Below, one piece after another: positions 1 to 64,000 of a stretch of 64,000 bases of DNA. The stretch is from Natrialba swarupiae (lineage in GTDB: Archaea; Halobacteriota; Halobacteria; Halobacteriales; Natrialbaceae), in NCBI RefSeq assembly GCF_008245225.1, contig NZ_VTAW01000003.1:124001-188000 (forward strand). Direction: 5' to 3'. Numbering within the stretch: position 1 is the first letter of the stretch; each line of letters begins with the position of its first letter. Both the position numbers and the translations under genes were made by a program. Below the pieces are notes generated by a model that worked only from the letters and a program-made list of their open reading frames with translations, was not told where the DNA came from and searched no databases.

Positions 1-89
1 ACGTACTGGAGAAACGGCACGACGAGTTGCCAGGAGAGATACGCGAAGATCACGACGACTGCGAGGAGAACGCCCTTGCTACGATTCAC
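1..89 (-). CDS. AI-2E family transporter-like permease, N-terminal fragment (runs off the left edge)
   Basis: Only the first 29 or so codons are in the window. Read on the minus strand from GTG at 89 they give VNRSKG followed by a strongly hydrophobic helix (LLAVVVIFAYLSW, then QLVVPFLQYV), the usual start of haloarchaeal AI-2E/PerM-type permeases, which are multi-pass membrane proteins of about 330-400 residues. The GTG start is favoured because a TATA-like run (TTTTATCG on the minus strand, about 113-121) lies about 27 bases upstream, as expected for a leaderless transcript. The family call rests on a short stretch and would need the neighbouring sequence. Confidence 0.55.
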   Translation of the reverse strand, partial: MNRSKGVLLAVVVIFAYLSWQLVVPFLQY

Positions 90-204
90 GCGGGAACCGA
101 CCACGTTCGGGGCGATAAAACCAGACGTAATCTGTTCGTAGACGAGACTGTCGTATTCAGCCGCCACACTCCTTCAAGGGTCTGGTTCGCGAATCCTACA
201 TCGA

Positions 205-939
205 ATGTCGACCCAGCTCGATCCGCTCTCGCTGGCGGGCGACCTCCTCTATACGGTCAAAACCGAGGGCGAGACCGACTGGCTCCGAGAGCACCTCGCG
301 ACGCTCGAGCGACCCCGACTCGAACGGGGGCTCGCCGGTCGCGAGCAGAAGCTCTCGTTCTGGCTCAACTGTTACAACGCCTACGGCCAGTTGTTGCTCG
401 AAGAGGAGTCCTCGCTGCTGTCGGGGGGCGTTATCGACCGCTGGAAGTTCTTCGCCCGCGATCGGGTCCCCGTCAGCGGCGTCTGGCTCAGCCTCAACGA
501 CATCGAACACGGGCTTCTCCGTCGCTCGAAACTGCCGTGGGGGCTTGGCTACCTGCCGCGGCCGTTCCCCTCGCCGTTCGAGCGACAGTTCCGACTCGAG
601 GAGTGTGACCCGCGGATCCACTTCGCGCTGGGTCGAGGGGGAGAGAACTGCCCGCCGATCACGGTCTACTCCCCGGGAAACGTCGACGAAGAACTCGACA
701 TCGCCGTCGAGTGGTACTTGGAGGAAAACGCCGAGTACGACGCCGACGAGGAGGTCGCGACGATCCCGCGGCTCTTCAGCCGGTACCGGGGTGACTTCGG
801 CGGCAAACGCGGAATCCTCGAGTTTCTCCGGGAGTACAACGCCGTTCCGGCGGGGGCGTCGCCGTCGCTCAAATACGTTCGATCGAATCGGGAACCGGAG
901 TTCGACCTCGACCTCGAACACGACGAGTTGCGACCGTAG
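205..939 (+). CDS. DUF547 domain protein
   Basis: 244-residue soluble protein. Residues 35-60 carry the DUF547 hallmark (REQKLSFWLNCYNAYGQLLL), followed by a central region with IDRWKFF and VWLSLNDIEHGLL and the HFALGRGGENCPPI segment near residue 150. All of these are typical of this family, whose biochemical role is unknown; some members are peptidase-like. No signal peptide or membrane segment is visible, so it is probably cytoplasmic. It is transcribed away from the permease fragment on its left and followed after 38 bases by the zinc-finger gene on the same strand. The family assignment is firm; function is not known. Confidence 0.85.
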   Translation: MSTQLDPLSLAGDLLYTVKTEGETDWLREHLATLERPRLERGLAGREQKLSFWLNCYNAYGQLLLEEESSLLSGGVIDRWKFFARDRVPVSGVWLSLNDIEHGLLRRSKLPWGLGYLPRPFPSPFERQFRLEECDPRIHFALGRGGENCPPITVYSPGNVDEELDIAVEWYLEENAEYDADEEVATIPRLFSRYRGDFGGKRGILEFLREYNAVPAGASPSLKYVRSNREPEFDLDLEHDELRP

Positions 940-977
940 CCGGAGTACTTTTGTCAGTTCCCCGTCTTCGCTCGCTC

Positions 978-1772
978 GTGACCACTTCCAGCCGACACGG
1001 CGATCCCGACGCCGTGTTCGAACGCGACGAACGCGTCTGTCGTCGCTGTGAGGCCAGTGCCGACGAGGACCCCAACGGGCTGGCGCTGTACCCCGTCGGT
1101 GACGTCCCGGAAACGGGACCAGTCCACGAGAGCGCGCTCGTCACCGTCTGCTCGCCCTGTCTCGTCTCCCTCGAGTCCGACCCGGACGAAGACGTCGAAC
1201 TCGACGACGACGCTCTGTTCGACCTTGTCCGACAGACGACCGAACGCCAGGGCGTGACGGTCTCGGCGGTCGCCGCTTTCGCCTCGCTCGCCACCGAACT
1301 TCCGAGCGAACTCGAGATCAGCGAGCAAGAGGACGACCTGGGATCCGAGTACGTCCAGGTCCGCCGTGAGGTCCTCCTCGCCATCGATTCCGTCGACTCC
1401 CGACTCGATCACCTCCACGCCGTCGACGACGCCGATCTCGAACCCACGGTCGCCGAGCCACTGGCCGCGTTCCGGGGCGGCGGAACCAAACTCCAGTCGG
1501 AACTGCGTGGCATCGTCGCGCTCGGAGAGTCCGTGGCGGCCGGCGTCGGGCGCTGTCACGGCTGTTTCGACCCGATCGTCGACGGCGAATCGCAGTGTCC
1601 GACCTGCGGCCTCGAGTATCGCGACGCCGACGACTGGCGGCCCGAACCCGGCGATGACGTCGCCTTTCACCGACTGTTCGAGGCGGTCAACGAGGCCCTA
1701 CAGGCGGCCTCGGGGACGACCAAATCGCTGACGGGACACACGACGGCGGTCGCCAAAGCGCTCCGAGGCTAA
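978..1772 (+). CDS. Zinc-finger protein with N-terminal four-Cys motif and C-terminal zinc ribbon
   Basis: 264 residues from GTG at 978. The N-terminal part has CRRC about residue 21 and a second pair CSPC about 35 residues later, like the HNH-associated zinc-binding fold of many haloarchaeal proteins. The centre is helical and acidic. The C-terminal part has a CHGC...CPTC zinc ribbon with FDPIVDGESQ between the pairs. Two zinc sites suggest nucleic-acid or protein binding, but no catalytic HNH His-Asn set is obvious. The start is set at GTG 978 rather than at TTG 951 because an agtactttt box at 944-952 lies about 27 bases upstream. Function unknown. Confidence 0.7.
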   Translation: MTTSSRHGDPDAVFERDERVCRRCEASADEDPNGLALYPVGDVPETGPVHESALVTVCSPCLVSLESDPDEDVELDDDALFDLVRQTTERQGVTVSAVAAFASLATELPSELEISEQEDDLGSEYVQVRREVLLAIDSVDSRLDHLHAVDDADLEPTVAEPLAAFRGGGTKLQSELRGIVALGESVAAGVGRCHGCFDPIVDGESQCPTCGLEYRDADDWRPEPGDDVAFHRLFEAVNEALQAASGTTKSLTGHTTAVAKALRG

Positions 1773-1816
1773 GTCTCGACGGCCGGCGCTTCTCGAGGCG
1801 TTCCGGCGAAACCGAG

Positions 1817-2545
1817 CTACAGCGTCGTCGTCGCATCAAGGGCAATGTCGATGGCGCGGCCGACGTTGTTCTTGGCCTTCTCGGGGAGTTCGTCGTCTTC
1901 GGTGTCGGTCCCCTTCTGGGTCCCCTCGACGAGGTTGCCGTCGACGGTACAGATTGCGCCGGCGCGCAGACCGCGGCGCCGGGCGAGGGTGAAGAGTGCG
2001 GCGGCTTCCATCTCGACTGAAAGCAAGCCGGCGGCCTCCCAGTCGGCGACGTAGGCGTCGGTCTCGGCGTAGTAGGCGTCGTCGGAGGCGATTGGGCCGA
2101 CGTGAACGTCTTCGTCTCTGGCCTCAGCGGTGTCGACCAGCGCCGAGAGGACCTCGTAGTCGGGGACGGCAGGATACTCGACGTCCTCGTAGCGTTTCGA
2201 CGTCCCCTCGTTTTTCGCCGCGCCGGTGGCGACGATCATATCGCCGATCTCGATTCCCGACTGGAGCGCGCCGGTCGTCCCCACACGGAGGACCGTCTCG
2301 ACGCCCACGTTCGCGAGTTCTTCGACGGCGATCGCGGCCGACGGACAGCCGATCCCGGTCGAGCAGATCGTCAGCTCGCGGCCGTCGTAGCTCGCGTTGA
2401 CGACCTTATACTCGCGGTTTTGCGAGACCGTCTCCGCTTCGTCGCAGTGGTCTGCGATCCGATCGACGCGTCCGGGATCGCCCGGAACGAGCGCGACGTC
2501 GGTGAGCTCTCCCTCCTCGACCAGCAGGTGCGGTTGCGTTGCCAT
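1817..2545 (-). CDS. udp: Nucleoside phosphorylase (uridine/purine phosphorylase family)
   Basis: 242 residues, the normal size for the PNP/UDP phosphorylase family (NP-I). It cleaves ribonucleosides with phosphate to a base and ribose-1-phosphate. Visible family features are VPGDPGRVDRIA near residue 20 (phosphate loop), STGIGCPSAAIAVEEL near 60-77, VLRVGTTGAL near 85, and SVEMEAAALF near 175, whose Met-Glu pair binds ribose. The start ATG at 2545 has a TTTTTT-containing box about 25 bases upstream. A PfkB kinase, ribose-1,5-bisphosphate isomerase and deoxyribose-phosphate aldolase lie within 4 kb, so a role in nucleoside breakdown is likely. Which nucleoside it prefers (uridine, guanosine or adenosine) cannot be read from the sequence. 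Confidence 0.9.
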   Translation of the reverse strand: MATQPHLLVEEGELTDVALVPGDPGRVDRIADHCDEAETVSQNREYKVVNASYDGRELTICSTGIGCPSAAIAVEELANVGVETVLRVGTTGALQSGIEIGDMIVATGAAKNEGTSKRYEDVEYPAVPDYEVLSALVDTAEARDEDVHVGPIASDDAYYAETDAYVADWEAAGLLSVEMEAAALFTLARRRGLRAGAICTVDGNLVEGTQKGTDTEDDELPEKAKNNVGRAIDIALDATTTL

Positions 2546-2621
2546 ATCTCGCGTTCTCCGGGCGGCGAGAAAAAAGGTTCGAGAGTCGAGGCGTTCGGTT
2601 ACCGACGGTCGGGCGCGTCGA

Positions 2622-2921
2622 TCACTCGGTCGTGAACACGTCGACGCGGGACGGTCTCACGACGACCGTCGTTTCGCCGACCGCGAACTCGACACGCCGT
2701 GCCGATCGATTGCCCTCCCCGGAGCCGTCGACGATCGCGTCGAGCGCCTCCGGGTCGACGTAATCGTAGAGGTGAGTCGACATCTGCGTCGCATCCTCGC
2801 CCCGATACTGTGCCAACGCCATCGTCACGGCGATGCTCGGCGGTTCGTCCGCTTCGTACTCGTACTGGACGCGCCGACCAACCGCACGGCCATTCGACTC
2901 GCATATCGTTCGTTCGGTCAT
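2622..2921 (-). CDS. HalOD1 output-domain protein
   Basis: 99-residue protein matching the halobacterial output domain HalOD1: PPSIAVTMALAQYRGED in the first half, LYDYVDPEALDAIVDG in the middle and a final beta-rich VEFAVGETTVVVRPSRVDVF segment. HalOD1 occurs alone or fused to response-regulator receivers in haloarchaea and is thought to act as a small signalling or output module; its target is not known. It sits alone between the nucleoside phosphorylase and the sugar kinase on the same strand, with promoter-like spacing on both sides, so it is probably a separate transcript. Confidence 0.85.
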   Translation of the reverse strand: MTERTICESNGRAVGRRVQYEYEADEPPSIAVTMALAQYRGEDATQMSTHLYDYVDPEALDAIVDGSGEGNRSARRVEFAVGETTVVVRPSRVDVFTTE

Positions 2922-3067
2922 GTCTCTCCGTCACGTTTCCGTGACTGTCTACTCGAGTGGCCAACGGCCCGACGCATATAGATATCGTCAGACGGCACGT
3001 GCTGAGAGAGCGTGTGATAGTGTCACAGCTGTCGGGTCACGTTCGGTTGGCGACGATACGCCCTGTC

Positions 3068-3148
3068 ATACGGGTTACTGTCAGTCGGTACCGGCGAACC
3101 CGCGACCCGTCTGCGGGTTCGCCGGTCCATCGGGACAGCAATCGGTAT
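3068..3148. repeat. Palindromic intergenic repeat, copy A
   Basis: 81-bp element starting atacggg and ending atcggtat, with an inner inverted repeat: cggtaccggcgaacccgcg on the left against cgggttcgccgg on the right. It closely resembles copies B and C. Its right edge coincides with the stop codon of the downstream minus-strand kinase gene (tca at 3148-3150). It can form a long hairpin in DNA or RNA. Confidence 0.85.
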
Positions 3149-4029
3149 CAGTACCGATCGCCGAGAAACGCCGCAACCGCCTCGGCCGTCGGCGCGCTCC
3201 GAGCTCCCTCCCGTCTCGCCGTGAGCGCGCCACAGGCGTTTGCGTACTCGAGGGCGCGTTCGACGTCGTCGTATGCGAACGTGCTCGCGATGAAGCCGGC
3301 GGCGAAGGCGTCGCCGGCTCCCGCGGTATCGACCGTATCGACGTCGAACCCTGGGTGATCGTAGGACCCGTCGGGCGTGTGGACCTTCGCTCCGTCCGAA
3401 CCGTGTTTGACGACGAGGACGCGATCGCCGAACGCGGAGCCGACGTACTCGTCCTCGAGAAGCGCCGCGACCTCCCTGTCGTTTGCAAAGAGGACGTCGG
3501 CGGCCGCGAGCGTCTCGCCGTAGTCGCGGTCTGCGAGTCGACGTCCGGGATCGAAACTGATCGTCGAACCGGCTTCGCTCGCGACCGTCGCGATTCGGGC
3601 CGCCGTCTCGGGTCGCTGGCTCGTGAGGTGGACGTGATCGGCGTCTCGAATCCGGGAGTCGTCGAGATCCTCGGGACCGACCGCCTCGTTGACACCGTCG
3701 TTGCCTAACACTGCGACCTCGCCGCCGTCATCGACCAGCAGGTACTTGACGGCGGTGTCCGCGTCGGGGACGACGCGAAGCCCGTCCAGTGAGACGCCGG
3801 CGTCCTCGAGCTCTCGGCGGGCGAGCAGTCCGTTGTCGTCGTCGCCGACGCTCCCGACGAGACCGGCCTCGAGACCGAGACCGGAGAGGGCCGTGGCGAC
3901 GTTTGCGGCGCTGCCGCCGCCGGACTGTCGTTGTGATCGGATCGCCGCTTCGCCGTCGGGTTCGGGGAGCCTATCGACGCGAAGCGTCACGTCCCAGTTG
4001 ACGTGACCGGCAGTGAGCACATCGACCAT
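3148..4029 (-). CDS. PfkB-family carbohydrate kinase (candidate ribose-1-phosphate kinase)
   Basis: 293 residues from ATG at 4029, the normal PfkB/ribokinase length. Features: MVDVLTAGHVNWDVTLRV start, SGGGSAANVATALSGLG (substrate/dimer region, residues 38-54), VGSVGDDDNG, and the C-terminal ATP/anion-hole signature DTAGAGDAFAAGF, whose Asp is the catalytic base. Long in-frame extensions upstream of 4029 are not credible because they run through repeat B and an antisense gene. In archaea a PfkB enzyme phosphorylates ribose-1-phosphate to ribose-1,5-bisphosphate; the nearby nucleoside phosphorylase and ribose-1,5-bisphosphate isomerase make that the favoured role here, but this is inference. 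Ribokinase, fructokinase or nucleoside kinase activity is possible. Confidence 0.85.
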   Translation of the reverse strand: MVDVLTAGHVNWDVTLRVDRLPEPDGEAAIRSQRQSGGGSAANVATALSGLGLEAGLVGSVGDDDNGLLARRELEDAGVSLDGLRVVPDADTAVKYLLVDDGGEVAVLGNDGVNEAVGPEDLDDSRIRDADHVHLTSQRPETAARIATVASEAGSTISFDPGRRLADRDYGETLAAADVLFANDREVAALLEDEYVGSAFGDRVLVVKHGSDGAKVHTPDGSYDHPGFDVDTVDTAGAGDAFAAGFIASTFAYDDVERALEYANACGALTARREGARSAPTAEAVAAFLGDRY

Positions 4030-4092
4030 TCGGTTGTCGGCACAAACGACGGCGGGTGAGAAAAGTCTAGGCGACGGTGAACGGCTCCCCTC

Positions 4093-4173
4093 ATACGGTT
4101 TACTGTACGTCGGTACCGCCGAAACCGCGACCTGTCTGCGGGTTCGCCGGTCCATCGGTACAGCAATCCGCAT
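4093..4173. repeat. Palindromic intergenic repeat, copy B
   Basis: 81-bp copy with atacggtttactgtacgtcg on the left and ggtacagcaatccgcat on the right; the centre pairs ccgaaaccgcg with gcgggttcgcc. It separates the convergent 3' end of the DUF63 gene from the 5' side of the sugar kinase. As in copy A its right edge overlaps the stop codon of the neighbouring minus-strand gene (tca, 4173-4175). Confidence 0.85.
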
Positions 4174-4994
4174 CAGCCGACCATGAACAGTAAGACGTTG
4201 TGGACGCCCGGCCCGAGACCGATCGCCGCGATGAACGCGAGGACGAGTCGTGCCCGTTTCGGCTCGACTTCGACGTACTCCCGGAACAGCCCGAGGATGA
4301 CCGCTGCGAGCGCCACTTTCACCAGGACGAACAGCCAGCCGGCACCGATGTACTCCGCCGTCGGAAGCGCCCCCCCAGCCTCGAGGATCAGCCGCGAGGC
4401 TGGCACTTCCTCTCTGGCGCCGAGGAAGTCGTAGCCGACGGCCGTCGAGATGCCGTCGAGCGTATGTCCGAAGACGACGAGAGCGCCCGTTGCCCCCGTG
4501 ACCGCGGCGACGTCGGTAAACCAGATGCTCAGTCCGAACCACGTCAGCGCGGTGACGACGACCGTGAGGACGACGATGACGATGAGCCAGAGCGGCCGAA
4601 ACGTTCCGGTCCCGACGTTCGTCGCGACGAGTACCGACACGGCCGCGACGAAGACCCCCGCGCCGATTCCGCCCAGGAACCTGTCGGAAGTCTTCCACAC
4701 TCCGCCCGCCTGGAGGAAGAGCCCGACGATCCAGAGCAACCCTGCGACGGTGGCCGTCACCAGGTAGACACTCGGCGTGGCGAACAACACGGCGACGACG
4801 TCCGGGTACATCTCGCGGCGATAGAAGACGTGAAGCGTCGCGCCCACCATCATCCACGGCGCGAACGCGAGGACAGTTCGATCGGTCACCGGCGGCTCGA
4901 GCGACCACAGGAGCGCAACGACGCCGAAGAGCACGGCCAAAAGCGGGACGAGGAGGTACCACGGCGGGAGCACGAACCCCTCTGGAAGCACCAT
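4173..4994 (-). CDS. DUF63 family integral membrane protein
   Basis: 273 residues, almost entirely hydrophobic with about 8 predicted membrane spans (for example YLLVPLLAVLFGVVALLW near residue 13 and VYLVTATVAGLLWIVGLF near 78). DUF63 membrane proteins are conserved across archaea; no biochemical function is established. The soluble loops are short and acidic. ATG at 4994 is preceded by a catgttag box about 28 bases upstream. It is on the same strand as the isomerase gene to its right and the kinase to its left, but spacing suggests separate transcripts. Confidence 0.85.
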   Translation of the reverse strand: MVLPEGFVLPPWYLLVPLLAVLFGVVALLWSLEPPVTDRTVLAFAPWMMVGATLHVFYRREMYPDVVAVLFATPSVYLVTATVAGLLWIVGLFLQAGGVWKTSDRFLGGIGAGVFVAAVSVLVATNVGTGTFRPLWLIVIVVLTVVVTALTWFGLSIWFTDVAAVTGATGALVVFGHTLDGISTAVGYDFLGAREEVPASRLILEAGGALPTAEYIGAGWLFVLVKVALAAVILGLFREYVEVEPKRARLVLAFIAAIGLGPGVHNVLLFMVG

Positions 4995-5080
4995 ACGATG
5001 AGAGGAACGTGCCAGAGACTAACATGTTCCGATCCGCAACGGTCGCCGATTCCGTGGGGCCAGCGGGTCGAACGGCGGCG

Positions 5081-6061
5081 TCAGGCCTCCCAAGGCTCCC
5101 CGATCGTCTCCCCGAACAGTTCCCGCATGAGCGTCACGATGCTCTCCGGCGGGAACTGCCCTCGTTCGGTCACGATCGCGTCGACGTGTCGCGGCGGCGT
5201 GACGTCGAAGGCGGGGTTCTCGACGATCAGTCCGTCGTCGGCTTCCTCGAGTCCCGTAATCTCCGATCGCTCGTCCGTCGAGAGGACTTCGTTCTCCTCG
5301 CGCATCTCGATCGCGACCGTGTGGCCGGTCATCGTATCCGGGTGGAGTTTGATCGTCTGGGCCGCGACCATCACCGGCACGCCGCGTTCGCGGGCGTTGA
5401 CCGCCAGTCCGCTCGTGCCGATCTTGTTGATGACGCTGCCGTCGGCGGCGATGCTATCGGCCCCCACGAGGACGTGATCCGCGTCGTCGAGGTACCGACG
5501 GGCCGCGTTGTCAACGATCAGTGTCACGGGGACGTCCCACTCGCGTAACTGCTCTGCCGTGATGTGACCCTGCTTTCGCGGCCGGGTCTCCTTGACGATC
5601 GCCTCGACGTGTTTGCCGTCCTCGAGGGCGGCCTCGATACACGACAGCGCGTCGGTCGAGTGACAGTGGGTCATCACCACGTCGCCATCGCGCAGTCGGT
5701 TCGCCCCGATCTCTCCGAGTTTGGCCTGAGCCTGCTCGAGATCCCGGCGAAACGCCTCGGCTCTGGCGGCCGTCGACGATCGCAACTCGGCGACGGTCTC
5801 GCCGTCCATCCCCTGGAGGACGTACCGCAGTGCGTTGGGGAGACTGACGGCGGTCGGCCGGGTTTCGTAGAGCCGTCTGGCGGCGGCGCGCATCCCCGAC
5901 CGGAACGCCTCCGGGCTCGAGGCCTCCGATCGTTTGGCGTGGGTCGCAAGCGCCTCGGCGGCCGCGTCGGCGATCGTTGCGGCCCCGCGGATCCGCATCT
6001 CCGCGATGTCGGTTGCGGTGGCGTCGACGACCGGATCGACGTCGGGCGGGTCGTCTTCCAT
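5081..6061 (-). CDS. Ribose-1,5-bisphosphate isomerase (eIF2B-like fold)
   Basis: 326 residues from ATG at 6061. The protein belongs to the eIF2B/MtnA superfamily; archaeal members convert ribose-1,5-bisphosphate to ribulose-1,5-bisphosphate. Seen: [16 protein letters not shown] near residue 24, the loop [10 protein letters not shown] with Cys133, and [13 protein letters not shown] with Asp202. From memory, Cys133 and Asp202 are the numbers of the catalytic pair in the characterised Thermococcus enzyme, which supports both function and start. A TTG at 6088 could extend it by nine residues, but a CTTTTGTC box at 6085-6092 sits correctly for the ATG. It likely works with the nearby phosphorylase and PfkB kinase. 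RuBisCO is not in the window. Confidence 0.88.
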
Positions 6062-6084
6062 GTCGATCCTTTGCACTCCGTGGG

Positions 6085-6109
6085 ACAAAAGCGACCGGGC
6101 GGATTTTTG
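6085..6109. promoter_or_regulatory. Nested divergent promoters of the isomerase and deoC genes
   Basis: Only 71 bases separate the two divergent start codons (6061 minus, 6133 plus). A minus-strand CTTTTGTC box at 6085-6092 lies 24-31 bases from the isomerase ATG. A plus-strand gatttttgat box at about 6102-6110 lies 24-31 bases from the deoC ATG. Both fit leaderless transcription, and the two preinitiation complexes would touch or overlap, so coordinated or competitive expression is likely. Confidence 0.6.
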
Positions 6110-6132
6110 ATGGTTCGGCGAGTCGGTCCGCT

Positions 6133-6777
6133 ATGGATCGAGCCGACCTTGCCCCCCTGATCGACCACACCGTTCTCGGCCCCGAGACGACGACCGCCGA
6201 CGTCAGGGCCGTCCTCGACGACGCCGATACGTACGGGATGAACGCCTGTATCCCGCCGTACGCGATCGAGGAGGCGGCCGACTACGCGCCGGACGTGACG
6301 CTGGCGACCGTCATCGGCTTCCCCCACGGCCAGAACGACCCCGACGTGAAACGCCGCGAGGGCGTCCTCGCCTGGAAGGCCGGCGCGGACGAACTCGACG
6401 TCGTGATCAACGTCGGCCGACTCAAGGCCGGTGAGGACGACGTGATCCGGGCTGAACTCGCCGAGGTCGTCGCCGCGGTGCCGATCCCGGTGAAGGTGAT
6501 CATCGAGACCGCACTGCTCACGGAAGAGGAGAAACACCGAGCCTGTAAGGCCGCCGTCGCCGCCGACGCCGCGATGGTCAAAACGTCGACCGGCTTTTCT
6601 GACGGTGGCGCGACGCTCGAGGACGTCGAACTGATGAGCGAGTATCTCCCCGTCAAAGCCAGCGGCGGCGTCGGCAGCTACGACGAGGCGATCGCCATGC
6701 TCGAGGCCGGTGCCGAACGGATCGGTGCCTCGAGCGGCGTCGAGATACTCGAGGGCGCGCCCGAGCCGTCGGCGTAG
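6133..6777 (+). CDS. deoC: Deoxyribose-phosphate aldolase
   Basis: 214 residues, a typical short archaeal/bacterial DeoC (class I aldolase TIM barrel). It splits 2-deoxyribose-5-phosphate into acetaldehyde and glyceraldehyde-3-phosphate. Visible catalytic features: [11 protein letters not shown] with the Asp at residue 90, the Schiff-base lysine K150 in [11 protein letters not shown], and the second lysine K175 in [12 protein letters not shown] 6133 is chosen because a gatttttgat box lies about 27 bases upstream; in-frame codons further upstream lie inside the divergent promoter. With the nucleoside phosphorylase to its left it completes deoxynucleoside catabolism. Confidence 0.95.
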
Positions 6778-6887
6778 GACGTCGGTTCGGTAGTTCGTTC
6801 GTCTTCGCCGTCGAATCTGCGGTTGGCTGTGCGGTGCGTACCCACGCCATCCCGACGGTTTTAGTGGTCCCCTTCCAACAACGCCCG

Positions 6888-7343
6888 ATGACACCCACGA
6901 TCGAGGCGTTCCTGAGTGACTCGGCAGGGCTGGCGGCGGGCGCGCGGCTCTACCGGGACGTCTTCAACGAACCTCCCTGGAACGACGACTGGACCCTCGA
7001 GACGGCGCGAACGCGGCTCTCGCAGCTCCTCGAGACGCCGGGTGCTCGCGGCTACGCTGCCCGGCTCGAGGGCGACCTCGCCGGGCTGGTGGTCGGGACG
7101 GAAGAGCGGTGGGACGACGGCTCGAAGTTCTACGTCCGAGAGCTGTGTGTCGACCCCGCTCACCAGCGCCGCGGGGTCGCCACGGCGTTGATGGACCACC
7201 TCGCCGAGGAGCTTCGTCGGGCGGGCGTCGACTCCATCTACCTGCTGACCCTGCGTGACACCGCCGCTCACGCGTTCTACGAGAAGCGAGGGTTCGACCT
7301 CGACGATCGCACCGTGTTACTGAGTCGGCGTCTCGAGCGGTAA
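6888..7343 (+). CDS. GNAT family N-acetyltransferase
   Basis: 151 residues, single GNAT fold. The acetyl-CoA binding motif A is clear: VRELCVDPAHQRRGVATALM at about residues 84-103 (Q/RxxGxG/A type), followed by the beta5-alpha4 region YLLTLRDTAAHAFYEKRGF. ATG 6888 is used because a ggttttagtg box lies about 27 bases upstream. The N-terminal part (RLYRDVFNEPPWNDDW) resembles haloarchaeal GNATs of unknown substrate. The stop is followed by a degraded peptidase gene. Confidence 0.85.
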   Translation: MTPTIEAFLSDSAGLAAGARLYRDVFNEPPWNDDWTLETARTRLSQLLETPGARGYAARLEGDLAGLVVGTEERWDDGSKFYVRELCVDPAHQRRGVATALMDHLAEELRRAGVDSIYLLTLRDTAAHAFYEKRGFDLDDRTVLLSRRLER

Positions 7344-7450
7344 CTCACTCGATAACGTACCGGAATTGCTCGAGTGCACTGCTGTCGCCACCCCCGCGGG
7401 CAGCGCCAGCAGCAGGTTCTCGGTCTTCCAGGCGACCAGCGCGACGACGG

Positions 7451-7603
7451 CTCCGCCAGGCCGCCCTCGAGGACCGCGGCTGGGTCGAAGGCGAGGCGTT
7501 CCGGTACGAGGAACTCGGCGAGGAGGGCCACGGCTCGACCGATACCGAACAGAAGATTCGCGCCTACCGGATTATGGCGGAGTACCTCGACGCGCGGCTC
7601 TAA
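7451..7603 (+). pseudogene. Remnant of an S9-family (prolyl oligopeptidase-like) peptidase, C-terminal end only
   Basis: The last 50 codons before TAA at 7601 read RQAALEDRGW, VEGEAFRYEELGEEGHGS, then TDTEQKIRAYRIMAEYLDARL. This matches the extreme C-terminus of haloarchaeal S9 peptidases, including the EEGHG motif that carries the catalytic histidine. No frame upstream encodes the beta-propeller or the serine nucleophile region; the preceding 100 bases are low-quality coding sequence in all frames and the acetyltransferase gene ends at 7343. The catalytic serine and aspartate are therefore missing and the gene is dead. A partial palindromic repeat follows directly. Confidence 0.65.
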
Positions 7604-7630
7604 TACGGATTACTGCCCGTCAGGATCGGC
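7603..7630. repeat. Partial palindromic repeat (half copy, E)
   Basis: Reads atacggattactgcccgtca from the last base of the TAA stop codon of the peptidase remnant, matching one arm of the repeats at 3068, 4093 and 8968. The second arm is not recognisable. The stop-codon junction (TAATACGG) is like that of the other copies. Confidence 0.5.
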
Positions 7631-7662
7631 GGCCGAGTCGAGGACCACGAAAGTCGGCGACG

Positions 7663-8850
7663 CTACTCCTCGTTGAGGATCCGATCGATCAACTCGGAAT
7701 CGTCGCCGCCGAGCACCGACCGGACGAGAAGGTGACCGCCGATCAGTGCCGGGCTGATGACCGTATCGGCGCCGGCGCGCTCGAGTTTCTTCGTGTTCTC
7801 GCGGTCGGTTGCAGCGGCGACGATGTGCGTGTCGGGGGCGAGCTGTCTGGCCGTGAGGATCGTCAGTGCGTCCTGTGCGTCCTCGTTCGTCGCGACCAGA
7901 ACTGCGGATGCCTGCTCGATCTTGGCGCGGTGGAGTGGAGCCTCGTCGCTGGGGTCAGCCATGATGACCGGGATGTCGTGTCTAGAGAGTGCGTCGCTCG
8001 CGTCGTTGTCGGACGTTACGACGACGAACTCCCGGTCGTTGTCCGCGAGTTCGTCGACGATCGGTTCGGTCAGTTCGCCGTAGCCGAGCACCAGAACGTG
8101 GTCGCTCAGCAGTTCGAGTTCCGATTCGGTCATGATTCCGAGTGTTTTCGTGATCCGCGCCTGAATCGCCGGGCCGAGGAGAACCCCGGCAGCCAGGCCG
8201 AAACTGGAGACGCCGAGGACCAGGACGGACATCGTGAACAGCCGCGCGTCGATCGACCCGAGGTTCGGCGTGATGTCGCCGTAGCCGACCGTACTCGAGG
8301 TGATCAGCGTGAAGTAGAAGGCGTCGAGGGGGGTCTCGATTCCCTCGAAATCGTCGCGGAGTGCGTACGCGCCGATGGTCCCGTACGCCTGGACACCGAC
8401 GAGTGCAGCGCCGGCCGCGATCTGCGTCGTACTCAACGAGAGGGTTTTGCTAAAGCGGTCGCGAGTGAGCCACAGTATCGGAATCGACACGAGCGAGAGG
8501 ACGATCAGCGGCACCGAGTACTGGCTCACCTGGAGAAATCCTTGGGCGGCGGTCAGGGGAAGCAAGAGGATCGTCATCCACCAGCCGACGCGCAGTCCGC
8601 GTCTGAGCGCGAGCGCGCCGACGACCATCATGAACCCGGTCACCGCACCGGTAAACCGGGCCGTCTGCTGGACGACGTCCGGAATGTACGGATCGAGGGG
8701 CTCGTAAGGGGGTGCGACGCCGATGTTGAAAAGCGCCGTCGCGACCGAGAGCAAGGCGACCGCGAGTGCCAGCGCGATCGCCGCTCGTGTCGTGAGCACC
8801 CGCTGCCAGTTCTCGGGCAGCCGGCTTCGGAGTGTCTCGGCCACGACCAT
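7663..8850 (-). CDS. Potassium channel protein with RCK (TrkA-N) domain
   Basis: 395 residues from ATG at 8850. The N-terminal 130 residues hold several hydrophobic segments (about four spans). These are followed by a pore module (TMs near 145-165 and 205-228) with the K+ selectivity filter TVGYGD at residues 187-192. The C-terminal part is a TrkA-N/RCK Rossmann domain starting VLVLGYGELTEPIVDEL (252-268) and containing VVVTSDNDASD and VAAATDRENTKKLERAGAD. It should conduct K+ under ligand or nucleotide control, important in cells that hold molar KCl. A longer in-frame start would run into repeat C; the CTTAAC box about 28 bases upstream supports 8850. Confidence 0.9.
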   Translation of the reverse strand: MVVAETLRSRLPENWQRVLTTRAAIALALAVALLSVATALFNIGVAPPYEPLDPYIPDVVQQTARFTGAVTGFMMVVGALALRRGLRVGWWMTILLLPLTAAQGFLQVSQYSVPLIVLSLVSIPILWLTRDRFSKTLSLSTTQIAAGAALVGVQAYGTIGAYALRDDFEGIETPLDAFYFTLITSSTVGYGDITPNLGSIDARLFTMSVLVLGVSSFGLAAGVLLGPAIQARITKTLGIMTESELELLSDHVLVLGYGELTEPIVDELADNDREFVVVTSDNDASDALSRHDIPVIMADPSDEAPLHRAKIEQASAVLVATNEDAQDALTILTARQLAPDTHIVAAATDRENTKKLERAGADTVISPALIGGHLLVRSVLGGDDSELIDRILNEE

Positions 8851-8967
8851 ACGACCCGTTGGGTCGCCCCACCAGTTAAGATTCGCCGTTTTCCTCACCG
8901 AATTCGGCGCGTTTCTCACCGGGAGTCGAGGCGTCCGCGGCCGACGCGAACCGAAGTGACCCGTCTC

Positions 8968-9048
8968 ATACGGTCTGCTGTAAATCGGTACCGGCGAAAC
9001 CACGAGCCGTCTGTGGTTTCACCGGTAAACCGGTACAGCAATCCGTAT
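8968..9048. repeat. Palindromic intergenic repeat, copy C
   Basis: 81-bp element between the divergent K+ channel and SAMP genes: atacggtctgctgtaaatcg at the left, ggtacagcaatccgtat at the right, with the inner arms ccggcgaaaccac and gtggtttcaccgg perfectly or nearly complementary. Unlike copies A and B it lies at the 5' side of both neighbours, which argues against a pure transcription-terminator role. Confidence 0.85.
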
Positions 9049-9099
9049 CACGACTCGAGGAGCGGTAGCTACTTGCCTCCGGCACCGATACCGCCACCT

Positions 9100-9381
9100 A
9101 TGTCCACCGAGTGGAAACTGTTCGCCGACCTCGCCGAACACGCGGGCGACAGACACGTTACGGTCGAGGCGTCGGCCGGAGACACCGTCGGAGACGCCCT
9201 CGAGCAGCTGCTCGACGGCCGTCCCGAACTCGCAGAACGGGTGCTCGAGGACGGCGAACTCCGGTCGCAGGTCAACGTGTTACGCAACGGAACGAACGTC
9301 CTCGTCGAGGAAGACGGGCTCGAGACCGAACTCGGCGACGGGGACGAGCTAGCGCTGTTCCCGCCAGTCAGCGGCGGCTGA
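9100..9381 (+). CDS. Ubiquitin-like small archaeal modifier / MoaD-family protein
   Basis: 93 residues with a beta-grasp pattern and the mandatory C-terminal di-glycine (LALFPPVSGG). The length and PPVSGG tail resemble the SAMP1/MoaD group of haloarchaea, which are adenylated by UbaA at the C-terminal Gly and then serve as sulfur carriers for molybdopterin or as protein modifiers. Here WKLFADLAEHAGDRHVTVE begins the fold and VNVLRNGTNV marks the centre. ATG 9100 is the only start giving the standard length. No other Moco or SAMP gene is adjacent. Confidence 0.88.
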   Translation: MSTEWKLFADLAEHAGDRHVTVEASAGDTVGDALEQLLDGRPELAERVLEDGELRSQVNVLRNGTNVLVEEDGLETELGDGDELALFPPVSGG

Positions 9382-9408
9382 GTCCCTGTAGTATCGATTC
9401 GTCGACAG

Positions 9409-10314
9409 TCACTCGACGAGATCGACGTCGAGGACGAAATCCGGCTCCTCGGCGAGTTCGACCCCGGCGGCTGCAGCGTCGCTGACGAATCGGGCCGTTT
9501 CGGGGATCGCGATCCGCGTTCGGTCCGCCTCGAGTGTCGCGGCGTCTCGAGCCATCGCGGCGAACAACGAGCGCGCCGCGTCGACGTCGTCCCAGGCACC
9601 GACGCCGTACTCGGCGACGGTTTCTTCGTTGCCCCGGTCGGTCCGTCGATGAAACGTTCGAGACCGGTAGGCGGTTCCTAAGGTCCCGTTCGGGCCTTCG
9701 ACGACGAGGACGGCACTCTCGTCGGCGAACCGATCGAAATCGGCCGACGTTATCTCGCGCATCGCCCACGATTCTTCGGGCGCGAGTCCGAGTCCCCGCA
9801 GGTGCTCGCACGCGTCGCTTCGGCTCCAATAGCGCCACGCCGCCGCCGGATCGCTCGAGACGGCGTGTTCTCCCGGGCCCGACGCATCGCGGTCCGGTTC
9901 GGAGAAGACGAACCGGAACTCCGTCACCGGCTCGAAGCCGATCGCACGCGCCATCGAGAGCGAGGCGACGTTCCACGAGAAGATTATCGCTCGGCCGATG
10001 CGGGCATCACGGTCGCGCGCCCACTCGAAACAGGCCTCGGTGAGCCGGCGGGCCACCCCTCGCCGACGGTAGTCGGGGTCGACCCGCAGGCTCTGGAACC
10101 AGGCTTCGTCGGGTGAGAGCAGCCGCGCCTGGACGATCCCGGCCGCCTCGCCGTCGATCGTCGCGAGGAACGTCTTCGTCTCGGGGTCGTCCTCGTCCTC
10201 GAGCCAGTCGTGGTAGATGTCGGGGAGGTAGTCACCGCCGCGATGCGCCCAGATATCGCTCGTCATCTCGACGACGGCCTCGTAATCGTCGTGTGTCGCT
10301 CTCCTGATGTTCAT
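9409..10314 (-). CDS. GNAT family N-acetyltransferase, two-domain
   Basis: 301 residues. An N-terminal GNAT domain has FQSLRVDPDYRRRGVARRL (acetyl-CoA motif, residues about 73-91) and AIIFSWNVASLSMARAIGFE (100-130). A second, degenerate domain of about 150 residues lacks a clear motif A, as in the haloarchaeal tandem-GNAT group. The start MNIRRATHDDYEAVVEM is a classical GNAT N-terminus. It converges on the SAMP gene with a 27-base gap. Substrate unknown. Confidence 0.85.
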   Translation of the reverse strand: MNIRRATHDDYEAVVEMTSDIWAHRGGDYLPDIYHDWLEDEDDPETKTFLATIDGEAAGIVQARLLSPDEAWFQSLRVDPDYRRRGVARRLTEACFEWARDRDARIGRAIIFSWNVASLSMARAIGFEPVTEFRFVFSEPDRDASGPGEHAVSSDPAAAWRYWSRSDACEHLRGLGLAPEESWAMREITSADFDRFADESAVLVVEGPNGTLGTAYRSRTFHRRTDRGNEETVAEYGVGAWDDVDAARSLFAAMARDAATLEADRTRIAIPETARFVSDAAAAGVELAEEPDFVLDVDLVE

Positions 10315-10442
10315 CGATGAGATGGTTCGTGGTCGAGCGATCGGTATCGTGGCCGGTGGTCGAACGATCAGTGTTCGAGAACGCGATCACGAAACTCGAG
10401 CGCACAGTTGCACTCGAGTTCGATCCCCCGATTCGCTCGTGT

Positions 10443-11714
10443 CTACTCCCAGGGGACCGACCGCTCCTGAATCTCGCCGACCAGCGACGTCCCCATCGCT
10501 TCCTCGACGTCGTCGGCGTTCGCGAGTGCCCACATGAGTTTGACTTTCGCCGTCCCGGGGAGGGTGTCGCCGGCTTCGATTACGCCCGCATCGAGGAGGT
10601 CGCGGCCGGTGTCGTAGACCCGGTCGCAGACCCGACCCTCGAGACACTGACTGGTCATCACGACCGTCGTCCCGCCTTCGATCAGGTCTTCGATCCGGGG
10701 GATGAGGTCGGTGTGGACGTGTCCGAGTCCCGTTCCCTCGAGTACGAGGCCCGCCGACCCCTCGACGACGTCGAGGAAGGCGGGATCCATTCCGGGCGTG
10801 AACTTCAGCAGTTCGACGTCGCTCTCGAGGTCGGCGTCGATGGCGAGATCCGCCTCGCCGCGTTCTCTGTGCTCGCGGTGGAACTCGATCGACTCCGTTC
10901 CGTCCTCGGCGAGGGCGTCGTAGTCGATCTCCCCCAGCGGCTCCGCACCGACGGTCTCGAAGGCGTCTCGGCGGGAGGTGTGGTTCTTCCGGACGCGAGT
11001 GCCCCGATGGAGCGCACAGACGTCGTCGGACTCGGAGGCGTGCATACAGACCAGCACCTCCGCGCAGTCGCTCTTTGCGGCCTCGACGGCGCAGACGGCG
11101 TTCATCACGTTGTCCGACGAGGGGCGATCGGCCGAGCGCTGGCTCCCGGTGAAGACGATCGGCACCGGCGTCTCGAGGGCAAAGGAGAGGACCGACGCGG
11201 AGTACTGCATCGTGTCGGTGCCGTGCATGACGACGACGCCGTCGGCACCGGCCTCGATTTCCTCGTGGACGGCCTCGGCGAGATCCTGCCAGATCGGCGG
11301 CTCCATGTTCTCAGAGAGGATGTTCGCGACGACGCGCCCGCGGTAGTTCGCCCGGCCGGCGAGATCCGGGACCGCCCTGAGGACGTCCTCGGCGTCGAAC
11401 TGGGCCGTGACAGCACCCGTACGATAGTCGACCGTCGAGGCGATCGTCCCGCCGGTCGAGATCAGCGAAATCGTCGGGAGGTCGTCGTCGAACGCGATCT
11501 CGGAGGCCTCGTCGCTGTCGCCTACCGAATCGGTCCCGTCGATCTCGTAGACGTCCTCCGCGAGCACCTCGACGTCGGCGTTCTCGCGGTCGACGCCGAC
11601 GTTGTACCCACCCTCGAGTTTCACCACGAGGTGATCGTCCGTACTCGAGGGGAGCAACACGCCCTCGTACGTGCGCTCTGCGCGGTCGACGCGAACGCGG
11701 TCGCCTGGATTCAT
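10443..11714 (-). CDS. gatD: Glutamyl-tRNA(Gln) amidotransferase subunit D
   Basis: 423 residues from ATG at 11714. GatD is the asparaginase-like subunit of the archaeal GatDE complex: it hydrolyses glutamine and passes ammonia to GatE, which converts Glu-tRNA(Gln) to Gln-tRNA(Gln). N-terminal about 60 residues form the GatD-specific beta-barrel (MNPGDRVRVDRAERTYEGVL). The asparaginase part starts with ISTGGTIAS (86-93, catalytic Thr) and has VVMHGTDTMQYSASVLSFA with the second Thr/Asp pair. The usual length is 410-430. Upstream in-frame codons are rejected because they lack similarity and a promoter. GatE is not in the window. Confidence 0.95.
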   Translation of the reverse strand: MNPGDRVRVDRAERTYEGVLLPSSTDDHLVVKLEGGYNVGVDRENADVEVLAEDVYEIDGTDSVGDSDEASEIAFDDDLPTISLISTGGTIASTVDYRTGAVTAQFDAEDVLRAVPDLAGRANYRGRVVANILSENMEPPIWQDLAEAVHEEIEAGADGVVVMHGTDTMQYSASVLSFALETPVPIVFTGSQRSADRPSSDNVMNAVCAVEAAKSDCAEVLVCMHASESDDVCALHRGTRVRKNHTSRRDAFETVGAEPLGEIDYDALAEDGTESIEFHREHRERGEADLAIDADLESDVELLKFTPGMDPAFLDVVEGSAGLVLEGTGLGHVHTDLIPRIEDLIEGGTTVVMTSQCLEGRVCDRVYDTGRDLLDAGVIEAGDTLPGTAKVKLMWALANADDVEEAMGTSLVGEIQERSVPWE

Positions 11715-11793
11715 GCGTGGGCGTTGCGCGCCGTTGGACTTGAAGCCACGCTTTCGTCCTCGGGCAGTGACGTCTCCGTCCGAGGACCGTCCG

Positions 11794-11991
11794 TCACGCG
11801 AGGATCCCAACGAGAACCAGTCCGGCCCCACCCAGAAGGAGCACGCCGACGATGAGCGCCGTCAGCAGCCGGATCGACACGAGTGCGTCGTCGCTGACAT
11901 CGAGTCTCGGATAGAGCTGACGCGCGGCGTAGAGCAATCCCGCGCCGGCGGCGAGGGCGATCGCCCCGAACGCGACCAGTTCGACGTTCAC
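11794..11991 (-). CDS. Small two-helix membrane protein
   Basis: 65 residues: MNVELVAFGAIALAAGAGLL (helix 1), a short soluble stretch YPRLDVSDDALVSI and a second helix LLTALIVGVLLLGGAGLVLVG. No motif allows a functional call. A gene is likely because the hydrophobic pattern, start with upstream T/A-rich stretch, and acidic linker are typical of conserved haloarchaeal small membrane proteins. It lies in the same direction as gatD, 79 bases upstream of it. Confidence 0.6.
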   Translation of the reverse strand: MNVELVAFGAIALAAGAGLLYAARQLYPRLDVSDDALVSIRLLTALIVGVLLLGGAGLVLVGILA

Positions 11992-12125
11992 TCATCACCG
12001 TACCAGCCGATCCGTAAAAAAACGTGTTCACATCTTCACGGCTCGAGCGAGCGCGCGGAACCGTCACCTCGAGGACCGCGCAGATATGGGAAAGCTCCAT
12101 AGTGCTCGCCGGCCACCGTTCGAAC

Positions 12126-12770
12126 ATGGGTGAGCGTTCGGACGAACTGACCGAGAGTCGCGACGCGGACGCTCCGTCTACCGACGACCTCCTCGAGGAG
12201 ACCGAGCAGTTGCTCTCCGAGACGGGCGGCGAGCCCGCGCCGGTCGACGGCGAGGGGCGACAGACCGACTCCGGATCACCGTCAGCCGAGGCGTCGACCG
12301 CTGACGCCGACGGATCGCGCTCGTGGTGGCCGTTCTCGAGGGGCGACTCGAGCGAGGGCGCACGCACGAGCGACTCGGCTTCCGGACGCCTCTCGAGGCT
12401 CGGACCGAGTCGCTCGCTCGGTGAGTACTTCTCACCGAAGGCGTTTCTCGCCGTGCTGGCGCTCGTGTCCGTTGGGCTGTTCGCCGGCGGAACGCTCCTC
12501 CCGATCGGCGCGCTCGGTCGGTTCGTCGGTCTAGTGGTGGTCACCTTCCTCTTTGGCTTGCTCACGTCGAAACGGCGGTACCTCGAGCTATCGGTCGCGG
12601 GGACGGCTGCTGGCGGGCTGACGACTGTACTGTTCGATCTCCCACTCGCCATCGCCGGCTCGGGACGGACGCTGCTTGCCGCCGGCGCGGCCGCGGGGCT
12701 CGTCGTCTCGGTTCTCGGATACTACTTCGGTCGCGACCTCCGTGACGGCCTCTCGCGGGATATCGAGTAG
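12126..12770 (+). CDS. Haloarchaeal membrane protein with acidic disordered N-terminus
   Basis: 214 residues. The first 100 are highly polar and Ser/Asp/Glu-rich (probably unstructured, cytoplasmic). The remainder has about four membrane spans (FLAVLALVSVGLFAGGTLLP, FVGLVVVTFLFGLL, an alanine/glycine-rich third, and LLAAGAAAGLVVSVLGYYFG). It ends YYFGRDLRDGLSRDIE. I do not recognise a named family. ATG 12126 is preferred over upstream in-frame codons because they would add a non-haloarchaeal-looking basic peptide. Transcribed divergently from the small membrane gene. Confidence 0.7.
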   Translation: MGERSDELTESRDADAPSTDDLLEETEQLLSETGGEPAPVDGEGRQTDSGSPSAEASTADADGSRSWWPFSRGDSSEGARTSDSASGRLSRLGPSRSLGEYFSPKAFLAVLALVSVGLFAGGTLLPIGALGRFVGLVVVTFLFGLLTSKRRYLELSVAGTAAGGLTTVLFDLPLAIAGSGRTLLAAGAAAGLVVSVLGYYFGRDLRDGLSRDIE

Positions 12771-12987
12771 ACGAACGCACCCGCGGAGCACCTGACCACG
12801 GTGTGCTCGAGATCGCAAGACGGTCCGTATTGGCCCCTCGAACGCGGGTCGGTGATCTCACAGAAACCGATAGCAGCCACGTAGCTAAGGCGGCGGAGTC
12901 GATTTGCGGAGCAGTTCTTTCGATCGATTTCTCGATCAGCCACCGAGTGGACCGAATCGTTTTCACACTCGTTTGCGTACACTGTCT

Positions 12988-13812
12988 ATGGCAGATGATA
13001 ACATACAACATCGACAAACGGATTCACCGACTGGTGACATCGCGTATCTCGCGCGATCTCGACACCGAATTCCCGCACTCGTCGCACTGACGGAGCGTCC
13101 TCGAAGTCGTTCCGAACTGTGCGAGTTGACCGGCGTTTCGGACTCGACGATACGGCGGACGCTGGACGAGTTCGAAGACCAGATCTGGATCCGCAAAGAC
13201 GGTTACCAGTACACGGCAACACGGCTGGGTGAGGTGATCGCTTCGGGGATGGAAGAGCTGATCGAACGGGTCGAAACAGCGCGAAAGCTACGTGACGTCT
13301 GGCACTGGCTCCCCGACGAAGTCGGCGAGTTCCCGGTCGAGATGTGGACCGATCTAACCGTCACCGTCGCCGATCCAGACTCCCCGTACAGGCCGGTGAA
13401 CCGATTCGAGTTCCTTCTCCGAGAGGCGACTGCGGTACGATACCTACGCGCCGAGATCGCCCTGATGGACCCCTGCTTCGACGTCCTCCGCCAACGGATC
13501 AACGACGGTGTAGATGTAACGGTAATCGGCCGCCCGAACTGCAACGCGTACTTTTACTCGAACTACCCGGAACACAACCGAGAGCTACTACAACGGGACA
13601 ACTTTACCGTTCTCGAGTACGACGACCTTCCGCCGTACGGGATCGGACTCCTCGACGAGCGCGTGATCATCAGCTGTTACGAACAAGGCAGCGGGACGGT
13701 TCGGGCGCTGGTCGATACCGACGTCCCGTCGGTCCACGAGTGGGCGCAGTCGATCTACGAGCGGTACACGTCCGATGCCCATCCCTTCGACCCACAGTCG
13801 ACCGTCGAGTGA
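12988..13812 (+). CDS. FilR1/DUF1724-type winged-helix transcriptional regulator
   Basis: 274 residues from ATG at 12988. An N-terminal winged helix (residues about 28-85) with SRSELCELTGVSDSTIRRTL as helix-turn-helix, followed by a FilR1-like sensor domain (about 110-270) containing FLLREATAVRYLRAEIALMD and VTVIGRPNCNAYF. This two-part layout belongs to the COG4742 group of archaeal regulators named after FilR1; ligands are unknown. Promoter: cgttttcacac box about 25 bases upstream. It may govern the OsmC-methyltransferase pair 190 bases downstream, by position only. Confidence 0.75.
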   Translation: MADDNIQHRQTDSPTGDIAYLARSRHRIPALVALTERPRSRSELCELTGVSDSTIRRTLDEFEDQIWIRKDGYQYTATRLGEVIASGMEELIERVETARKLRDVWHWLPDEVGEFPVEMWTDLTVTVADPDSPYRPVNRFEFLLREATAVRYLRAEIALMDPCFDVLRQRINDGVDVTVIGRPNCNAYFYSNYPEHNRELLQRDNFTVLEYDDLPPYGIGLLDERVIISCYEQGSGTVRALVDTDVPSVHEWAQSIYERYTSDAHPFDPQSTVE

Positions 13813-14003
13813 CGTTTTTGAGGACGATATCCGGTCTGTCGTCGTAGCCACGTAAGCACCACGCGAGTGGACCACGGGCACTGCTTTGTCGCAGTCGGTG
13901 AGACGTGTGCAGCGACTGCGAGATCGCCATGAACTGCCGAAAATTCACAAATTAGCTACAATATCTCCGGTTCCGTTGCGTCTAGCCGAGAGGTGATACG
14001 AGA

Positions 14004-14630
14004 ATGTCAACCGACAAGCAGACCGCACACGGAATCGACCTCGAGACACTCGAGGGGTTCGCCGAACACGCGGCCGACGATCCCGAAGCCGTCCAGCTCG
14101 GCCTCGGGGCGTCCGCGACCTACGAGGGGACGGCCGCACACAGTCTGGCGAGAGTCGATAGCTACGAACTGGGAGGCGAGACGATCGCTCGTGAAACGCG
14201 CGAGTACACGATCCCCTACGGCGCCTGGAAGGAAGTGCTGGACGCCGGTGGGTGGGTCGGCGGGACCGACCGACTCGAGCCGATAGAAGCGGCGCTATCC
14301 GCGCTGGCTGCCTGTATCAACGTCGGCATTACGATCAACGCCGCCGCCAGCGGTGTGGACATCGACCACCTCGAGACACGCGTCCGAACCGATTTCGATC
14401 CAGCGGTTCTGTTCAGCCTCGAGGGCCTCGACGAAGCCGACTCGGTTTTCGAGACCGTCACCGCCGAGGTCGAGATCGACGGCGAGGATCTCGATCAGGA
14501 CCTGATCGACGAATGGGCGCGACGGGCACCCGTCTACACCTTCGTCTCGCACGCTCAGGACGTCGATATGACCATCAACAGTCCCGCCAAGGTCGCGGGC
14601 GAGGACTCACTGGTGAGCGCCGATGAGTAA
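14004..14630 (+). CDS. OsmC family protein lacking the second conserved cysteine
   Basis: 208 residues of OsmC/Ohr fold: PIEAALSALAACINVGITI contains the first family cysteine (Cys104). In typical OsmC peroxidases the second cysteine lies in an R-C-P-V motif near the C-terminus; here the equivalent reads WARRAPVYTFVS, with Ala175 in place of Cys. A thiol-peroxidase cycle is therefore unlikely and a binding or sulfur-transfer role is more plausible (inference). The gene overlaps the next one by 8 bases, so the two are co-translated. ATG 14004 is preceded by an AT-rich stretch with an acaaattagctac box 45-55 bases upstream. Confidence 0.85.
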   Translation: MSTDKQTAHGIDLETLEGFAEHAADDPEAVQLGLGASATYEGTAAHSLARVDSYELGGETIARETREYTIPYGAWKEVLDAGGWVGGTDRLEPIEAALSALAACINVGITINAAASGVDIDHLETRVRTDFDPAVLFSLEGLDEADSVFETVTAEVEIDGEDLDQDLIDEWARRAPVYTFVSHAQDVDMTINSPAKVAGEDSLVSADE

Positions 14631-15399
14631 GACGCTCGATACGGACAAACTCGAACGGGAGGTCAAGTCGATGTACTGTGACGTCGCGGAGTCCGCCGAC
14701 GCCGAGTTCCACTTCGAGACGGGCCGGGACCTCGCAGAGCGTCTCGGCTACGAACCGGACACTCTCACCTACGTTCCCGACGAGGCGATCGACTCGTTCG
14801 CAGGCGTCGGCTACTACTTCGAGTCCGCGGATCTCGACCCGCGCGAGGACGTACTCGATCTCGGCAGCGGCTCCGGAATGGACGCCTTCTACGCCGCGAT
14901 GAACGTCACCGAAACCGGATCCGTCACGGGCGTCGACATGACGCCAGAACAGGTCGCGAAGGCCAACGAACTCGCCGCAGACAACGGGTTTCACAACGTC
15001 AGCTTCCATCAGGGGTACATCGAGGACCTGCCGTTCGAGGACGAATCGTTCGACGCCGTGCTCTCGAACGGCGTGATCAACCTCTCGGCCGAGAAACGTC
15101 GAGTCTTCGAGGAGGCGTACCGCGTACTGCGGCCGGGTGGACGGATCACACTCTCCGACATCGTCAGCGAGCACCAGCTGCCCGGGGGCATCAAAACCGA
15201 CGCGGATCTCTGGGCGGCCTGCATCGGCGGTGCCGAACAGGTCGACAGCTACGCGTCACTCGTCGAAGCCGCTGGCTTCGACCTCGACGAGATTCGGGAG
15301 AACACCCAGTACGAGTTTATCTCCGAGCGGGCGGCAAACGCGTGCCAGAAGTACGGCGTGATGAGCGTCTCGCTGCGTGCCAGCAAACCGCTCGAGTGA
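14623..15399 (+). CDS. SAM-dependent methyltransferase resembling arsenite methyltransferase ArsM
   Basis: 258 residues of class I methyltransferase. Motif I VLDLGSGSGMD is at 77-87, SVTGVDMTPEQVAKANELA forms motif II, and FDAVLSNGVINLSAEKRRVF is motif IV. The segment ERLGYEPDTLTYVPDEA followed by the Rossmann domain and WAACIGGAEQ (Cys200) resembles ArsM, but the ArsM cysteine that follows the VP-E segment (LGCGNP type) is replaced by VGYYF. Cys19, Cys200 and Cys241 remain. It is therefore a relative of ArsM rather than a clear arsenite enzyme. It overlaps the OsmC gene by 8 bases, suggesting a shared pathway for a soft-nucleophile substrate. Confidence 0.8.
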   Translation: MSKTLDTDKLEREVKSMYCDVAESADAEFHFETGRDLAERLGYEPDTLTYVPDEAIDSFAGVGYYFESADLDPREDVLDLGSGSGMDAFYAAMNVTETGSVTGVDMTPEQVAKANELAADNGFHNVSFHQGYIEDLPFEDESFDAVLSNGVINLSAEKRRVFEEAYRVLRPGGRITLSDIVSEHQLPGGIKTDADLWAACIGGAEQVDSYASLVEAAGFDLDEIRENTQYEFISERAANACQKYGVMSVSLRASKPLE

Positions 15400-15496
15400 C
15401 TACAACCGGTACACCGGTCGTTTTTCGGACAGTCCGATCACGGCGGCGGACGATGGATCGTTTCTTCGGTCGTGACAACAGATCATACGGAAGACG

Positions 15497-15931
15497 TCAG
15501 CGCCCACCCGATCGACGATCCCGTAGCTCGTGAATTTTCCGCAAATCCTGGTTCAGCGTCCCGTAGTGATCGAGGAGATCTTGCACGGTCACGATACCGC
15601 AGACGTCGAGTCCCTCTACCACGACGAGCTTCTTGATACGCTCCTCTTGCATTCGCTTGACGGCGAACCGAATCCCGCGGTTCGGGTCGACCGTCTCAAG
15701 TGGATGACTCGCGACTGCTCGCGTCGGTATCTCCGCGAACGGTTTCCCCGACTTGTAGCCAGCCTCGATGAGATCCGATTCGGTGACGATGCCGTAGGGA
15801 TCGCCGTCAGTCGTGATCACGACGCTCCCGACGTCGTGGCGAATCATCAGCTCCGCGACCCGCTGGAGCGACGTGGTGTTTTCACACGAGATGACGTCCT
15901 CGGTCATCACGTCCTGAATCTGGGCGCACAT
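15497..15931 (-). CDS. CBS-domain pair protein
   Basis: 144 residues consisting of two CBS motifs: IQDVMTEDVISCENTTSL with LMIRHDVGSVVITTDGDPYG and the GIVTESDLI signature near residue 48, then a second copy with AVKRMQEERIKKLVVVEG and GIVTVQDLLDHYG. CBS pairs bind adenosine nucleotides or SAM and act as energy or ionic-strength sensors. There is no fused effector domain, so it must act on another protein. Convergent with the methyltransferase gene, 97 bases apart. Confidence 0.9.
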   Translation of the reverse strand: MCAQIQDVMTEDVISCENTTSLQRVAELMIRHDVGSVVITTDGDPYGIVTESDLIEAGYKSGKPFAEIPTRAVASHPLETVDPNRGIRFAVKRMQEERIKKLVVVEGLDVCGIVTVQDLLDHYGTLNQDLRKIHELRDRRSGGR

Positions 15932-16052
15932 GACTCGACGTTGCGATTACGACATAATGGTTCTTCTCCAGCGTTACTCTCGCAAGCGTGGTGCTGACGA
16001 TCCGAAACCGCCCGCTCGAGCGAAACCCAACCACCCCACGCTCGGACTCGAG

Positions 16053-17825
16053 TCACTTCTCTTCGACGTGGCGAATCTCGCAGGCGATGCCGCGCGTGCT
16101 CCCGGCCATCTCCCGGCCGAACATCTCCGCGCGGCCGACGCCGAAGGCCTTCGGCCCCTCGACGACGACCTCGTCTCCCACTCGAATGTCCTCGTCGGCG
16201 TCGACGACCCCCGGCGCGAGCACGCTCCCGTGGGGGACGAAGCCGTCGATCTCGACCCGCCGCACCGGGGCGTCGGTTTCGACCCACCGCTTTGCGCCCT
16301 CGAGCGTAAAGGAGAGCGTGCCGTACTGGGGCACCATCGTCGCCAGTTGGGTGTCCTCGCGGTCCCGCACCTGAATCTTCGGATACCGGCTGGTCGTCTG
16401 GATGTCGTCGAACAACTCGTCGCCCGCGCCGTCGCCGAGCAGGTAGTCCGCGATGGCCCGGACGGTGTTGTGCTCGCGCTCTCGTTTGGAGTACTTGAGT
16501 TCACCCGACAGCGCCTCCGCGAGATTCGAAAGCGACTCCTCGTCCGTCGGATGGCCGCCCCGCGGGACAGTGTAGGTGATATCGAGGTCCTCGCCCTCCC
16601 ACCCGTCTTCGACGCGTTCGACGATGTCGCGGTAGCCCTCGTCGGGAACGTGGGCAACCACGTACGGGTAGGTGTCGGCGTTTCGCTCGAGGTACCGGCG
16701 AAGCACCTTCGCGACGAACTCCTTTTCGTCCGCGGACCACCGGCCCGTCACCACGGTGTCGTAGTGCTGGGCCGGGTAGGTCGTCTCGAGTTCCTGGGGA
16801 ACGACGCCGATCGGACTGGTCATCGAGACGAGGTGGCCACGCCACTGGATCGCGTCGTGGAACTGGCGGTGGCTCTGTGACTCGCTGTAGGGTTTCGCGG
16901 CGGAACAGGGGGCCAACACGAGCGGGTTCGCAAAGCGGTTGCGATAGCGCGAGGTGACGCGATCGGCGTAGCGCTGGATCTCCACCCGCCGGAGGGTGTC
17001 CTCGCTCGCCGCCGAGATCTGGGCGTCCCGGAGGATCGGGGTACGCTCCTCGAGATAGCCCCACTGCGAGTCGAGTTCGCGCATCGCGGCCGTGAGCCAC
17101 TGGTCGTGGCGGGCCTGCCCTTCGAGGTAGTCCCGCAGTCGGCCGTCGCGAATCCGCCGGCGGACGATCCCCAGTTCGGCCTCGAGCGCGTTGACGTTGT
17201 GCTCGGCACAGTCCTCGCGGGTGAACTCCTCGCGCGGTTTCTGGCACGCGGGACACGAACAGGGCAGTTCCTCCAAGTCCTCTAAGAAGTACGCCTCGTC
17301 GGTCGTCAGATACCGCCCCTGGGTTCCCTTCACGACGGCGGCAGTCTCGTCGAACAGATCGACGCCGGCGTAGGCGAGCAGAGCCACGTTCCGTGGCGTC
17401 GCGACGCCCGAAAAGAGGAGGGCGGTGTCGGCCGGGATCGCCTCCCGGACGGAGACGACGGCCTCGACGAGCGCCGCGCCGTGGCCGGTGATCGACTGGA
17501 CGTCCGAGACGGCGTAGGCGTCGGTTCCGTGATCCGCTGCACCCTCACTCGAGATCACTGCGACGCTCGGATAGCCGACGTCGGGATACTCGACGGCGAA
17601 CGACTCCTGGACCTCCTCGGCGGTGCCGCCGGGGAACGACCGGTGGGGCAACACGGTAAGCGTCGAGTCGTCGCCCTCGGGTACCTCGCGATCCGCGCTC
17701 CACAGCGATCCCGCGTCTTCTACGACGTCGTCGACGAGGGCAGGCGTCGTCCGCGGCGACTCGAGGCGAAGTTCGCCCACGCGCGCGGCCCCGTCGCGCT
17801 CGTGGACCTCGAAGTAATCGGTCAT
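16053..17825 (-). CDS. arcS: Archaeosine synthase (ArcS, TgtA2)
   Basis: 590 residues. ArcS converts the preQ0 base placed at tRNA position 15 by TgtA toward archaeosine. Seen in order: a degenerate TGT-like N-terminal barrel lacking the catalytic aspartates; zinc cysteines in LPCSCPACQKPREEF (C189, C191, C194) and C206; the ArcS-specific motif PCSAAKPYSESQSH (306-319) with Lys311; and a C-terminal PUA domain from about 510 (VRRVEIDGFVPHGSVLAPGV, ending CEIRHVEEK). The full-length architecture is normal. TgtA itself is 1.7 kb away at 19541, so both steps of G15 modification are encoded here. Confidence 0.95.
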   Translation of the reverse strand: MTDYFEVHERDGAARVGELRLESPRTTPALVDDVVEDAGSLWSADREVPEGDDSTLTVLPHRSFPGGTAEEVQESFAVEYPDVGYPSVAVISSEGAADHGTDAYAVSDVQSITGHGAALVEAVVSVREAIPADTALLFSGVATPRNVALLAYAGVDLFDETAAVVKGTQGRYLTTDEAYFLEDLEELPCSCPACQKPREEFTREDCAEHNVNALEAELGIVRRRIRDGRLRDYLEGQARHDQWLTAAMRELDSQWGYLEERTPILRDAQISAASEDTLRRVEIQRYADRVTSRYRNRFANPLVLAPCSAAKPYSESQSHRQFHDAIQWRGHLVSMTSPIGVVPQELETTYPAQHYDTVVTGRWSADEKEFVAKVLRRYLERNADTYPYVVAHVPDEGYRDIVERVEDGWEGEDLDITYTVPRGGHPTDEESLSNLAEALSGELKYSKREREHNTVRAIADYLLGDGAGDELFDDIQTTSRYPKIQVRDREDTQLATMVPQYGTLSFTLEGAKRWVETDAPVRRVEIDGFVPHGSVLAPGVVDADEDIRVGDEVVVEGPKAFGVGRAEMFGREMAGSTRGIACEIRHVEEK

Positions 17826-18131
17826 ACCGAGTATGACCGGGGAGCGCGAAAGAGGCTATCGGTCGCGGTCCGCGTCAGTGCTACGTGGCTCTGCGTTCGC
17901 CGAGGCGAAACTCACACCCGCCACGGGAAGTCACTCACCCAACCCGGCAGTCCCCTCATACTGTACGTCGGTACCGGCGAAACCGCAGACCGATCGCGGT
18001 TTCGGCGGTACCTCGTTACAGCAATCCGTATAAGACGTCCGACTTGAGACCGGTCCCGGAGACTCGACGAACTTCCGGCAGTTTGCGAGCGGTTCCAGAG
18101 CCGTTATCGGCTCTCGATCGAAATCGGGGGT
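17826..18131. other. Intergenic region between arcS and the DMT transporter gene
   Basis: About 300 bases between divergent genes, with no credible coding sequence. It holds palindromic repeat D (17958-18031) and the two promoters. For the transporter a possible box is ccgttatcgg at 18100-18109. Confidence 0.5.
17958..18031. repeat. Palindromic intergenic repeat, copy D (internally shortened)
   Basis: 74-bp copy: left end atactgtacgtcggtaccgg lacks the ggttt of copies A-C, centre cgaaaccgc pairs with gcggtttcgg, right end ttacagcaatccgtat. It lies between two divergent genes, like copy C. Confidence 0.8.
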
Positions 18132-19046
18132 ATGCTCGAGGTCTCTGACTCCCTTCTCGGCGTCGGTCTGGCGATAGTCGGCGCGCTGGCGTTCGCGGGT
18201 CAGTTTCTCTTCGTCCGCCTGGGAACCGACGAGGGTGAGGTCGGGAACGCCGTATTGATCGTCTTGTTGTGTAACGTCGCACTCGTGGCCGCGCCGACGG
18301 TGATTTTGTACTCGCCGCCGTACTCCGCGCTGTTTACTCCCACCTCGTTCGCGTCGTTTGCGGCGGCCGGCATCCTGGGAATGTTCGTCGCGCGGCTGTT
18401 GATGTTCGAGAGCATCCAGCGTATCGGTGCGAGCCTGACCTCACCAGTGATCGCCTCGAACGTCCTCTTCGCGACGATCTTCGCGGTCGCGCTGCTCGAC
18501 GAGCGACTGACCGCGGTTCACTTCGCCGGCATCGTGCTAATCGTCGTCGGCCTGGCGGTCGTCTCCTGGGAGACCGCCGCGTCGACGAACACCAGCCAGT
18601 CGATCCGCGAGGCCGGCGCACCGCTCGCCTTGCCGCTCGCCGCCGCCGTCTGTATCGGCCTCGAGCCGATCTTCGTCTCGACCGGGCTGGCGGCGGGGAC
18701 CGCGGTCCTTCCCGGACTGACGGTGATGGCCGGAACGGCGACCGTCGGCTTCGCCGCGTACCTCGTGGTCACGCGATCGGTACGCCGGATCCCCCTCCGG
18801 AGCGCGTCGACGGCGTGGTACGTCGCCGCTGGCGTCTCTACGACGATCGGCTTCGTCGCCTACTTCGCCGCCCTCGAGGTCGCGCCGGTCGTCCTCGTCA
18901 TGCCGCTGTTACAGTTGACGCCACTGCTCGTCGCGGGCCTCTCCGTCGTTTTCCTCCCCAGACGGCTCGAGCGGGTGACCTGGCGCGTCGGCGCGTCGGC
19001 GTTCGTCGTCGTGGTCGGTGCGACGGCCGTCTCGCTGTCGGGGTAA
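18132..19046 (+). CDS. EamA/DMT-family transporter
   Basis: 304 residues with about ten hydrophobic helices arranged as two EamA repeats. The first ends IVLIVVGLAVVSW near residue 140 and the second ends FVVVVGATAVSLSG at the C-terminus. Drug/metabolite-transporter exporters of this type usually move small metabolites or amino acids; the substrate cannot be predicted. Family motifs such as ASLTSPVIASNVLFATIFAV and DERLTAVHFAGI (repeat 1) are visible. It lies between the two archaeosine genes on the opposite strand. Confidence 0.88.
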   Translation: MLEVSDSLLGVGLAIVGALAFAGQFLFVRLGTDEGEVGNAVLIVLLCNVALVAAPTVILYSPPYSALFTPTSFASFAAAGILGMFVARLLMFESIQRIGASLTSPVIASNVLFATIFAVALLDERLTAVHFAGIVLIVVGLAVVSWETAASTNTSQSIREAGAPLALPLAAAVCIGLEPIFVSTGLAAGTAVLPGLTVMAGTATVGFAAYLVVTRSVRRIPLRSASTAWYVAAGVSTTIGFVAYFAALEVAPVVLVMPLLQLTPLLVAGLSVVFLPRRLERVTWRVGASAFVVVVGATAVSLSG

Positions 19047-19084
19047 GGATACACTGAAAATATTGCTGGCCTGATAACGAGCGA

Positions 19085-19447
19085 CTACGCGCGTTCGACG
19101 TACGTCGCCGTCGCGGACGTGTGACCCCGATTGAACGACAGGATCTTGAATCGGATCACGTCGGTCGCCTCGAGCCCCGGCGGGAGGTCCTCGACGAAGA
19201 CGACGAACCCTTCGACCTTGCAGACCGCGTTGCGTTCCCCCGAGTGGTGGTCCGAGAACTCGAAGACCGCGGACTCGTGGACGTCGCCGACCTCGACCGG
19301 TGGCTCACGCTCCTGTGCCTTCCGGTGGTGGTCCCAGGACTCGCCCTCGTCGGCCGACCGGTTCCCGCCCCGGAACCGCCTGATCAGCCAGGATCCGAAG
19401 ACGACGGTTACGATCGCCCCGAGTATCAGCGACGCTGCGCCGAGCAT
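19085..19447 (-). CDS. Membrane-anchored TRAM-domain protein
   Basis: 120 residues from ATG at 19447. An N-terminal membrane helix (MLGAASLILGAIVTVVFGSW) is followed by a basic stop (LIRRFRGGNR), a short acidic linker, and a TRAM domain: VCKVEGFVVFVEDLPPGLEA, then VIRFKILSFNRGHTSATATY. TRAM domains bind RNA or tRNA, and stand-alone archaeal TRAM proteins act as RNA chaperones. An anchored form placed next to tRNA-modification genes is unusual. It is on the same strand as TgtA, 93 bases downstream of that gene's stop, so the two might be co-transcribed. Confidence 0.85.
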   Translation of the reverse strand: MLGAASLILGAIVTVVFGSWLIRRFRGGNRSADEGESWDHHRKAQEREPPVEVGDVHESAVFEFSDHHSGERNAVCKVEGFVVFVEDLPPGLEATDVIRFKILSFNRGHTSATATYVERA

Positions 19448-19540
19448 ACAGTACCTGGGCGTCGCTCGCCTCTTTGCTGTTCTGGTATCGGTATCCGACG
19501 GCGCTCCGCCGGTTCGGGCGACCGCGACCAACTCGTTATA

Positions 19541-21022
19541 TCACTCGTCACCGGCGTCGAAATCGATCCGGTCTACGCGTTCGGGAACCGACTCGAGGAC
19601 GTCCTCGGGCCACCCGCGGTGGCCGAGCGTGAACTCGGTCTCCGGGTTCGCCTCGACGAGTCGCCGGATCCCGTCGGCGGCGGCCCGAAGCGCCGACCGG
19701 TCCGTTCGATCGGGCACCTCCGCCGTCAGCGGGTAGCTCTTCGAGAGCGCCCGCGGGAACGGCCCGAACGGCGGTTCGACGCGCCAGGAGTCGTCGAACT
19801 CGTCGCCGCGGGCTGGACCGCCCTCGGTCAGAAACACCGAGTCCGGGACGGAGAGGCGCTCGAGTCGGCGATGGTGGCGCACCACTTCGGGTCGGCGGGC
19901 GCTCTCGTGGGAGACGTAGAAAAACGAGCCCTTCGAGACGGGGTCGGACCGCTCGAGTTGGTCGGCGTGGTCGAGCAGCGTCCGGTAGCCGTCGAGCATC
20001 GTCGGGTGGGCGCGAGCGCGCTCCTCGACGAGTTCCAGTAGGTTTCCGGCACGGATCGCCTGCTTGATCCGGCGAATCTCCGCGAAGGTGACGTGGAGGT
20101 TGTGGGCGGCGAGTTCCTCCTCGCGGCGCTCGTCGTCGAGCGCCCGGAGTTCCGCCGGCGAGTACTCCGTACAGACGGGACACGAACAGGGGAGATAGTC
20201 CAGATCCTCGAGGTGGTGGGTGCCGCTGACGGTCAGGTACCGATCGTCGCGGGCGTACAGCGCGTACGCCGCGGAGTCGAACAGGTCACAGCCCATGGCG
20301 ACGCCCAGCGCGAACATCATGGGGTGGCCGGCACCGAAGAGGTGGACTGGCGCGTCGGACCCCAGCCCTCGTTTTGCGCCCGCAACCACGTCGACCACGT
20401 CGTCGTAGCGGTAGTCGTTCATCAGCGGGACCACCGCCCCGACGGGGAAGACGTCGAGATTCGTCGCGTCGGCGTGGCGACCCGCCGCCTCGCGGAGGTC
20501 GGGATACGTCGATCCCTGGACCGGCGCGTTGACCAGCATCTCGCCGGTGTCGACCGTCTCTGCGACCTCGAGACGTTCCTGTGTGGTCTCGAGTTCGCTC
20601 TCGGCGCGCTCGCGAGGGACGTCAGGCGGCGTCGGGATGTCGACCGGCGTTCCGATGTCGGAGCCGATCTCGTACTGGAACTCGAGGATCTCCTCGGTGG
20701 TGACGTCGATCTCGCCGTACTCTGCAAGCTGAAAGGAACCGGAGTCGGTCATGATCGCGCCGGGAAAGTCGAGCAGCTCGTGGAGGCCGTCGGCGAGTGC
20801 GCGCTCGCGGACGTCGTCGGTGCCGTAGACGATGTAGGAGTTCGTGATGAGGATCTCGGCACCGAACTCCTCGGCGAGCCGGCGGGGACTGATCGTGTCC
20901 AGGTTCGGGTTGATCACCGGGAGCAGTGCGGGCGTCTCGACGGTGACGTCGGCTCGTGGTACGGCGAGCCGACCGATTCGACCGCCTGCGTCGGTATCCC
21001 GGATTTCGAAGCACTCGCGCAT
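19541..21022 (-). CDS. tgtA: tRNA-guanine(15) transglycosylase
   Basis: 493 residues. It exchanges guanine-15 of archaeal tRNAs for preQ0. Visible: the catalytic aspartate segment [13 protein letters not shown] (D93), the second region [43 protein letters not shown], and the zinc-site cysteines in YLPCSCPVC followed by the downstream LAAHNLHV histidine. The C-terminal 150 residues correspond to the archaeal C1/C2 region; a PUA domain is not obvious at the end (a shorter form with the PUA in ArcS is normal for haloarchaea). Start [19 protein letters not shown] is standard. Confidence 0.95.
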
Positions 21023-21344
21023 CGGTCGTCAGTTGGTGTGTCCGACGTAAGTCAGTGAAGGTTTCCGATCGAGTCGTCCGGAGCCCGTCGCTCGTCACGC
21101 ACGTTCGGATAGCGGTGTAAGGAGAGCGTTCACCGATAACGGGATACGTCGTGGGGAACGCAAGCACAAGGGATACGACCGTTTGTCCAGTCCGATACGT
21201 CTCGGTCTCGAGAGGGTTCGATATACCTGAACGTGGAAACCGGGATTACGAATCGACACTCGGTATCAAATACCGCTTTTCTTCGGAATAATCTCGCAAC
21301 AGTCGAGATGTTTTAGCCCGAAATGAGCTGTAGACCGGAGCGCA
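21023..21344. other. Intergenic region upstream of the acidic repeat protein
   Basis: 322 bases between divergent genes with no coding sequence I can support. It is lower in GC near the right end. A gatgttttagcc box at about 21307-21318 lies 27-38 bases before the ATG at 21345 and is the likely promoter of the acidic protein. Confidence 0.5.
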
Positions 21345-22736
21345 ATGGCTTCACGAACGCACGCAATCGGTGTGGTGTTCGTCGCCCTACTGGTCGCACT
21401 TGCGGGGGGTCCTGCCCTCGCCGGTGCGACGGCTGGCGCGAGCGACACCGGAGACACGAGCGCGACACTCGAGAACGTACAGGTCGGCGAACTCGACCTC
21501 GACGACGTCACCGTCGAGAACGCGACGATCGAGGAACTGAACGCCGATACCTTGGAGTTCGATTCCGAGGAACTCGAGGAGGAACTGGCAGAGAACGACG
21601 ACATCGAGGCTGATGCGGACGACGAAACCGCGGATCAGCAAGACGATGCGAACGACGAGAACGGCGCTGACGACCTCGAGCAGGCAGAGGACGTGACGAT
21701 CTCCGACATGGAGATCGACCAGCTCGAACTCGAGAACGTCTCGTTCACTGACCTCGACCTCGAGGAAGACGAGATAGACGACGTCGACGAGAACGACAAC
21801 GACGCCGACGAGGAGAACGGTGTCGAGAACGAAGACGACGGAGTTGACGACAACGGCGTCGACGACGATGATAACGGCGTCGATGACGAGAACGACGTTG
21901 ACGAGGACGACAACGGAGTCGGCGACGAAACCAACGGTCAGGACCTCATCGACGAGGACGCTGACGAACTCGTCGTCCAGGACCTCACTATCGAAGAGAT
22001 GAACACCGAGAACCTGGTCATCGACGACCTGACGGTCGAGGGTGAAGGTGTCCTCGATCGGATCACCGGCTGGTTCGAGGGGCTGTTTGACGGTGACGAG
22101 GACGACGAGAACGACCAGGGCGACGCTGCGGCTGACGAGAACGACCAGGACGACGCTGCAGTTGACGAGGACGACCAGCAAAACGACGAGAACGGCATCG
22201 ACGACGAGAACGACGGCGTCGTCGACGACGAAGACGAGAACGACGAGGCGACCACGCAGGAGATCGACGATCTCACCATCGAGCAGTTCGACATCGACGA
22301 CGTCTCGGTCGACACGATGACCATCGACACCCTCCAGGAAGCGGACGATGACGAGGTCGACGAGAACGATGTCGACGACGAAGCCGACGACGAAGATAAC
22401 GATGCCATGACGAACGACAACGGCGTCGACGACGAAGACAACGGCGTTGACGATAACGACGCCGACGACGAAGATAACGGCGTTGACGACAACGACGCCG
22501 ACGACGAGGACGACACGACGACCGAAACCGTCACACAGGCCTCCGCAACGTCGATGTCGATCGACGACATGAACGCAGACACCGTGACTATCGGTGACAT
22601 GCAGGAGTTAGAGGAGGTTACTGACGATGTCGAGGAAGACGACAACGATGTCGACGATAACGACGTTACTGACGACGACAACGACGTCACTGACGACGAC
22701 AACGACGAACAACAGTCGATCGCCATCCTGAACTGA
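21345..22736 (+). CDS. Exported hyperacidic repeat protein, lysine- and cysteine-free
   Basis: 463 residues. A Sec-type signal (MASRTHAIGVVFVALLVALA, cleavage probably near the AGATAGA segment at 26-32) precedes a protein made mostly of Asp, Glu, Asn and Val. I find no Lys and no Cys, and only two Arg. Five blocks of regular short repeats of the type x-L-T/D-I-x-x occur at about 43-72, 116-142, 208-236, 306-336 and 403-427 (for example DLTIEEMNTENLVIDDLTVE), resembling a pentapeptide/beta-solenoid rhythm. They are separated by D/N/E linkers such as NGVDDNDADDEDNGVDDNDA. It is not assigned to a family. A surface, ion-binding or matrix role is plausible but unproven. Confidence 0.8.
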   Translation: MASRTHAIGVVFVALLVALAGGPALAGATAGASDTGDTSATLENVQVGELDLDDVTVENATIEELNADTLEFDSEELEEELAENDDIEADADDETADQQDDANDENGADDLEQAEDVTISDMEIDQLELENVSFTDLDLEEDEIDDVDENDNDADEENGVENEDDGVDDNGVDDDDNGVDDENDVDEDDNGVGDETNGQDLIDEDADELVVQDLTIEEMNTENLVIDDLTVEGEGVLDRITGWFEGLFDGDEDDENDQGDAAADENDQDDAAVDEDDQQNDENGIDDENDGVVDDEDENDEATTQEIDDLTIEQFDIDDVSVDTMTIDTLQEADDDEVDENDVDDEADDEDNDAMTNDNGVDDEDNGVDDNDADDEDNGVDDNDADDEDDTTTETVTQASATSMSIDDMNADTVTIGDMQELEEVTDDVEEDDNDVDDNDVTDDDNDVTDDDNDEQQSIAILN

Positions 22737-22948
22737 TCGACGCGGGGACGTATCGCCGGTTCACCATCGACCGGCATCCACCGTTTGCGGTCGGCACGGT
22801 ACGATCGGTAACCGGCAGCCGCTGTCGGCGGCGGGCGGTTGCTGACGCGTTCCCTGCCTCCGGAAGATCGGAGGTCCGACCCGTCCGTTCGCCCCCGACT
22901 CGAAACCCGAGTGATCGGTACCGTGCTTCGACCGTATCGACGGCGAAC

Positions 22949-23497
22949 TCACTCGGTGGACAGACGATAGTAGGAGACCGCGAGAACCGTCCGACCGTCG
23001 CGGATATTGCCCTCGAGGAGGGAGCCGAGGAGTTCGTCGAACGGAATCGCAGTAACCCGAATACTCTCGTCGTCGTCGAGTTGCTGTTCGGCCGTCGGAC
23101 GACAGCCGTGGGCGACGAACACGTGTAAAACGGCGTCGGCGATTCCGTTCGCCGGTTCGACAGTGACCAGCGACTCGAGCCGATCGGCCTCGTAGCCCGT
23201 CTCCTCGGCGAGTTCGCGACGAGCTGCTTCCTCGAGATCGTCGTCGCCGGGTTCGGTGCCGCCGGCGGGGAGTCCGCGGTTGACTCGGTCGACGGCCTGT
23301 CGCCACTCTTCGATACAGACGACGTCGCCGTCGGGGGTAAACGGGAGCACGCAGACGCTCGGCGGTTCGGAGAGATAGTCGAACTCGGTCTCGGTCCCGT
23401 CGGGAAGCTGAACGGATTCGTTAACGATATCGAAGCCAGGACAACTGTACGCTACCCGGCTCTCGAGGGTCTCCCAGGCGAGCGGATCTGCCGTCAT
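22949..23497 (-). CDS. Nudix hydrolase, ADP-ribose pyrophosphatase-like
   Basis: 182 residues. The Nudix box GTEPGDDDLEEAARRELAEE followed by TGY fits GX5EX7REUXEEXGU. The preceding beta-strand segment (VCVLPFTPDGDVVCIEEWRQ with AVDRVNRGLPAGG) is characteristic of ADP-ribose/NUDT5-type enzymes, which hydrolyse ADP-ribose or related sugar nucleotides. ATG 23497 is preceded by a CTTTTGAG box about 27 bases upstream; longer in-frame starts would extend over the PadR promoter. Substrate assignment is by resemblance. Confidence 0.88.
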   Translation of the reverse strand: MTADPLAWETLESRVAYSCPGFDIVNESVQLPDGTETEFDYLSEPPSVCVLPFTPDGDVVCIEEWRQAVDRVNRGLPAGGTEPGDDDLEEAARRELAEETGYEADRLESLVTVEPANGIADAVLHVFVAHGCRPTAEQQLDDDESIRVTAIPFDELLGSLLEGNIRDGRTVLAVSYYRLSTE

Positions 23498-23683
23498 AGG
23501 AGTCCGTACGCTGATGATCCTCAAAAGCGTCCCGTCACGTGGGCGGGTCGGAAACGCACCAGCTACCGGTAGGGAATGCGCCGGTGTACGATTCTCCGGC
23601 ACTCGTTTCGGACACGGTCGGTGGTGTACCTGCTCTATAACAAAACCACAGATCGGTGAACGTCGGTATTCAGAGGACGATCC

Positions 23684-23959
23684 ATGGATCAACTAACTGG
23701 ATTTCAGCGCGACTTGCTGTACGTGATCGCAGGAAAAGACCGGCCGTCTGGACAGGAAATCCTCGACGACATCAACCGGTATATCGACCAACCGGTCACA
23801 CATGGTCGGCTGTATCCGAACCTCGACACCCTCGTCGAGAAAGAACTCGTCGAGAAGGGGCAACTGGACCGGCGGACGAACTACTACGCGTTGACGCCGA
23901 AAGGTCAACGGGTCTTACAGCGCCGACAGGAGTGGGTCGATCAATACGTCGACGTCTAA
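23684..23959 (+). CDS. PadR-family winged-helix regulator
   Basis: 91 residues: MDQLTGFQRDLLYVIAGKDR, then helix-turn-helix with VTHGRLYPNLDTLVEKELVE and the wing GQLDRRTNYYALTPKGQRVL, the standard PadR-like fold in haloarchaea. No C-terminal dimerisation helix beyond RRQEWVDQYVDV, so it is a minimal form. Target genes unknown; it is divergent from the Nudix gene and immediately precedes the integrated element. Confidence 0.92.
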   Translation: MDQLTGFQRDLLYVIAGKDRPSGQEILDDINRYIDQPVTHGRLYPNLDTLVEKELVEKGQLDRRTNYYALTPKGQRVLQRRQEWVDQYVDV

Positions 23960-24122
23960 CACCCTCCCGTATCGACTGTCACTCCTTCCCACGTGATAGA
24001 ACTACGTCGTGTACACCGACACACGAGCGAGTATCGTGCTCTCTCGAGGGTTTCTTGCTGGTTCTCATGGCAGCCCGGATGCCACGCCAAACCTCCCGGT
24101 CCGAGCGTGGGTTCACGAGAAG

Positions 24123-24136
24123 AGCCTAGGCCGGGA
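24123..24136. other. attL: 14-bp copy of the tRNA-Thr 3' end
   Basis: agcctaggccggga, identical to 30819-30832. The match stops at base 24137 (c here, t in the tRNA) and at 24122 (g versus a), so the repeat is exactly 14 bp. Confidence 0.85.
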
Positions 24137-24187
24137 CATAGACGAAAGGTTCAATGTCTCCCTTATTAAAGATACCTCAATCAAAAA

Positions 24188-25432
24188 ATGCCGGACATCC
24201 GAAAACAGATCACGAACTTGCACGAAAGGATCCAGGAATCTAATGACATCAGTGAGAGAGATAAGGAACTCCTCATCGCATTCAGCGACGAGATTGACCT
24301 CCTCAAATCCAAATATTCTGACCATCGTCACAACAAACTCCTCCGCCACTGCACCATCATGGCCGAAGAAGGCGGGGAACTCGCCGCGGCACTCGAGGAC
24401 GAGGACGCCGCAAAGGAGATCCTTCGCTGGATCAACCGGACGTACGACAACGAGTACACAAATCACGACTACCGAACGGCGCTTCGCGTCTTTGGCAAAC
24501 GTGTTACCGAGGGCGGGGACTACCCCGCGAGTATCGAGTGGATACCATCCGGAACCTCGAGCAGTCACGATCCCGTTCCCGACCCAGCAGACATGCTCGA
24601 GTGGGAGGAAGATATTCTGCCGATGGTCGATGCAACGAGAAACTCTCGCGACGCAGCGCTCATTACCGTCGCGTTCGACGCGGGACCTCGAGCGGACGAA
24701 CTTCGGAACCTTTCGGTCGGCGACGTGACCGATGGCGAACACGGACTCCGAATCTGGGTCGATGGGAAGACCGGACAGCGCTCGGTTGACCTTATCCCCT
24801 GTGTACCGTATCTCAAGCGGTGGCTCAGTGATCATCCCGCACCAGACGATAGCACTGCACCGCTCTGGTCGAAGTTGAACACAGCTGATGAGATCAGCTA
24901 TCGGCAGTTCCTGAACTGTTTCAAAGACGCCGCTGATCGAGCAGGTGTTACCAAATCGGTCACACCGACTAACTTCAGAAAGTCCAACGCGACCTTCCTC
25001 GCACGGAATGAAGTGAATCAAGCGTTCATCGAGGATCGCCAGGGACGAAAGCGTGGGAGTGACGCGACCGCCCACTACGTTGCTCGCTTCGGGACTGACA
25101 CCGAAGCCGATTACGCTCGGCTCCACGGTCTCGAAGTCGAAGAGGAGGAGCCCGAGCCGATCGGGCCGGTCGAGTGCCCTCGGTGTGAAAAGGAGACACC
25201 GCGACATCGGGAAACGTGCGTCTGGTGCAATCAACCACTCGAGTACGGCGCGATCGAATCGATCGAAGACGATCAGAAAGAGGTCCGGGACCAAGTCTTC
25301 CGGCTCGCGCAGGAAAATCCGGAGTTCCTCGAGGACATCCAGCAAGCGAGAAAATTCTCCGATATCGTCGACGACAATCCCGATATCCTCGAAGACGCAC
25401 AGGCGTTCGCAGAGTCCCTCTCGGACGAGTAG
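24188..25432 (+). CDS. int: Tyrosine recombinase / integrase of the element
   Basis: 414 residues. An N-terminal helical SAM-like DNA-binding region (about 1-135) is followed by the catalytic domain. Arg168 lies in FDAGPRADELRNLSVGDV, Lys194 in VDGKTGQR, Arg264 in TPTNFRKSNATFLARN, and His296-Tyr297 in SDATAHYVARF, where Tyr297 is the likely nucleophile. The box II histidine (usual HxxR) is a threonine (Thr261), a variation I have seen in haloarchaeal integrases. A C-terminal zinc ribbon (C330-x2-C333...C344-x2-C347) and acidic tail follow. The promoter ccttattaaagata lies about 20 bases upstream. It would catalyse integration and excision at the tRNA-Thr site. Confidence 0.93.
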   Translation: MPDIRKQITNLHERIQESNDISERDKELLIAFSDEIDLLKSKYSDHRHNKLLRHCTIMAEEGGELAAALEDEDAAKEILRWINRTYDNEYTNHDYRTALRVFGKRVTEGGDYPASIEWIPSGTSSSHDPVPDPADMLEWEEDILPMVDATRNSRDAALITVAFDAGPRADELRNLSVGDVTDGEHGLRIWVDGKTGQRSVDLIPCVPYLKRWLSDHPAPDDSTAPLWSKLNTADEISYRQFLNCFKDAADRAGVTKSVTPTNFRKSNATFLARNEVNQAFIEDRQGRKRGSDATAHYVARFGTDTEADYARLHGLEVEEEEPEPIGPVECPRCEKETPRHRETCVWCNQPLEYGAIESIEDDQKEVRDQVFRLAQENPEFLEDIQQARKFSDIVDDNPDILEDAQAFAESLSDE

Positions 25433-25437
25433 CGCCA

Positions 25438-25632
25438 TTACTTGAGGTTCCGTCGTATCCGATCGAGTTCTGCTTGAATCTTGTCGATATCCTCAGCTGA
25501 GGCACCGTTCGAGAGGAGGGCCAGAGCATACGCTCGTGCCTCTGTGTCACCGTAAGCGAGAACCCGAGACAGGAACTCGGTGTTTCGGTCCGCATAGCGG
25601 CTCACTTCAGTGATCGGTTCCTGGCTACTCAT
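25438..25632 (-). CDS. Small helical protein of the mobile element
   Basis: 64 residues (MSSQEPITEVSRYADRNTEF start, IQAELDRIRRNLK end), predominantly helical. The pattern ARAYALALLSNGASAEDIDK is typical of small unknown proteins next to integrases in haloarchaeal elements. It converges on the integrase with a 5-base gap, so the two transcripts would overlap and antisense control of integrase expression is possible (inference). It might be an excisionase-like accessory factor, but no helix-turn-helix is evident. Confidence 0.6.
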   Translation of the reverse strand: MSSQEPITEVSRYADRNTEFLSRVLAYGDTEARAYALALLSNGASAEDIDKIQAELDRIRRNLK

Positions 25633-25929
25633 TGCTCTCCCTCCGTCTGAGCAGTCGATTTGCGTGCGATGCGTTCGCTAGAGCGGATGCTGGTCGTATC
25701 TGTGGACATATTCTTGAGTTTGTCGTGCTGCCGGTTACGGTATCAAGTGTTTCTCGGCTCTGTGAGTGGTCTACTGGTCGTCAATGCGGGGGCCAGCAAA
25801 CGTGGGTTTCCTTCAAGAGCCGATGCGTGTTTCACACTCAGCACGAGGGTCCTTGAGTTAATATAGATTAGTGAAGCCAGATAATTGCGAAACCAAAAAA
25901 TAGTTTGCGACAGTCGGATAGCAGGTAGT
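25633..25929. other. Non-coding stretch in the element
   Basis: About 300 bases with no supportable gene. The right part is AT-rich (gagttaatatagattag and ccaaaaaatagtttgcg), giving a promoter for the gene at 25930, with the aaaaaatag box about 30 bases upstream of its ATG. No iteron-like repeats seen. Confidence 0.5.
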
Positions 25930-26496
25930 ATGGAACCTTCAGATGACGTTGTCACCCAAATCCGCGATTCATGGGAAACGGAAAACGACGCGTTTGGACG
26001 AGTTTACGAAGCGATTTTGGGAATTTCTGAATTCACGAGACACAGTGATATTGCTGAGGTCGCCAGATGCGCCCCTAATACCGCAAAGAAGCATTTGAAA
26101 CGCCTGAATCAGATGGGGATCGCCGAATGTCGAAGTTCACATTGGTCTCTCATGTTCCGTCGGGACGATGCGTATCTGGAATGGCGAGAGGTAAACCAGA
26201 TTGCGGACGATCATTCGGTCCAAGAGATCGCTGAGCGGGTTCGTGAACTAGAAGAGAAGGAAACCGAGCTCAAAGAAGAGTTCGGTGCTGAAGGGCCAGA
26301 TACCGCCTCAATATACTCATCAAACAGTGACCGGCCAACACACGAACTGATGCAGGCGATCGGTACATGGAACGGTATTCAGCGCGATATCCGCCTCTAC
26401 GAGGCAGCGCGTCAACTCCAACAGAACGACGGTCGTCTGATATCGCCGTTCGTTGAGACCCACACCAACGACCAAACGTCGTCTGAGTCGAAATGA
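25930..26496 (+). CDS. Winged-helix regulator (DUF7342-like, ArsR-like)
   Basis: 188 residues from ATG at 25930. RDSWETENDAFGRVYEAILG, then SDIAEVARCAPNTAKKHLKR as helix-turn-helix and the wing SSHWSLMFRRDDAYLEW, match a haloarchaeal winged-helix family I recall as DUF7342. A helical/coiled-coil part (IAERVRELEEKETELKEEFG) follows. It overlaps the next gene by 4 bases (ATGA), so the two are translationally coupled, a common arrangement in regulator-effector or antitoxin-toxin pairs. ATG 25930 fits the promoter better than an earlier in-frame codon. Confidence 0.75.
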   Translation: MEPSDDVVTQIRDSWETENDAFGRVYEAILGISEFTRHSDIAEVARCAPNTAKKHLKRLNQMGIAECRSSHWSLMFRRDDAYLEWREVNQIADDHSVQEIAERVRELEEKETELKEEFGAEGPDTASIYSSNSDRPTHELMQAIGTWNGIQRDIRLYEAARQLQQNDGRLISPFVETHTNDQTSSESK

Positions 26497-26957
26497 CTAC
26501 CACGAACCACGTCCCGACGATCAAGCGATGGGACACCAACCCGGATAGGGAATCCTTGCGGGTGATTCACCGTTTTCTGAGTCGTCGCGAGGCGATCGAG
26601 AACGCCAGCCTCGAGCCATGCAGGACTCACCCGCATCTGGTACGCGCAACGGTTAGTGATCAGGTTTCGTCAACAGCACCTGGCATTCTCGAGGCTCGAT
26701 GGTACGAGACAAGTGATTTCGTCATCACGTATCAGACGGACCGTGAGAACGGTGGCTCCCCACTCCTTCGGTGGACACATCCTCCTGACGCAGATAATAT
26801 CAAGGTATCACGCAGTGGGTCAGACGACGTGCAAACGTTGACGCCCCCATCTCATCATCCTGCCTGGAATCGGTTTCACCCTCTCCGGGTTCTGTCCCAC
26901 GTGCTTGCTACCATCGAGGAATTTAGTGTCAGCAGTTTCCATCACGAAAGCCGCTAA
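26493..26957 (+). CDS. Unknown protein coupled to the winged-helix regulator; possible toxin/effector
   Basis: 154 residues, no membrane segment. The layout (SLRVIHRFLSRREAIENASL, central ARWYETSDFVITYQT, LLRWTHPPDAD, C-terminal helix HPLRVLSHVLATIEEF) resembles small haloarchaeal proteins that always follow a DUF7342-like gene, and loosely the TumE/DUF6516 toxin group with its R-W...D/N-P-H pattern. This resemblance is from memory and weak. It starts inside the stop of the regulator (ATGA overlap). It is followed by 113 AT-rich bases and the promoter of the next module. Confidence 0.6.
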   Translation: MTTTNHVPTIKRWDTNPDRESLRVIHRFLSRREAIENASLEPCRTHPHLVRATVSDQVSSTAPGILEARWYETSDFVITYQTDRENGGSPLLRWTHPPDADNIKVSRSGSDDVQTLTPPSHHPAWNRFHPLRVLSHVLATIEEFSVSSFHHESR

Positions 26958-27070
26958 CTATTGAATAGATGCGCTATCAGTAACATTCGAATTTTAACCT
27001 ATTGGATCCTAACCATATAATCTCAAATCACGAAAGGGTTTTATAAATTGTTTGCGTAATATGAGACCAC

Positions 27071-28021
27071 ATGGTAGAAAAGAGTCACTTTCGTCTATTA
27101 TCACATCTTGTAGTGGGGAGTGGTTCAGAAGTGGGTATCAGTACGCTTGCTGATCAACTCGACTGGAGCGCTGGTCACACCTCACGTATTGTCTCCGAAT
27201 TAGAAGCCTACGGCTACGTCCAAACCAAGCAAAGCGGTCGGCAAAAGTTGGTTTCTCCGACGGATATCGAACCAATCCAGCAACTCGAGGGACTTCTCAC
27301 GGAGTATAGCCACATGAATCTGCCCGATCTCGTTGCTGGCGCTGGGTTACTCGTGCTCTATTATCTCGATCGAGGACGGACCGCAACCGAGTTGGCCGAA
27401 CTAAGTGGTGTTAGTCAGGCAACGATATACCGCCGGTTAGATGACTTTCAGCGCGTTGGTGTCGTTGGGAAATCGAAGTCCCAGTATCGTCTCAACGATC
27501 CGTTTGCAGTGCTGGCCCCGATCGCTCGAGGACTGCTCCACCAGAAACATCGTCGCGAAGCAGAGCGACACGCGAATGGACTCAACTTTATCTGGGAAAC
27601 ACACGACGAATTCCTCTTCGCCTGCGACAGTGACGTTACTGCCGACGGGTTTTACCTAACCGGGCCTGCCCTGTTCGAAGCGTTCGATGTTCCGCTTCTC
27701 ACCAGAGATCGACGACACTACTTCCGGACGGACCGACTCTCCAAGATTACTCCCGCAGAATTAGTCTGTCACACTCTGCTGATCGATGACGGTCCCCGCT
27801 ACCGAACGTACTGTCTCTTATTGATGGAACGGCAGGACATCGAGCGAACGGTATTGCGGGAACGTGCTGAACACTATCTCCCCGAAGCGACGACCGACCT
27901 GCGCGCGATCGTCGATGAACTCCTCGAATTCTTAGAAACAGACGGAACGACAACAACTGAGCAGCTGCCCGAATGGGAAGACTTCAAACAAACGGCCAGA
28001 GACTATGAGATCACTGTATGA
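27071..28021 (+). CDS. Double winged-helix regulator, candidate antitoxin of an AbiE-like pair
   Basis: 316 residues. The first winged helix is at about 5-70 (STLADQLDWSAGHTSRIVSE), the second at about 88-150 (TATELAELSGVSQATIYRRL), and the C-terminal 160 residues form an unrecognised domain with FLFACDSDVTADGFYLTGPA and YFRTDRLSKITPAELVCHTL. The start is supported by a gttttataaa box 25-33 bases upstream. It overlaps the downstream nucleotidyltransferase by 4 bases (ATGA). In type IV AbiE systems the first gene (AbiEi) is a winged-helix autorepressor-antitoxin and the second a nucleotidyltransferase; the order and coupling here are the same, though sequence similarity to AbiEi is not obvious. 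Confidence 0.8.
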   Translation: MVEKSHFRLLSHLVVGSGSEVGISTLADQLDWSAGHTSRIVSELEAYGYVQTKQSGRQKLVSPTDIEPIQQLEGLLTEYSHMNLPDLVAGAGLLVLYYLDRGRTATELAELSGVSQATIYRRLDDFQRVGVVGKSKSQYRLNDPFAVLAPIARGLLHQKHRREAERHANGLNFIWETHDEFLFACDSDVTADGFYLTGPALFEAFDVPLLTRDRRHYFRTDRLSKITPAELVCHTLLIDDGPRYRTYCLLLMERQDIERTVLRERAEHYLPEATTDLRAIVDELLEFLETDGTTTTEQLPEWEDFKQTARDYEITV

Positions 28022-28863
28022 GCTCTCGTGAACGATTCGGTCGTAATTATATCGAGGCCGAGCTCCGGGAAATCGCAGATCACCTCCAGACGGATGTTGA
28101 TGCCTATCTCATCGGCGGTGGCGCAATGTCACTTCACGAGCCGTCTCTCAAGGACACGACCAAAGATATCGATCTTGTCGTTGTGGATGAGGCCGCCCTT
28201 CGCCGGCTAATGGGAGTACTCAATGACCTCGGCTACGAGGAAGTTACCGATCTCGGTAAGGAGTACGATCGATTAGGAGCGCGTCACTGCGTTCGAAACG
28301 ATGCCGGTTGTCAGTTCGACGTCTTCTATCGACAGATTGCCGATAAGCTGTATTTCAGCGACGGAATGCAAGCGCGGAGTGAGGCGTTTCTTTCGGACGA
28401 GTCCTTCTCAGTCGGGCTCGTTTCGTTCGAGGACATCTTCCTCTTCAAGGCCGTCGCAGAGCGTCCGGACGATATCGGAGACATGGCGACACTCGTCCAG
28501 ACAGATCTCGACTTCGATGTGATCGAAGACGAGATCGAACGCCAGGTCGACCTTCTGGGAGGAGAGCAATTTGTCACAGTGGTCTCCGAATCGCTTGAAC
28601 GGCTCGATCAGAACGAAGGTATCCAAACACCCCTTGACGATGTTGTCCGGGAGTACTACCAACGGTACATGAACGGGTACGAACTCCGGTTACAGTTAGA
28701 CGAGGACACCGCAAAATCCGTCAGCGAACTCGCGTCGACGTTAGACGTTTCAGAAGAAGAGATCGAACGTCGATACGAGTATCTCGAGCAGTACGGGTTC
28801 GTCGAACGGACCGGTGAAGGCATACGAGATACCGGGAAACGCGACGCATTTCAGCGGTCCTGA
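28018..28863 (+). CDS. Nucleotidyltransferase (DUF6036-like), candidate toxin
   Basis: 281 residues. The N-terminal domain is a DNA polymerase beta-type nucleotidyltransferase: AYLIGGGAMSLHEP (GGGAMS, 33-38), then KDIDLVVVDE with Asp50 and Asp52 and the third carboxylate Asp101 in QFDVFYRQIADK. The full metal-binding triad is intact, so it should be active. SFEDIFLFKAVAERPDD is typical of DUF6036/AbiEii-like enzymes. A C-terminal segment (SVSELASTLDVSEEEIERRY) looks like another helix-turn-helix, which is unusual. Related enzymes transfer nucleotides to tRNA or proteins. Translationally coupled to the regulator upstream; converges on the next gene. Confidence 0.85.
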   Translation: MSSRERFGRNYIEAELREIADHLQTDVDAYLIGGGAMSLHEPSLKDTTKDIDLVVVDEAALRRLMGVLNDLGYEEVTDLGKEYDRLGARHCVRNDAGCQFDVFYRQIADKLYFSDGMQARSEAFLSDESFSVGLVSFEDIFLFKAVAERPDDIGDMATLVQTDLDFDVIEDEIERQVDLLGGEQFVTVVSESLERLDQNEGIQTPLDDVVREYYQRYMNGYELRLQLDEDTAKSVSELASTLDVSEEEIERRYEYLEQYGFVERTGEGIRDTGKRDAFQRS

Positions 28864-28872
28864 TAGCTCGTC

Positions 28873-29454
28873 CTACTTTTCCAGCGAGTCGCCGAATTCT
28901 TTCTGGAACCCTTCGAGAAGCCGTCCGAAGCCGGATTGGAGGAAAAACTCGGCGTCCTCTTTCGCCTCGAGGAGGTGCTTTCGGCGTTTATCCGAGTACT
29001 CCGTCGCCATCTCGTCCAATTCGACGGCGAACGCCTCGATCGTCTCCTCGTCCTCGAGGGAATCGTAGGTTCTGAACACATCTTTCAGCCCGCGCTTGGC
29101 CGATTGCCTGACACGACCGTCCTCGTCGGTCAGTGCCTCCAGCAGGAATCCACCGATTTCGTCCGTTTGTTGGCGAACGGTGTCCACATCTGCCTCGATC
29201 GATCGATCGCTCTCGGCGACGGCGAACACCAGTGCGATCCCCGGCGTCAGTCGTTCTGCAACCCGGACGGTCGACTGTCGGACGTATCCGTCATCGCTCT
29301 GGGCGTAGATGGAGCTCAACTCGTCAAAGCAGGTCTCGAACAATCGAACTCGTTCCTCGAGATCTAACTCCTCAATTTCGTCGATCGTCTCGGTAACCTG
29401 CTCGGAATCACCTGATCGAATGTCAGCCGCAAATCCGTCCCACCGTTGTTCCAT
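28873..29454 (-). CDS. Helical-repeat (HEAT-like) protein of the element
   Basis: 193 residues, all-helical and acidic. Segments such as YVRQSTVRVAERLTPGIALV and DGRVRQSAKRGLKDVFRTYD have the V-R-x-S/A-A-x-x-L rhythm of HEAT repeats (about three units). No catalytic motif, signal or membrane helix. It converges on the nucleotidyltransferase with a 9-base gap. Possible roles are protein scaffolding or inhibition; none can be shown. Confidence 0.7.
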   Translation of the reverse strand: MEQRWDGFAADIRSGDSEQVTETIDEIEELDLEERVRLFETCFDELSSIYAQSDDGYVRQSTVRVAERLTPGIALVFAVAESDRSIEADVDTVRQQTDEIGGFLLEALTDEDGRVRQSAKRGLKDVFRTYDSLEDEETIEAFAVELDEMATEYSDKRRKHLLEAKEDAEFFLQSGFGRLLEGFQKEFGDSLEK

Positions 29455-29623
29455 ATCGATCTATTGGGCCACCTAGTCCATAATACTCGCCGTGTTGAAG
29501 GCACGATGAAATGACGACAGGAGGGACGTGATTTCGAGGATGTCGACAGCCTCGACGGCCACAACGATGAACGGTCTGGATACATCCCGTACGGTTTTGC
29601 GTTCCGACCACTTCTCATCTACT

Positions 29624-30592
29624 ATGCCGTTTAGTGTGAGTTGGCACACGCTTCTCGACGAACTCGATGATCTCCCGGATGGAGCGACGCTCGTCACGCC
29701 CCTATCGCACAATCGGTTCCGGATCAGTGACGTACAGGAGCAACGTGTCATCATCAGCTTCGAGGACAAAGACGAACAGCGACCACTCCAGCGCGATCAG
29801 TTCGAGACGCTGTACCGGCGCATCACCGATGCACCGAACGGGTTTCAGCTCGATCGGCTCCCGCCCGATGCCGATCCCTACCCGGCGGTGTGGAGCCTCC
29901 ATCCTCGATTCGAGATCGACGAGGATGCTGGCGTGATCGTCGAGACCGATGGGCCGACAGCGACACAGCTGCTCGAGGCCGAAACCGAGCCGGAGACCGA
30001 AGACCGGACGGAGCCCGATCTCGATGTGTACGCCGACGCGCTCCTGCTGGTTGATGCGCTCGAACGCCACGACGTAACCACGCTGGAGGAGATGGAAACG
30101 GAGGCGCTGGTCAATCTGTACACCCTACTCTCGGACGTGCAGCGCAACGCCAACAGTTTCCGTCAGGATGTCGCCGACGTGCTCCTCAATCGTCTCCATC
30201 ACGATCGACCCATCAACGGTTCGTTCGGCTCTGTCCAGCGGACGACTCGGCGAAATCGTACGCTCAGGGACGACGAGGAAGTGCTTGCGGCGCTCGAGGA
30301 CGCTGGAATCGATTCCGAGCGCGTCATGGGTGTGGACCGCGACAAGGTTGACGACGCGCTCGAGGTGACAGAGCTGGCCGAGAGCGACGTCTACGAAGTC
30401 AACGAAAGCGAGTACGTTCGAAAGGCCGAGGTAGACGAGGAGGTCAAAGAGACGCGGCTACAAGGTCTCAAAGACCAACTCGCAGCGACAGAAGGCGAAG
30501 AAGCCCAGGAGCTACGCCAAGAGATCGAGGACCTGGAGGACCGCATCGACGAGCTCACGAGTTTCCGGACGGGAGCGGAGGTACACGAGTGA
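29624..30592 (+). CDS. Unknown element protein with N-terminal beta domain and C-terminal coiled coil
   Basis: 322 residues from ATG at 29624, with a ggttttgcg box about 27 bases upstream. The N-terminal 85 residues (ATLVTPLSHNRFRISDVQEQ, RVIISFEDKDEQRPLQRDQF, ETLYRRI) look like a small beta-rich domain. The middle is helical (VDALERHDVTTLEEMETEAL). The C-terminus has INGSFGSVQRTTRRNRTLRD and a strong coiled coil (EEAQELRQEIEDLEDRIDEL). I recall similar C-terminal parts in haloviral and plasmid proteins but cannot name a family. Single gene between the helical-repeat gene and the tRNA; last gene of the element. Confidence 0.7.
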   Translation: MPFSVSWHTLLDELDDLPDGATLVTPLSHNRFRISDVQEQRVIISFEDKDEQRPLQRDQFETLYRRITDAPNGFQLDRLPPDADPYPAVWSLHPRFEIDEDAGVIVETDGPTATQLLEAETEPETEDRTEPDLDVYADALLLVDALERHDVTTLEEMETEALVNLYTLLSDVQRNANSFRQDVADVLLNRLHHDRPINGSFGSVQRTTRRNRTLRDDEEVLAALEDAGIDSERVMGVDRDKVDDALEVTELAESDVYEVNESEYVRKAEVDEEVKETRLQGLKDQLAATEGEEAQELRQEIEDLEDRIDELTSFRTGAEVHE

Positions 30593-30818
30593 CGGCTACG
30601 GTAGCAGCGTCAGACTCGAGGTATTTGTACTCTAATCGATTTATTCGACGCTCTTCTGTAGGAGATTGTTGATACAGTTTTCCATCAAGGAACTGAATAG
30701 AAATTGATCGTTTGATCGCCCAGCGAGCGGATTTTAGTTTCGGTTAGTTCACCATAGAATCGCAAGACGGCTCTCTATCAACAATGTGCTACACAAGAGC
30801 GTTGAAGGAATCGTATCA

Positions 30819-30832
30819 AGCCTAGGCCGGGA
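30819..30832. other. attR: 14-bp repeat within the tRNA-Thr 3' end
   Basis: agcctaggccggga covers the 3' strand of the acceptor stem, the 3' half of the T stem and one base beyond the tRNA; identical to 24123-24136. Confidence 0.85.
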
Positions 30833-30890
30833 TTTGAACCCGGGCTCTCGTCCTTACCAAGGACGCGCTTTACCGCTAAGCTACCCAGGC
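30820..30890 (-). tRNA. tRNA-Thr (anticodon GGT)
   Basis: 71-nt minus-strand cloverleaf: acceptor GCCTGGG/CCTAGGC (with one G-U pair), D arm GCTT-AGCGGTA-AAGC, anticodon arm CGTCC-TTGGTAA-GGACG with anticodon GGT, 5-nt variable loop AGAGC, and T arm CCGGG-TTCAAAT-CCCGG. No intron and no encoded CCA, as usual in haloarchaea. The gene is intact after integration because the element carries the 3' end of the tRNA; its 3' end forms attR. Confidence 0.96.
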
Positions 30891-30973
30891 GCGCAACTGT
30901 TCGTTGACTCGAGTCGTCTTTATGGGTTTCGATTCGCCGCCGGGCGTGGGGACGGTTCGCTTGCGCGAGTCGC

Positions 30974-31717
30974 TCACGGATCCGTCGCGGAAGTGGCTCT
31001 GTCGGTGGTGTGGTCCTCGAGCGAGCGCTCGGAGGGCAAACGGGCGAACGCGCCGCGGCACTTCTCGACCGGTGGGAACGACGGCGCGAAGTCGTCGGCC
31101 AGATCGTCGGCGGTCGAGAGCAATCGCGGCGAGGGCGTCTCGTCTGCGGCGGCCGCGCCGGTGAGCACGGCGAGTTCGAGGACGTCGCGCTCTAAGTTCG
31201 CGTCGAGGTCGGCGGGATCGCCGCCGGGTCCGTCGGCGCGGATGAGGTCGTCACGTTCGGTTTGATCGCGGCCGAACGCCTGGACCGTGCGGACGGCCTT
31301 TCCGGCGGCGTCTGTGCGGGCGAGCAGGTAGAACCCGCGGGCGACGAGGATGTCGGCGGCGAGGATCTCGAGGTCCCCGTTTCCGTCGTCGTGGGGTTCG
31401 CCGTCATCGTGCCAGGGCTCCTCGTGGGCGAGCGTTCGGGTCAGTCGTAGTCCCTCGTAGATGAGTTGGACGCCGGCGGCGTGAGTGAGTACACCTTCCG
31501 TGCTCGAATCGGTGCGGACAGCGTCCTCGCTGTCCGATCGCGTCTCGATTCCGGCGGTCGTCTCGCGAGTGGCGACACCGGCGCTCTCGATCGTGAGCAC
31601 GCCGGGGACCATCGACGCGTCTTCGAGGATGGTTTCGACGAGATCGTGCAACCGCGGTGGTTCGACGTCCGCAACGGCTTCGACGGCGGCACGCCGACAG
31701 TCGTCGGCCTCTTCCAT
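30974..31717 (-). CDS. Conserved haloarchaeal protein of unknown function (DUF7114-like)
   Basis: 247 residues, mostly helical, with long acidic linkers (EEPWHDDGEPHDDGNGD). AADILVARGFYLLARTDAAG with AVRTVQAFGRDQ resembles helical bundles of the isoprenoid-synthase type but without the DDxxD motifs. I recall this as a DUF7114-type haloarchaeal protein, often near lipid genes, but this is not certain. It is divergent from the enoyl-CoA hydratase gene, with which it shares a 60-base intergenic region. Confidence 0.7.
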   Translation of the reverse strand: MEEADDCRRAAVEAVADVEPPRLHDLVETILEDASMVPGVLTIESAGVATRETTAGIETRSDSEDAVRTDSSTEGVLTHAAGVQLIYEGLRLTRTLAHEEPWHDDGEPHDDGNGDLEILAADILVARGFYLLARTDAAGKAVRTVQAFGRDQTERDDLIRADGPGGDPADLDANLERDVLELAVLTGAAAADETPSPRLLSTADDLADDFAPSFPPVEKCRGAFARLPSERSLEDHTTDRATSATDP

Positions 31718-31777
31718 TAGCGGGATCTTACGAGGGGGGAAGCAAAGACCTTTGGAAACGCTCGATCGACTCGAGTC

Positions 31778-32488
31778 ATGATCGACGTCGAGGTCGACGC
31801 CGACCGATCGATCCGCACCGTCACGCTCGACCGTCCCGCCGCGAGAAACGCCTTGACCGTCGACGGCCTCGAGGCGCTCGAGCAGGCGATCGCCGACGCC
31901 GACGAATCGGTGATCGTCCTCCGCGGGCGCGGCCCGGCGTTCTGTGCGGGTGCGGATCTCGAGGCCGTCGCTGCGCTCGACGGCGACCGCGAAGCTGCGA
32001 TCGAGTTCGCCCGTCTGGGCCAGCGGGTCGCCAGCGCGATCGAGGCGTCGCCGGCGGTCGTCGTCGCCGGGATCGACGGCCCCGCCCGCGGCGGCGGGCT
32101 AGAACTCGCACTCGCCTGCGACGTTCGGGTCGGGACGCCGGCGTCGACCTACGGCGAACCCGGCGTCACGTTCGGACTGTTCGGTGCCTGGGGCGGGACG
32201 GTCCGCCTGCCACAGATCCTCGGGGAGGGCGACGCCCTCGAGTTCGCACTCACGGGGAGAGTCGTCGACGCCGAAGAGGCTCTGCGACTGGGGCTGATCT
32301 CGCGGATCGAGGACGACCCCCGGACGGTGGCACTCGAGATCGCCGACAACGCCCTCGACGCCTGTGCGGTACTGAAACGTCGGATTCGGGACGACGGCGA
32401 CCGCAAGACGCAGGAACGACGTGAGGCTCGAGCGTTCGGCGACCTCGTGGCAGCTCACGCGGACGACGTCGACGCGGTGCTCGAGTGA
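31778..32488 (+). CDS. Enoyl-CoA hydratase/isomerase family protein
   Basis: 236 residues, crotonase fold. VTLDRPAARNALTVDGLEAL opens the fold, VIVLRGRGPAFCAGADLEAV holds the first oxyanion-hole segment, and VAGIDGPARGGGLELALACD the second, followed by PGVTFGLFGAWGGTVRLPQI. The catalytic Glu of classical hydratases would be at the EPGVTFG position, which is present (YGEPGVTFGL), so hydratase or isomerase activity is likely. It could act in fatty-acid or branched-chain degradation; there are no other beta-oxidation genes in the window. Confidence 0.93.
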   Translation: MIDVEVDADRSIRTVTLDRPAARNALTVDGLEALEQAIADADESVIVLRGRGPAFCAGADLEAVAALDGDREAAIEFARLGQRVASAIEASPAVVVAGIDGPARGGGLELALACDVRVGTPASTYGEPGVTFGLFGAWGGTVRLPQILGEGDALEFALTGRVVDAEEALRLGLISRIEDDPRTVALEIADNALDACAVLKRRIRDDGDRKTQERREARAFGDLVAAHADDVDAVLE

Positions 32489-32646
32489 GACGGTCTGCTG
32501 TGATTGGCCTGGAGTTTCCCTCCTGTGAGCGCAGCGAAACCAGTATGTCCGCTGGAACGACGGGTATCCTGTCGGAGCGAATTAGACTTTGTCAACTGGT
32601 ACCGTAGCACACGAACTCTCTTGTACGACTCGAGGAATGGACGATT

Positions 32647-33186
32647 ATGACCACACCCGCGTTTCTCTCCGGCGATCGCGTCACCCTCCGTCCGATCGAG
32701 GAAGAGGACCTCGAGTTCCTCCAGGAGTGGATCAACGACCCGCGGATCTGGCGGGCGATCGGCCGACGGACGCCGGTCAACCAGGCACAAGAACAGGAGT
32801 TCTTCGAGGAGGTCGTCTGCGGGGACGAGACGATCGACTTTCTCGTCGACGTCGACGGAACGCGCGTCGGGATCGTCGGCTTCAATTCGATCGTCTGGCG
32901 GGCACGGCGCGCGGAGATCGGCTACTGGCTCGCGCCCGACCACCACGAGCAGGGCTACGGGACGGAGGCGGCCGAACTGGTCGTCGCCTACGGCTTCGAC
33001 CAGCTCGGGTTCCACCGGATCGAGGCTCGCGTCTTCGAGTTCAACGAGCCCTCACAGCGACTGCTCGAGTCGATTGGCTTCTCGAGGGAGGGCGTCCATC
33101 GCGACGCGTGGTTCGCCGACGGCGAGCATCAGGATACGTACTGGTACGGCTTACTCGCCGGCGAGTGGCGGAACGGTCGGAAGTAG
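32647..33186 (+). CDS. GNAT acetyltransferase, RimJ/RimL type
   Basis: 179 residues. VTLRPIEEEDLEFLQEWIND is the typical RimJ/RimL start, IGYWLAPDHHEQGYGTEAAE the acetyl-CoA loop (GYGTEA), and RIEARVFEFNEPSQRLLESI the following helix, ending GFSREGVHRDAWF. Members acetylate protein N-termini, amino sugars or drugs; the substrate here is unknown. ATG 32647 is the standard start; the 158 bases before it contain no other gene. Confidence 0.9.
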   Translation: MTTPAFLSGDRVTLRPIEEEDLEFLQEWINDPRIWRAIGRRTPVNQAQEQEFFEEVVCGDETIDFLVDVDGTRVGIVGFNSIVWRARRAEIGYWLAPDHHEQGYGTEAAELVVAYGFDQLGFHRIEARVFEFNEPSQRLLESIGFSREGVHRDAWFADGEHQDTYWYGLLAGEWRNGRK

Positions 33187-33230
33187 CGACCGGGGTCGTC
33201 CTTCGATCACAGCGATTGCGACGGACCGTC

Positions 33231-34025
33231 TTACTCGAGCGGTTCGGGCGCTGGTGGCGCGTTGCGCTTGTGTTCGCTCCGCTCGTACAGTCCGCGAACC
33301 ATCTCGACGGTCTCGGCGTCGACCTCGAGTTCGCGGGCGGTGGCGGCGACCGACAGCGGGCCATCGACGTGGGTCGCGAGGATGGCGTCGAGGGTGTCGT
33401 ACGCGATCCCGAGTTCGTCCTCGTCGGTCTGGTCGGCCCAGAGTTCTGCGGTAGCGGTTTTCGCGGCGAGGTCTTCGGGAACGCCGACGTGGCGGGCGAG
33501 TTGACGGACCTGCTGTTTGTAGAGGTTTCCGATCGGGTGACAGTCGACGGCGCCGTCGCCGTACTTGGTGAAGTAGCCGACGGCGGCCTCGCTTCGGTTG
33601 CCGGTGCCGACGACGAGGCGGTTCTCGTGGTTGGCGACGAGGTAGTTCAGCACGCCGCGGATGCGGGCTCTCGCGTTACCGGTGGCCACGTGGTCACCCT
33701 CGGCTTCGGGGTAGACCGAGAGCAGCGAGTCGACGATCGGTTCGATCTCGATTACGTCGTAGCCGATCTCGAGTTCTTGGGCGACGCGTTCGGCGTCGCT
33801 CATGTTCTCGTCGCTGCTGACCGTCGCCGGGAGGACGAGGCCGTGGACGTTCTCTGCCCCGAGCGCCTCGACGGTCAGGTAGCCCGTGAGCGTGCTGTCG
33901 ATCCCCCCCGAGAGCCCGAGCACGGCCCCGTCGGCACCCGCGGCGTCGACGCTGTCGCGGACGAACTCGAGGATGTGTTCGCGTCGTCGTTCCAGTTCCT
34001 CCTCCGAGAAGCGAAGGTCGATCAT
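33231..34025 (-). CDS. nadE: NH3-dependent NAD+ synthetase
   Basis: 264 residues, the size of the ammonia-dependent enzyme without a glutaminase domain. It amidates nicotinic acid adenine dinucleotide to NAD+. The PP-loop VLGLSGGIDSTLTGYL lies near residue 40; VGTGNRSEAAVGYFTKYGDG and DCHPIGNLYKQQVRQLARHV are diagnostic of NadE; TAELWADQTDEDELGIAYDT closes the site. NAD kinase lies 4.5 kb to the right. Start MIDLRFSEEELE is normal. Confidence 0.95.
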   Translation of the reverse strand: MIDLRFSEEELERRREHILEFVRDSVDAAGADGAVLGLSGGIDSTLTGYLTVEALGAENVHGLVLPATVSSDENMSDAERVAQELEIGYDVIEIEPIVDSLLSVYPEAEGDHVATGNARARIRGVLNYLVANHENRLVVGTGNRSEAAVGYFTKYGDGAVDCHPIGNLYKQQVRQLARHVGVPEDLAAKTATAELWADQTDEDELGIAYDTLDAILATHVDGPLSVAATARELEVDAETVEMVRGLYERSEHKRNAPPAPEPLE

Positions 34026-34626
34026 CGACCGTCGATACGGTCTGCCTGTCCTAATAGGCTCGCGTCTCCGGAAAAAAGTGGACGAACGTAAATCTATCGT
34101 CCCGGTTCGTCCGGAGACCGCTCGAGAGCACTACGTTGAAATGTGTCGATGCAGTAAATTCGAATACTATACACGCCGGTGGTGAGCAAATCCAACGGAT
34201 TTGCGATCCTCGGCACGCGAGGAAGATATGACGAGCGCGCCGGTGCTGAGCCGAGCGAAGCGAGGCGAAGGTCGATAGACGAACAGAGTGAGTCCGGCCG
34301 GCACATCCGTTTTCTGCAACAGGTAACTCGTCCGAAAGATGGAGGCTGGCGCGTGAGATTCTGATAGCACGCTATAACGAGGGAGGAAGGAGCGTTCGAC
34401 TCGCGTGGCAACGAGGAGTAACCACTCCCTCCCCAGCCGATTCGCTCGGTCACGTCGTTCCCTCTCTCATCCCTCGCGAAGTTGGTCTGCGGTTCGTCGG
34501 TGACTCACCGCAGTCCAGCGCGCCATCAAAAAAATCCTACCTGTGTAACGCCCGAACAACGGTGTATCGCTCGAACTGATCGGTTTCGAAATCAACGCGA
34601 ACCGTTTCCGATACACGCCACTGTGA
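34026..34626. other. 600-base intergenic region without a supportable gene
   Basis: No frame shows haloarchaeal coding character. A perfect 8-bp hairpin (gcaaatcc/ggatttgc, 34186-34204) and the skewed run gccgagcgaagcgaggcgaa at 34251-34270 are the notable structures. A region with stretches such as ggagggagtggttactcctc (minus strand) could be a decayed gene or mobile-element scar. No known RNA gene was recognised. Confidence 0.45.
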
Positions 34627-36045
34627 CTACAGGTAGCCCAACAGCGTCCCGACCAGGACGAGCGTCCACATGGCGACGCCGACGACGACCATGTCGTTTA
34701 TTCTCGAGTCGCGGGTCGCGCGTTTGGCCGCGCCGCCGGCGATCAGTCCGAGGGCGACGACGACGAGCGCCCGCTGGAAGACGACGTCGATCGGGAGGAC
34801 GTCGACGCCGAGGAGGCCGTAGTCGAGCCAGATCGCGACGGCGAGCGAGGCCGACGCCGCCAGTGCGGCGTCGAGCCGGCGCTCGAGCCCGCCGGCGATG
34901 GCGTAGGTCGCGATGGGGAGTCCGAGTGCAATGAGAGGGTACAACAACGCGGCGATCGCGTGGACGGAGAGGAAGCCGGCGGAACGATCGAGGGCAATCC
35001 CGGCGATCCGAACGCCGAGGACGATCGTCAGGATCGTGCCCGCGAGGATCAGGTGTCGCGCCTCGAGGCGGGCGGAGGCGGCCGCCAGACGGGCGCGGTC
35101 GGAGTCGCTCAGCTTCCCGTCGACCTCGTGTTCTGCTCGCTCGAGGACGCCGGCTCGCTCGGTTCGCAGTGGGCCTCCCGCCCGCTCGGTCCGGGAGTCG
35201 CGTCTCCGACGTGCGGCGAGTCCGACCGCGACCGGTGTGAGCGCCATGGCGGCGAGATCGACCTTGGTAGCCCAGCCGTCGGCGTCGGAGGGGCCGGCGT
35301 TGTCGAGGTAGATCCGCTGGACGTCCTCCTGGATGTCCACGCTCGGGATCGCCATCAGGTCGGCCTCGAGTCGCGACTGGGCGTCCTCGACGCCGTCGAC
35401 TCGGTGTCGGAGGGTAAACCAGTCGAAGTGTTCGGAGTGAGTTTGCATGACGACCCATCGGTCGTCGGGGTTCGGACTCTCGTAGAGGCGAATGTGATAC
35501 CGGTAGCCGTAGTACTCGCCGTCCTCGAGTTGCGTGGTTTCGGTCGTCCAGTACGTGTCCTCGTCGGGGCCGGGATCGACGTAGGCGTATCGGGTCGTTC
35601 CGTCCGCTTCGGACCACGGAATGTCAGTCGGGGAGACGGGACGAACCTCGTCGACGGTCGTGTTCGCCTCTCCATCGCCGTCGGGATCCATCGCGGAACC
35701 GTTCTCGGGGCCACCGGGCTCGAAGAGCTCTTCCGCTTCGAAGTGGTCGTGTTCGGCTTCTTCCCAGTCGCCCTCGCCGTGTCGTGCCAACAAGCGGACG
35801 ACGCGGTCGGTGTCGCCGCGGACGACGACGTTGAGCGGGCTTCGTTTCTCGTGGGCCTCCTTGGAGTTGAGATACGGCCAGAAGCCGCTATCGCTGTCCT
35901 CGAACGAGACGATCTCCGGTTCGGCCCGCTCTTTTTCTTCCGGTGTGATCTCCTCCGTCGACGGCGAGAACAGAAGCGAGGGACCGCCGACAAGCAGAAA
36001 CGCGACCGCCAGCAGAGCCGTCGCGATCACGATCGAGCGGCGCAT
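34627..36045 (-). CDS. Membrane protein with large extracytoplasmic domain
   Basis: 472 residues. An N-terminal signal anchor (IVIATALLAVAFLLVGGPSL) precedes an acidic extracellular domain of about 230 residues that includes RSPLNVVVRGDTDRVVRLLA, similar to the LssY-C/PAP2-associated region, and YGYRYHIRLYESPNPDDRW. About 100 residues later come four to five membrane helices (LILAGTILTIVLGVRIAGIA ... MWTLVLVGTLLGYL). The two parts are joined by a basic cytoplasmic segment (RRRRDSRTERAGGPLR). It may be involved in envelope or sensing functions. The LssY-C similarity is tentative. Confidence 0.75.
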   Translation of the reverse strand: MRRSIVIATALLAVAFLLVGGPSLLFSPSTEEITPEEKERAEPEIVSFEDSDSGFWPYLNSKEAHEKRSPLNVVVRGDTDRVVRLLARHGEGDWEEAEHDHFEAEELFEPGGPENGSAMDPDGDGEANTTVDEVRPVSPTDIPWSEADGTTRYAYVDPGPDEDTYWTTETTQLEDGEYYGYRYHIRLYESPNPDDRWVVMQTHSEHFDWFTLRHRVDGVEDAQSRLEADLMAIPSVDIQEDVQRIYLDNAGPSDADGWATKVDLAAMALTPVAVGLAARRRRDSRTERAGGPLRTERAGVLERAEHEVDGKLSDSDRARLAAASARLEARHLILAGTILTIVLGVRIAGIALDRSAGFLSVHAIAALLYPLIALGLPIATYAIAGGLERRLDAALAASASLAVAIWLDYGLLGVDVLPIDVVFQRALVVVALGLIAGGAAKRATRDSRINDMVVVGVAMWTLVLVGTLLGYL

Positions 36046-36217
36046 GCACTCGCACTAGCGACGCCTTACATATCAATTTGATCGAAACGATAGCGCCGTC
36101 GTTTCGCTCTCTCGAGACGTCTGCGGTCCGACGTACGTCAGGGACCCGCCTGGCCGCGCCTCGCGTTGTGCCAGTGCCGGAAAACCCGACTGCCGGTACC
36201 CCCGGAAGCGAGCCGTT

Positions 36218-36652
36218 TCAGGCGTCGACGTCCGGTCCGACGGTTGTCACCGGGACCGACGCGGTTCGGACGACGCGCTGGGAGACGCTGCCAACGACGT
36301 TGTTCTCGTAGTCGTCGCCGCTCGTTCCCATGACGATCAGGTCGGCACCGATCTCGTCGGCGTAGTCGACGATACACTCGGCGGGGTGGCCCGTGTCGAT
36401 CGCTGTCTCCACTTCGAGACCCGCCTCGTCGGCGCGGGTCGCCGCCTCGTCGGTCGCCTCGAGTGCGTTCGCACGGAGGTCGTCGCGGATGGCCTCGACG
36501 CGGTCGTCGCCCAGGACGAGAAACGCGCGATCGTCGACGATGGAGAGGACGTGTAACGTCGCATCTCGGGTGGTCGCAGCGTCGATCGCGTGAGTTGTGA
36601 CGGTTTCGGCGTGGTCGCTCCCGTCCGTGGCAAAGAGGATCGTATCGTACAT
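36218..36652 (-). CDS. Universal stress protein, UspA family
   Basis: 144 residues: MYDTILFATDGSDHAETVTT start, and the ATP-binding signature MGTSGDDYENNVVGSVSQRV (a G-2x-G-9x-G-S/T variant) near residue 118. Single Usp domain; likely binds ATP, dimerises and acts in stress responses. Located alone between membrane-protein and amphi-Trp genes; upstream sequence carries no special motif. Confidence 0.93.
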   Translation of the reverse strand: MYDTILFATDGSDHAETVTTHAIDAATTRDATLHVLSIVDDRAFLVLGDDRVEAIRDDLRANALEATDEAATRADEAGLEVETAIDTGHPAECIVDYADEIGADLIVMGTSGDDYENNVVGSVSQRVVRTASVPVTTVGPDVDA

Positions 36653-36767
36653 CTAGGTGCCACTACTCGCGCGAAGGGACAAGAACTTCGCTATCGATTC
36701 GACTCGCTGGGAACGGGTGTCGACCCCGCGAGTGGGGTGAATCGTTCCGACGAGGAACGCCGACAGG

Positions 36768-37007
36768 TCAGGGTTTCCAGCTCAGTTCGATCGAGACGCT
36801 CTCGCGTTTCCCGCGAAACATCGTCGAGCGTTCGATCACGTCGACCGAGAGGTCGACGCCGTCCGGGGGCTCGAGGTCGACCGTCTTGTTTCCGACTCTG
36901 ATGCGGACCGTTCCCTCGTCCCCGCCGAACGCCGTAGCGAGGTGTTCGAAGTACGTTGCGACCTCCTCGCGCGTGAGCGTCTCGTCGGCCGTCGTCCGTT
37001 GGGCCAT
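36768..37007 (-). CDS. amphi-Trp domain protein
   Basis: 79 residues from ATG at 37007. TLTREEVATYFEHLATAFGG, then IRVGNKTVDLEPPDGVDLSV and the C-terminal SVSIELSWKP with the final Trp fit the amphi-Trp family of small haloarchaeal proteins. Function unknown. A second start 15 bases upstream would add MPHQT; the shorter form is preferred by length. Confidence 0.85.
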   Translation of the reverse strand: MAQRTTADETLTREEVATYFEHLATAFGGDEGTVRIRVGNKTVDLEPPDGVDLSVDVIERSTMFRGKRESVSIELSWKP

Positions 37008-37094
37008 GGTTTGGTGTGGCAAACGGCTCGAAAAAAGTATGGGGTGCGAACGGCTGACAATCGAACGTTACCGATCGCTCGCGCCGAGTATCGT

Positions 37095-38240
37095 TCAGAA
37101 CAGGTTTCCCTGCTGATAGACGGAGATCCCCTCACCGGTGATCTCGTAGGGCTTTTTCTCCCGCGAGTGGTTCGCGTCGCGGATTTTCTGGATCTCGATC
37201 GCGAGTCGCGTCTCCCGGAAGTCGTTCGGGCGGACGTACTGCAGGACGAAGACGCCGTCGGTGAGGTACTCGACGATCCCGTGGCGGGAGGCGTAGGGAT
37301 TGTCGTCTGCGGCCTCACTCGTCAACAGCGACGTGACGCCGGCGTCTTTCAGGCTCTTAGCGAAGCTGAAGATCTCGTTTCGGCGTTTCGCCTGGTCGTC
37401 GTACATCATCTCGAGCAACGACACCGAGTCGAGGACGAGTCGTGAAGCGCCGAACTCTTCGATGAGCGTCGGCAGTTCGGACCCGATCGATCCGAGGCTA
37501 TGAGCCAACTCGACGGGATTCAAGTCGACGATCGCGAGGCGACCATCCGCGACGTGTTCGTCGAAGGCGAACCCCTTTTCCGTCGCGCTGTTGATCACAC
37601 GCTCCCGACTCTCCTCTAAGGCGATGAACACCGCCTGTTCGCCCTGTTGGAGGCCGCACTCGAGAAACTGGAGCCCGAACGTCGTCTTCCCGGTACCGGC
37701 GCTCCCGATGGCCACCATGAGCGATCGCTCCGGGACGCCACCCTGGATCATCCGGTCGAGACCGTCGACGCCGAGATCGATCCGCGGCAGATCCGTGTCG
37801 GGGTCCTCCTCGAAGTCGGGGTCGTCACCGCCGAGTTCGAAGTCGATATCCGAAAACCCGGCGGGTGAACCGCTCTGGCCACCACCGGTGGCGGCTGGTG
37901 CGTTCTCGAGTGCCGAGCCGAAGTCCTCGTCGAACAGGGTGTCGCTATCGTTACTATCGGATTCGTCGCTGTCTGTCTCGCGTCTCTTGTCGTCCTCGCT
38001 GCGTTTCCCGCCGTGGCCTCTGTCGCTGGTCTCGGGACCCCCTCCGTGGCCCTCGTCGACGAACTCGAGGTCGATCTCGGTGTCGTGCGATTCATCCCCG
38101 CGGTCGTGTTCACCGGTTGTCTCCTCCCGATCGCCCGTCTCCGCGGTAGTGTCTGCGTCGCCCGTATCGCCGTCAGCCACGTCGTCATCGTCGCCTTCTG
38201 TGGCGAGCGCCCGCTCGAACCAGTCGTCGTGGTCGGTCAC
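37095..38240 (-). CDS. KaiC-like RecA-superfamily ATPase with long acidic N-terminus
   Basis: 381 residues from GTG at 38240. The first about 145 residues are Asp/Glu/Ser/Gly-rich and probably disordered. From LPRIDLGVDGLDRMIQGGVP onward there is a KaiC/RadA-type ATPase: Walker A GSAGTGKTTFGLQFL, Walker B near RLVLDSVSLLEMMY, and FALVLEESRERV-type switch (AVFIALEESRERVI). The C-terminal strand IAIEIQKIRDANHSREKKPY is typical of haloarchaeal KaiC-like proteins, whose roles are signal-related. A GTG at 38273 would add eleven residues and is possible because of a gaaagctg box near 38297. Confidence 0.85.
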   Translation of the reverse strand: MTDHDDWFERALATEGDDDDVADGDTGDADTTAETGDREETTGEHDRGDESHDTEIDLEFVDEGHGGGPETSDRGHGGKRSEDDKRRETDSDESDSNDSDTLFDEDFGSALENAPAATGGGQSGSPAGFSDIDFELGGDDPDFEEDPDTDLPRIDLGVDGLDRMIQGGVPERSLMVAIGSAGTGKTTFGLQFLECGLQQGEQAVFIALEESRERVINSATEKGFAFDEHVADGRLAIVDLNPVELAHSLGSIGSELPTLIEEFGASRLVLDSVSLLEMMYDDQAKRRNEIFSFAKSLKDAGVTSLLTSEAADDNPYASRHGIVEYLTDGVFVLQYVRPNDFRETRLAIEIQKIRDANHSREKKPYEITGEGISVYQQGNLF

Positions 38241-38471
38241 GGGCAGCCTCCGGCAGTTGTCGCGTCCGTGCACGCGACGTACGCGCGCTGCTGACCGAAA
38301 GCTGTCCGCGCCTCGAGCGTCTCCGTCCGAGCGCGGAGCGTACGGGAGACGGTGACCGTCCGTGACGAATCGTTCACTCGTCTAAAATGTGTTCAGCCGG
38401 CGTAATGTCGTTTCCGGCCGTGGCGCTCGAGAGGCGTGGCTTTTTGACCCCGGAACGGGTATCCGCCGACG

Positions 38472-39302
38472 ATGGACGTCGACGTCGGAATCGTCGCCCA
38501 ACGTGGCAACGAGCGGGCACAGCAACTCACCGAAGCGCTTCTCGACGTGCTCGAATCTGATTCGGTCGCGGTCGCCGTCGACGAGGAAACCGGCGACGCG
38601 ATCGACGTGGTGTCCGTTCCGGTGACCGAGATGGCCGACTCCGACCTCGTCGTGAGCATCGGCGGCGACGGAACGCTGCTGTTCGTCGCCCGTGAGGTCG
38701 GATCGACGCCGATCCTCGGGGTAAACCTCGGCGAGGTCGGCTTTCTAAACGCCGTCTCACCAGCCGATGCGGTCGACGTCGTCACCGATCTCGTCGACCG
38801 ACTCCGGCGGGGTGATCCACTCGAGAGACGAACCCTCGAGCGACTCCGGGCGCGTGGCGACGGATGGACGCTCGAACCCGCGCTCAACGAGATCGTCGTC
38901 CACGGGCCCCGACGGGGCCACGGTGGCGGGGCGACGATCGAGATTCGCGTCGACGGCACGCGGTACGCGGACGGCCACGCCGACGGCGTCCTCGTCGCGA
39001 CGCCGACGGGTTCGACGGCGTACAATCTGAGCGAGGGCGGGCCACTCGTCCACCCGACGGCCGACGCCCTCGTCGTCACGCAGATGGCGGCTGAAGACTC
39101 GATGCCGCCGCTCGTCGTCGATCCCGGCGCAGAACTCGAACTCGCTGTCACGGGGGCCGAGACGGCGTATGCGATCAGCGACGGACGAAATCGCCACCAA
39201 CTCGAGTCGCCTGCGACGGTCTCGGTCTCGCTTGCGGCCGACCCCGTCACCCTCGTCGGTCCGAGAACGAACTTCTTCGACGGCCTCGAGAAACTCGAGT
39301 GA
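38472..39302 (+). CDS. nadK: NAD+ kinase
   Basis: 276 residues. The nucleotide-phosphate signature VVSIGGDGTLLFVAREV (GGDGT, about residues 64-68) and the NE/D motif region EPALNEIVVHGPRRGHGGGA, then VATPTGSTAYNLSEGGPLVH, are diagnostic for NAD(P) kinases. It makes NADP+ from NAD+ with ATP or polyphosphate. The gene is divergent from the KaiC-like ATPase and followed by the convergent RNA-polymerase-associated gene. Confidence 0.95.
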   Translation: MDVDVGIVAQRGNERAQQLTEALLDVLESDSVAVAVDEETGDAIDVVSVPVTEMADSDLVVSIGGDGTLLFVAREVGSTPILGVNLGEVGFLNAVSPADAVDVVTDLVDRLRRGDPLERRTLERLRARGDGWTLEPALNEIVVHGPRRGHGGGATIEIRVDGTRYADGHADGVLVATPTGSTAYNLSEGGPLVHPTADALVVTQMAAEDSMPPLVVDPGAELELAVTGAETAYAISDGRNRHQLESPATVSVSLAADPVTLVGPRTNFFDGLEKLE

Positions 39303-39346
39303 CCGATCCGGCCGTCGACTCAGCGAGGCTGTTCCGGAGAACCCCG

Positions 39347-40114
39347 TCAGTTGTCGTCTCTTCCGGTCGTGCTGTCGGTGCCGGTCTCGGGGTCGGTTGT
39401 GGACGACTCGGGCAGGTTGGGATCACGGTAGGGGTTCCGGCCGTACGCGGGTAGCTCGTCGTCGAGTTGACTCTTCAACACCCGCCGGAGCCGGTTGAGA
39501 TTCGTTTTGTCGAGGCCGTACTGGGCGGCCAGCCGCGTAAACGCCGGTTCGTCGGTGATGTCGTGGGCGCGGTAGCGACCGAACAGGTCGTCCATTCGGT
39601 CGGCCGACAGCGATCCGACGTCGATGTCGTCGAGGCCGAAGTACGTCCGCCGGTCGACGTCGACGACGTGTCTGATGACCACCAGCGCGACCTTCTCGAT
39701 CGCGCGCTGGCTTCCGAACTCGGTGAGGTCGATCTCGTCCATCACGCCGAGTGCGAGGTCGCGTTGCCACGGTGTCACCTCGAGGGCGTTACACAGCGCC
39801 TGCGTCGTGCGCAGTCGGTCGAGGTGGTGTGCGCGCTCGCTGTAGCCCGGCGTCGCCGCGTGTTGTTCGTCGTGGAGGCGGCGAACGTTCTCCGAGAGAT
39901 CGCCGTCGGGTGACTCCGCGCGGCCGATGACGGTCGCACTCGGCGTGACGACGCCCCACCGGCGGACCGTCGAGTCACGCTGGACGTCCGCCCGGGAGAG
40001 CGATCCGGAGCCAGGGCGCGTCTCGAGGCGACGCTCGCGTTCGGGCGTTCGAGGGCGCTCGAGTGCGACGCCCCCTTCCGGGTTGGATCGGGGATCGACA
40101 CCGTCGTCTCTCAT
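39347..40114 (-). CDS. Probable DNA-directed RNA polymerase subunit epsilon (haloarchaeal)
   Basis: 255 residues from ATG at 40114. The blocks GSLSRADVQRDSTVRRWGVV, LRTTQALCNALEVTPWQRDL and GSQRAIEKVALVVIRHVVDV match, from memory, the haloarchaeal protein annotated as RNA polymerase subunit epsilon. That protein is found only in this group and its contribution to transcription is not well understood. The helical central part with TPWQRDLALGVM resembles a cyclin/TFB-like fold. N- and C-terminal tails are disordered and acidic/polar. If the identification is wrong, it is a conserved haloarchaeal DNA-associated protein. Confidence 0.65.
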   Translation of the reverse strand: MRDDGVDPRSNPEGGVALERPRTPERERRLETRPGSGSLSRADVQRDSTVRRWGVVTPSATVIGRAESPDGDLSENVRRLHDEQHAATPGYSERAHHLDRLRTTQALCNALEVTPWQRDLALGVMDEIDLTEFGSQRAIEKVALVVIRHVVDVDRRTYFGLDDIDVGSLSADRMDDLFGRYRAHDITDEPAFTRLAAQYGLDKTNLNRLRRVLKSQLDDELPAYGRNPYRDPNLPESSTTDPETGTDSTTGRDDN

Positions 40115-40335
40115 CTCGTCGGTGGTTCGGCGGGGGAGAGTGAAAAATGCTCGCTCGTTTCGCGACAGACGGGACGTCACGTGTCGGCTGTCGGATGGGA
40201 AACGCGGAGCGAAGCCGTTGGCTACCCGACGCTGGTCGTCAGAGGGGACAGTAATCGGCAGGTGCCGATAATCGGATGAGTGACCGGGCAGCGCTGATGC
40301 TCCCGATGTGAGATGCCGCGAAAAGCCCTTCGTAG

Positions 40336-40366
40336 CTTCACCTTGTAACCAGAAGCACTTAAAGAA
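40336..40366. repeat. 31-bp imperfect direct repeat, copy 1
   Basis: Begins cttcaccttgtaaccagaag and ends cacttaaagaa; 26 of 31 bases match copy 2 at 41368. It overlaps the stop codon (TAA, 40359-40361) of the nucleotidyltransferase gene. On the minus strand it contains TTTAAGTG, a TATA-like box. Confidence 0.75.
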
Positions 40367-41315
40367 TCGAGCGACCGTCGTCGGCTCGAGCCGTCGCGAT
40401 CATCCCGTCGACGAACGCGTCGAGTCGAGCCGGGTTCGGTCCGTCGCGTGCGTGTATCTCTGGATCGATTTCGACGGGTGGGTGTGCGAACGCGCGCCCG
40501 ACCGCGTCGCCGACCGTTTCGGCGCCCTCTCCCCGGCGCTTTCGCTCGAGCAACGTGTGAGCGCGGTCGATCCGCTCGGCGTCGAACACCGTCGGGGCCT
40601 GCTCGGACAGGAAGCGATCGAACTCGAGTTCGGGGAGCTCGTGCTCGCTGCGCTCGCCGGTCGCCCACAGGTAGCGTGCGTACATCGCCGCCCGGGTGAT
40701 CGTCAGGTTTCGTTTGACGGTCGGTCGCGTCTGCGTCTCCGCGTATCGTTCGTCGTCGGCCGGAACCGTCGTCGTCCCGTCGCCTGCCTCGACCACGTAG
40801 CCGTCGTCGGTCGTCTCGAGGATGGGAACCGTCTCGTCGTCGTTTCGCACGAGGTGGTGGGAGACGTACTTCCGGTAGTTGTTCGTCGCGATCCCGCGCC
40901 AGGCGTGATAGAGGTCCATCGGATCGACCGTCCGTTCGACGTACGCCGCCAGTTCGTCGGGCTCGTACGCGCTCCGGTAGCGGATCGGACTCCGAAGGAG
41001 ATCGATCGCGCCGTCGTTCGAGTCGGCGAGCAACCGGGCGAACGTACGGACGTCCCACCCTTGGAACTCGAGGTCGACGTCCGTGCGATCGGCTTCCGAC
41101 GTTATCGTCGTCGGCGGTTGGCGAACGTGGGCGTACCGGCGGAGGTCCGACTGGACGAAGACGAACCCGACGTCGTAATCGCTTTCGGGGCCGGCCGCGC
41201 CCCACGCGTGACTACCCCGGGCGGCCGCCAGCACGACGTCGACGTCGTGATCCGACTCGAGAGCCGAGAGTTCTTCGTCGGCGGCGTCGATCACGGTCGC
41301 TGGAACGGATGTCAT
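40359..41315 (-). CDS. Predicted nucleotidyltransferase (COG3541/YcgL-type)
   Basis: 318 residues. VLAAARGSHAWGAAGPESDY (GSHAWG, 34-39) and Asp46/Asp48 in SDYDVGFVFVQ make up the polymerase-beta-type site; DVDLEFQGWDVRTFARLLAD supplies the third Asp near 79-81. The rest is a long helical C-terminal domain with AWRGIATNNYRKYVSHHLVR. It resembles predicted nucleotidyltransferases of the YcgL/COG3541 group, including RNA-repair-associated RlsB-type enzymes. The gene is flanked by 31-bp near-identical repeats (40336 and 41368), so its insertion or duplication history may be unusual. Confidence 0.8.
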   Translation of the reverse strand: MTSVPATVIDAADEELSALESDHDVDVVLAAARGSHAWGAAGPESDYDVGFVFVQSDLRRYAHVRQPPTTITSEADRTDVDLEFQGWDVRTFARLLADSNDGAIDLLRSPIRYRSAYEPDELAAYVERTVDPMDLYHAWRGIATNNYRKYVSHHLVRNDDETVPILETTDDGYVVEAGDGTTTVPADDERYAETQTRPTVKRNLTITRAAMYARYLWATGERSEHELPELEFDRFLSEQAPTVFDAERIDRAHTLLERKRRGEGAETVGDAVGRAFAHPPVEIDPEIHARDGPNPARLDAFVDGMIATARADDGRSIL

Positions 41316-41367
41316 CGTGAGAACGAACTGGAACGCCGCCGTCGTAGACGGCGTTTCCCTACTATAT

Positions 41368-41398
41368 CTTCATCTTGTGACCAGAGACACTTAAAGGA
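41368..41398. repeat. 31-bp imperfect direct repeat, copy 2
   Basis: Begins cttcatcttgtgaccagaga and ends cacttaaagga. On the minus strand it reads as a TTTAAGTG box followed by 20 conserved bases, about 50-80 bases upstream of the nucleotidyltransferase ATG, and so probably includes its promoter. Confidence 0.75.
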
Positions 41399-41483
41399 CG
41401 AGCGGTTGGGGAGACGGCCTTCGGTTGCCGACTCGAGTCCGCGCTCTTCGGCCTGGCCGAAGACGAAAGACGAGGAGGGACGC

Positions 41484-41672
41484 TCACTGCGGGCGCGACT
41501 TCGGGTAGTCGTGCCCGACGACGAGTGCGAGGGCGTGAACCGCGAGCAGTCCGAGGAACAGCGACAGTCTCCCGACGGAGTCGATACCGGCGACGAGGAC
41601 GGGAACGTAGGCGACGGGAAGGAGCGTGCTGATCCAGAAGCCTGCAGCGGTCGCGGAGTCGCCGATGTGCAT
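41484..41672 (-). CDS. Small membrane protein
   Basis: 62 residues from ATG at 41672: two hydrophobic helices (FWISTLLPVAYVPVLVAGI and LSLFLGLLAVHALALVVG) and a polar tail HDYPKSRPQ. The gene begins 8 bases downstream of the stop of the DUF7511-like gene, so the two likely form one transcript. No motif allows a function. Confidence 0.6.
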   Translation of the reverse strand: MHIGDSATAAGFWISTLLPVAYVPVLVAGIDSVGRLSLFLGLLAVHALALVVGHDYPKSRPQ

Positions 41673-41680
41673 ACTGCGGC

Positions 41681-41875
41681 CTATCGCATCGACTCGAGCG
41701 AGACGAACGAGTCCCCGTGAGCCGTAAGCCAGTTGGTCAGCAGTCGATCCTCGCTCGCCGCCTTCGGGAAGATCGCACATTCGTTCGGCGCGTCGTCGTT
41801 TTCGACGACGACGTGATCGAGGGCTGCACTCGAGTCGTCGAGTTCGTCGGTCCGTGATTCGACATCGTGTGTCAT
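41681..41875 (-). CDS. DUF7511-like small haloarchaeal protein
   Basis: 64 residues. LDHVVVENDDAPNECAIFPK and WLTAHGDSFVSLESMR form a conserved pair of motifs that I recall from small haloarchaeal proteins annotated DUF7511. Acidic N-terminus. Function unknown; predicted soluble. First gene of a probable two-gene transcript with the small membrane protein. Confidence 0.75.
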   Translation of the reverse strand: MTHDVESRTDELDDSSAALDHVVVENDDAPNECAIFPKAASEDRLLTNWLTAHGDSFVSLESMR

Positions 41876-42181
41876 ATGGTAACAGGCGAGATGCGCCGAT
41901 CGAATTTACCCGATTGGACCCCATTGTTATCGATCGATTACCGGACTGGGCAACGATGGCGCTCGTACGCCCGGCGTCGATCGTGACCACCGTTTCCACG
42001 TCAGTGAGTTCGTCTTTGCGTGACGTGTCCGGCGGTCTTACGGGCCGACTGTAACGGTAGTTTCCCGTTACGATCGAGTAATATCGAATTTCGGACGCAC
42101 TCGCGTCGATCGTCGACGGTGACGCGACCACCCGTCACGGGGTGGGCGTTGTGCGCCCTCTCTCGCCGGTGCGAGCGACGA
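41876..42181. other. Intergenic region upstream of the DUF7511-like gene
   Basis: About 300 bases with no gene that I can support. An AT-richer stretch (gatcgagtaatatcgaattt near 42071) and gttatcgatcgattaccgg near 41926 may carry promoter elements. Confidence 0.4.
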
Positions 42182-43288
42182 CTACTCCGGACGAGCCGCG
42201 AGCGTCATCGTCTCCACCGTCTCGGAGCGACCGCGTCGGAGCAACAACTCGAGTTCGTCGCCGGGGCTGGTCTCGAGGGCGAGAAACGTCGAGAGTGCGT
42301 GCCTGTCGGGGATCGGCTCGCCGTTCATCTCGAGGATGACGTCGCCGCCGACCGGGATCTCCTCGTTTCGGCGGGTAGTCGTCCGATCCGAGCCCTCGAG
42401 GACGCCGGTGGCGGGGCCGTCGGGCAGGACGTCGACGACGATAACCCCTCCCGCCTCCGAGAGGTCGTTCTCCTCGGCGATCAGCCGATCGACCGTCGCC
42501 AGCGTGATCCCCATGAATGGGTGTTCGAACTCACCGTCTTCGATGAGCGCCGGTACCACACGCTCGGTCAGAGCGGCCGAGATGGCGAAGCCGATGTTGT
42601 TGCCGCCGCCTGCGTTGACGACGCCGACGACGTTCCCCTCGAGGTCGACGAGCGGCCCGCCGCTGTTGCCCGGATTGACGGCCGCGTCGGTCTGGACCAC
42701 GTTCGGGAACGAAAAGCGCCGCCCCGGCGCGTCGAGGGTCCGGTTGACGCCGCTGACGACGCCAGCCGACATCGATCCCTCGAGGCCGTAGGGGTTGCCG
42801 ATCGCGAGCACCTGTTGTCCGACGACGGGCCGTTGTTCGGTCAGCGAAAGCGGCGTCGCGGCGTCGGGAACGTGGTCGGCCTCGAGGACGGCCAGGTCGC
42901 TGAACCGGTCGACGCCGACGAGTTTCGTCGCCGTCCAGTCGCCGTTGATGTACTGGAGGTCGACTTCCTCGCCGTCGGCGACGACGTGTTCGTTGGTCAC
43001 GAGGTGGCGGTCATCGTAGAGAAAGCCGGATCCCTGACCGCGACCTTCGGTCTGGGTGAGCGGATCCTCGACGCCGAAGACGCGGACCTGGGTCACGGAG
43101 TCGATGATCGCGTCGTAGACGTCGGTGTACGTCGATCCCTCGGCGTGATCGTCGCGGTCGATCTCCGCCGACAAGCCGCCCTCGACGGCGCTGTCGCGCT
43201 GGGGTTGTGCACAGCCGGCGAGGGAACCGACGAGACCGCCGCCAGCGGCAGCGAGGAGGCCGCGGCGACTCAATTCGGGCTTTTGCAT
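42182..43288 (-). CDS. Tat-exported lipoprotein serine protease, HtrA/DegP family
   Basis: 368 residues. N-terminus: twin arginine at 8-9 and lipobox LAGC with Cys26 (SRRGLLAAAGGGLVGSLAGC), so it is exported folded and lipid-anchored. Trypsin-fold catalytic triad: His101 in VTNEHVV, Asp131 in FSDLAVL and Ser209 in NPGNSGGPL. A PDZ domain follows (about 270-365; GVIVVDVLPDGPATGVLEGS, GGDVILEMNGEPIPDRHALS). It would degrade or refold damaged extracytoplasmic proteins. Start ATG at 43288 gives the correct signal peptide length. Confidence 0.95.
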   Translation of the reverse strand: MQKPELSRRGLLAAAGGGLVGSLAGCAQPQRDSAVEGGLSAEIDRDDHAEGSTYTDVYDAIIDSVTQVRVFGVEDPLTQTEGRGQGSGFLYDDRHLVTNEHVVADGEEVDLQYINGDWTATKLVGVDRFSDLAVLEADHVPDAATPLSLTEQRPVVGQQVLAIGNPYGLEGSMSAGVVSGVNRTLDAPGRRFSFPNVVQTDAAVNPGNSGGPLVDLEGNVVGVVNAGGGNNIGFAISAALTERVVPALIEDGEFEHPFMGITLATVDRLIAEENDLSEAGGVIVVDVLPDGPATGVLEGSDRTTTRRNEEIPVGGDVILEMNGEPIPDRHALSTFLALETSPGDELELLLRRGRSETVETMTLAARPE

Positions 43289-43439
43289 ACGCCACGGCTA
43301 GGACCACACCCATTTGAACACCGGGGAAACGGAACACCCCCTCGAGTACTGGAAACCCCTGGCTCCGACCGGACCTCGGGGATGGCCCGAGTATCGGGGA
43401 ACAGAAAACGTGTTACGCACGGCCCCCCACGCTCGGGAC

Positions 43440-44786
43440 ATGATCATCGACGACGCCCGCGCGCTGTTGGCGACGGGAGCGGTCTGTGACTCCTGTCTCG
43501 GCCGCCCGTTCGCCGAGAGGAGCTTCGGGCTGACCAACGCCGAACGCGGTCGGGCGCTGCGAACGACGGTCGCACTCGCCGACGACGAGGACTTCGAACC
43601 GACCGACCCCGACACCTGCTGGGTCTGTGAGGGGTACTGTGGCACGTTCGACGCGATCGCCGAGACGGTCGTCGACGCCCTCTCAGGCGTCGAGTTCGAG
43701 ACCTACCAGGTTGGAACGCAAGTGCCGCCGCTCGTCGAAGAAAACGAGCGGCTCCTCCGCGAGGACGCCGGTCTCGAGCCGGACGTCGGCGAGTCGATGA
43801 AACGCGAAGTCAATCGAGAGGTCGGCCGCCGCGTCGGCGCGAAGACGGGAACCGACGTCGACTTCGATCGCCCCGACGTCCTCGCCGTGATCGACCTCGC
43901 CGGATTCGATCCGCTCGAGGCCATCGAGTCCGGCGAGGTGACGAGTCACGCAGTCGACGTCCAGGTGAATCCGGCGTTCGTCTACGGCCGCTACCGCAAA
44001 CTCGAGCGGGACATTCCACAGACCGAGTGGCCCTGCCGAGAGTGTGGCGGCAGCGGCGTCCAACTCGGCGACGACGGCGAGGAACCCTGCGAGCACTGCG
44101 GCGGTTCGGGCTACATGTACGACACGAGCGTCGAGCAGGTCGTCCGCCCCCACGTCGTCTGTGCGATGGACGGCGACGAGGGCACCTTCCACGGAGCCGG
44201 CCGCGAGGACGTCGACGCCCGGATGCTCGAGGGGGGACGACCGTTCGTCCTCGAGGTGAAGCGCCCGAAGACGCGCGATCCCGACCCTTCGGAACTCGAA
44301 GCCGAGATCAACGAGGCCGCCGAGGGCGCAGTCGAGGTCGACGGGCTCCGGCTCGCAACGTACGAGATGGTCGAGCGGGTCAAAGAACACGACGCGAGCA
44401 AGCGCTACCGGGCCGACGTCGTGTTCGCCGACTCCGTCGAGGCAGGCGACTTCGAGGCGGCGCTCGCCGAACTCACGGGGGCGACGGTCGAGCAGTACAC
44501 CCCCCAGCGCGTCGATCATCGACGGGCGAATCTCACCCGCGAGCGGACGGTCTACGAGATCGGCGGCGAACTACTCGAGCCGACGCGGGCCGAGGTCCGT
44601 CTTCACGGCGCGGGCGGCCTCTACGTCAAGGAACTCATCAGCAGCGACGACGGCCGGACGGAGCCGAGTCTCGCCGGGTTGCTCGAGACAGACGCCGAGG
44701 TGACGGCCCTCGACGTGACCGGCGTCGAAGGCGAGGACGAACCGTTCGAACGCGAAGCGTACTTCCGGGACGAACCGCGCTCGTAG
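43440..44786 (+). CDS. pus10: tRNA pseudouridine synthase Pus10
   Basis: 448 residues from ATG at 43440. Pus10 forms pseudouridine 54 and 55 in archaeal tRNA. N-terminal THUMP-containing part with zinc cysteines: AVCDSCLGRPFAERSFGLT and CWVCEGYCGTFDAIAET; a second zinc knuckle cluster CRECGGSGVQLG/CEHCGGSG lies near 200-225; the catalytic block is MLEGGRPFVLEVKRPKTRDP and the C-terminal YVKELISSDDGRTEPSLAGL is typical of the family. Upstream in-frame codons (43314 on) lack similarity. Neighbour of HtrA but divergent. Confidence 0.95.
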   Translation: MIIDDARALLATGAVCDSCLGRPFAERSFGLTNAERGRALRTTVALADDEDFEPTDPDTCWVCEGYCGTFDAIAETVVDALSGVEFETYQVGTQVPPLVEENERLLREDAGLEPDVGESMKREVNREVGRRVGAKTGTDVDFDRPDVLAVIDLAGFDPLEAIESGEVTSHAVDVQVNPAFVYGRYRKLERDIPQTEWPCRECGGSGVQLGDDGEEPCEHCGGSGYMYDTSVEQVVRPHVVCAMDGDEGTFHGAGREDVDARMLEGGRPFVLEVKRPKTRDPDPSELEAEINEAAEGAVEVDGLRLATYEMVERVKEHDASKRYRADVVFADSVEAGDFEAALAELTGATVEQYTPQRVDHRRANLTRERTVYEIGGELLEPTRAEVRLHGAGGLYVKELISSDDGRTEPSLAGLLETDAEVTALDVTGVEGEDEPFEREAYFRDEPRS

Positions 44787-44837
44787 CTCGAGCGGAGACG
44801 CCGTCGATTCCGACGCTCGAGCTACGGCCGTCCCGGA

Positions 44838-45350
44838 TCACTCCGTCTCGAGGCGGGACCGAGCCCGCTTGACGTAGGTGTTCCCGTCCCAGCTTCGTAC
44901 CGCTGCGATCGAATCGAGGAAGGCGACCGCTTCGTCGGCAGAACACGTTCCTCGTCGGATAAACGACGAGAGGAGCGTCGGGGTCGTTACGAGACGCGTG
45001 TCCGCCAACGAGGCGTGGATCAATCCGAGGCTGTTGAACTCGTCGCACAGGAGGAGGTCGCTCGCCCGTTCGTTCGCCAAACTCACGGCCGCGTTTTCTC
45101 CCTCGTCGAGCGGAAACGCCTCGTCGAGCCCCGCCTCACGCAGTTGGTCCTCCGTGAGCCGATCGAGGACGCTCGTCGCTGCTCGGCCGTGTTCGTCGTC
45201 GAACGATGCGACTTCCTCGAGTTCTCGATAGACGGCGTTCGGAACGAGTAGCGCGTATTCTGCCTCCAGTAGCCGAAACGGGGAACGGTCCGCCTCGTCG
45301 ACGATTCCGAGACTGACGAGGGCGGACGTATCCGCAACTACCTCCGCCAT
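44838..45350 (-). CDS. PIN-domain toxin-like RNase
   Basis: 170 residues. VVADTSALVSLGIVDEAD (Asp7), YRELEEVASF (Glu near 42), and LLLCDEFNSLGLIHASLADT (late Asp) provide the acidic metal-binding set of PIN RNases. ENAAVSLANERASDLLLC is typical of this haloarchaeal subgroup. It begins exactly where the antitoxin gene stops (TAGATG junction), so the two form one operon. RNA target unknown. Confidence 0.85.
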   Translation of the reverse strand: MAEVVADTSALVSLGIVDEADRSPFRLLEAEYALLVPNAVYRELEEVASFDDEHGRAATSVLDRLTEDQLREAGLDEAFPLDEGENAAVSLANERASDLLLCDEFNSLGLIHASLADTRLVTTPTLLSSFIRRGTCSADEAVAFLDSIAAVRSWDGNTYVKRARSRLETE

Positions 45351-45653
45351 CTATAGATCGGCGATTTCGTCGACGTACTCGTCGTCGAGTTGCCGCTTGA
45401 GTACGCGGAAATTCGCCGCTTCCTCCCGACCGACGAGATCGGCGAGTTCATCGAACGTGATCTCGTCGTCGTAGTAGGCGTCGGCGATCTCCTGTTTGAG
45501 TTCGTCGTCGTGTGTTGCTTCGCGGAGGTACTCGCGAAGTGCCGTCACGAGGACGTCAGTTCGATCCGAGCCGAGTACCGTCGCGAGCGCGTCCGCCCGG
45601 TCGATGAGCCGATGGGGGGCACGAAACTGTACTCGTTTCTTCTCGGAACTCAT
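45351..45653 (-). CDS. Ribbon-helix-helix antitoxin partner of the PIN protein
   Basis: 100 residues. The N-terminal KKRVQFRAPHRLIDRADALA with LGSDRTDVLVTALREYLREA fits a ribbon-helix-helix DNA-binding domain; the C-terminal half (EITFDELADLVGREEAANFR, VLKRQLDD) is the likely toxin-binding part. The gene precedes and abuts the PIN gene. An 11-bp palindrome lies between its TATA-like box and its ATG and may be its own operator. Confidence 0.82.
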   Translation of the reverse strand: MSSEKKRVQFRAPHRLIDRADALATVLGSDRTDVLVTALREYLREATHDDELKQEIADAYYDDEITFDELADLVGREEAANFRVLKRQLDDEYVDEIADL

Positions 45654-45658
45654 GATGT

Positions 45659-45669
45659 GTACATTGTAC
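45659..45669. promoter_or_regulatory. Candidate autoregulatory operator of the antitoxin-toxin pair
   Basis: GTACATTGTAC is a 5-1-5 palindrome located 6-16 bases before the antitoxin ATG and just downstream of a CCTATAGC TATA-like box (45677-45684). Binding there would block initiation, as expected for a self-repressing ribbon-helix-helix antitoxin. Confidence 0.5.
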
Positions 45670-45739
45670 GCCTGCTGCTATAGGCGTTGTGTACTCGACA
45701 GCGAACGACTTAACCGTCTGCAATCGATCACCTCGAGAC

Positions 45740-46438
45740 GTGCAATTCGGCGTCGACGAAGCCGGAAAAGGTCCCGCACTGGGGTCGATGTTCGCTGCGG
45801 CGGTCTCCCTCAAGGATCCCAACCATCTCCCCGACGGAATCGCGGACTCGAAGCGACTCGCACCCGCGCGCCGCGAAGAACTGGCGGCGACGCTTCGAGC
45901 GGACGACCGGATCCGCGTCGGCGTCGCCGAGATCACGCCGGCGACGATCGACGACCCGGAGACGAACATGAACGCCCTCGCGGTCAGCGCGCACGCGACG
46001 GCGATCGCGGACGCGCTCGGGGAGCTCGACGATCGCGAGCCGGACGACGCGGCCGCGCCGACGGATCCGATCGAGGGGCTGTGTGACGCCTGCGACACCG
46101 ACGCCGACCGGTTCGCCCGACGGGTGGCCGAGGCGTGTTCGGCCGAGATCGACCGCCCGCTCGAGATCGACGCCCGTCACGGTGCCGACGACGATTCGGC
46201 GGTCGTGGGGGCGGCGAGCGTGATCGCGAAAGTCGAACGCGACGCCCACGTCGCTGCCATCGCCGAGGAGTACGGCGAGGTCGGCAGCGGCTATCCGAGC
46301 GACCCGACGACCCGCGAGTTCCTCGAGTCGTACGTAGACGACCGCGGCGAACTGCCGCCGTTCGCTCGCGCGTCGTGGTCGACCTGCGAGGACGTCCTCG
46401 CGGCCGCCCAGCAGACCGGACTCGATCGGTTCGGGTAG
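45740..46438 (+). CDS. rnhB: Ribonuclease HII
   Basis: 232 residues from GTG at 45740. VQFGVDEAGKGPALGSMFAA carries the type 2 RNase H signature (DEAGKGP), and the later acidic residues lie in IADSKRLAPARREELAATL and DDSAVVGAASVIAKVERDAH (Asp and the Ala-Lys-V-x-R-D motif). It removes RNA from RNA-DNA hybrids. The start is fixed by a cacttaacc-type box (45708-45715) about 28 bases upstream; longer forms starting near 45689 would run through the promoter. C-terminal SGYPSDPTTREFLESYV is diagnostic. Confidence 0.93.
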   Translation: MQFGVDEAGKGPALGSMFAAAVSLKDPNHLPDGIADSKRLAPARREELAATLRADDRIRVGVAEITPATIDDPETNMNALAVSAHATAIADALGELDDREPDDAAAPTDPIEGLCDACDTDADRFARRVAEACSAEIDRPLEIDARHGADDDSAVVGAASVIAKVERDAHVAAIAEEYGEVGSGYPSDPTTREFLESYVDDRGELPPFARASWSTCEDVLAAAQQTGLDRFG

Positions 46439-46480
46439 CGAGCAGTTCGGATAGTGGTGAGCAGAGACGACTCGTAAATT

Positions 46481-46503
46481 GCCTCGGGGTCAAGCCCCGA
46501 GGC
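46481..46503. terminator. Strong hairpin downstream of rnhB
   Basis: GCCTCGGGG-TCAAG-CCCCGAGGC: a perfect 9-bp stem with a 5-base loop, 43 bases after the rnhB stop and 55 bases before the exchanger start. It may terminate transcription or be a scar of an IS605-type end; there is no poly-T tract immediately after it. Confidence 0.4.
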
Positions 46504-46558
46504 TTTCGCGTGAAACACGCGTCGAAGGTTTAAGCGGTCAGTCGGTGCAGGAACGACC

Positions 46559-47560
46559 GTGCTCGAGGTTCTGTCGCTTTTGGCGCTCGCCGCCGCCGCG
46601 ACCGCTGTCGTCTGGAAGGGAAGCGAGTGGCTCGAGCGCGCGGCCAACGACCTCGCGGCTGGCTACGGGGTCCCGGGCGTCGTCCAGGGCGCAGTGATCG
46701 CCGCCGTCGGCTCGAGTATGCCGGAACTGGCGAGCGTTCTCCTGGCGACGCTCCGCCACGGTGAGTTCGAACTCGGCGTCGGCGCGATCGTCGGCTCTGC
46801 GGTGTTCAATCTGCTCGTGATTCCCGGTGTGTCGGTACTGGTCGGCGGTCGGATGGATACGAACCGCGATCTCGTCTACAAGGAAGCGCTGTTCTACATG
46901 CTCGCGGTCGCAGTCCTTCTGTTGACGTTCTCGCTCGCGGTCATCTACTACCCCGGTTCCGAGAACGCCCTCGCGGGGACGATGACGCGGCCACTCGCGT
47001 TACTCCCGCTCGGACTGTACGTTCTGTACCTGTTCGTCCAGTTTCTCGACGTCGCCGATCACGACGCCGTCCGCAAGGACGTCGGCGCGGGAACCTGGGG
47101 GTGGTTCGCCGTCGGACTGGTCGTCATCGTCGTCGGCGTCGAGGGGCTAGTTCTGGCTGCGATCGGACTCGGCGACGCGTTCGCCACGCCGGCGTTCCTC
47201 TGGGGGATGATCGTCGTCGCCGCCGGCTCGAGCGTTCCGGACGCGTTCGTCAGCGTCGTCGCCGCCCGCGAGGGGCGGGCGAGTGTGAGCCTCGCGAACG
47301 TCCTCGGGAGCAACGTGTTCGATCTCCTGGTGGCGATCCCCGCAGGCGTTCTCGTCGCGGGCTCGCTCGAGATCGCGTTCCCACACGTCGTCCCGATGAT
47401 GGGGTTTCTGATCCTCGCGACGGTCGTCTTCTTCGCGATCGTGCGAACCGACATGCTCCTCACGAGACGCGAGGCCTGGACGTTGCTCGTCCTCTACGGC
47501 GTTTTCGTCGGCTGGCTGATCCTCGAGAGCGTCGGTACGACGAACGTCGTCCCGAGCTGA
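46559..47560 (+). CDS. Sodium/calcium exchanger family (CaCA) membrane protein
   Basis: 333 residues with about 10-11 hydrophobic helices and the two inverted alpha-repeats of CaCA transporters: AVGSSMPELASVLLATLR with VGSAVFNLLVIPGV in the first, and AAGSSVPDAFVSVVAAREGR with LGSNVFDLLVAIPAG in the second. It should exchange Ca2+ (or H+) for Na+ across the membrane. The start is GTG 46559, with a gtttaagcgg box about 27 bases upstream. Confidence 0.92.
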   Translation: MLEVLSLLALAAAATAVVWKGSEWLERAANDLAAGYGVPGVVQGAVIAAVGSSMPELASVLLATLRHGEFELGVGAIVGSAVFNLLVIPGVSVLVGGRMDTNRDLVYKEALFYMLAVAVLLLTFSLAVIYYPGSENALAGTMTRPLALLPLGLYVLYLFVQFLDVADHDAVRKDVGAGTWGWFAVGLVVIVVGVEGLVLAAIGLGDAFATPAFLWGMIVVAAGSSVPDAFVSVVAAREGRASVSLANVLGSNVFDLLVAIPAGVLVAGSLEIAFPHVVPMMGFLILATVVFFAIVRTDMLLTRREAWTLLVLYGVFVGWLILESVGTTNVVPS

Positions 47561-47664
47561 GGTCGGTCGGCTCTCGCCAACCTCGATCGAAGCGCCGTCA
47601 CTCGATGCTCGTCGTCGCTCGCGGAGCGTGATTCAGCGGGAAAAAACGGCTCGTCGGGGCGGCG

Positions 47665-49305
47665 TTACTTGTCCGTCAGCAGGCGCTGGAGGATGTCACC
47701 GTAGGCGGGACGGGTGATTAGCACCCCGATGAGCACGCCCAGGATCGTGATGATGGCGAACCCGCGCAGGTCGCCGAGGCTGAGCACGGCAAGCGGCGAG
47801 AGCGCGATGATCGTCGTCGCCGCCGCGGCCCCGATGATCCAGAACGCCTTCCGGAACCGGGACTCGAACACCCGGCTCGAGCTGACGTCGCCGTCGTCCA
47901 TCACCTCGTCGGCGATGATGACGAGGTCGTCCACCCCCGTCCCGACGACGGCGATGAACCCGGCGACGTGCGAGAGGTCGAGTGGCATCCGTATCGCCGC
48001 GGCGAACCCGAGCAGGATCACCACCTCGGCCATCGCCGTGAGGAACATCGGCGCTGCGACCTTCGGGTTCCGGTAGCGCAGGAAGATCATGCCACAGACG
48101 GTCAACACCGCGAGCCCGCCGATGAGCAGCGAGTAGAGCTGGAACTGCTCGGCCTGGGAGGGCTGGACCGTGAACGTCTGCTCCTGACTGAAATCCAGCG
48201 GCGCCTCGAGTGCACCCGACTGGAGGTTCACTGCGAGGTGGTGGGCGTCCTGCTGGGTCGGCACGATCATTCGGAACGTCGGATCGTTCACCCAGGTTCC
48301 CGCCGCCATGTTGTCGCCGAGGTCGCCGCCCATGCTGTGAGCGTCGACCACGTCGCCGTCGACGACGGTGAGCAGACACCACTGGGGATCGTCGGGGTCG
48401 AAGTCGAACTCGCCGGCCTGGCGATCCTGAATGTGACAGCGGCCTTGCCCTTCGCCCGTAAACCCGAGTTCGTTCATCGAGTTCTGGTACTCCGAGGCGG
48501 GACTGTTGCCGTCCTCGTCTTCGGTACCGTCGACGGTCACCGGGACGTAGTGTTGGTCGCGCTGATCGTCGTAGGAGGCGACGCCGGGTTCGGCGATCTC
48601 CTGACCCTCGAGGACCGTCTGGTTCGCCTGGCCGCCGTCGCCGTCGGGATGGAATGCGACGATACGAACGTCACCTCGGTCGCTCAGAAGCTCACGAAGC
48701 TCGTCCGGTTCCATGCCCGGTACCTCGGTTACGATGTAGTACTGGCCACCGAGCGTCGCCTCCTCGTAGGCGTTCCCGCCGGAGAGTCCAGCCTCGTTGA
48801 TCCGTAGCTCGATCGTCTGGATGATCGAGTCACGGGTTTGCTGAGTGACGCCGTCCTCGACGCCGTCTTCGGTGACCTCGAGACCGATGTCGGCCGAATT
48901 CAGCGCGTCGGCGAACTCGGCGTGACTCACCTCGTCGGAGAAAATCTCCGCCGTGTACCGATTGTCGTTCTCGTGGAATCTGACCCGGACGTCGGCCGAC
49001 TCGAGATCGGCGTCGTCGTACTCGTACGCCAGTAAGGCCTCCGTGAGCTGGCGTTGCTCGTCGTGTTCGATCTCGAGGTTGTCGGCGGTCATTCCGACGG
49101 GCGGTGCGCTCACCCGCGTTCCGCCGTCGAGACCGAGTCCGTACTCGATGTTCGTCGCCCGGTCTTCGACCTCGGCTTCCTCGCCGGCCAGCGAGTCGTC
49201 CGCGACGATGCCGCCGGGGATGAACAGCGCGACGAGCGCGCCGCCGACGAAGGCGACGATGAGGATCAGTCGCCAGTACTCCATGACGAACGCTTTCGGC
49301 CCCAT
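47665..49305 (-). CDS. secD: Protein-export membrane protein SecD
   Basis: 546 residues from ATG at 49305. An N-terminal helix (LILIVAFVGGALVALFIPGG) precedes a large extracytoplasmic P1 domain with YGLGLDGGTRVSAPPVG and about 300 further acidic residues. Six C-terminal transmembrane helices include GFIAVVGTGVDDLVIIADEV (the SecD Asp-rich helix) and FWIIGAAAATTIIALSPLAV. Archaeal SecDF assists protein translocation through SecYEbeta without SecA. It overlaps the secF stop by one base (TAATG), so translation is coupled. An alternative start ten codons upstream is less likely. Confidence 0.95.
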   Translation of the reverse strand: MGPKAFVMEYWRLILIVAFVGGALVALFIPGGIVADDSLAGEEAEVEDRATNIEYGLGLDGGTRVSAPPVGMTADNLEIEHDEQRQLTEALLAYEYDDADLESADVRVRFHENDNRYTAEIFSDEVSHAEFADALNSADIGLEVTEDGVEDGVTQQTRDSIIQTIELRINEAGLSGGNAYEEATLGGQYYIVTEVPGMEPDELRELLSDRGDVRIVAFHPDGDGGQANQTVLEGQEIAEPGVASYDDQRDQHYVPVTVDGTEDEDGNSPASEYQNSMNELGFTGEGQGRCHIQDRQAGEFDFDPDDPQWCLLTVVDGDVVDAHSMGGDLGDNMAAGTWVNDPTFRMIVPTQQDAHHLAVNLQSGALEAPLDFSQEQTFTVQPSQAEQFQLYSLLIGGLAVLTVCGMIFLRYRNPKVAAPMFLTAMAEVVILLGFAAAIRMPLDLSHVAGFIAVVGTGVDDLVIIADEVMDDGDVSSSRVFESRFRKAFWIIGAAAATTIIALSPLAVLSLGDLRGFAIITILGVLIGVLITRPAYGDILQRLLTDK

Positions 49306-50201
49306 TACGATCTCACCCCGTGGAACTTGTACCACCGAAGCAGGCTGACGTTCAACATGTAGGTGTTCATCAGGTCGGCTGCGAGGCCGACGAAGAGGAT
49401 GATACCGATCGACGCGAGCAACTCGACGCCGAACAGCGACGCGGCGATTCCCATCACGAGCATCGCCATCATCGACGTCACGGTCATCGTGATCCCGGTC
49501 CGGGATGCGCGGTGGGTGCTCTCGTAGAAGTCACCGCTCCGCCGAAGAATGTGATTGTTCAACAGGATGTCTGAGTCGACCGAGTATCCGATCAACATCA
49601 GCAATGCGGCGACCGTCCCGAGCGAGAGCTGAATGCCCGCAAGCGACATGAACGCGAGCGGAATCACGATGTCCGAAAACGCCGAGAGGACGATCGCGAT
49701 CGACGGCACGAACGTCCGAAAGAGCAAGAACGCGAGCACGCTCATCCCGAGGAACGCGACGGCAATTCCGAGCAGGGCGGTCTGTTGGGCCTGCTGGGCG
49801 AAACTCGCAGACGCCGTCGTCTCGGACTGGACGATCGACGCGTCGCCGTCGGCCTCGAGGTTCGCCTCGGCCTGATCGGACAGTCCCTGGATCGTCGCCT
49901 GGTCCTCGACGCCGGCGAACTGGACGGTGTACTGGTTGTCGACCCCCGGCGCCTGGATGGTCGTGATCGAGTCGGGTTCACGATCGAACGCCGATTCGAT
50001 CTCCGCCTCCGAGGAGGTCGTCTGGACCGTCAGTTCCGCGCCGCCGGCGAAGTCCATCCCCAGCTGGACCGGTGCTCCGGTCACGAGAAACGAACCGCTG
50101 AGGACGAGCAGTGCAACCGCGAGAAGCGCGAGCGGCACCGCCGCGAGCTGGCGGTTGCTGTACCGGGAGTACTCTATCTCCGGTACGTCGAAATACCCCA
50201 T
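49305..50201 (-). CDS. secF: Protein-export membrane protein SecF
   Basis: 298 residues from ATG at 50201. MGYFDVPEIEYSRYSNRQLA leads into the first helix. The P1 region with GMDFAGGAELTVQTTSSEAE is followed by five helices including LSLGTVAALLMLIGYSVDSD (typical SecF Ser-Val-Asp motif). The C-terminus reads LMNTYMLNVSLLRWYKFHGV. The longer start at 50213 is disfavoured because the GTAAGC-type box (50228-50235) lies about 30 bases from 50201. secF precedes secD in the operon, with a one-base overlap. Confidence 0.95.
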   Translation of the reverse strand: MGYFDVPEIEYSRYSNRQLAAVPLALLAVALLVLSGSFLVTGAPVQLGMDFAGGAELTVQTTSSEAEIESAFDREPDSITTIQAPGVDNQYTVQFAGVEDQATIQGLSDQAEANLEADGDASIVQSETTASASFAQQAQQTALLGIAVAFLGMSVLAFLLFRTFVPSIAIVLSAFSDIVIPLAFMSLAGIQLSLGTVAALLMLIGYSVDSDILLNNHILRRSGDFYESTHRASRTGITMTVTSMMAMLVMGIAASLFGVELLASIGIILFVGLAADLMNTYMLNVSLLRWYKFHGVRS

Positions 50202-50319
50202 GTATCGGACCACTGGAAGTCAGCCGAAGTAAGCCTTCTCAATTTCTGTGGCATGTTTCTGGACGGTCGAGGTCGAAACTTTCCGCACACTGAAGCCGCT
50301 CGAGCCCGTATACTGGCGT

Positions 50320-50694
50320 ATGGCCGACACTCGCGAGTCTCAGCGCGACCGACCCGACGACCCAGCGTCAGCCGAAGAATCGGAGTCGGCCGACCGGGTC
50401 GTGGTTTCGTATCCGGCGGACCTCTCCGACTGGGGCCAGTTTCAGGTCGAGAAATCCTCGTTCCGTGCGTTCCTCCGGAAGACGAGAGATCGGGCGCGCG
50501 AAGGCGATGTCTGGGAGGAGTTTGTCGGCGTCGGCTGCTGTGGGAACACCCTCGACGTCCCGCTTCGGGTCGAACGAACCGACGGCGGCAGTCGAATCGA
50601 CGCGGAGACGGCGATCGAGTACGAGGTTCGCGACGCCTGCGGCGTCGAGGGATCCTGGAGCGTCCAGAGCAAGGAGGGGCCGAGTCACTCCTGA
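50320..50694 (+). CDS. Conserved hypothetical protein with Cys-Cys motif
   Basis: 124 residues from ATG at 50320. An acidic N-terminal tail of about 25 residues is followed by RVVVSYPADLSDWGQFQVEK, a GVGCCGNTLDVPLRVERTDG strand with vicinal cysteines, and YEVRDACGVEGSWSVQSK with a third Cys. The order of beta-strands suggests a small beta-barrel, possibly metal binding. No family recognised. Divergent from secF. Confidence 0.6.
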   Translation: MADTRESQRDRPDDPASAEESESADRVVVSYPADLSDWGQFQVEKSSFRAFLRKTRDRAREGDVWEEFVGVGCCGNTLDVPLRVERTDGGSRIDAETAIEYEVRDACGVEGSWSVQSKEGPSHS

Positions 50695-50721
50695 CGACGG
50701 TTCGCCGAGAGGCGGCGCCGT

Positions 50722-51195
50722 TCAGTCCGGCAGATACCGAACGCTCACCACGCCGTCGTCGGCCGACCGTCGGACTTCGACGCGAACCGCCTCGAACCGT
50801 GCCGCTCGCGCGATCGTCTCCTCGTCGTCGATGACGTCCTGTGCGGCGGATTCGACCTCGTCTTCCGGGACACGGAGAACGTGGATCTCTCCGGTTCCGG
50901 CCCGCTCCTCCCGGACGACGTCCCCGACGGCCGCCTCTGTTGCGATCTCCGTTTCGTGCCTGGTCGGCTCGAGGTCGCTGTCGACCAGTTCGATCGATCG
51001 ACGGCCGTCGACCTCGATCACCTGCCAGGTCACCTCGAGGGGCGGATCGGGTGCGACCGTCGCCTTGAGGACGTCGTGGACCTCGAGTCCTGGATTCGAA
51101 GCCAGCGTGTGTACCTGTGCAGTCTCGACGTCGCGGACGACGGCTGACTCCGCCTCGGCGTGGGTGACGACGAACGTCCCGGTCTTCTCGCTCAT
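50722..51195 (-). CDS. DUF5812-like haloarchaeal protein
   Basis: 157 residues. The N-terminus MSEKTGTFVVTHAEAESAVV, then RDVETAQVHTLASNPGLEVH and EIHVLRVPEDEVESAAQDVI, agrees with a haloarchaeal family that I recall as DUF5812. Soluble, acidic, mixed alpha/beta. No role known. Convergent with the Cys-Cys protein gene, 27 bases apart. Confidence 0.8.
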   Translation of the reverse strand: MSEKTGTFVVTHAEAESAVVRDVETAQVHTLASNPGLEVHDVLKATVAPDPPLEVTWQVIEVDGRRSIELVDSDLEPTRHETEIATEAAVGDVVREERAGTGEIHVLRVPEDEVESAAQDVIDDEETIARAARFEAVRVEVRRSADDGVVSVRYLPD

Positions 51196-51335
51196 GCCCT
51201 CCCGTAGGCGGAGGACGGTTTTCGAGGTTTCGTCTCGTCACCGTCGGTTCGACATCCCGACTCGAGCCCGTCGCATCGACCTGGCTCTCTTCGCGGGTTG
51301 GGAAAGAGCTGCGGGAGAACGAGGAAAAGAGCGTG

Positions 51336-52127
51336 CTACTGGGAAAGCACAGGATCGGCGTCGGCCCACACCGACTCGAACTGACACTCGAGTCGCGCGG
51401 CGAACTCTTCGTCACGAATGTCGACGACGCCGATGCGCTCGTCGTCGAAACTGGGATGTGGGATGTCGATGGCGACGCTGGTCCCGTCGACGATATCGAG
51501 CGAGACGTATCCCTCGCTCGTCCGTCTGACCTCGACGGTGGCGTCCTGATTCGTCGCCAGTTCGAACGCGGCCGCTGGAAGCGTCTCGGCCAACGTGTCG
51601 CTTACCAGAAACTGGACCTCGAGATCCCCGTTCATCCCGTCGAAAAACGCCTCGAGTTCCGCCCGGTAGCGCTCCCACGGCGCGTTTTCGTACGGCGAAC
51701 CGACGACGGCGAAGATGCGTTCCTCGGCGGTCCTGACCTGCTCTCGAAGCGTGGTGATCGCGTCCTCGCTGCCCAGCGGTGCCGGCCAGAAGTTTCCGTC
51801 GGTCGGCGGCGTCGGCGCGAGGCCAGACCGGATCGAGTCGGCGAGTTCCCGATACCGTTTCTCCTCACGCTCGAGCGTACGCGTCCGCTCGGCCAGCAGC
51901 CGATCGACGGCGACCTCGGGATCGACCGCGACGTATCGCCGCGGATCGCCGGGGTGGGCGTCGACGATCCCGCGGGCCTCGAGCCCGTTCAACACGTCGT
52001 AGATCCGCCCCGTCGGCACGCCGCTCGTCTCCGACACCGTTCGCGCGGTCGCCGCGCCGCTGGCGAGCAGCGCCCGATAGGCGCTCTCCTCGTAGCTCGA
52101 GAGTCCGAGTTCCTCGAGTTCGGTCAT
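51336..52127 (-). CDS. TrmB-family transcriptional regulator
   Basis: 263 residues from ATG at 52127. Winged helix at about 1-80: LGLSSYEESAYRALLASGAA, ARTVSETSGVPTGRIYDVLN, GLEARGIVDAHPGDPRRYVAVD. A linker helix (ERTRTLEREEKRYRELADSI) and a TrmB-type C-terminal effector domain follow (AEERIFAVVGSPYENAPWER ... GVVDIRDEEF). TrmB regulators sense sugars and control sugar transport and metabolism. Located divergently from phosphoglucose isomerase with a 255-base intergenic region, so pgi may be under its control; I did not find the TACT-N-GAGTA box known for halobacterial TrmB. Confidence 0.88.
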   Translation of the reverse strand: MTELEELGLSSYEESAYRALLASGAATARTVSETSGVPTGRIYDVLNGLEARGIVDAHPGDPRRYVAVDPEVAVDRLLAERTRTLEREEKRYRELADSIRSGLAPTPPTDGNFWPAPLGSEDAITTLREQVRTAEERIFAVVGSPYENAPWERYRAELEAFFDGMNGDLEVQFLVSDTLAETLPAAAFELATNQDATVEVRRTSEGYVSLDIVDGTSVAIDIPHPSFDDERIGVVDIRDEEFAARLECQFESVWADADPVLSQ

Positions 52128-52382
52128 GAAAACCCGTTGTCGATTCGCTGCCAAAGGCGTTCCCATCGGCCCGCGAATCCGGTTCGTTCGGAGGCTGATG
52201 TCTCGCTCTCCCGGTGCACCTCCGTGGGACGGGCCCACCGGAACGTCGGGACAGCATCCGTCTCAGACGGCGGACGCCTCGAACGCGGTGCGGTCGAGTT
52301 CGGACCGCCCTGATACGTCGATACCAGGCCGGACGGACCGCGTGACGGAACGACTTTAATCCAGGCCAGTGGTGTTCCGTCC

Positions 52383-53687
52383 ATGCACGTCGACATCGGT
52401 AACGCGCTCGCGTCGGTCGCCTCGCCGGGCGTCTCGAGGGACTCCCTCGAGCGACTGGACGAACGGGTGGCGAACGCACACGAACGGATCGAGGCCGGGC
52501 GGGCCGACGACGAACACGGCTACGCCGCGTTGAACCTCCCCGAGCGGGCGGATCCCGACGAGATCCGGTCGGCCGTCGACCCCGTCGCGGACGCCGAAGC
52601 GCTGATCACGATCGGCATCGGCGGAAGTGCGCTGGGTGCTGCGACGATCGTCGACGCCCTCGAGAACGAGGGTGACGGCACGGAGACCGTCTTCCTCGAC
52701 AACGTCGACCCCGAGTGGGTCTCGCGCCGACTCGAGGGACTTCCTCTCGCAGAGACGGCGATCAACGTCGTCTCGCGGTCGGGAACGACTGCGGAGACGC
52801 TCGCGAACTTCCTCGTCGTCCGGGAGGCGTTCGAGTCGGCCGGCGTCGACTGGACCGAGCGGACGATCGTCACGACCGGCGAGGCCGGCCCCCTGCGCGA
52901 CCTCGCCGATCGCCACGACCTCCCCTCGCTTCGGGTTCCCGACGGCGTTCCCGGTCGCTTTTCTGCGCTGTCGGCGGTCGGACTGGTCGCCGCAGCAGTC
53001 TGTGGCCACGACCTCGAGGCGCTGCTCGCGGGCGCTCAAGCAGAGGCCGACTCGCTTTCGGGCTCGCTGTTCGAGTGTCCGGCCTACGCCTACGGCGCGA
53101 CGGCGTATGCGCTGGATCAACGCGGCGTCGGCACGAACGCGATGATGCCCTACGCCGAGTCCTTAGAGACGTACGCCGAGTGGTTCGCCCAGCTGTGGGC
53201 CGAGAGCCTCGGGAAAGACGAGCTCGGACAGACGCCGGTTCGCGCACTCGGCGTCACCGACCAGCACTCACAGCTCCAGCTCTACCGGGCGGGACCGCGG
53301 GAGACGCTCGTCACGTTCGTCCGATCGCGAGAGACCGAAGACCGGCCGATCCCCGAGACGGACGTCGACGATCTCTCGTATCTCGGCGACGCGACCCTCG
53401 GCGAGTTACTCGAGGCCGAGTTCGCGGCGACGGAAGCGAGTCTCGCCGCCGCGGGACGCCCGAACATCCGTCTCGAACTCGAGCGCGTCGACGAGTACGA
53501 ACTCGGCGGCCTGTTGTACGGAATGGAAGCCGCCTGTGTGCTCGCCGGCGAACTGTACGAGGTAAACGCCTTCAACCAGCCCGCTGTCGAGTGGGCCAAA
53601 AAGGCGACGCGTGGACTACTCGGCGGCGGTGAGTTCGCGGAGGCCGAGGCGGTCGCCGAGAAGACGGAGCTTCGCGTCGAACGGTAA
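52383..53687 (+). CDS. pgi: Glucose-6-phosphate isomerase
   Basis: 434 residues, bacterial-type (not cupin-type) PGI. Visible: ALITIGIGGSALGAATIVDA (sugar-phosphate loop), NVVSRSGTTAETLANFLVVR, PDGVPGRFSALSAVGLVAAA, and RALGVTDQHSQLQLYRAGPR with the C-terminal catalytic region NQPAVEWAKKATRGLLG. It interconverts glucose-6-phosphate and fructose-6-phosphate, in haloarchaea mainly in gluconeogenesis/fructose metabolism. Promoter gactttaatcc lies about 27 bases before the ATG. Divergent from the TrmB regulator. Confidence 0.95.
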   Translation: MHVDIGNALASVASPGVSRDSLERLDERVANAHERIEAGRADDEHGYAALNLPERADPDEIRSAVDPVADAEALITIGIGGSALGAATIVDALENEGDGTETVFLDNVDPEWVSRRLEGLPLAETAINVVSRSGTTAETLANFLVVREAFESAGVDWTERTIVTTGEAGPLRDLADRHDLPSLRVPDGVPGRFSALSAVGLVAAAVCGHDLEALLAGAQAEADSLSGSLFECPAYAYGATAYALDQRGVGTNAMMPYAESLETYAEWFAQLWAESLGKDELGQTPVRALGVTDQHSQLQLYRAGPRETLVTFVRSRETEDRPIPETDVDDLSYLGDATLGELLEAEFAATEASLAAAGRPNIRLELERVDEYELGGLLYGMEAACVLAGELYEVNAFNQPAVEWAKKATRGLLGGGEFAEAEAVAEKTELRVER

Positions 53688-53719
53688 TCGGGCGGTCGCG
53701 AGGCGGCGTCGGTTGGAGA

Positions 53720-53787
53720 CAGTGATCGGCTCGAGGCGGTGATAGGCCTGAAACGGTGATCGGCCTGAAACGGTGATCGGCTCGAGG
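53720..53787. repeat. Four tandem 17-bp units downstream of pgi
   Basis: Units: cagtgatcggctcgagg, cggtgataggcctgaaa, cggtgatcggcctgaaa, cggtgatcggctcgagg. Outer units end in tcgagg, inner ones in ctgaaa. They lie 33 bases after the pgi stop and 72 bases before the CPBP gene. Short tandem arrays of this type may bind a protein or simply be slipped-strand expansion. Confidence 0.8.
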
Positions 53788-53859
53788 GCGCGCTCGGTAC
53801 GAGTCGTCGTTCGCGTCCGGTTGCGGAGGTCCTATGTTCTTTCGCTCGAACCCAAACGT

Positions 53860-54978
53860 ATGACCGAGACTGCACGACCCGATGGGACGTCCGTTCCGTC
53901 GGCAGTCGTCCCGGGAATCGGGGCCGCGCTCTCGCTCGTGACGCTGATCGCCCTGCTCGTCCCGGTCCAACGCGGTCTCGAGGATCCGGCAATCTGGGCC
54001 GCCCTCACCCTCACAGGCGTCGCCACGCTCGCGTTTCTCGTCGGCGTCCACGACGACGTCGATCACCGAATCGGCGGCGGGATCGCCCTCTCCTCGAGCG
54101 TGGGCGTTCTCCTCCTCGTCGGGTACGCGATGAACCAGGGACACGCCGTCCCGGTCCCGCTCGATCCGCTCCCGGTTTCGTTTCCGTTGCTCTTCGGCGC
54201 GTTCGTCACCGCGGGTCTGGGTATCGGTCTCGGTGCGGCCTCCTACGCCGACGTCGATCCCGTTGGTCTCCTCGTCCGGAGTGGATACACGGCGGGAATG
54301 ATGGGCGTCGGTGTCGTCGGCCTGTTCAGTATCGAGGTGGTACTGGTCCTGTTGGTGATCCCGATCATACTCCTCTTCGGGTCGCTTTCGCTCGCGCAGG
54401 CCGTCGCACTCAGCCAGCTCGGAATGGCCGTCGGAACCGGAACCGTCGCCGTCGCCTACCTCGTGTTTCGGGGCTACGACCTGTCGTACATCGACGTTCG
54501 GTTGCCAACCAAGCGTGACGTCCTCTGGACCGTCGGCGGCGTTCTCGTCATTTTCGGCGCGCTGTTTGCGATCTCGGCAGTGTTCTACACGACCGGGGTC
54601 GAAAGCTCCGATCACGGCACGGCCCAGCAGGCCCAGGAGAATCCCGAAATCCTCCTCATCTTGATTCCTGCATCGCTGCTCGTCATCGGCCCTTTCGAGG
54701 AACTGCTCTACCGAAACGTGATTCAGAAGGCGTTGTACGCACCGTTTTCCCGCTTTGGTGCGGTCGTCGTCGGAAGCGTCATCTTCGCGATCGTCCACAC
54801 CCAGGCGTACTGGACCGCCGGAACCGGCGAACTCGTCGCGAGCCTCGCCGTCGTGTTCGGACTCTCGATCGTCCTCGGCGTGATCTACGAGCGCACCGAA
54901 AACCTGGTCGTTCCAGCGCTCATCCACGGCGTCTACAACGCCATCCTCTTTACGAACCTCTATCTTGGCTACGCGTGA
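53860..54978 (+). CDS. CPBP-family intramembrane metalloprotease
   Basis: 372 residues with eight or more membrane helices. The C-terminal CPBP (Abi/Rce1-like) catalytic motifs are present: GPFEELLYRNVIQKALYAPF (EExxxR variant with EELLYR), AIVHTQAYWTAG (first His), and VPALIHGVYNAILFTN (HxxxN). Such proteases process prenylated or other membrane proteins, or bacteriocin-type peptides. ATG 53860 is preferred by the hydrophobic profile. Confidence 0.88.
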   Translation: MTETARPDGTSVPSAVVPGIGAALSLVTLIALLVPVQRGLEDPAIWAALTLTGVATLAFLVGVHDDVDHRIGGGIALSSSVGVLLLVGYAMNQGHAVPVPLDPLPVSFPLLFGAFVTAGLGIGLGAASYADVDPVGLLVRSGYTAGMMGVGVVGLFSIEVVLVLLVIPIILLFGSLSLAQAVALSQLGMAVGTGTVAVAYLVFRGYDLSYIDVRLPTKRDVLWTVGGVLVIFGALFAISAVFYTTGVESSDHGTAQQAQENPEILLILIPASLLVIGPFEELLYRNVIQKALYAPFSRFGAVVVGSVIFAIVHTQAYWTAGTGELVASLAVVFGLSIVLGVIYERTENLVVPALIHGVYNAILFTNLYLGYA

Positions 54979-55051
54979 GACGTTGGCTCGACGCGAGCGT
55001 ACGCAGTTCGATTACTTCGTTGCCAGTTACGTTAGTTCACTGTTAGTTCGA

Positions 55052-55510
55052 TTAGTTCGGATTCTTCCGTGCGAGCGCCGAGCCACAGATCGGGCACCGG
55101 TCTTTCTCCTCGTCGTACTCCCGGCCACACCCCTGACACTGGAAGTGCCAGTGGCGCTGTTCGTCGATCCCCTCGCGGGCGATCACCTCGACGTCGACGT
55201 TTAGCTTCTCCGCGACGTTTTGCATCGCGTAGTCGTCGGTGACGAGCGTGCCGTCGAGTTCGAAACTCGCGGCGACGAGACGAACGTCAGTATCGGAGAG
55301 CACCTCAAGGTCGCCGGACTCTTTGGCCGCCCGTCTGACCTTCTCCGTGGTATCCTCGTTCGGGATGTGAATGTGCATCCCGGAGCCTTCCATCGCATCG
55401 TAGCGATAGGCGCTCTCGTCCTCGAGTTCCTCGCGGACGAGCGGAATCGTCGCAGTCTGTTCTGTCGTGTGAAAATCGTGAATAAAAGCCGAAGAGTCGA
55501 GAACGTACAT
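55052..55510 (-). CDS. nob1: rRNA-maturation endonuclease NOB1
   Basis: 152 residues. PIN domain: YVLDSSAFIHDF (Asp5), REELEDE (Glu), then LVTDDYAMQNVAEKL (two Asp). C-terminal zinc ribbon: HFQCQGCGREYD and DRCPICGSAL. This fusion is the NOB1 enzyme that cleaves at the 3' end of 16S rRNA precursors. It follows the PRC-barrel gene by 4 bases, in one operon. Confidence 0.95.
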   Translation of the reverse strand: MYVLDSSAFIHDFHTTEQTATIPLVREELEDESAYRYDAMEGSGMHIHIPNEDTTEKVRRAAKESGDLEVLSDTDVRLVAASFELDGTLVTDDYAMQNVAEKLNVDVEVIAREGIDEQRHWHFQCQGCGREYDEEKDRCPICGSALARKNPN

Positions 55511-55514
55511 ACCG

Positions 55515-55760
55515 TTAGCGCTTGACGACGATGTAGTCTTTTACCGCCTGAACGCGGCTGACAGGGACCAGGAATCGGCCGGCGTCGTCGACGTCGAAGT
55601 CGATCCGTTGGGCTGGAACGTCCTCGTCGGGTTCGACGATGAGGTCGTGAAGCCCGCCGGTCTTGAGGTCCATCGTGATGTTGTATAGCAGTCCGAGCTC
55701 GGTGCCGTCGGATCCCATGACGGACTTGCCCGAGAGGTTTTCAGCGAGTATATCGCTCAT
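55515..55760 (-). CDS. PRC-barrel domain protein
   Basis: 81 residues: ILAENLSGKSVMGSDGTELG, then LLYNITMDLKTGGLHDLIVE and FLVPVSRVQAVKDYIVVKR, the standard stand-alone archaeal PRC-barrel. Related domains occur in RimM and in ribosome or photosynthetic-complex proteins. The conserved gene pairing with NOB1 suggests ribosome maturation. A TTTTTAATA box about 27 bases upstream of the ATG is its promoter. Confidence 0.9.
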   Translation of the reverse strand: MSDILAENLSGKSVMGSDGTELGLLYNITMDLKTGGLHDLIVEPDEDVPAQRIDFDVDDAGRFLVPVSRVQAVKDYIVVKR

Positions 55761-56062
55761 GCATACTCGTATTTACTAATCGGTATTAAAAACAGGGGGA
55801 GCGTCGCATCAATCAGCATACAGCACACAGGTCGTTTTCGCCTCGGTCGACGCCTCCTCCGACTCGAGGCGGGGATCGTCCGACGATCGTCTGACGTCGC
55901 GCCGGCCGAACCGGATCGCCGGTTCGCCAGCGCACTCGACATCGACACCGCCTGGCGAATCGCCCGTCGGCGTCGAGCGGTGAGTTTCTCCCGCCGCCGT
56001 GACGATGGGTTTAACTATCGCCCTGCGGAGGAACTAGACAAGACCTTCTCTGGTGGTTTACC
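55761..56062. other. Intergenic region between the PRC-barrel gene and infB
   Basis: 302 bases between divergent genes. The left end holds the PRC-barrel promoter (tattaaaaac on the plus strand, 55784-55793), the right end a gggtttaactatcg box near 56007-56020 for infB. The middle is GC-rich with no supportable ORF. Confidence 0.55.
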
Positions 56063-57868
56063 ATGTCGGAACCCGACGCAGACACTCTCGATCCCACATC
56101 CCTCAGAACGCCGATCGTCGCCGTCCTCGGGCACGTCGATCACGGCAAGACCAGTCTCCTCGACAAGATCCGCGGCTCCGCGGTCATCGAGGGCGAAGCA
56201 GGCGCGATCACCCAGCATATCGGAGCCACCGCAGTCCCACTCGATATCGTCTCGACGATCGCCGGTGATCTCGTCAACCCGGACGACTTCGACCTCCCTG
56301 GGCTCCTCTTTATCGATACGCCCGGACACCACTCGTTTACGACGCTTCGGTCCCGCGGCGGTGCGCTCGCCGACATCGCGATCCTCGTCGTCGACGTCAA
56401 CGACGGCTTCCAGCCACAGACCCTCGAGGCGCTGGACATTCTCAAGCGGTCGGAGACGCCGTTTATCGTCGCGGCGAACAAGATCGACACCGTTCCCGGC
56501 TGGAACGTAAACGAGGACTCGCCGATCAACGCGACCTACGAAGCCCAGTCGGACCGCGTCAGTTCGCGTCTCGACGAGAGCCTCTACGAGATTATCGGCA
56601 ACCTCTCCGACGAGGGCTTCTCCGCGGACCTCTACTGGCGAGTCCAAAACTTCCAGCGAAACGTCGGTGTCGTTCCCGTCTCGGCGATGACCGGTGAGGG
56701 CGTCCCGGACCTGCTTGCGGTGATGATGGGACTCTCCCAGCGCTACATGAAAGAAGAGATGGAGATCGACGTCGCCGGCCCCGGCGTCGGCACCGTCCTC
56801 GAGGTCAAAGAGGAGAAAGGCTTCGGGACGACGATCGATACTGTCCTCTACGACGGAACCGTTCGCGCGGACGACCAGCTCGTCGTCGGTGGCCAGAACG
56901 ACCCGATCGTCACCGACGTTCGGGCGCTCTTGCAGCCCCGACCGCTCGCGGAGATCCGAACCGAGAGCCGATTCGAGAAAGTCGACGAGGTCTCCGCGGC
57001 GGCCGGGATCAAAGTCGCCGCACCCGACCTCGCGGACGCGATGGCCGGCGCGCCGGTCCGGGTCGTCCGCAACCGGGACCTCGCGGAGGTCGTCACCGAA
57101 GTCGAGGCCGAACTCGCGGACATCGCCGTCGACACCGCCGAACAGGGCGTCGTCGTCAAAGCCGACACGCTCGGCAGCTTAGAGGCGATGGCCGATGCGC
57201 TGGACGAAGCCGAGTTACCGATCGTCCGCGCGGAGGTCGGCGACGTCGCCCCGCGGGACGTCTCGGTCGCCTCGACGGCCGAAGACCAGAAACAGCAGGT
57301 TATCCTCGGCTTCAACGTCGACGTTCTCGACGATGCTCACGACCGTGCCGAGATAGACGACGTCCGGATCTTCGCCGACGAGGTCATCTACCAGCTCATC
57401 GAGGAGTACGAGGAGTTCGTCGACGAACTCGAGCGCGCCCAGCAGGATACGATCCTCGAGAACATCGTCCGACCGGCCCGATTCAGGATCCTGCCCGATC
57501 ACACGTTCCGACAGAACGATCCGGCCGTCGTCGGCGTCGAGGTGAACTCGGGAACGCTCCAGAACAACACCAACGTCGTCAAATTCGACGGAAACGATCC
57601 GGAACGCGTCGGCCAGGTCAAAGGCATCCAGGAACAGGGAGAGGACGTCGACGAAGCACGCGCCGGCAATCGAGTCTCGGTCGCGATCGACGGCCCGACG
57701 GTCGGCCGCGGCATCGAGGAAGACGACGAACTCTGGACCGGTCTCCCCGAGAAACACGCGAAAATTCTCGAGCAGGAACTCACCGACGAGATCCCCGGTG
57801 ACGAACTCGAGGCGCTGAACATGTACCTCGAGAAACAGCGCAAGCGGGACCCGTTCTGGGGCAAGTAA
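56063..57868 (+). CDS. infB: Translation initiation factor aIF5B
   Basis: 601 residues, normal archaeal length. GTP-binding motifs: VLGHVDHGKTSLLDKI (P-loop, G23-S31), FIDTPGHHSF (G3) and VAANKIDTVPGW (G4). Domains II-IV follow, with GVVPVSAMTGEGVPDLLAVM and the C-terminal FDGNDPERVGQVKGIQEQGE, DVDEARAGNRVSVAIDGPTV. It joins ribosomal subunits in initiation. ATG 56063 is the only sensible start. Confidence 0.96.
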   Translation: MSEPDADTLDPTSLRTPIVAVLGHVDHGKTSLLDKIRGSAVIEGEAGAITQHIGATAVPLDIVSTIAGDLVNPDDFDLPGLLFIDTPGHHSFTTLRSRGGALADIAILVVDVNDGFQPQTLEALDILKRSETPFIVAANKIDTVPGWNVNEDSPINATYEAQSDRVSSRLDESLYEIIGNLSDEGFSADLYWRVQNFQRNVGVVPVSAMTGEGVPDLLAVMMGLSQRYMKEEMEIDVAGPGVGTVLEVKEEKGFGTTIDTVLYDGTVRADDQLVVGGQNDPIVTDVRALLQPRPLAEIRTESRFEKVDEVSAAAGIKVAAPDLADAMAGAPVRVVRNRDLAEVVTEVEAELADIAVDTAEQGVVVKADTLGSLEAMADALDEAELPIVRAEVGDVAPRDVSVASTAEDQKQQVILGFNVDVLDDAHDRAEIDDVRIFADEVIYQLIEEYEEFVDELERAQQDTILENIVRPARFRILPDHTFRQNDPAVVGVEVNSGTLQNNTNVVKFDGNDPERVGQVKGIQEQGEDVDEARAGNRVSVAIDGPTVGRGIEEDDELWTGLPEKHAKILEQELTDEIPGDELEALNMYLEKQRKRDPFWGK

Positions 57869-57910
57869 GCGAACGCTGCAAGTGGGGGTATAGAACTACG
57901 CTCGTGGAGT

Positions 57911-58450
57911 TCATCCGCATCTATCGTCCATCGACAGATCGCCGGAAAACGGTTCGTCGATCACGTCGAACTCCGCCCGGATCATCGTTTTCCCTTTCTC
58001 GTGATCGACATCGTCGCCCGCGACGTGTGCTCGCGGTCGGTTTCGGACGCTTGGTTCCCAGTGACCGCGGACTTCCGTCCGCCCGTCGCGTGGAAACAGT
58101 CGCGCGTGTAACTGCCAGTCGCCGTCGTCGGATAGCCGAACGAGGTTGCCGCGTTCGTAGATGATCCCGTCGTCTCGCTCGTACGCGTGAAGGTACGACA
58201 GGTAGTATTCGGAGAACCCGCGCCGTTTGAACGCCGCGATCGCGTCCGCCGGGGACATCTCGAGCACGCCGATATATCCCGCCTCCGACGGCGTACAGAC
58301 GGCGAGCGATTGTGGTACGTAGTCGTTCAACTGCTCGTAGGAGAGACGCGCCGTCGTCGTTCGAACCGACGACGGTGACGCGGCGTGGGCGACCCCGCCG
58401 GCCGTAAGCAATCCGGCACCGGATACGGCCAAAAACTTCCGCCGATTCAT
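57911..58450 (-). CDS. Tat-exported protein of unknown function
   Basis: 179 residues from ATG at 58450. MNRRKFLAVSGAGLLTAGGV is a twin-arginine signal with AHA-A as the probable cleavage area and no lipobox Cys. The mature part (LSYEQLNDYVPQSLAVCTPS, FKRRGFSEYYLSYLHAYERD, LVRLSDDGDWQLHARLFPRD) reads as a small alpha/beta domain. It is not assigned to a family. Convergent with infB, 42 bases apart. Confidence 0.75.
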   Translation of the reverse strand: MNRRKFLAVSGAGLLTAGGVAHAASPSSVRTTTARLSYEQLNDYVPQSLAVCTPSEAGYIGVLEMSPADAIAAFKRRGFSEYYLSYLHAYERDDGIIYERGNLVRLSDDGDWQLHARLFPRDGRTEVRGHWEPSVRNRPRAHVAGDDVDHEKGKTMIRAEFDVIDEPFSGDLSMDDRCG

Positions 58451-58625
58451 CGGGTAAGACACCGTTACGGCGGAGTAAATCCGTCAGGATGCAATTGTCC
58501 ACGCATTAGGGGTACGCGCTCGTCGTCCTACAGCGATCGTCCGCTCGACAGCGGGGCACGCCGGCCGATCGACCGGGACCGGCATCGAACCGAAAGCGTT
58601 CTACCGACCGCTGAACCGCTCCTGA

Positions 58626-59000
58626 CTATTCGAGTCGCTCGACCCGAACTCGCGCCCCGCCGTCGACCCCCTCGAGTGCCGACGTATCGGAGAGTCGGGC
58701 GACGACGTTGACCGGCGAAGCCGCACGGGGTTCGTCGTCGACACTCGCGGGCGTCTCGCCCCAGAACAGACAGAGCTTGCTCCCGGGCGGCCAGTAAGCG
58801 ACTGCCCCGACGGGAACCACTTCGCAGCCGTTTTCCGCGGGGACGTCCACCGGGACGTCGAAGTAGAGTTCGTCGCCCCACCGGACGGCGTCCCCGGAAA
58901 GCGGGAGTGCGTCCTCGAGCGCTCGACGCGTTGCCGGGGCGTCGTCGGTCCAGGTCGCCCCGAGTTCGCGGTCGTCGACGGTGACGCGAAGATCGGCCAT
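58626..59000 (-). CDS. Cyclophilin-like fold protein (DUF369/PF04126-type)
   Basis: 124 residues. ADLRVTVDDRELGATWTDDA, then LPLSGDAVRWGDELYFDVPV and VPVGAVAYWPPGSKLCLFWG match archaeal stand-alone cyclophilin-like proteins. Their peptidyl-prolyl isomerase activity is not established. It lies immediately downstream of the membrane-protein gene on the right in the opposite-sense arrangement (same strand, 26-base gap). Confidence 0.85.
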   Translation of the reverse strand: MADLRVTVDDRELGATWTDDAPATRRALEDALPLSGDAVRWGDELYFDVPVDVPAENGCEVVPVGAVAYWPPGSKLCLFWGETPASVDDEPRAASPVNVVARLSDTSALEGVDGGARVRVERLE

Positions 59001-59026
59001 AGCGTGGCTGACGAACTCGAGTTACT

Positions 59027-59947
59027 TCAACGCCGACGGTCGGGTTCCGTGGCCGGATCCGCGGGCGAAGTCGTCCGCGATTGCTCGCGGGCGCGGTCGA
59101 TCCCCTCGAGAACGGCCTCGGGATCGTCGATCACCGAGCGATCGCACCGCAGACTCGGCCACAGGCGTTGCTCGAGGACGAGCTCGTCGTCGGTCAGCCG
59201 AACGTCGTCGATCCGTTCCCAGGGAACGAGTGAGCTACTGAGTCCCGTCTCGATGAGAATGCCCGCGTCGTGTGCCGCCATCTCGGCGGTACCCCACCGA
59301 TCGGACGGTTCGAACTGGCCCCAGATCCCGTCGTCCATCCAGAGTGTCGCGAGCATTACAGCGCCCCAGAACGCCCAGAACAGGCCGAACCTGCCCCCCA
59401 CTGCGGCGCTGGCGAGACCGCCTGCGATCACCGCGAGCCAGACCGCCATGAGGGCGTATCTATTCGAAAGAGCGGAGAGCTTCCGGTACGACCAGGTGGC
59501 GGTGGGCTCGTCGCGCGTTAGAAACGCAACGTAGCGGCTTCGTGCCATGTGGGCGACGTCGAACCCGAGGACGCCCGTGAGAACGAACAACGTGGCGGCG
59601 AGGACGAGAAACCGGCTGGGGAGATCGATCGACGTGGCGGCCGAAATCGGCACTACTGCTCCGAAGGCTGCCGCCGGCGCGTAACAGGCGAGTCGACGCC
59701 ACCGACGTTCGCCGATGCGTTCGGCCAGCCCGGTTGCTCGGCCCGCGAGGACGAAGCCGACGATGGTCGTGACCGTGACGGCGGTCGGGAACATCGACAG
59801 GAGCGTCGGCGTCGCCACACCTGCGAGGACGCCGCCACCAGCGAGAACGCCGGCGAGGAGTATCCCGGTGTAGAATCCGATCGCCGTCTTGAAGCCGACG
59901 TCGGGGGAGCCGAAATCGGCCGCGTCTACACGATCGCGAGTTGCCAC
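59027..59947 (-). CDS. Multi-pass membrane protein with PH-like C-terminal domain
   Basis: 306 residues from GTG at 59947. About six transmembrane helices (IGFYTGILLAGVLAGGGVLA, VTVTTIVGFVLAGRATGLAE, FLVLAATLFVLTGVLGF, and two in the region LMAVWLAVIAGGLASAAVGG) precede a C-terminal soluble part with GILIETGLSSSLVPWERIDD, VRLTDDELVLEQRLWPSLRC. This resembles bacterial PH-like membrane proteins. Start confirmed by a TTTATTATA box 24-34 bases upstream (leaderless GTG). Confidence 0.75.
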   Translation of the reverse strand: MATRDRVDAADFGSPDVGFKTAIGFYTGILLAGVLAGGGVLAGVATPTLLSMFPTAVTVTTIVGFVLAGRATGLAERIGERRWRRLACYAPAAAFGAVVPISAATSIDLPSRFLVLAATLFVLTGVLGFDVAHMARSRYVAFLTRDEPTATWSYRKLSALSNRYALMAVWLAVIAGGLASAAVGGRFGLFWAFWGAVMLATLWMDDGIWGQFEPSDRWGTAEMAAHDAGILIETGLSSSLVPWERIDDVRLTDDELVLEQRLWPSLRCDRSVIDDPEAVLEGIDRAREQSRTTSPADPATEPDRRR

Positions 59948-59968
59948 GGTGGATCGTTCGACGCTCGT

Positions 59969-59985
59969 CGATATAATAAATAGTG
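59969..59985 (-). promoter_or_regulatory. TATA element of the PH-like membrane protein gene
   Basis: The plus-strand sequence cgatataataaatagtg (minus strand TTTATTATATCG) lies 22-38 bases upstream of the GTG at 59947. It is the most AT-rich stretch of the surrounding kilobase and positions the transcription start at or very near the start codon. Confidence 0.65.
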
Positions 59986-60166
59986 TTCCGACAGAAACCG
60001 ACTCGGCGGCGTGAAACGATCCGGATCTGACCGGGCAGACGAACGAAGTGACCGTCGAACCGCGACGCCGAAGCGTCGAACGACTGCTTCCTCGCTGGAA
60101 TGACAACGCCTATCGGAGTCGATCCGGTCCCGAAATCGTTTTCAACTGCTCGCGCGGACACTCGGT

Positions 60167-61846
60167 ATGCCGACGGAATCGGACACTCATTATGACCCCT
60201 CTCTGGGGAACAAGTTCATCTTCGTCACCGGCGGGGTGATGTCGGGTCTCGGCAAGGGGATCACGGCCGCGAGCACCGGGCGGCTCCTCAAAAACGCCGG
60301 CTTCGACGTCACCGCGGTCAAGATCGATCCGTACCTGAACGTCGATGCGGGGACGATGAACCCCTACCAGCACGGGGAGGTCTACGTCTTAGAGGACGGC
60401 GGCGAGGTCGACCTCGATCTGGGGAACTACGAGCGATTCCTCGACGTCGACATGACCTCGGATCACAACGTCACCACCGGGAAGACCTACCAGCACGTCA
60501 TCGAGAAAGAACGTGCGGGCGATTACCTCGGGAAGACGGTCCAGATCATCCCCCACGTTACGGACGACATTAAACGCCGGATTCGCGAGGCCGCCGAGGG
60601 AAGCGACGTCTGTCTCGTCGAGGTCGGCGGCACCGTCGGCGACATCGAGGGGATGCCCTATCTCGAGGCGTTGCGCCAGTTCGCCCACGAGGAAGACGAG
60701 GAGGATATCCTCTTCGCCCACGTCACCCTGGTCCCGTACTCGAAAAACGGCGAACAGAAGACGAAGCCGACCCAACACTCGGTCAAGGAGGTGCGCTCGA
60801 TCGGTCTCCAGCCCGACGTGATCGTCGGCCGCTGTGAGAATCGCCTCGAGCCCGAGACGAAAGAGAAGATCGCGCTGTTCTGTGACATTCCCACCGAAGC
60901 GGTGTTCTCGAATCCGGACGTCGAAGACGTCTACCACGTCCCGCTGATGGTCGAAGACGAGGGCCTCGACCAGTACGTTCTGGAACGGTTCGGCCTGGCC
61001 GAGGAAGCGCTCCCCGAAGGGGAACGAGCCAACGAGTGGCGCGAAATCGTGACGACGGAGAAAGACGGCGAGGTCGACGTCGCACTCGTCGGCAAGTACG
61101 ACCTCGAAGACGCCTACATGTCGATCCACGAGTCGCTGAAACACGCTGGCTTCGAACTCGGCGTCGACGTGAACGTCCACTGGGTCCACGCCGACGGGAT
61201 GGCCGAGAACTACGACGACCAACTCGAGGATGTCGACGGAGTCATCGTCCCCGGCGGGTTCGGAATGCGCGGTGCGGAGGGGAAGATTCGCGCGGTCCAG
61301 TACGCCCGCGAAAACGACGTTCCCTTCCTCGGGCTCTGTCTGGGCTTCCAGATGGCCGTCGTCGAGTACGCGAGGAACGTCCTCGATCTCGAGGGGGCAC
61401 ACTCCGCGGAGATGGACGAAGAGACGCCCCACCCGGTCATCGACATTCTGCCCGAACAGTACGAGGTCGAGGACATGGGGGGGACGATGCGACTCGGCGG
61501 ACACACAACGGTGATCGAGCCCGAGACGCTCGCGTACGACCTCTACGAGGATACGTCCTGTTCGGAGCGCCACCGTCACCGCTACGAGGTCAACCCCGAG
61601 TACTTCGAACAGTTCGAGGACGAACCGCTCGTCTTCTCGGGCACCGCCGGAAATCGGATGGAGATCCTCGAACTCGAGGACCACCCGTACTTCCTCGGAA
61701 CGCAGTTCCACCCCGAGTACACGTCCCGTCCCGGCCAGCCGAGTCCACCCTTCCTCGGGTTGGTCGAGGCCGTCCTCGAGCGTGCGACGAACGACGAGCA
61801 CGACGCAGACACCGGAGCAGACACCGAAACTGAGGTAACCCACTGA
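60167..61846 (+). CDS. pyrG: CTP synthase
   Basis: 559 residues. Synthetase domain: [20 protein letters not shown] (P-loop), [20 protein letters not shown]. Glutaminase domain: [38 protein letters not shown] with the catalytic Cys, and the terminal His-Glu pair [14 protein letters not shown]. It makes CTP from UTP and glutamine. Its stop codon overlaps the GMP-synthase start (TGATG), so the operon is translationally coupled. Acidic tail [17 protein letters not shown] is typical of haloarchaea. Confidence 0.97.
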
Positions 61847-62763
61847 TGGTCGACACTGAGACGTTCGTACCCGACGCAGTAGCAGAGATCGAAGACGAAA
61901 TTGGCGACGAAAACGCCGTCATCGCCCTCTCGGGCGGCGTCGACTCGTCGGTCGCGGCCGCACTCGCATACGAAGCGATCGGCGACCGGCTCACCCCCGT
62001 CTACGTCGACACCGGCCTGATGCGCAAAGGCGAGACCGCCCAGATCCGCGAGACGTTCTCCTACATGGAGTCGCTTCGCGTTATCGAGGCCAGGGATCGA
62101 TTCCTCGAGGCGCTTTCCGGCGTCACCGACCCCGAGGAGAAGCGAAAGATCATCGGCGAGCAGTTCATTCGCGAGTTCGAACGCGAGGCCAAAGACGCCG
62201 ACGCCGACTACCTCGTCCAGGGGACGATCTACCCCGACCGGATCGAGAGCGAGGGCGGGATCAAGTCCCACCACAACGTCGGCGGCCTCCCCGAAGTCGT
62301 CGACTTCGAGGGCATCGTCGAACCGGTCCGCGACCTCTACAAGGACGAGGTTCGCGAGGTCGCCCGTCACCTCGGACTCGAGGAGATCGTCGCAGAACGA
62401 ATGCCGTTCCCCGGTCCTGGTCTTGCCGTACGCGTCATCGGCGAAGTGACCGAGGAGAAACTCGAGGTCGCCCGCCACGCCTGCCACGTCGTCGAGGACG
62501 AACTCGAGGAGTACGAGCCCTGGCAGGCGCTCGCCGCGGTGATCGGCAAGGCGACGGGAGTCAAGGGAGACAACCGGGTTCACGGCTGGGTCGTCTCCGT
62601 TCGCTCCGTCGACTCTCGTGACGGGATGACCGCCCGCGCCCAGGAAATCGACTGGGAGACCCTCCAGCGGATCCAGTCGCGGATCACCGGGACGAACGAG
62701 AATGTCGCCCGCGTCGTCTACGACGTGACCCACAAACCGCCGGCGACCATCGAGTACGAGTGA
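61846..62763 (+). CDS. guaAB: GMP synthase, ATP-pyrophosphatase subunit (GuaA subunit B)
   Basis: 305 residues. PP-loop [20 protein letters not shown] near residue 28; [40 protein letters not shown], and the C-terminal dimerisation/substrate part [38 protein letters not shown]. Archaea use separate glutaminase and ATPase subunits; the glutaminase partner is not in the window. Coupled to pyrG by a one-base overlap. Confidence 0.96.
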
Positions 62764-62765
62764 CG

Positions 62766-63086
62766 ATGGAGGTTATCGTCGCCGGACCCGACGAGGACGA
62801 GATTGCGCCGGCGCTCGAGGCCGAAGGCGCGACCGTGAGTCGTCTCGAGGGCGTCGTCTCGCGTCCAGAACTCGAAACCGCTGGAATCGTCGATGCGGAG
62901 CTGTACGTGCTGACGGACGTCGGCCAGGCGACGACGATCCCGATCGTCTGCGATTTGAACGACGATATCCGGACCGTCGTCTACGCGCGGGATACGGTTC
63001 CGGAGTTCGTCAGGGGACAACTGGACCTCGCTCTCGATCCGCAGCTGATCGATCCGATCGTCCTCGCCGAAGAGGTAACTGACTGA
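62766..63086 (+). CDS. DUF7126-like protein of the pyrG-guaAB operon
   Basis: 106 residues from ATG at 62766 (a GTG at 62760 overlapping the previous stop is a less likely start). VIVAGPDEDEIAPALEAEGA, LETAGIVDAELYVLTDVGQA and TTIPIVCDLNDDIRTVVYAR, DTVPEFVRGQLDLALDP fit a haloarchaeal family that I recall as DUF7126, related to TrkA-N-like Rossmann proteins. The same gene order with pyrG and guaA occurs in many haloarchaea, so it may have a nucleotide-related role. Confidence 0.8.
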   Translation: MEVIVAGPDEDEIAPALEAEGATVSRLEGVVSRPELETAGIVDAELYVLTDVGQATTIPIVCDLNDDIRTVVYARDTVPEFVRGQLDLALDPQLIDPIVLAEEVTD

Positions 63087-63148
63087 TACGGTTTGGGATG
63101 ACTGCTTGCCGGTCTGCGATCGACCGGGAGACCCATCGCGATCCGTAT
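63086..63148. repeat. Diverged palindromic repeat, copy F
   Basis: Begins atacggtttgggatgactgc at the last base of the TGA stop and ends cgcgatccgtat. The ATACGG/CCGTAT ends and the position at the stop codon match the family of copies A-D, but the interior differs (gcttgccggtctgcgatcga), so homology is uncertain. Confidence 0.45.
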
Positions 63149-63659
63149 GAACGGTTTCTGTCCCGATCCCCCGGCGCAACCGCGACCGGACAGCGGGTTG
63201 ACCGGAACTGACGGAGAGTGCTGTGACTGGCCCACAAACCGGCGGGATCCGACCACCACGACTCGAACCGTATTCGATACCTCGTTCCATTCGACGCCGA
63301 CTACCAAGGATGAAAAACTATTAAGAAATACCTTATTCCGAGGTATGAACTGTTTACCTCCCGATATCGGAGGTTTGAATCCGGGTTAACTGCGAGGGAA
63401 TTCGGTGTAAGAACGGTATACCGTCATCCCCGTTCAAGTAGTTCTCCCCGGTAGCATGTGATGGAGGTCGACGGGTAGACCCCACCAAGGCACCCCACGC
63501 CTGTTCCCGTGACTTCCAGCAATCCCACCACAGCACCCTTCCCCCACCATTGCCATACCGTTCCCGACGCGGGCTACTGCACCGGCCTGCGTCACACCCT
63601 GCGGTTCTGGCACCCCTGGGACGTGCGTTGCGTCCCAGGTTGGACGTTCAATCCGCGAG
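63149..63659. other. Structured region without a supportable gene
   Basis: About 510 bases. Left part AT-rich (gatgaaaaactattaagaaa, 63308-63327) with a near-palindrome cctcccgatatcggagg (63356-63372). Right end carries a perfect 9-bp hairpin, cctgggacg/cgtcccagg with a 7-base loop, at 63615-63639. No frame looks like a haloarchaeal protein. The combination suggests either a structured RNA or a decayed IS605/PATE-type non-coding element. Confidence 0.45.
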
Positions 63660-64000
63660 TTACGACTGCCGTTTTCGAAGTCGACTGAGAATGGGGATCT
63701 CCGTTAGACGTCTCTCGTCCAGGAGACGCCAGTCGATCCCACCCGGCGGCGCGTCGCCGTCCGGACGGATCGTCCGTTCGGGCGTGATGACCAGATCCAT
63801 CGGGACGTCGTGTGCGTCGAACTCGAGGTCGTCGTCGACGAGTTGTCGCTCGTGGACGGTCGTCGCGACCGGCGTGGTCTCGTCGACGAGATCGAGTTCT
63901 CGACAGATAGCGTACTCGAGGTCGCTGTATCCTTCCCCCTTTCCGATACGGCCGCCGTCGGCGACGGCGACGCTTCCGGCGACGATCAAGTCGATCGGCG
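63660..64000 (-). CDS. 5-formyltetrahydrofolate cyclo-ligase family protein, C-terminal part (runs off the right edge)
   Basis: The visible 113 codons (PIDLIVAGSVAVADGGRIGK, GEGYSDLEYAICRELDLVDE) contain the GSVAVxxxGxRxGKGxGYxD signature of the YgfA/5-FTHF cyclo-ligase family, which in archaea may act on other pterins or ADP-forming reactions. The N-terminus is outside the window; the reading frame is open to base 64000. The C-terminal tail IDWRLLDERRLTEIPILSRL matches haloarchaeal members. Confidence 0.82.
   Translation of the reverse strand, partial: PIDLIVAGSVAVADGGRIGKGEGYSDLEYAICRELDLVDETTPVATTVHERQLVDDDLEFDAHDVPMDLVITPERTIRPDGDAPPGGIDWRLLDERRLTEIPILSRLRKRQS

Follow-up and report, generated by a model that had tools for sequence, protein, structure and literature searches.

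Sequence comparison places the 463-aa acidic protein encoded at 21345..22736 (plus strand, open reading frame with an ATG start) in a widespread haloarchaeal family that is unnamed in the libraries searched; coordinates here and below are those of the window, the whole 64,000-nucleotide stretch of DNA that was analysed. Our preferred reading, to which we give an even chance, is that these proteins are secreted, unanchored, mucin-like (bottlebrush) polyelectrolytes. The chain would leave the cell by the Sec route, five blocks of five-residue repeats (pentads), of about 25 residues each, would build a small beta scaffold as stacked layers of one beta-solenoid, and the linkers would loop outward as disordered, hydrophilic bristles, retaining water and counter-ions and maintaining a coat or matrix in solution in brine. 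The bristles would be polycarboxylate in the lineage of the window protein, and elsewhere furnished with N-glycan acceptor sites or rich in Thr. From the sequences we infer the export, fold, stacking, bristle geometry, glycosylation and coat function of the family, together with the surface location of the 463-aa protein. The comparison itself establishes the sequence architecture, the conserved blocks, the turnover of the linkers and their differing chemistry on the same blocks, the nearly gene-specific promoter motif and the conserved locus. A design of fixed pentad blocks and free hydrophilic linkers of variable chemistry is more in keeping with a bottlebrush than with a protein made for specific binding.

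Acidity is a general trait of haloarchaeal proteins. From residue 36 onward, the 463-aa protein contains no Lys, Cys or His, a single Arg, 128 Asp, 65 Glu and 38 Asn, with a net charge of -192 and an Asp plus Glu (D+E) fraction of 193/428 (0.45). Taken over the whole protein, D+E reaches 0.42, against a median of 0.192 for 41 heuristically chosen open reading frames of the window, among which it is the only one free of Lys (1.6% of all their residues). These counts agree with the earlier note, made from the sequence alone, which had described a hyperacidic exported protein with neither Lys nor Cys and only one further Arg after its signal. The Sec-type signal peptide proposed there (residues 1-28, 21345..21428, plus strand, in a protein that opens with MASRTHAIGVVFVALLVALAGGPALAGA, with a putative cleavage site) is likewise supported by an n-region, a hydrophobic core and a PALAGA segment judged by eye, and by conservation through the family (mean pair identity 0.73 in 37 homologues), and the 463-aa protein is probably exported by this route. 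The C-terminal QQSIAILN (22710..22733, plus strand) is of a family type, S-[IVL]-[AGVIS] plus one to four residues, that ends 21 of the 37 complete homologues, and neither a C-terminal sorting signal nor a transmembrane segment was seen by eye in family proteins. After residue 35, Cys is absent and Lys occurs only twice in total among 39 homologues, which, with no anchor in view, speaks for an unanchored bottlebrush. The rule is not absolute, since a 687-aa paralogue on the minus strand of locus L076, outside the set of 39, has some Cys and Lys, which weakens the case; its linker is rich in His and Asp (DDHDDHDD-type), and transition-metal binding by this paralogue is possible.

The five blocks lie on the plus strand at 21465..21560 (block 1, residues 41-72, up to seven pentads), 21687..21770 (block 2, residues 115-142), 21942..22043 (block 3, residues 200-233), 22251..22340 (block 4, residues 303-332) and 22521..22616 (block 5, residues 393-424). 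They follow the rule [LVMAI]-T/E/S-[IVL]-[ED]-x in a strict five-residue rhythm. Over all blocks, position 1 is mainly L (0.37), V (0.23), M (0.13) or A (0.11), with I also occurring; position 2 is T (0.42) or E (0.18), with S also occurring; position 3 is I (0.35), V (0.29) or L (0.14); position 4 is E or D, and position 5 mostly D, E, T, S, N or Q. For each of the five blocks, none of 5000 shuffles reaches the observed spectral power at periods 5 and 2.5; the regular blocks of the earlier note therefore stand, and a period of five alone suffices where a five-to-six-residue rhythm had been described. The blocks are also related across homologues, and not unrelated acidic sequence: mean pair identity among 37 homologues is 0.73 for block 1 and 0.51-0.61 for blocks 2-5, against 0.22-0.34 for the linkers and the tail. 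This conservation of signal and blocks, set against the loss of linker sequence, is a principal argument for the bottlebrush reading. An amphipathic helix after block 3 (residues 237-248 of the model, the LDRITGWFEGLF region, 22053..22088, plus strand) is supported by homologues and model, a related form of the motif being present in 29 of the 39 homologues, and a short helix is predicted with low confidence by AlphaFold2 after block 1 (residues 74-89, 21564..21611, plus strand). Internal duplication of the blocks was considered and dropped: beyond the pentad pattern no likeness between blocks could be detected, block-to-block identity not being clearly above that of pentad-preserving shuffles (lowest of ten fractions 0.10), and a common origin is unsupported.

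Structure prediction gives the blocks a beta character. In the AlphaFold2 model of a 352-aa paralogue with short linkers (20 sequences), five beta stretches of 23-29 residues each are seen, with ten-residue mean pLDDT of about 64-81 in the blocks, linkers below 50 and a pTM of 0.42. For the 463-aa protein, the model assigns beta structure to the whole of blocks 3-5 and to part of block 2 (ten-residue mean pLDDT 60-84, pTM 0.33), and block 1 is strandless at a pLDDT of 37-51. The five solenoid-like blocks of the earlier note are upheld as real and conserved, and the AlphaFold2 confidence in their beta structure is moderate. Since the linkers carry no strands, any pairing of strands must occur inside a block or from one block to another; judged from the models, the most likely arrangement is the stacking of the blocks into one beta-solenoid. 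Beta blocks joined by low-pLDDT linkers favour the bottlebrush reading, and the moderate confidence, the strandless block 1, the known solenoid bias of the method and the lack of a structural match weaken it. Foldseek searches with both models against the PDB, and with one against viral models as well, returned no usable match, and neither did a second look by VIA-align. The bias is a serious caveat: AlphaFold2 is reported to yield unrealistic beta-solenoids for perfect or near-perfect repeats, mucin 22 included (PMC11795689), although the blocks of the 463-aa protein are diverged, unlike the repeats of that work.

The linkers evolve in a different manner. Their lengths have medians of 25-53 residues and differ several-fold among the 37 homologues, and in the 463-aa protein they consist of D/E/N repeats. 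Three acidic linkers were delimited on the plus strand: linker 2 (residues 143-199, 21771..21941), hypervariable, with a mean pair identity of 0.27 and pLDDT below 50, and, by repeat and conservation analysis, linker 3 (residues 250-302, 22092..22250) and linker 4 (residues 333-392, 22341..22520). Within linker 4, two adjacent 36-bp copies of a NGVDDNDADDED-type unit (about 22427..22498, plus strand) are identical at 34 of 36 bases, and TRF reports 2.7 copies with 88% matches at 22414-22511. With neighbouring units differing at only two of 36 bases, the recent expansion at the DNA level that had been suspected at 22429-22509 is real. The NG[VL]DD unit is found in 12 of the 39 homologues, and the NGVDD-type unit is, on this comparison, lineage-specific.

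Linker chemistry was surveyed, with N-x-S/T sequons compared with shuffles, in 20 proteins from 14 named loci of Natrarchaeobius, Natrinema, Halopiger, Haloterrigena, Natronorubrum, Natronoglomus, Natronobiforma and Halobiforma. All 12 proteins from Natrinema, Halopiger, Haloterrigena and Halobiforma show a sequon excess (z 5.0-16.6, 7 to 53 sequons, with 22-53 in the seven Natrinema and Haloterrigena proteins) and a D+E of 0.27-0.44. The eight from Natrarchaeobius, Natronorubrum, Natronoglomus and Natronobiforma have a D+E of 0.47-0.54; seven of them have z-scores between -0.6 and 2.2, and the eighth, from Natronoglomus, has 4.5. Natrinema, Halopiger, Haloterrigena and Halobiforma inhabit neutral brines, and Natronorubrum and Natronoglomus are alkaliphiles. 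Two further genomes from the genus of the window (G038 and G040) encode family proteins identical to those of L044 and L031, from Natrarchaeobius chitinivorans AArcht4T and AArcht7, which makes Natrarchaeobius very probably the window's genus. Natrarchaeobius comprises chitin-degrading soda-lake archaea with pH optima of about 8 to 9.5, and AArcht7 is the type strain of N. oligotrophus (PMC12343721). The sequon-rich state (z at least 4), present in 17 of the 37 homologues, requires at least five changes on a tree of the block columns alone (37 rows, for the most part weakly supported, with 8 of its 34 inner branches starred), against a mean of 12.4 and a minimum of 9 for shuffled labels. The trait largely tracks the tree, and the correlation with habitat is therefore confounded with descent. 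Among distant relatives from other families, L068 combines pentad-like stretches with 85 sequons, and L073 combines them with Thr-rich ETTTAAAEETTT-type linkers. Two further proteins, L072 and L077, have Thr-rich stretches and DUF7282 domains (E 1.9e-63 and 6.1e-60) besides pentad-like stretches, and their kinship to the family is tentative, the profile matches being weak (E 7.8e-7 and 2.6e-9). The same blocks thus appear to accept interchangeable linkers, acidic, rich in N-glycan acceptor sites or Thr-rich, with glycosylation as a prediction, and such a change of chemistry under constant blocks again suggests a bottlebrush.

Of the 125 genomes in the same GTDB family, 100 have relatives (E <= 1e-3), spread over 26 of its 29 genera and often with several matches per genome, a retention that supports the bottlebrush reading; the 25 genomes without a match at this threshold, one of them from the same genus, detract from it. 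A profile of the signal and block 1 matches 136 of 391 genomes and 42 of 86 genera of the class, the matches outside the GTDB family being much weaker (best E 5.6e-16). No match was obtained for the 463-aa protein in Pfam and NCBIfam up to E 10, for the family profile among PDB sequences up to E 1, or in a protein search of a plasmid collection. Among the matches listed from the open-licence literature, none names such a family or describes a secreted haloarchaeal pentapeptide-repeat protein, although absence from print is not claimed.

The genes of the family share a promoter motif. In the window it reads AACAGTC-N5-GTTTTAGCC (21298..21318, plus strand) and, as defined by family conservation, comprises a TATA-like TTTTAG and an upstream AACAGTC box. 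An AACRGTC-N5-STTTAG-like motif, with small variants, precedes 38 of the 39 family genes, the last being one base off, and within 60 nt upstream AACAGTC occurs in 37 and GTTTTAG in 36 of the 39. When 61 genomes of the same family were scanned with AACAGTC-N4-CGTTTTAGCC, allowing up to one mismatch, 52 matches were found in 40 genomes, 50 of them beginning 46-47 nt before a family gene match, and 21 genomes had no match; the same pattern read backwards gave a single match. The 21-bp motif is almost exclusive to family genes, and it was found in 25 of the 29 genera, two copies being present in seven of the 14 named loci and one in the other seven. A near-leaderless start is predicted at this motif. 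In the genome of origin (4.2 Mb, 99 contigs), the one exact match belongs to the gene of the 463-aa protein, and the frames downstream of the only one-mismatch match contain no family gene. Elsewhere, a one-mismatch motif (L081, G005 C3:35903) lies directly before an ABC-transporter ATPase-like gene, phosphonate-type by eye, and another motif (L089, G016 C1:2367760) lies upstream of a PadR-like gene with no family gene in the printed frames, the family gene matches of that genome being elsewhere on the same contig. A regulon was discarded as a candidate, given that the scans of the own genome and of the 61 genomes gave almost only family genes, and the motif hence offers no regulon from which function could be deduced. 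A sigma-70 promoter scan was set aside as inapplicable to archaea.

The same-family loci examined hold one or two tandem family genes between tgtA and NUDIX/PadR genes. The neighbours in the window, identified as conserved by locus comparison, are a minus-strand gene upstream (19541..21022) that we take to be tgtA (archaeosine tRNA-guanine transglycosylase) and, downstream, a presumed NUDIX hydrolase gene (22949..23692, minus strand) and a presumably PadR-like gene for a 91-aa HTH protein (23684..23959, plus strand). A tgtA or NUDIX gene lies near the family gene in all 44 of loci L001-L044 (genomes overlap and flank lengths differ), and none of the three neighbours occurs in 12 loci from other families for which 4-7 kb were fetched. 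A functional link to these neighbours was accordingly rejected, and the arrangement is read as shared history. Near tgtA and on the same strand lies a second TGT-domain-like gene (16053-17825), ArcS-like by eye, with a relative in seven of the 14 named loci. A gene for a Tat-type secreted protein, DUF4397-like by eye, is found close 3' of the locus in seven of the 14 (L031, L033, L035, L039, L040, L041 and L044), and the copy read has long acidic stretches. Just past the PadR-like gene begins a stretch of low GC (24000-30000, 0.52-0.56 against about 0.65), with a tyrosine-recombinase-like gene by eye (24188-25432, plus strand) and a tRNA-Thr (30819-30890, minus strand), and it is probably an integrated element.

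The same evidence may be set against other accounts of the family. The proteins could be secreted pentapeptide-repeat-like binding scaffolds or S-layer-associated adhesins, with the blocks as the active part and the linkers as mere halophilic spacers, an account we consider rather unlikely. It draws on the fact that the conserved parts are the blocks, the amphipathic helix after block 3 and the C-terminal SIA-type end, and on weak matches to PF13599 (Pentapeptide_4) in 5 of 37 members (best E 0.0046) and in one distant relative (E 0.00025, 21.5 bits against a cut-off of 38), the latter with a weak Ig-like C-terminal match (Transglut_C, E 0.04, below cut-off); DUF7282 in the two other distant relatives points the same way. 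Every pentapeptide match falls below the curated cut-off, however, and such matches mean little alone because unrelated aspartyl-protease models score almost as well (4 of 37 members, best E 0.01). Runs of at least three pentads in the 463-aa protein number 7, 5, 4 and 4, block 3 being broken under the strict rule, and a run of eight is reached in one of the 39 homologues (L029); membership of the pentapeptide repeat family was dropped on run length and on the Pfam gathering cut-off. Furthermore, the linkers hold their hydrophilic composition despite the loss of sequence, which counts against this account. We attach only a very small probability to the view that the protein is of low complexity, evolves rapidly and has no role of its own: the linkers do turn over by repeat expansion and 25 of the 125 same-family genomes lack a match, but the blocks are conserved in 26 and the promoter motif is found in 25 of the 29 genera, and the locus is conserved.

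A cation reservoir or an inhibitor of carbonate scale is also improbable; here the Asp/Glu linkers of soda-lake forms would bind scarce Mg2+ and Ca2+ or stop CaCO3 from crusting on cells, in the manner of acidic shell matrix proteins. The large negative charge and the clean separation in D+E between the eight proteins of presumed soda-lake genera and the 12 others speak for it, as does the alkaliphily of the window's genus (PMC12343721). Against it, relatives from other genera carry the same blocks with many sequons and a lower number of carboxylates, the grouping by habitat is partly presumed and cannot be separated from phylogeny, and the 463-aa protein itself falls between the two groups. 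A calcium loop in the NGVDD unit was rejected on the restriction of the unit to a minority of homologues, and no calcium-binding family (TSP3, EF-hand, RTX) was matched in Pfam by the 463-aa protein (E up to 10) or by the homologues (E up to 1); the lineage-specific unit and the missing match together make a specific Ca2+ loop unlikely. The cation-binding surface polymer conceived in the earlier note hence survives in its general sense, as an exceptional polyanion, and not as a specific Ca2+ binder. Unspecific cation binding and a biomineral role of the acid forms are possible, and the sequon-rich or Thr-rich linkers of relatives make hydrophilicity and volume look the more general properties.

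Under the bottlebrush reading, the family illustrates a design rule, fixed pentad blocks with interchangeable bristles, in proteins that are probably secreted. We regard as unlikely, in its full extent, an elaboration in which one scaffold under a near gene-specific promoter has its bristles switched repeatedly between polycarboxylate and dense N-glycan by brine chemistry, with the soda-lake forms adapted to brine rich in carbonate and poor in Mg/Ca, where they would buffer ions or inhibit scale, and with the blocks as a new interrupted pentad beta-solenoid. If acid and glycan linkers do substitute for each other by habitat, the family would provide a natural experiment on the adaptation of a surface polymer to alkaline and neutral brines. 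Its sequence diversity also makes it a case on which beta-solenoid prediction can be tested.

Comparison with known systems situates the family. The matrix proteins of shell biominerals are acidic and rich in Asp, and resemble the 463-aa protein in a very high Asp/Glu content within a chain that is probably disordered and, for the 463-aa protein, probably secreted; they differ in that five-block relatives have sequon-rich linkers, and the comparison is one of composition, with no homology claimed. Pentapeptide repeat proteins (PF00805, PF13599) share the five-residue rhythm, two hydrophobic positions per pentad and a beta prediction. Their consensus is given as (A/C/S/V/T/L/I)(D/N/S/K/E/I/R)(L/F)xx, and a 24-residue insertion between pentapeptide-repeat coils in Rfr23 provides a precedent for interruption (PMC8145042). 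Their fold is a right-handed quadrilateral beta-helix; the models of the five-block proteins show predicted beta blocks and, in Foldseek, no usable match. Pentapeptide repeat proteins contain eight or more contiguous pentads, however, against 4-7 per run in the 463-aa protein, which also departs from them in its long linkers, in I/V (64%) in place of L/F at position 3 and in a preference for L/V/M over A at position 1. In function, the nearest known counterpart in idea is Hmu1, the halomucin of Haloquadratum walsbyi, a haloarchaeal protein with a signal sequence, as is predicted for the 463-aa protein too. Halomucin is thought to form a negatively charged, glycosylated, water-rich coat (PMC1544339). 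The two are compared by description only, and they differ in size (9159 against 463 aa) and in the five pentad blocks of the 463-aa protein, but the mucin-like trait, long regions that are acidic or rich in sequons or Thr, with predicted glycosylation, is present in the five-block family.
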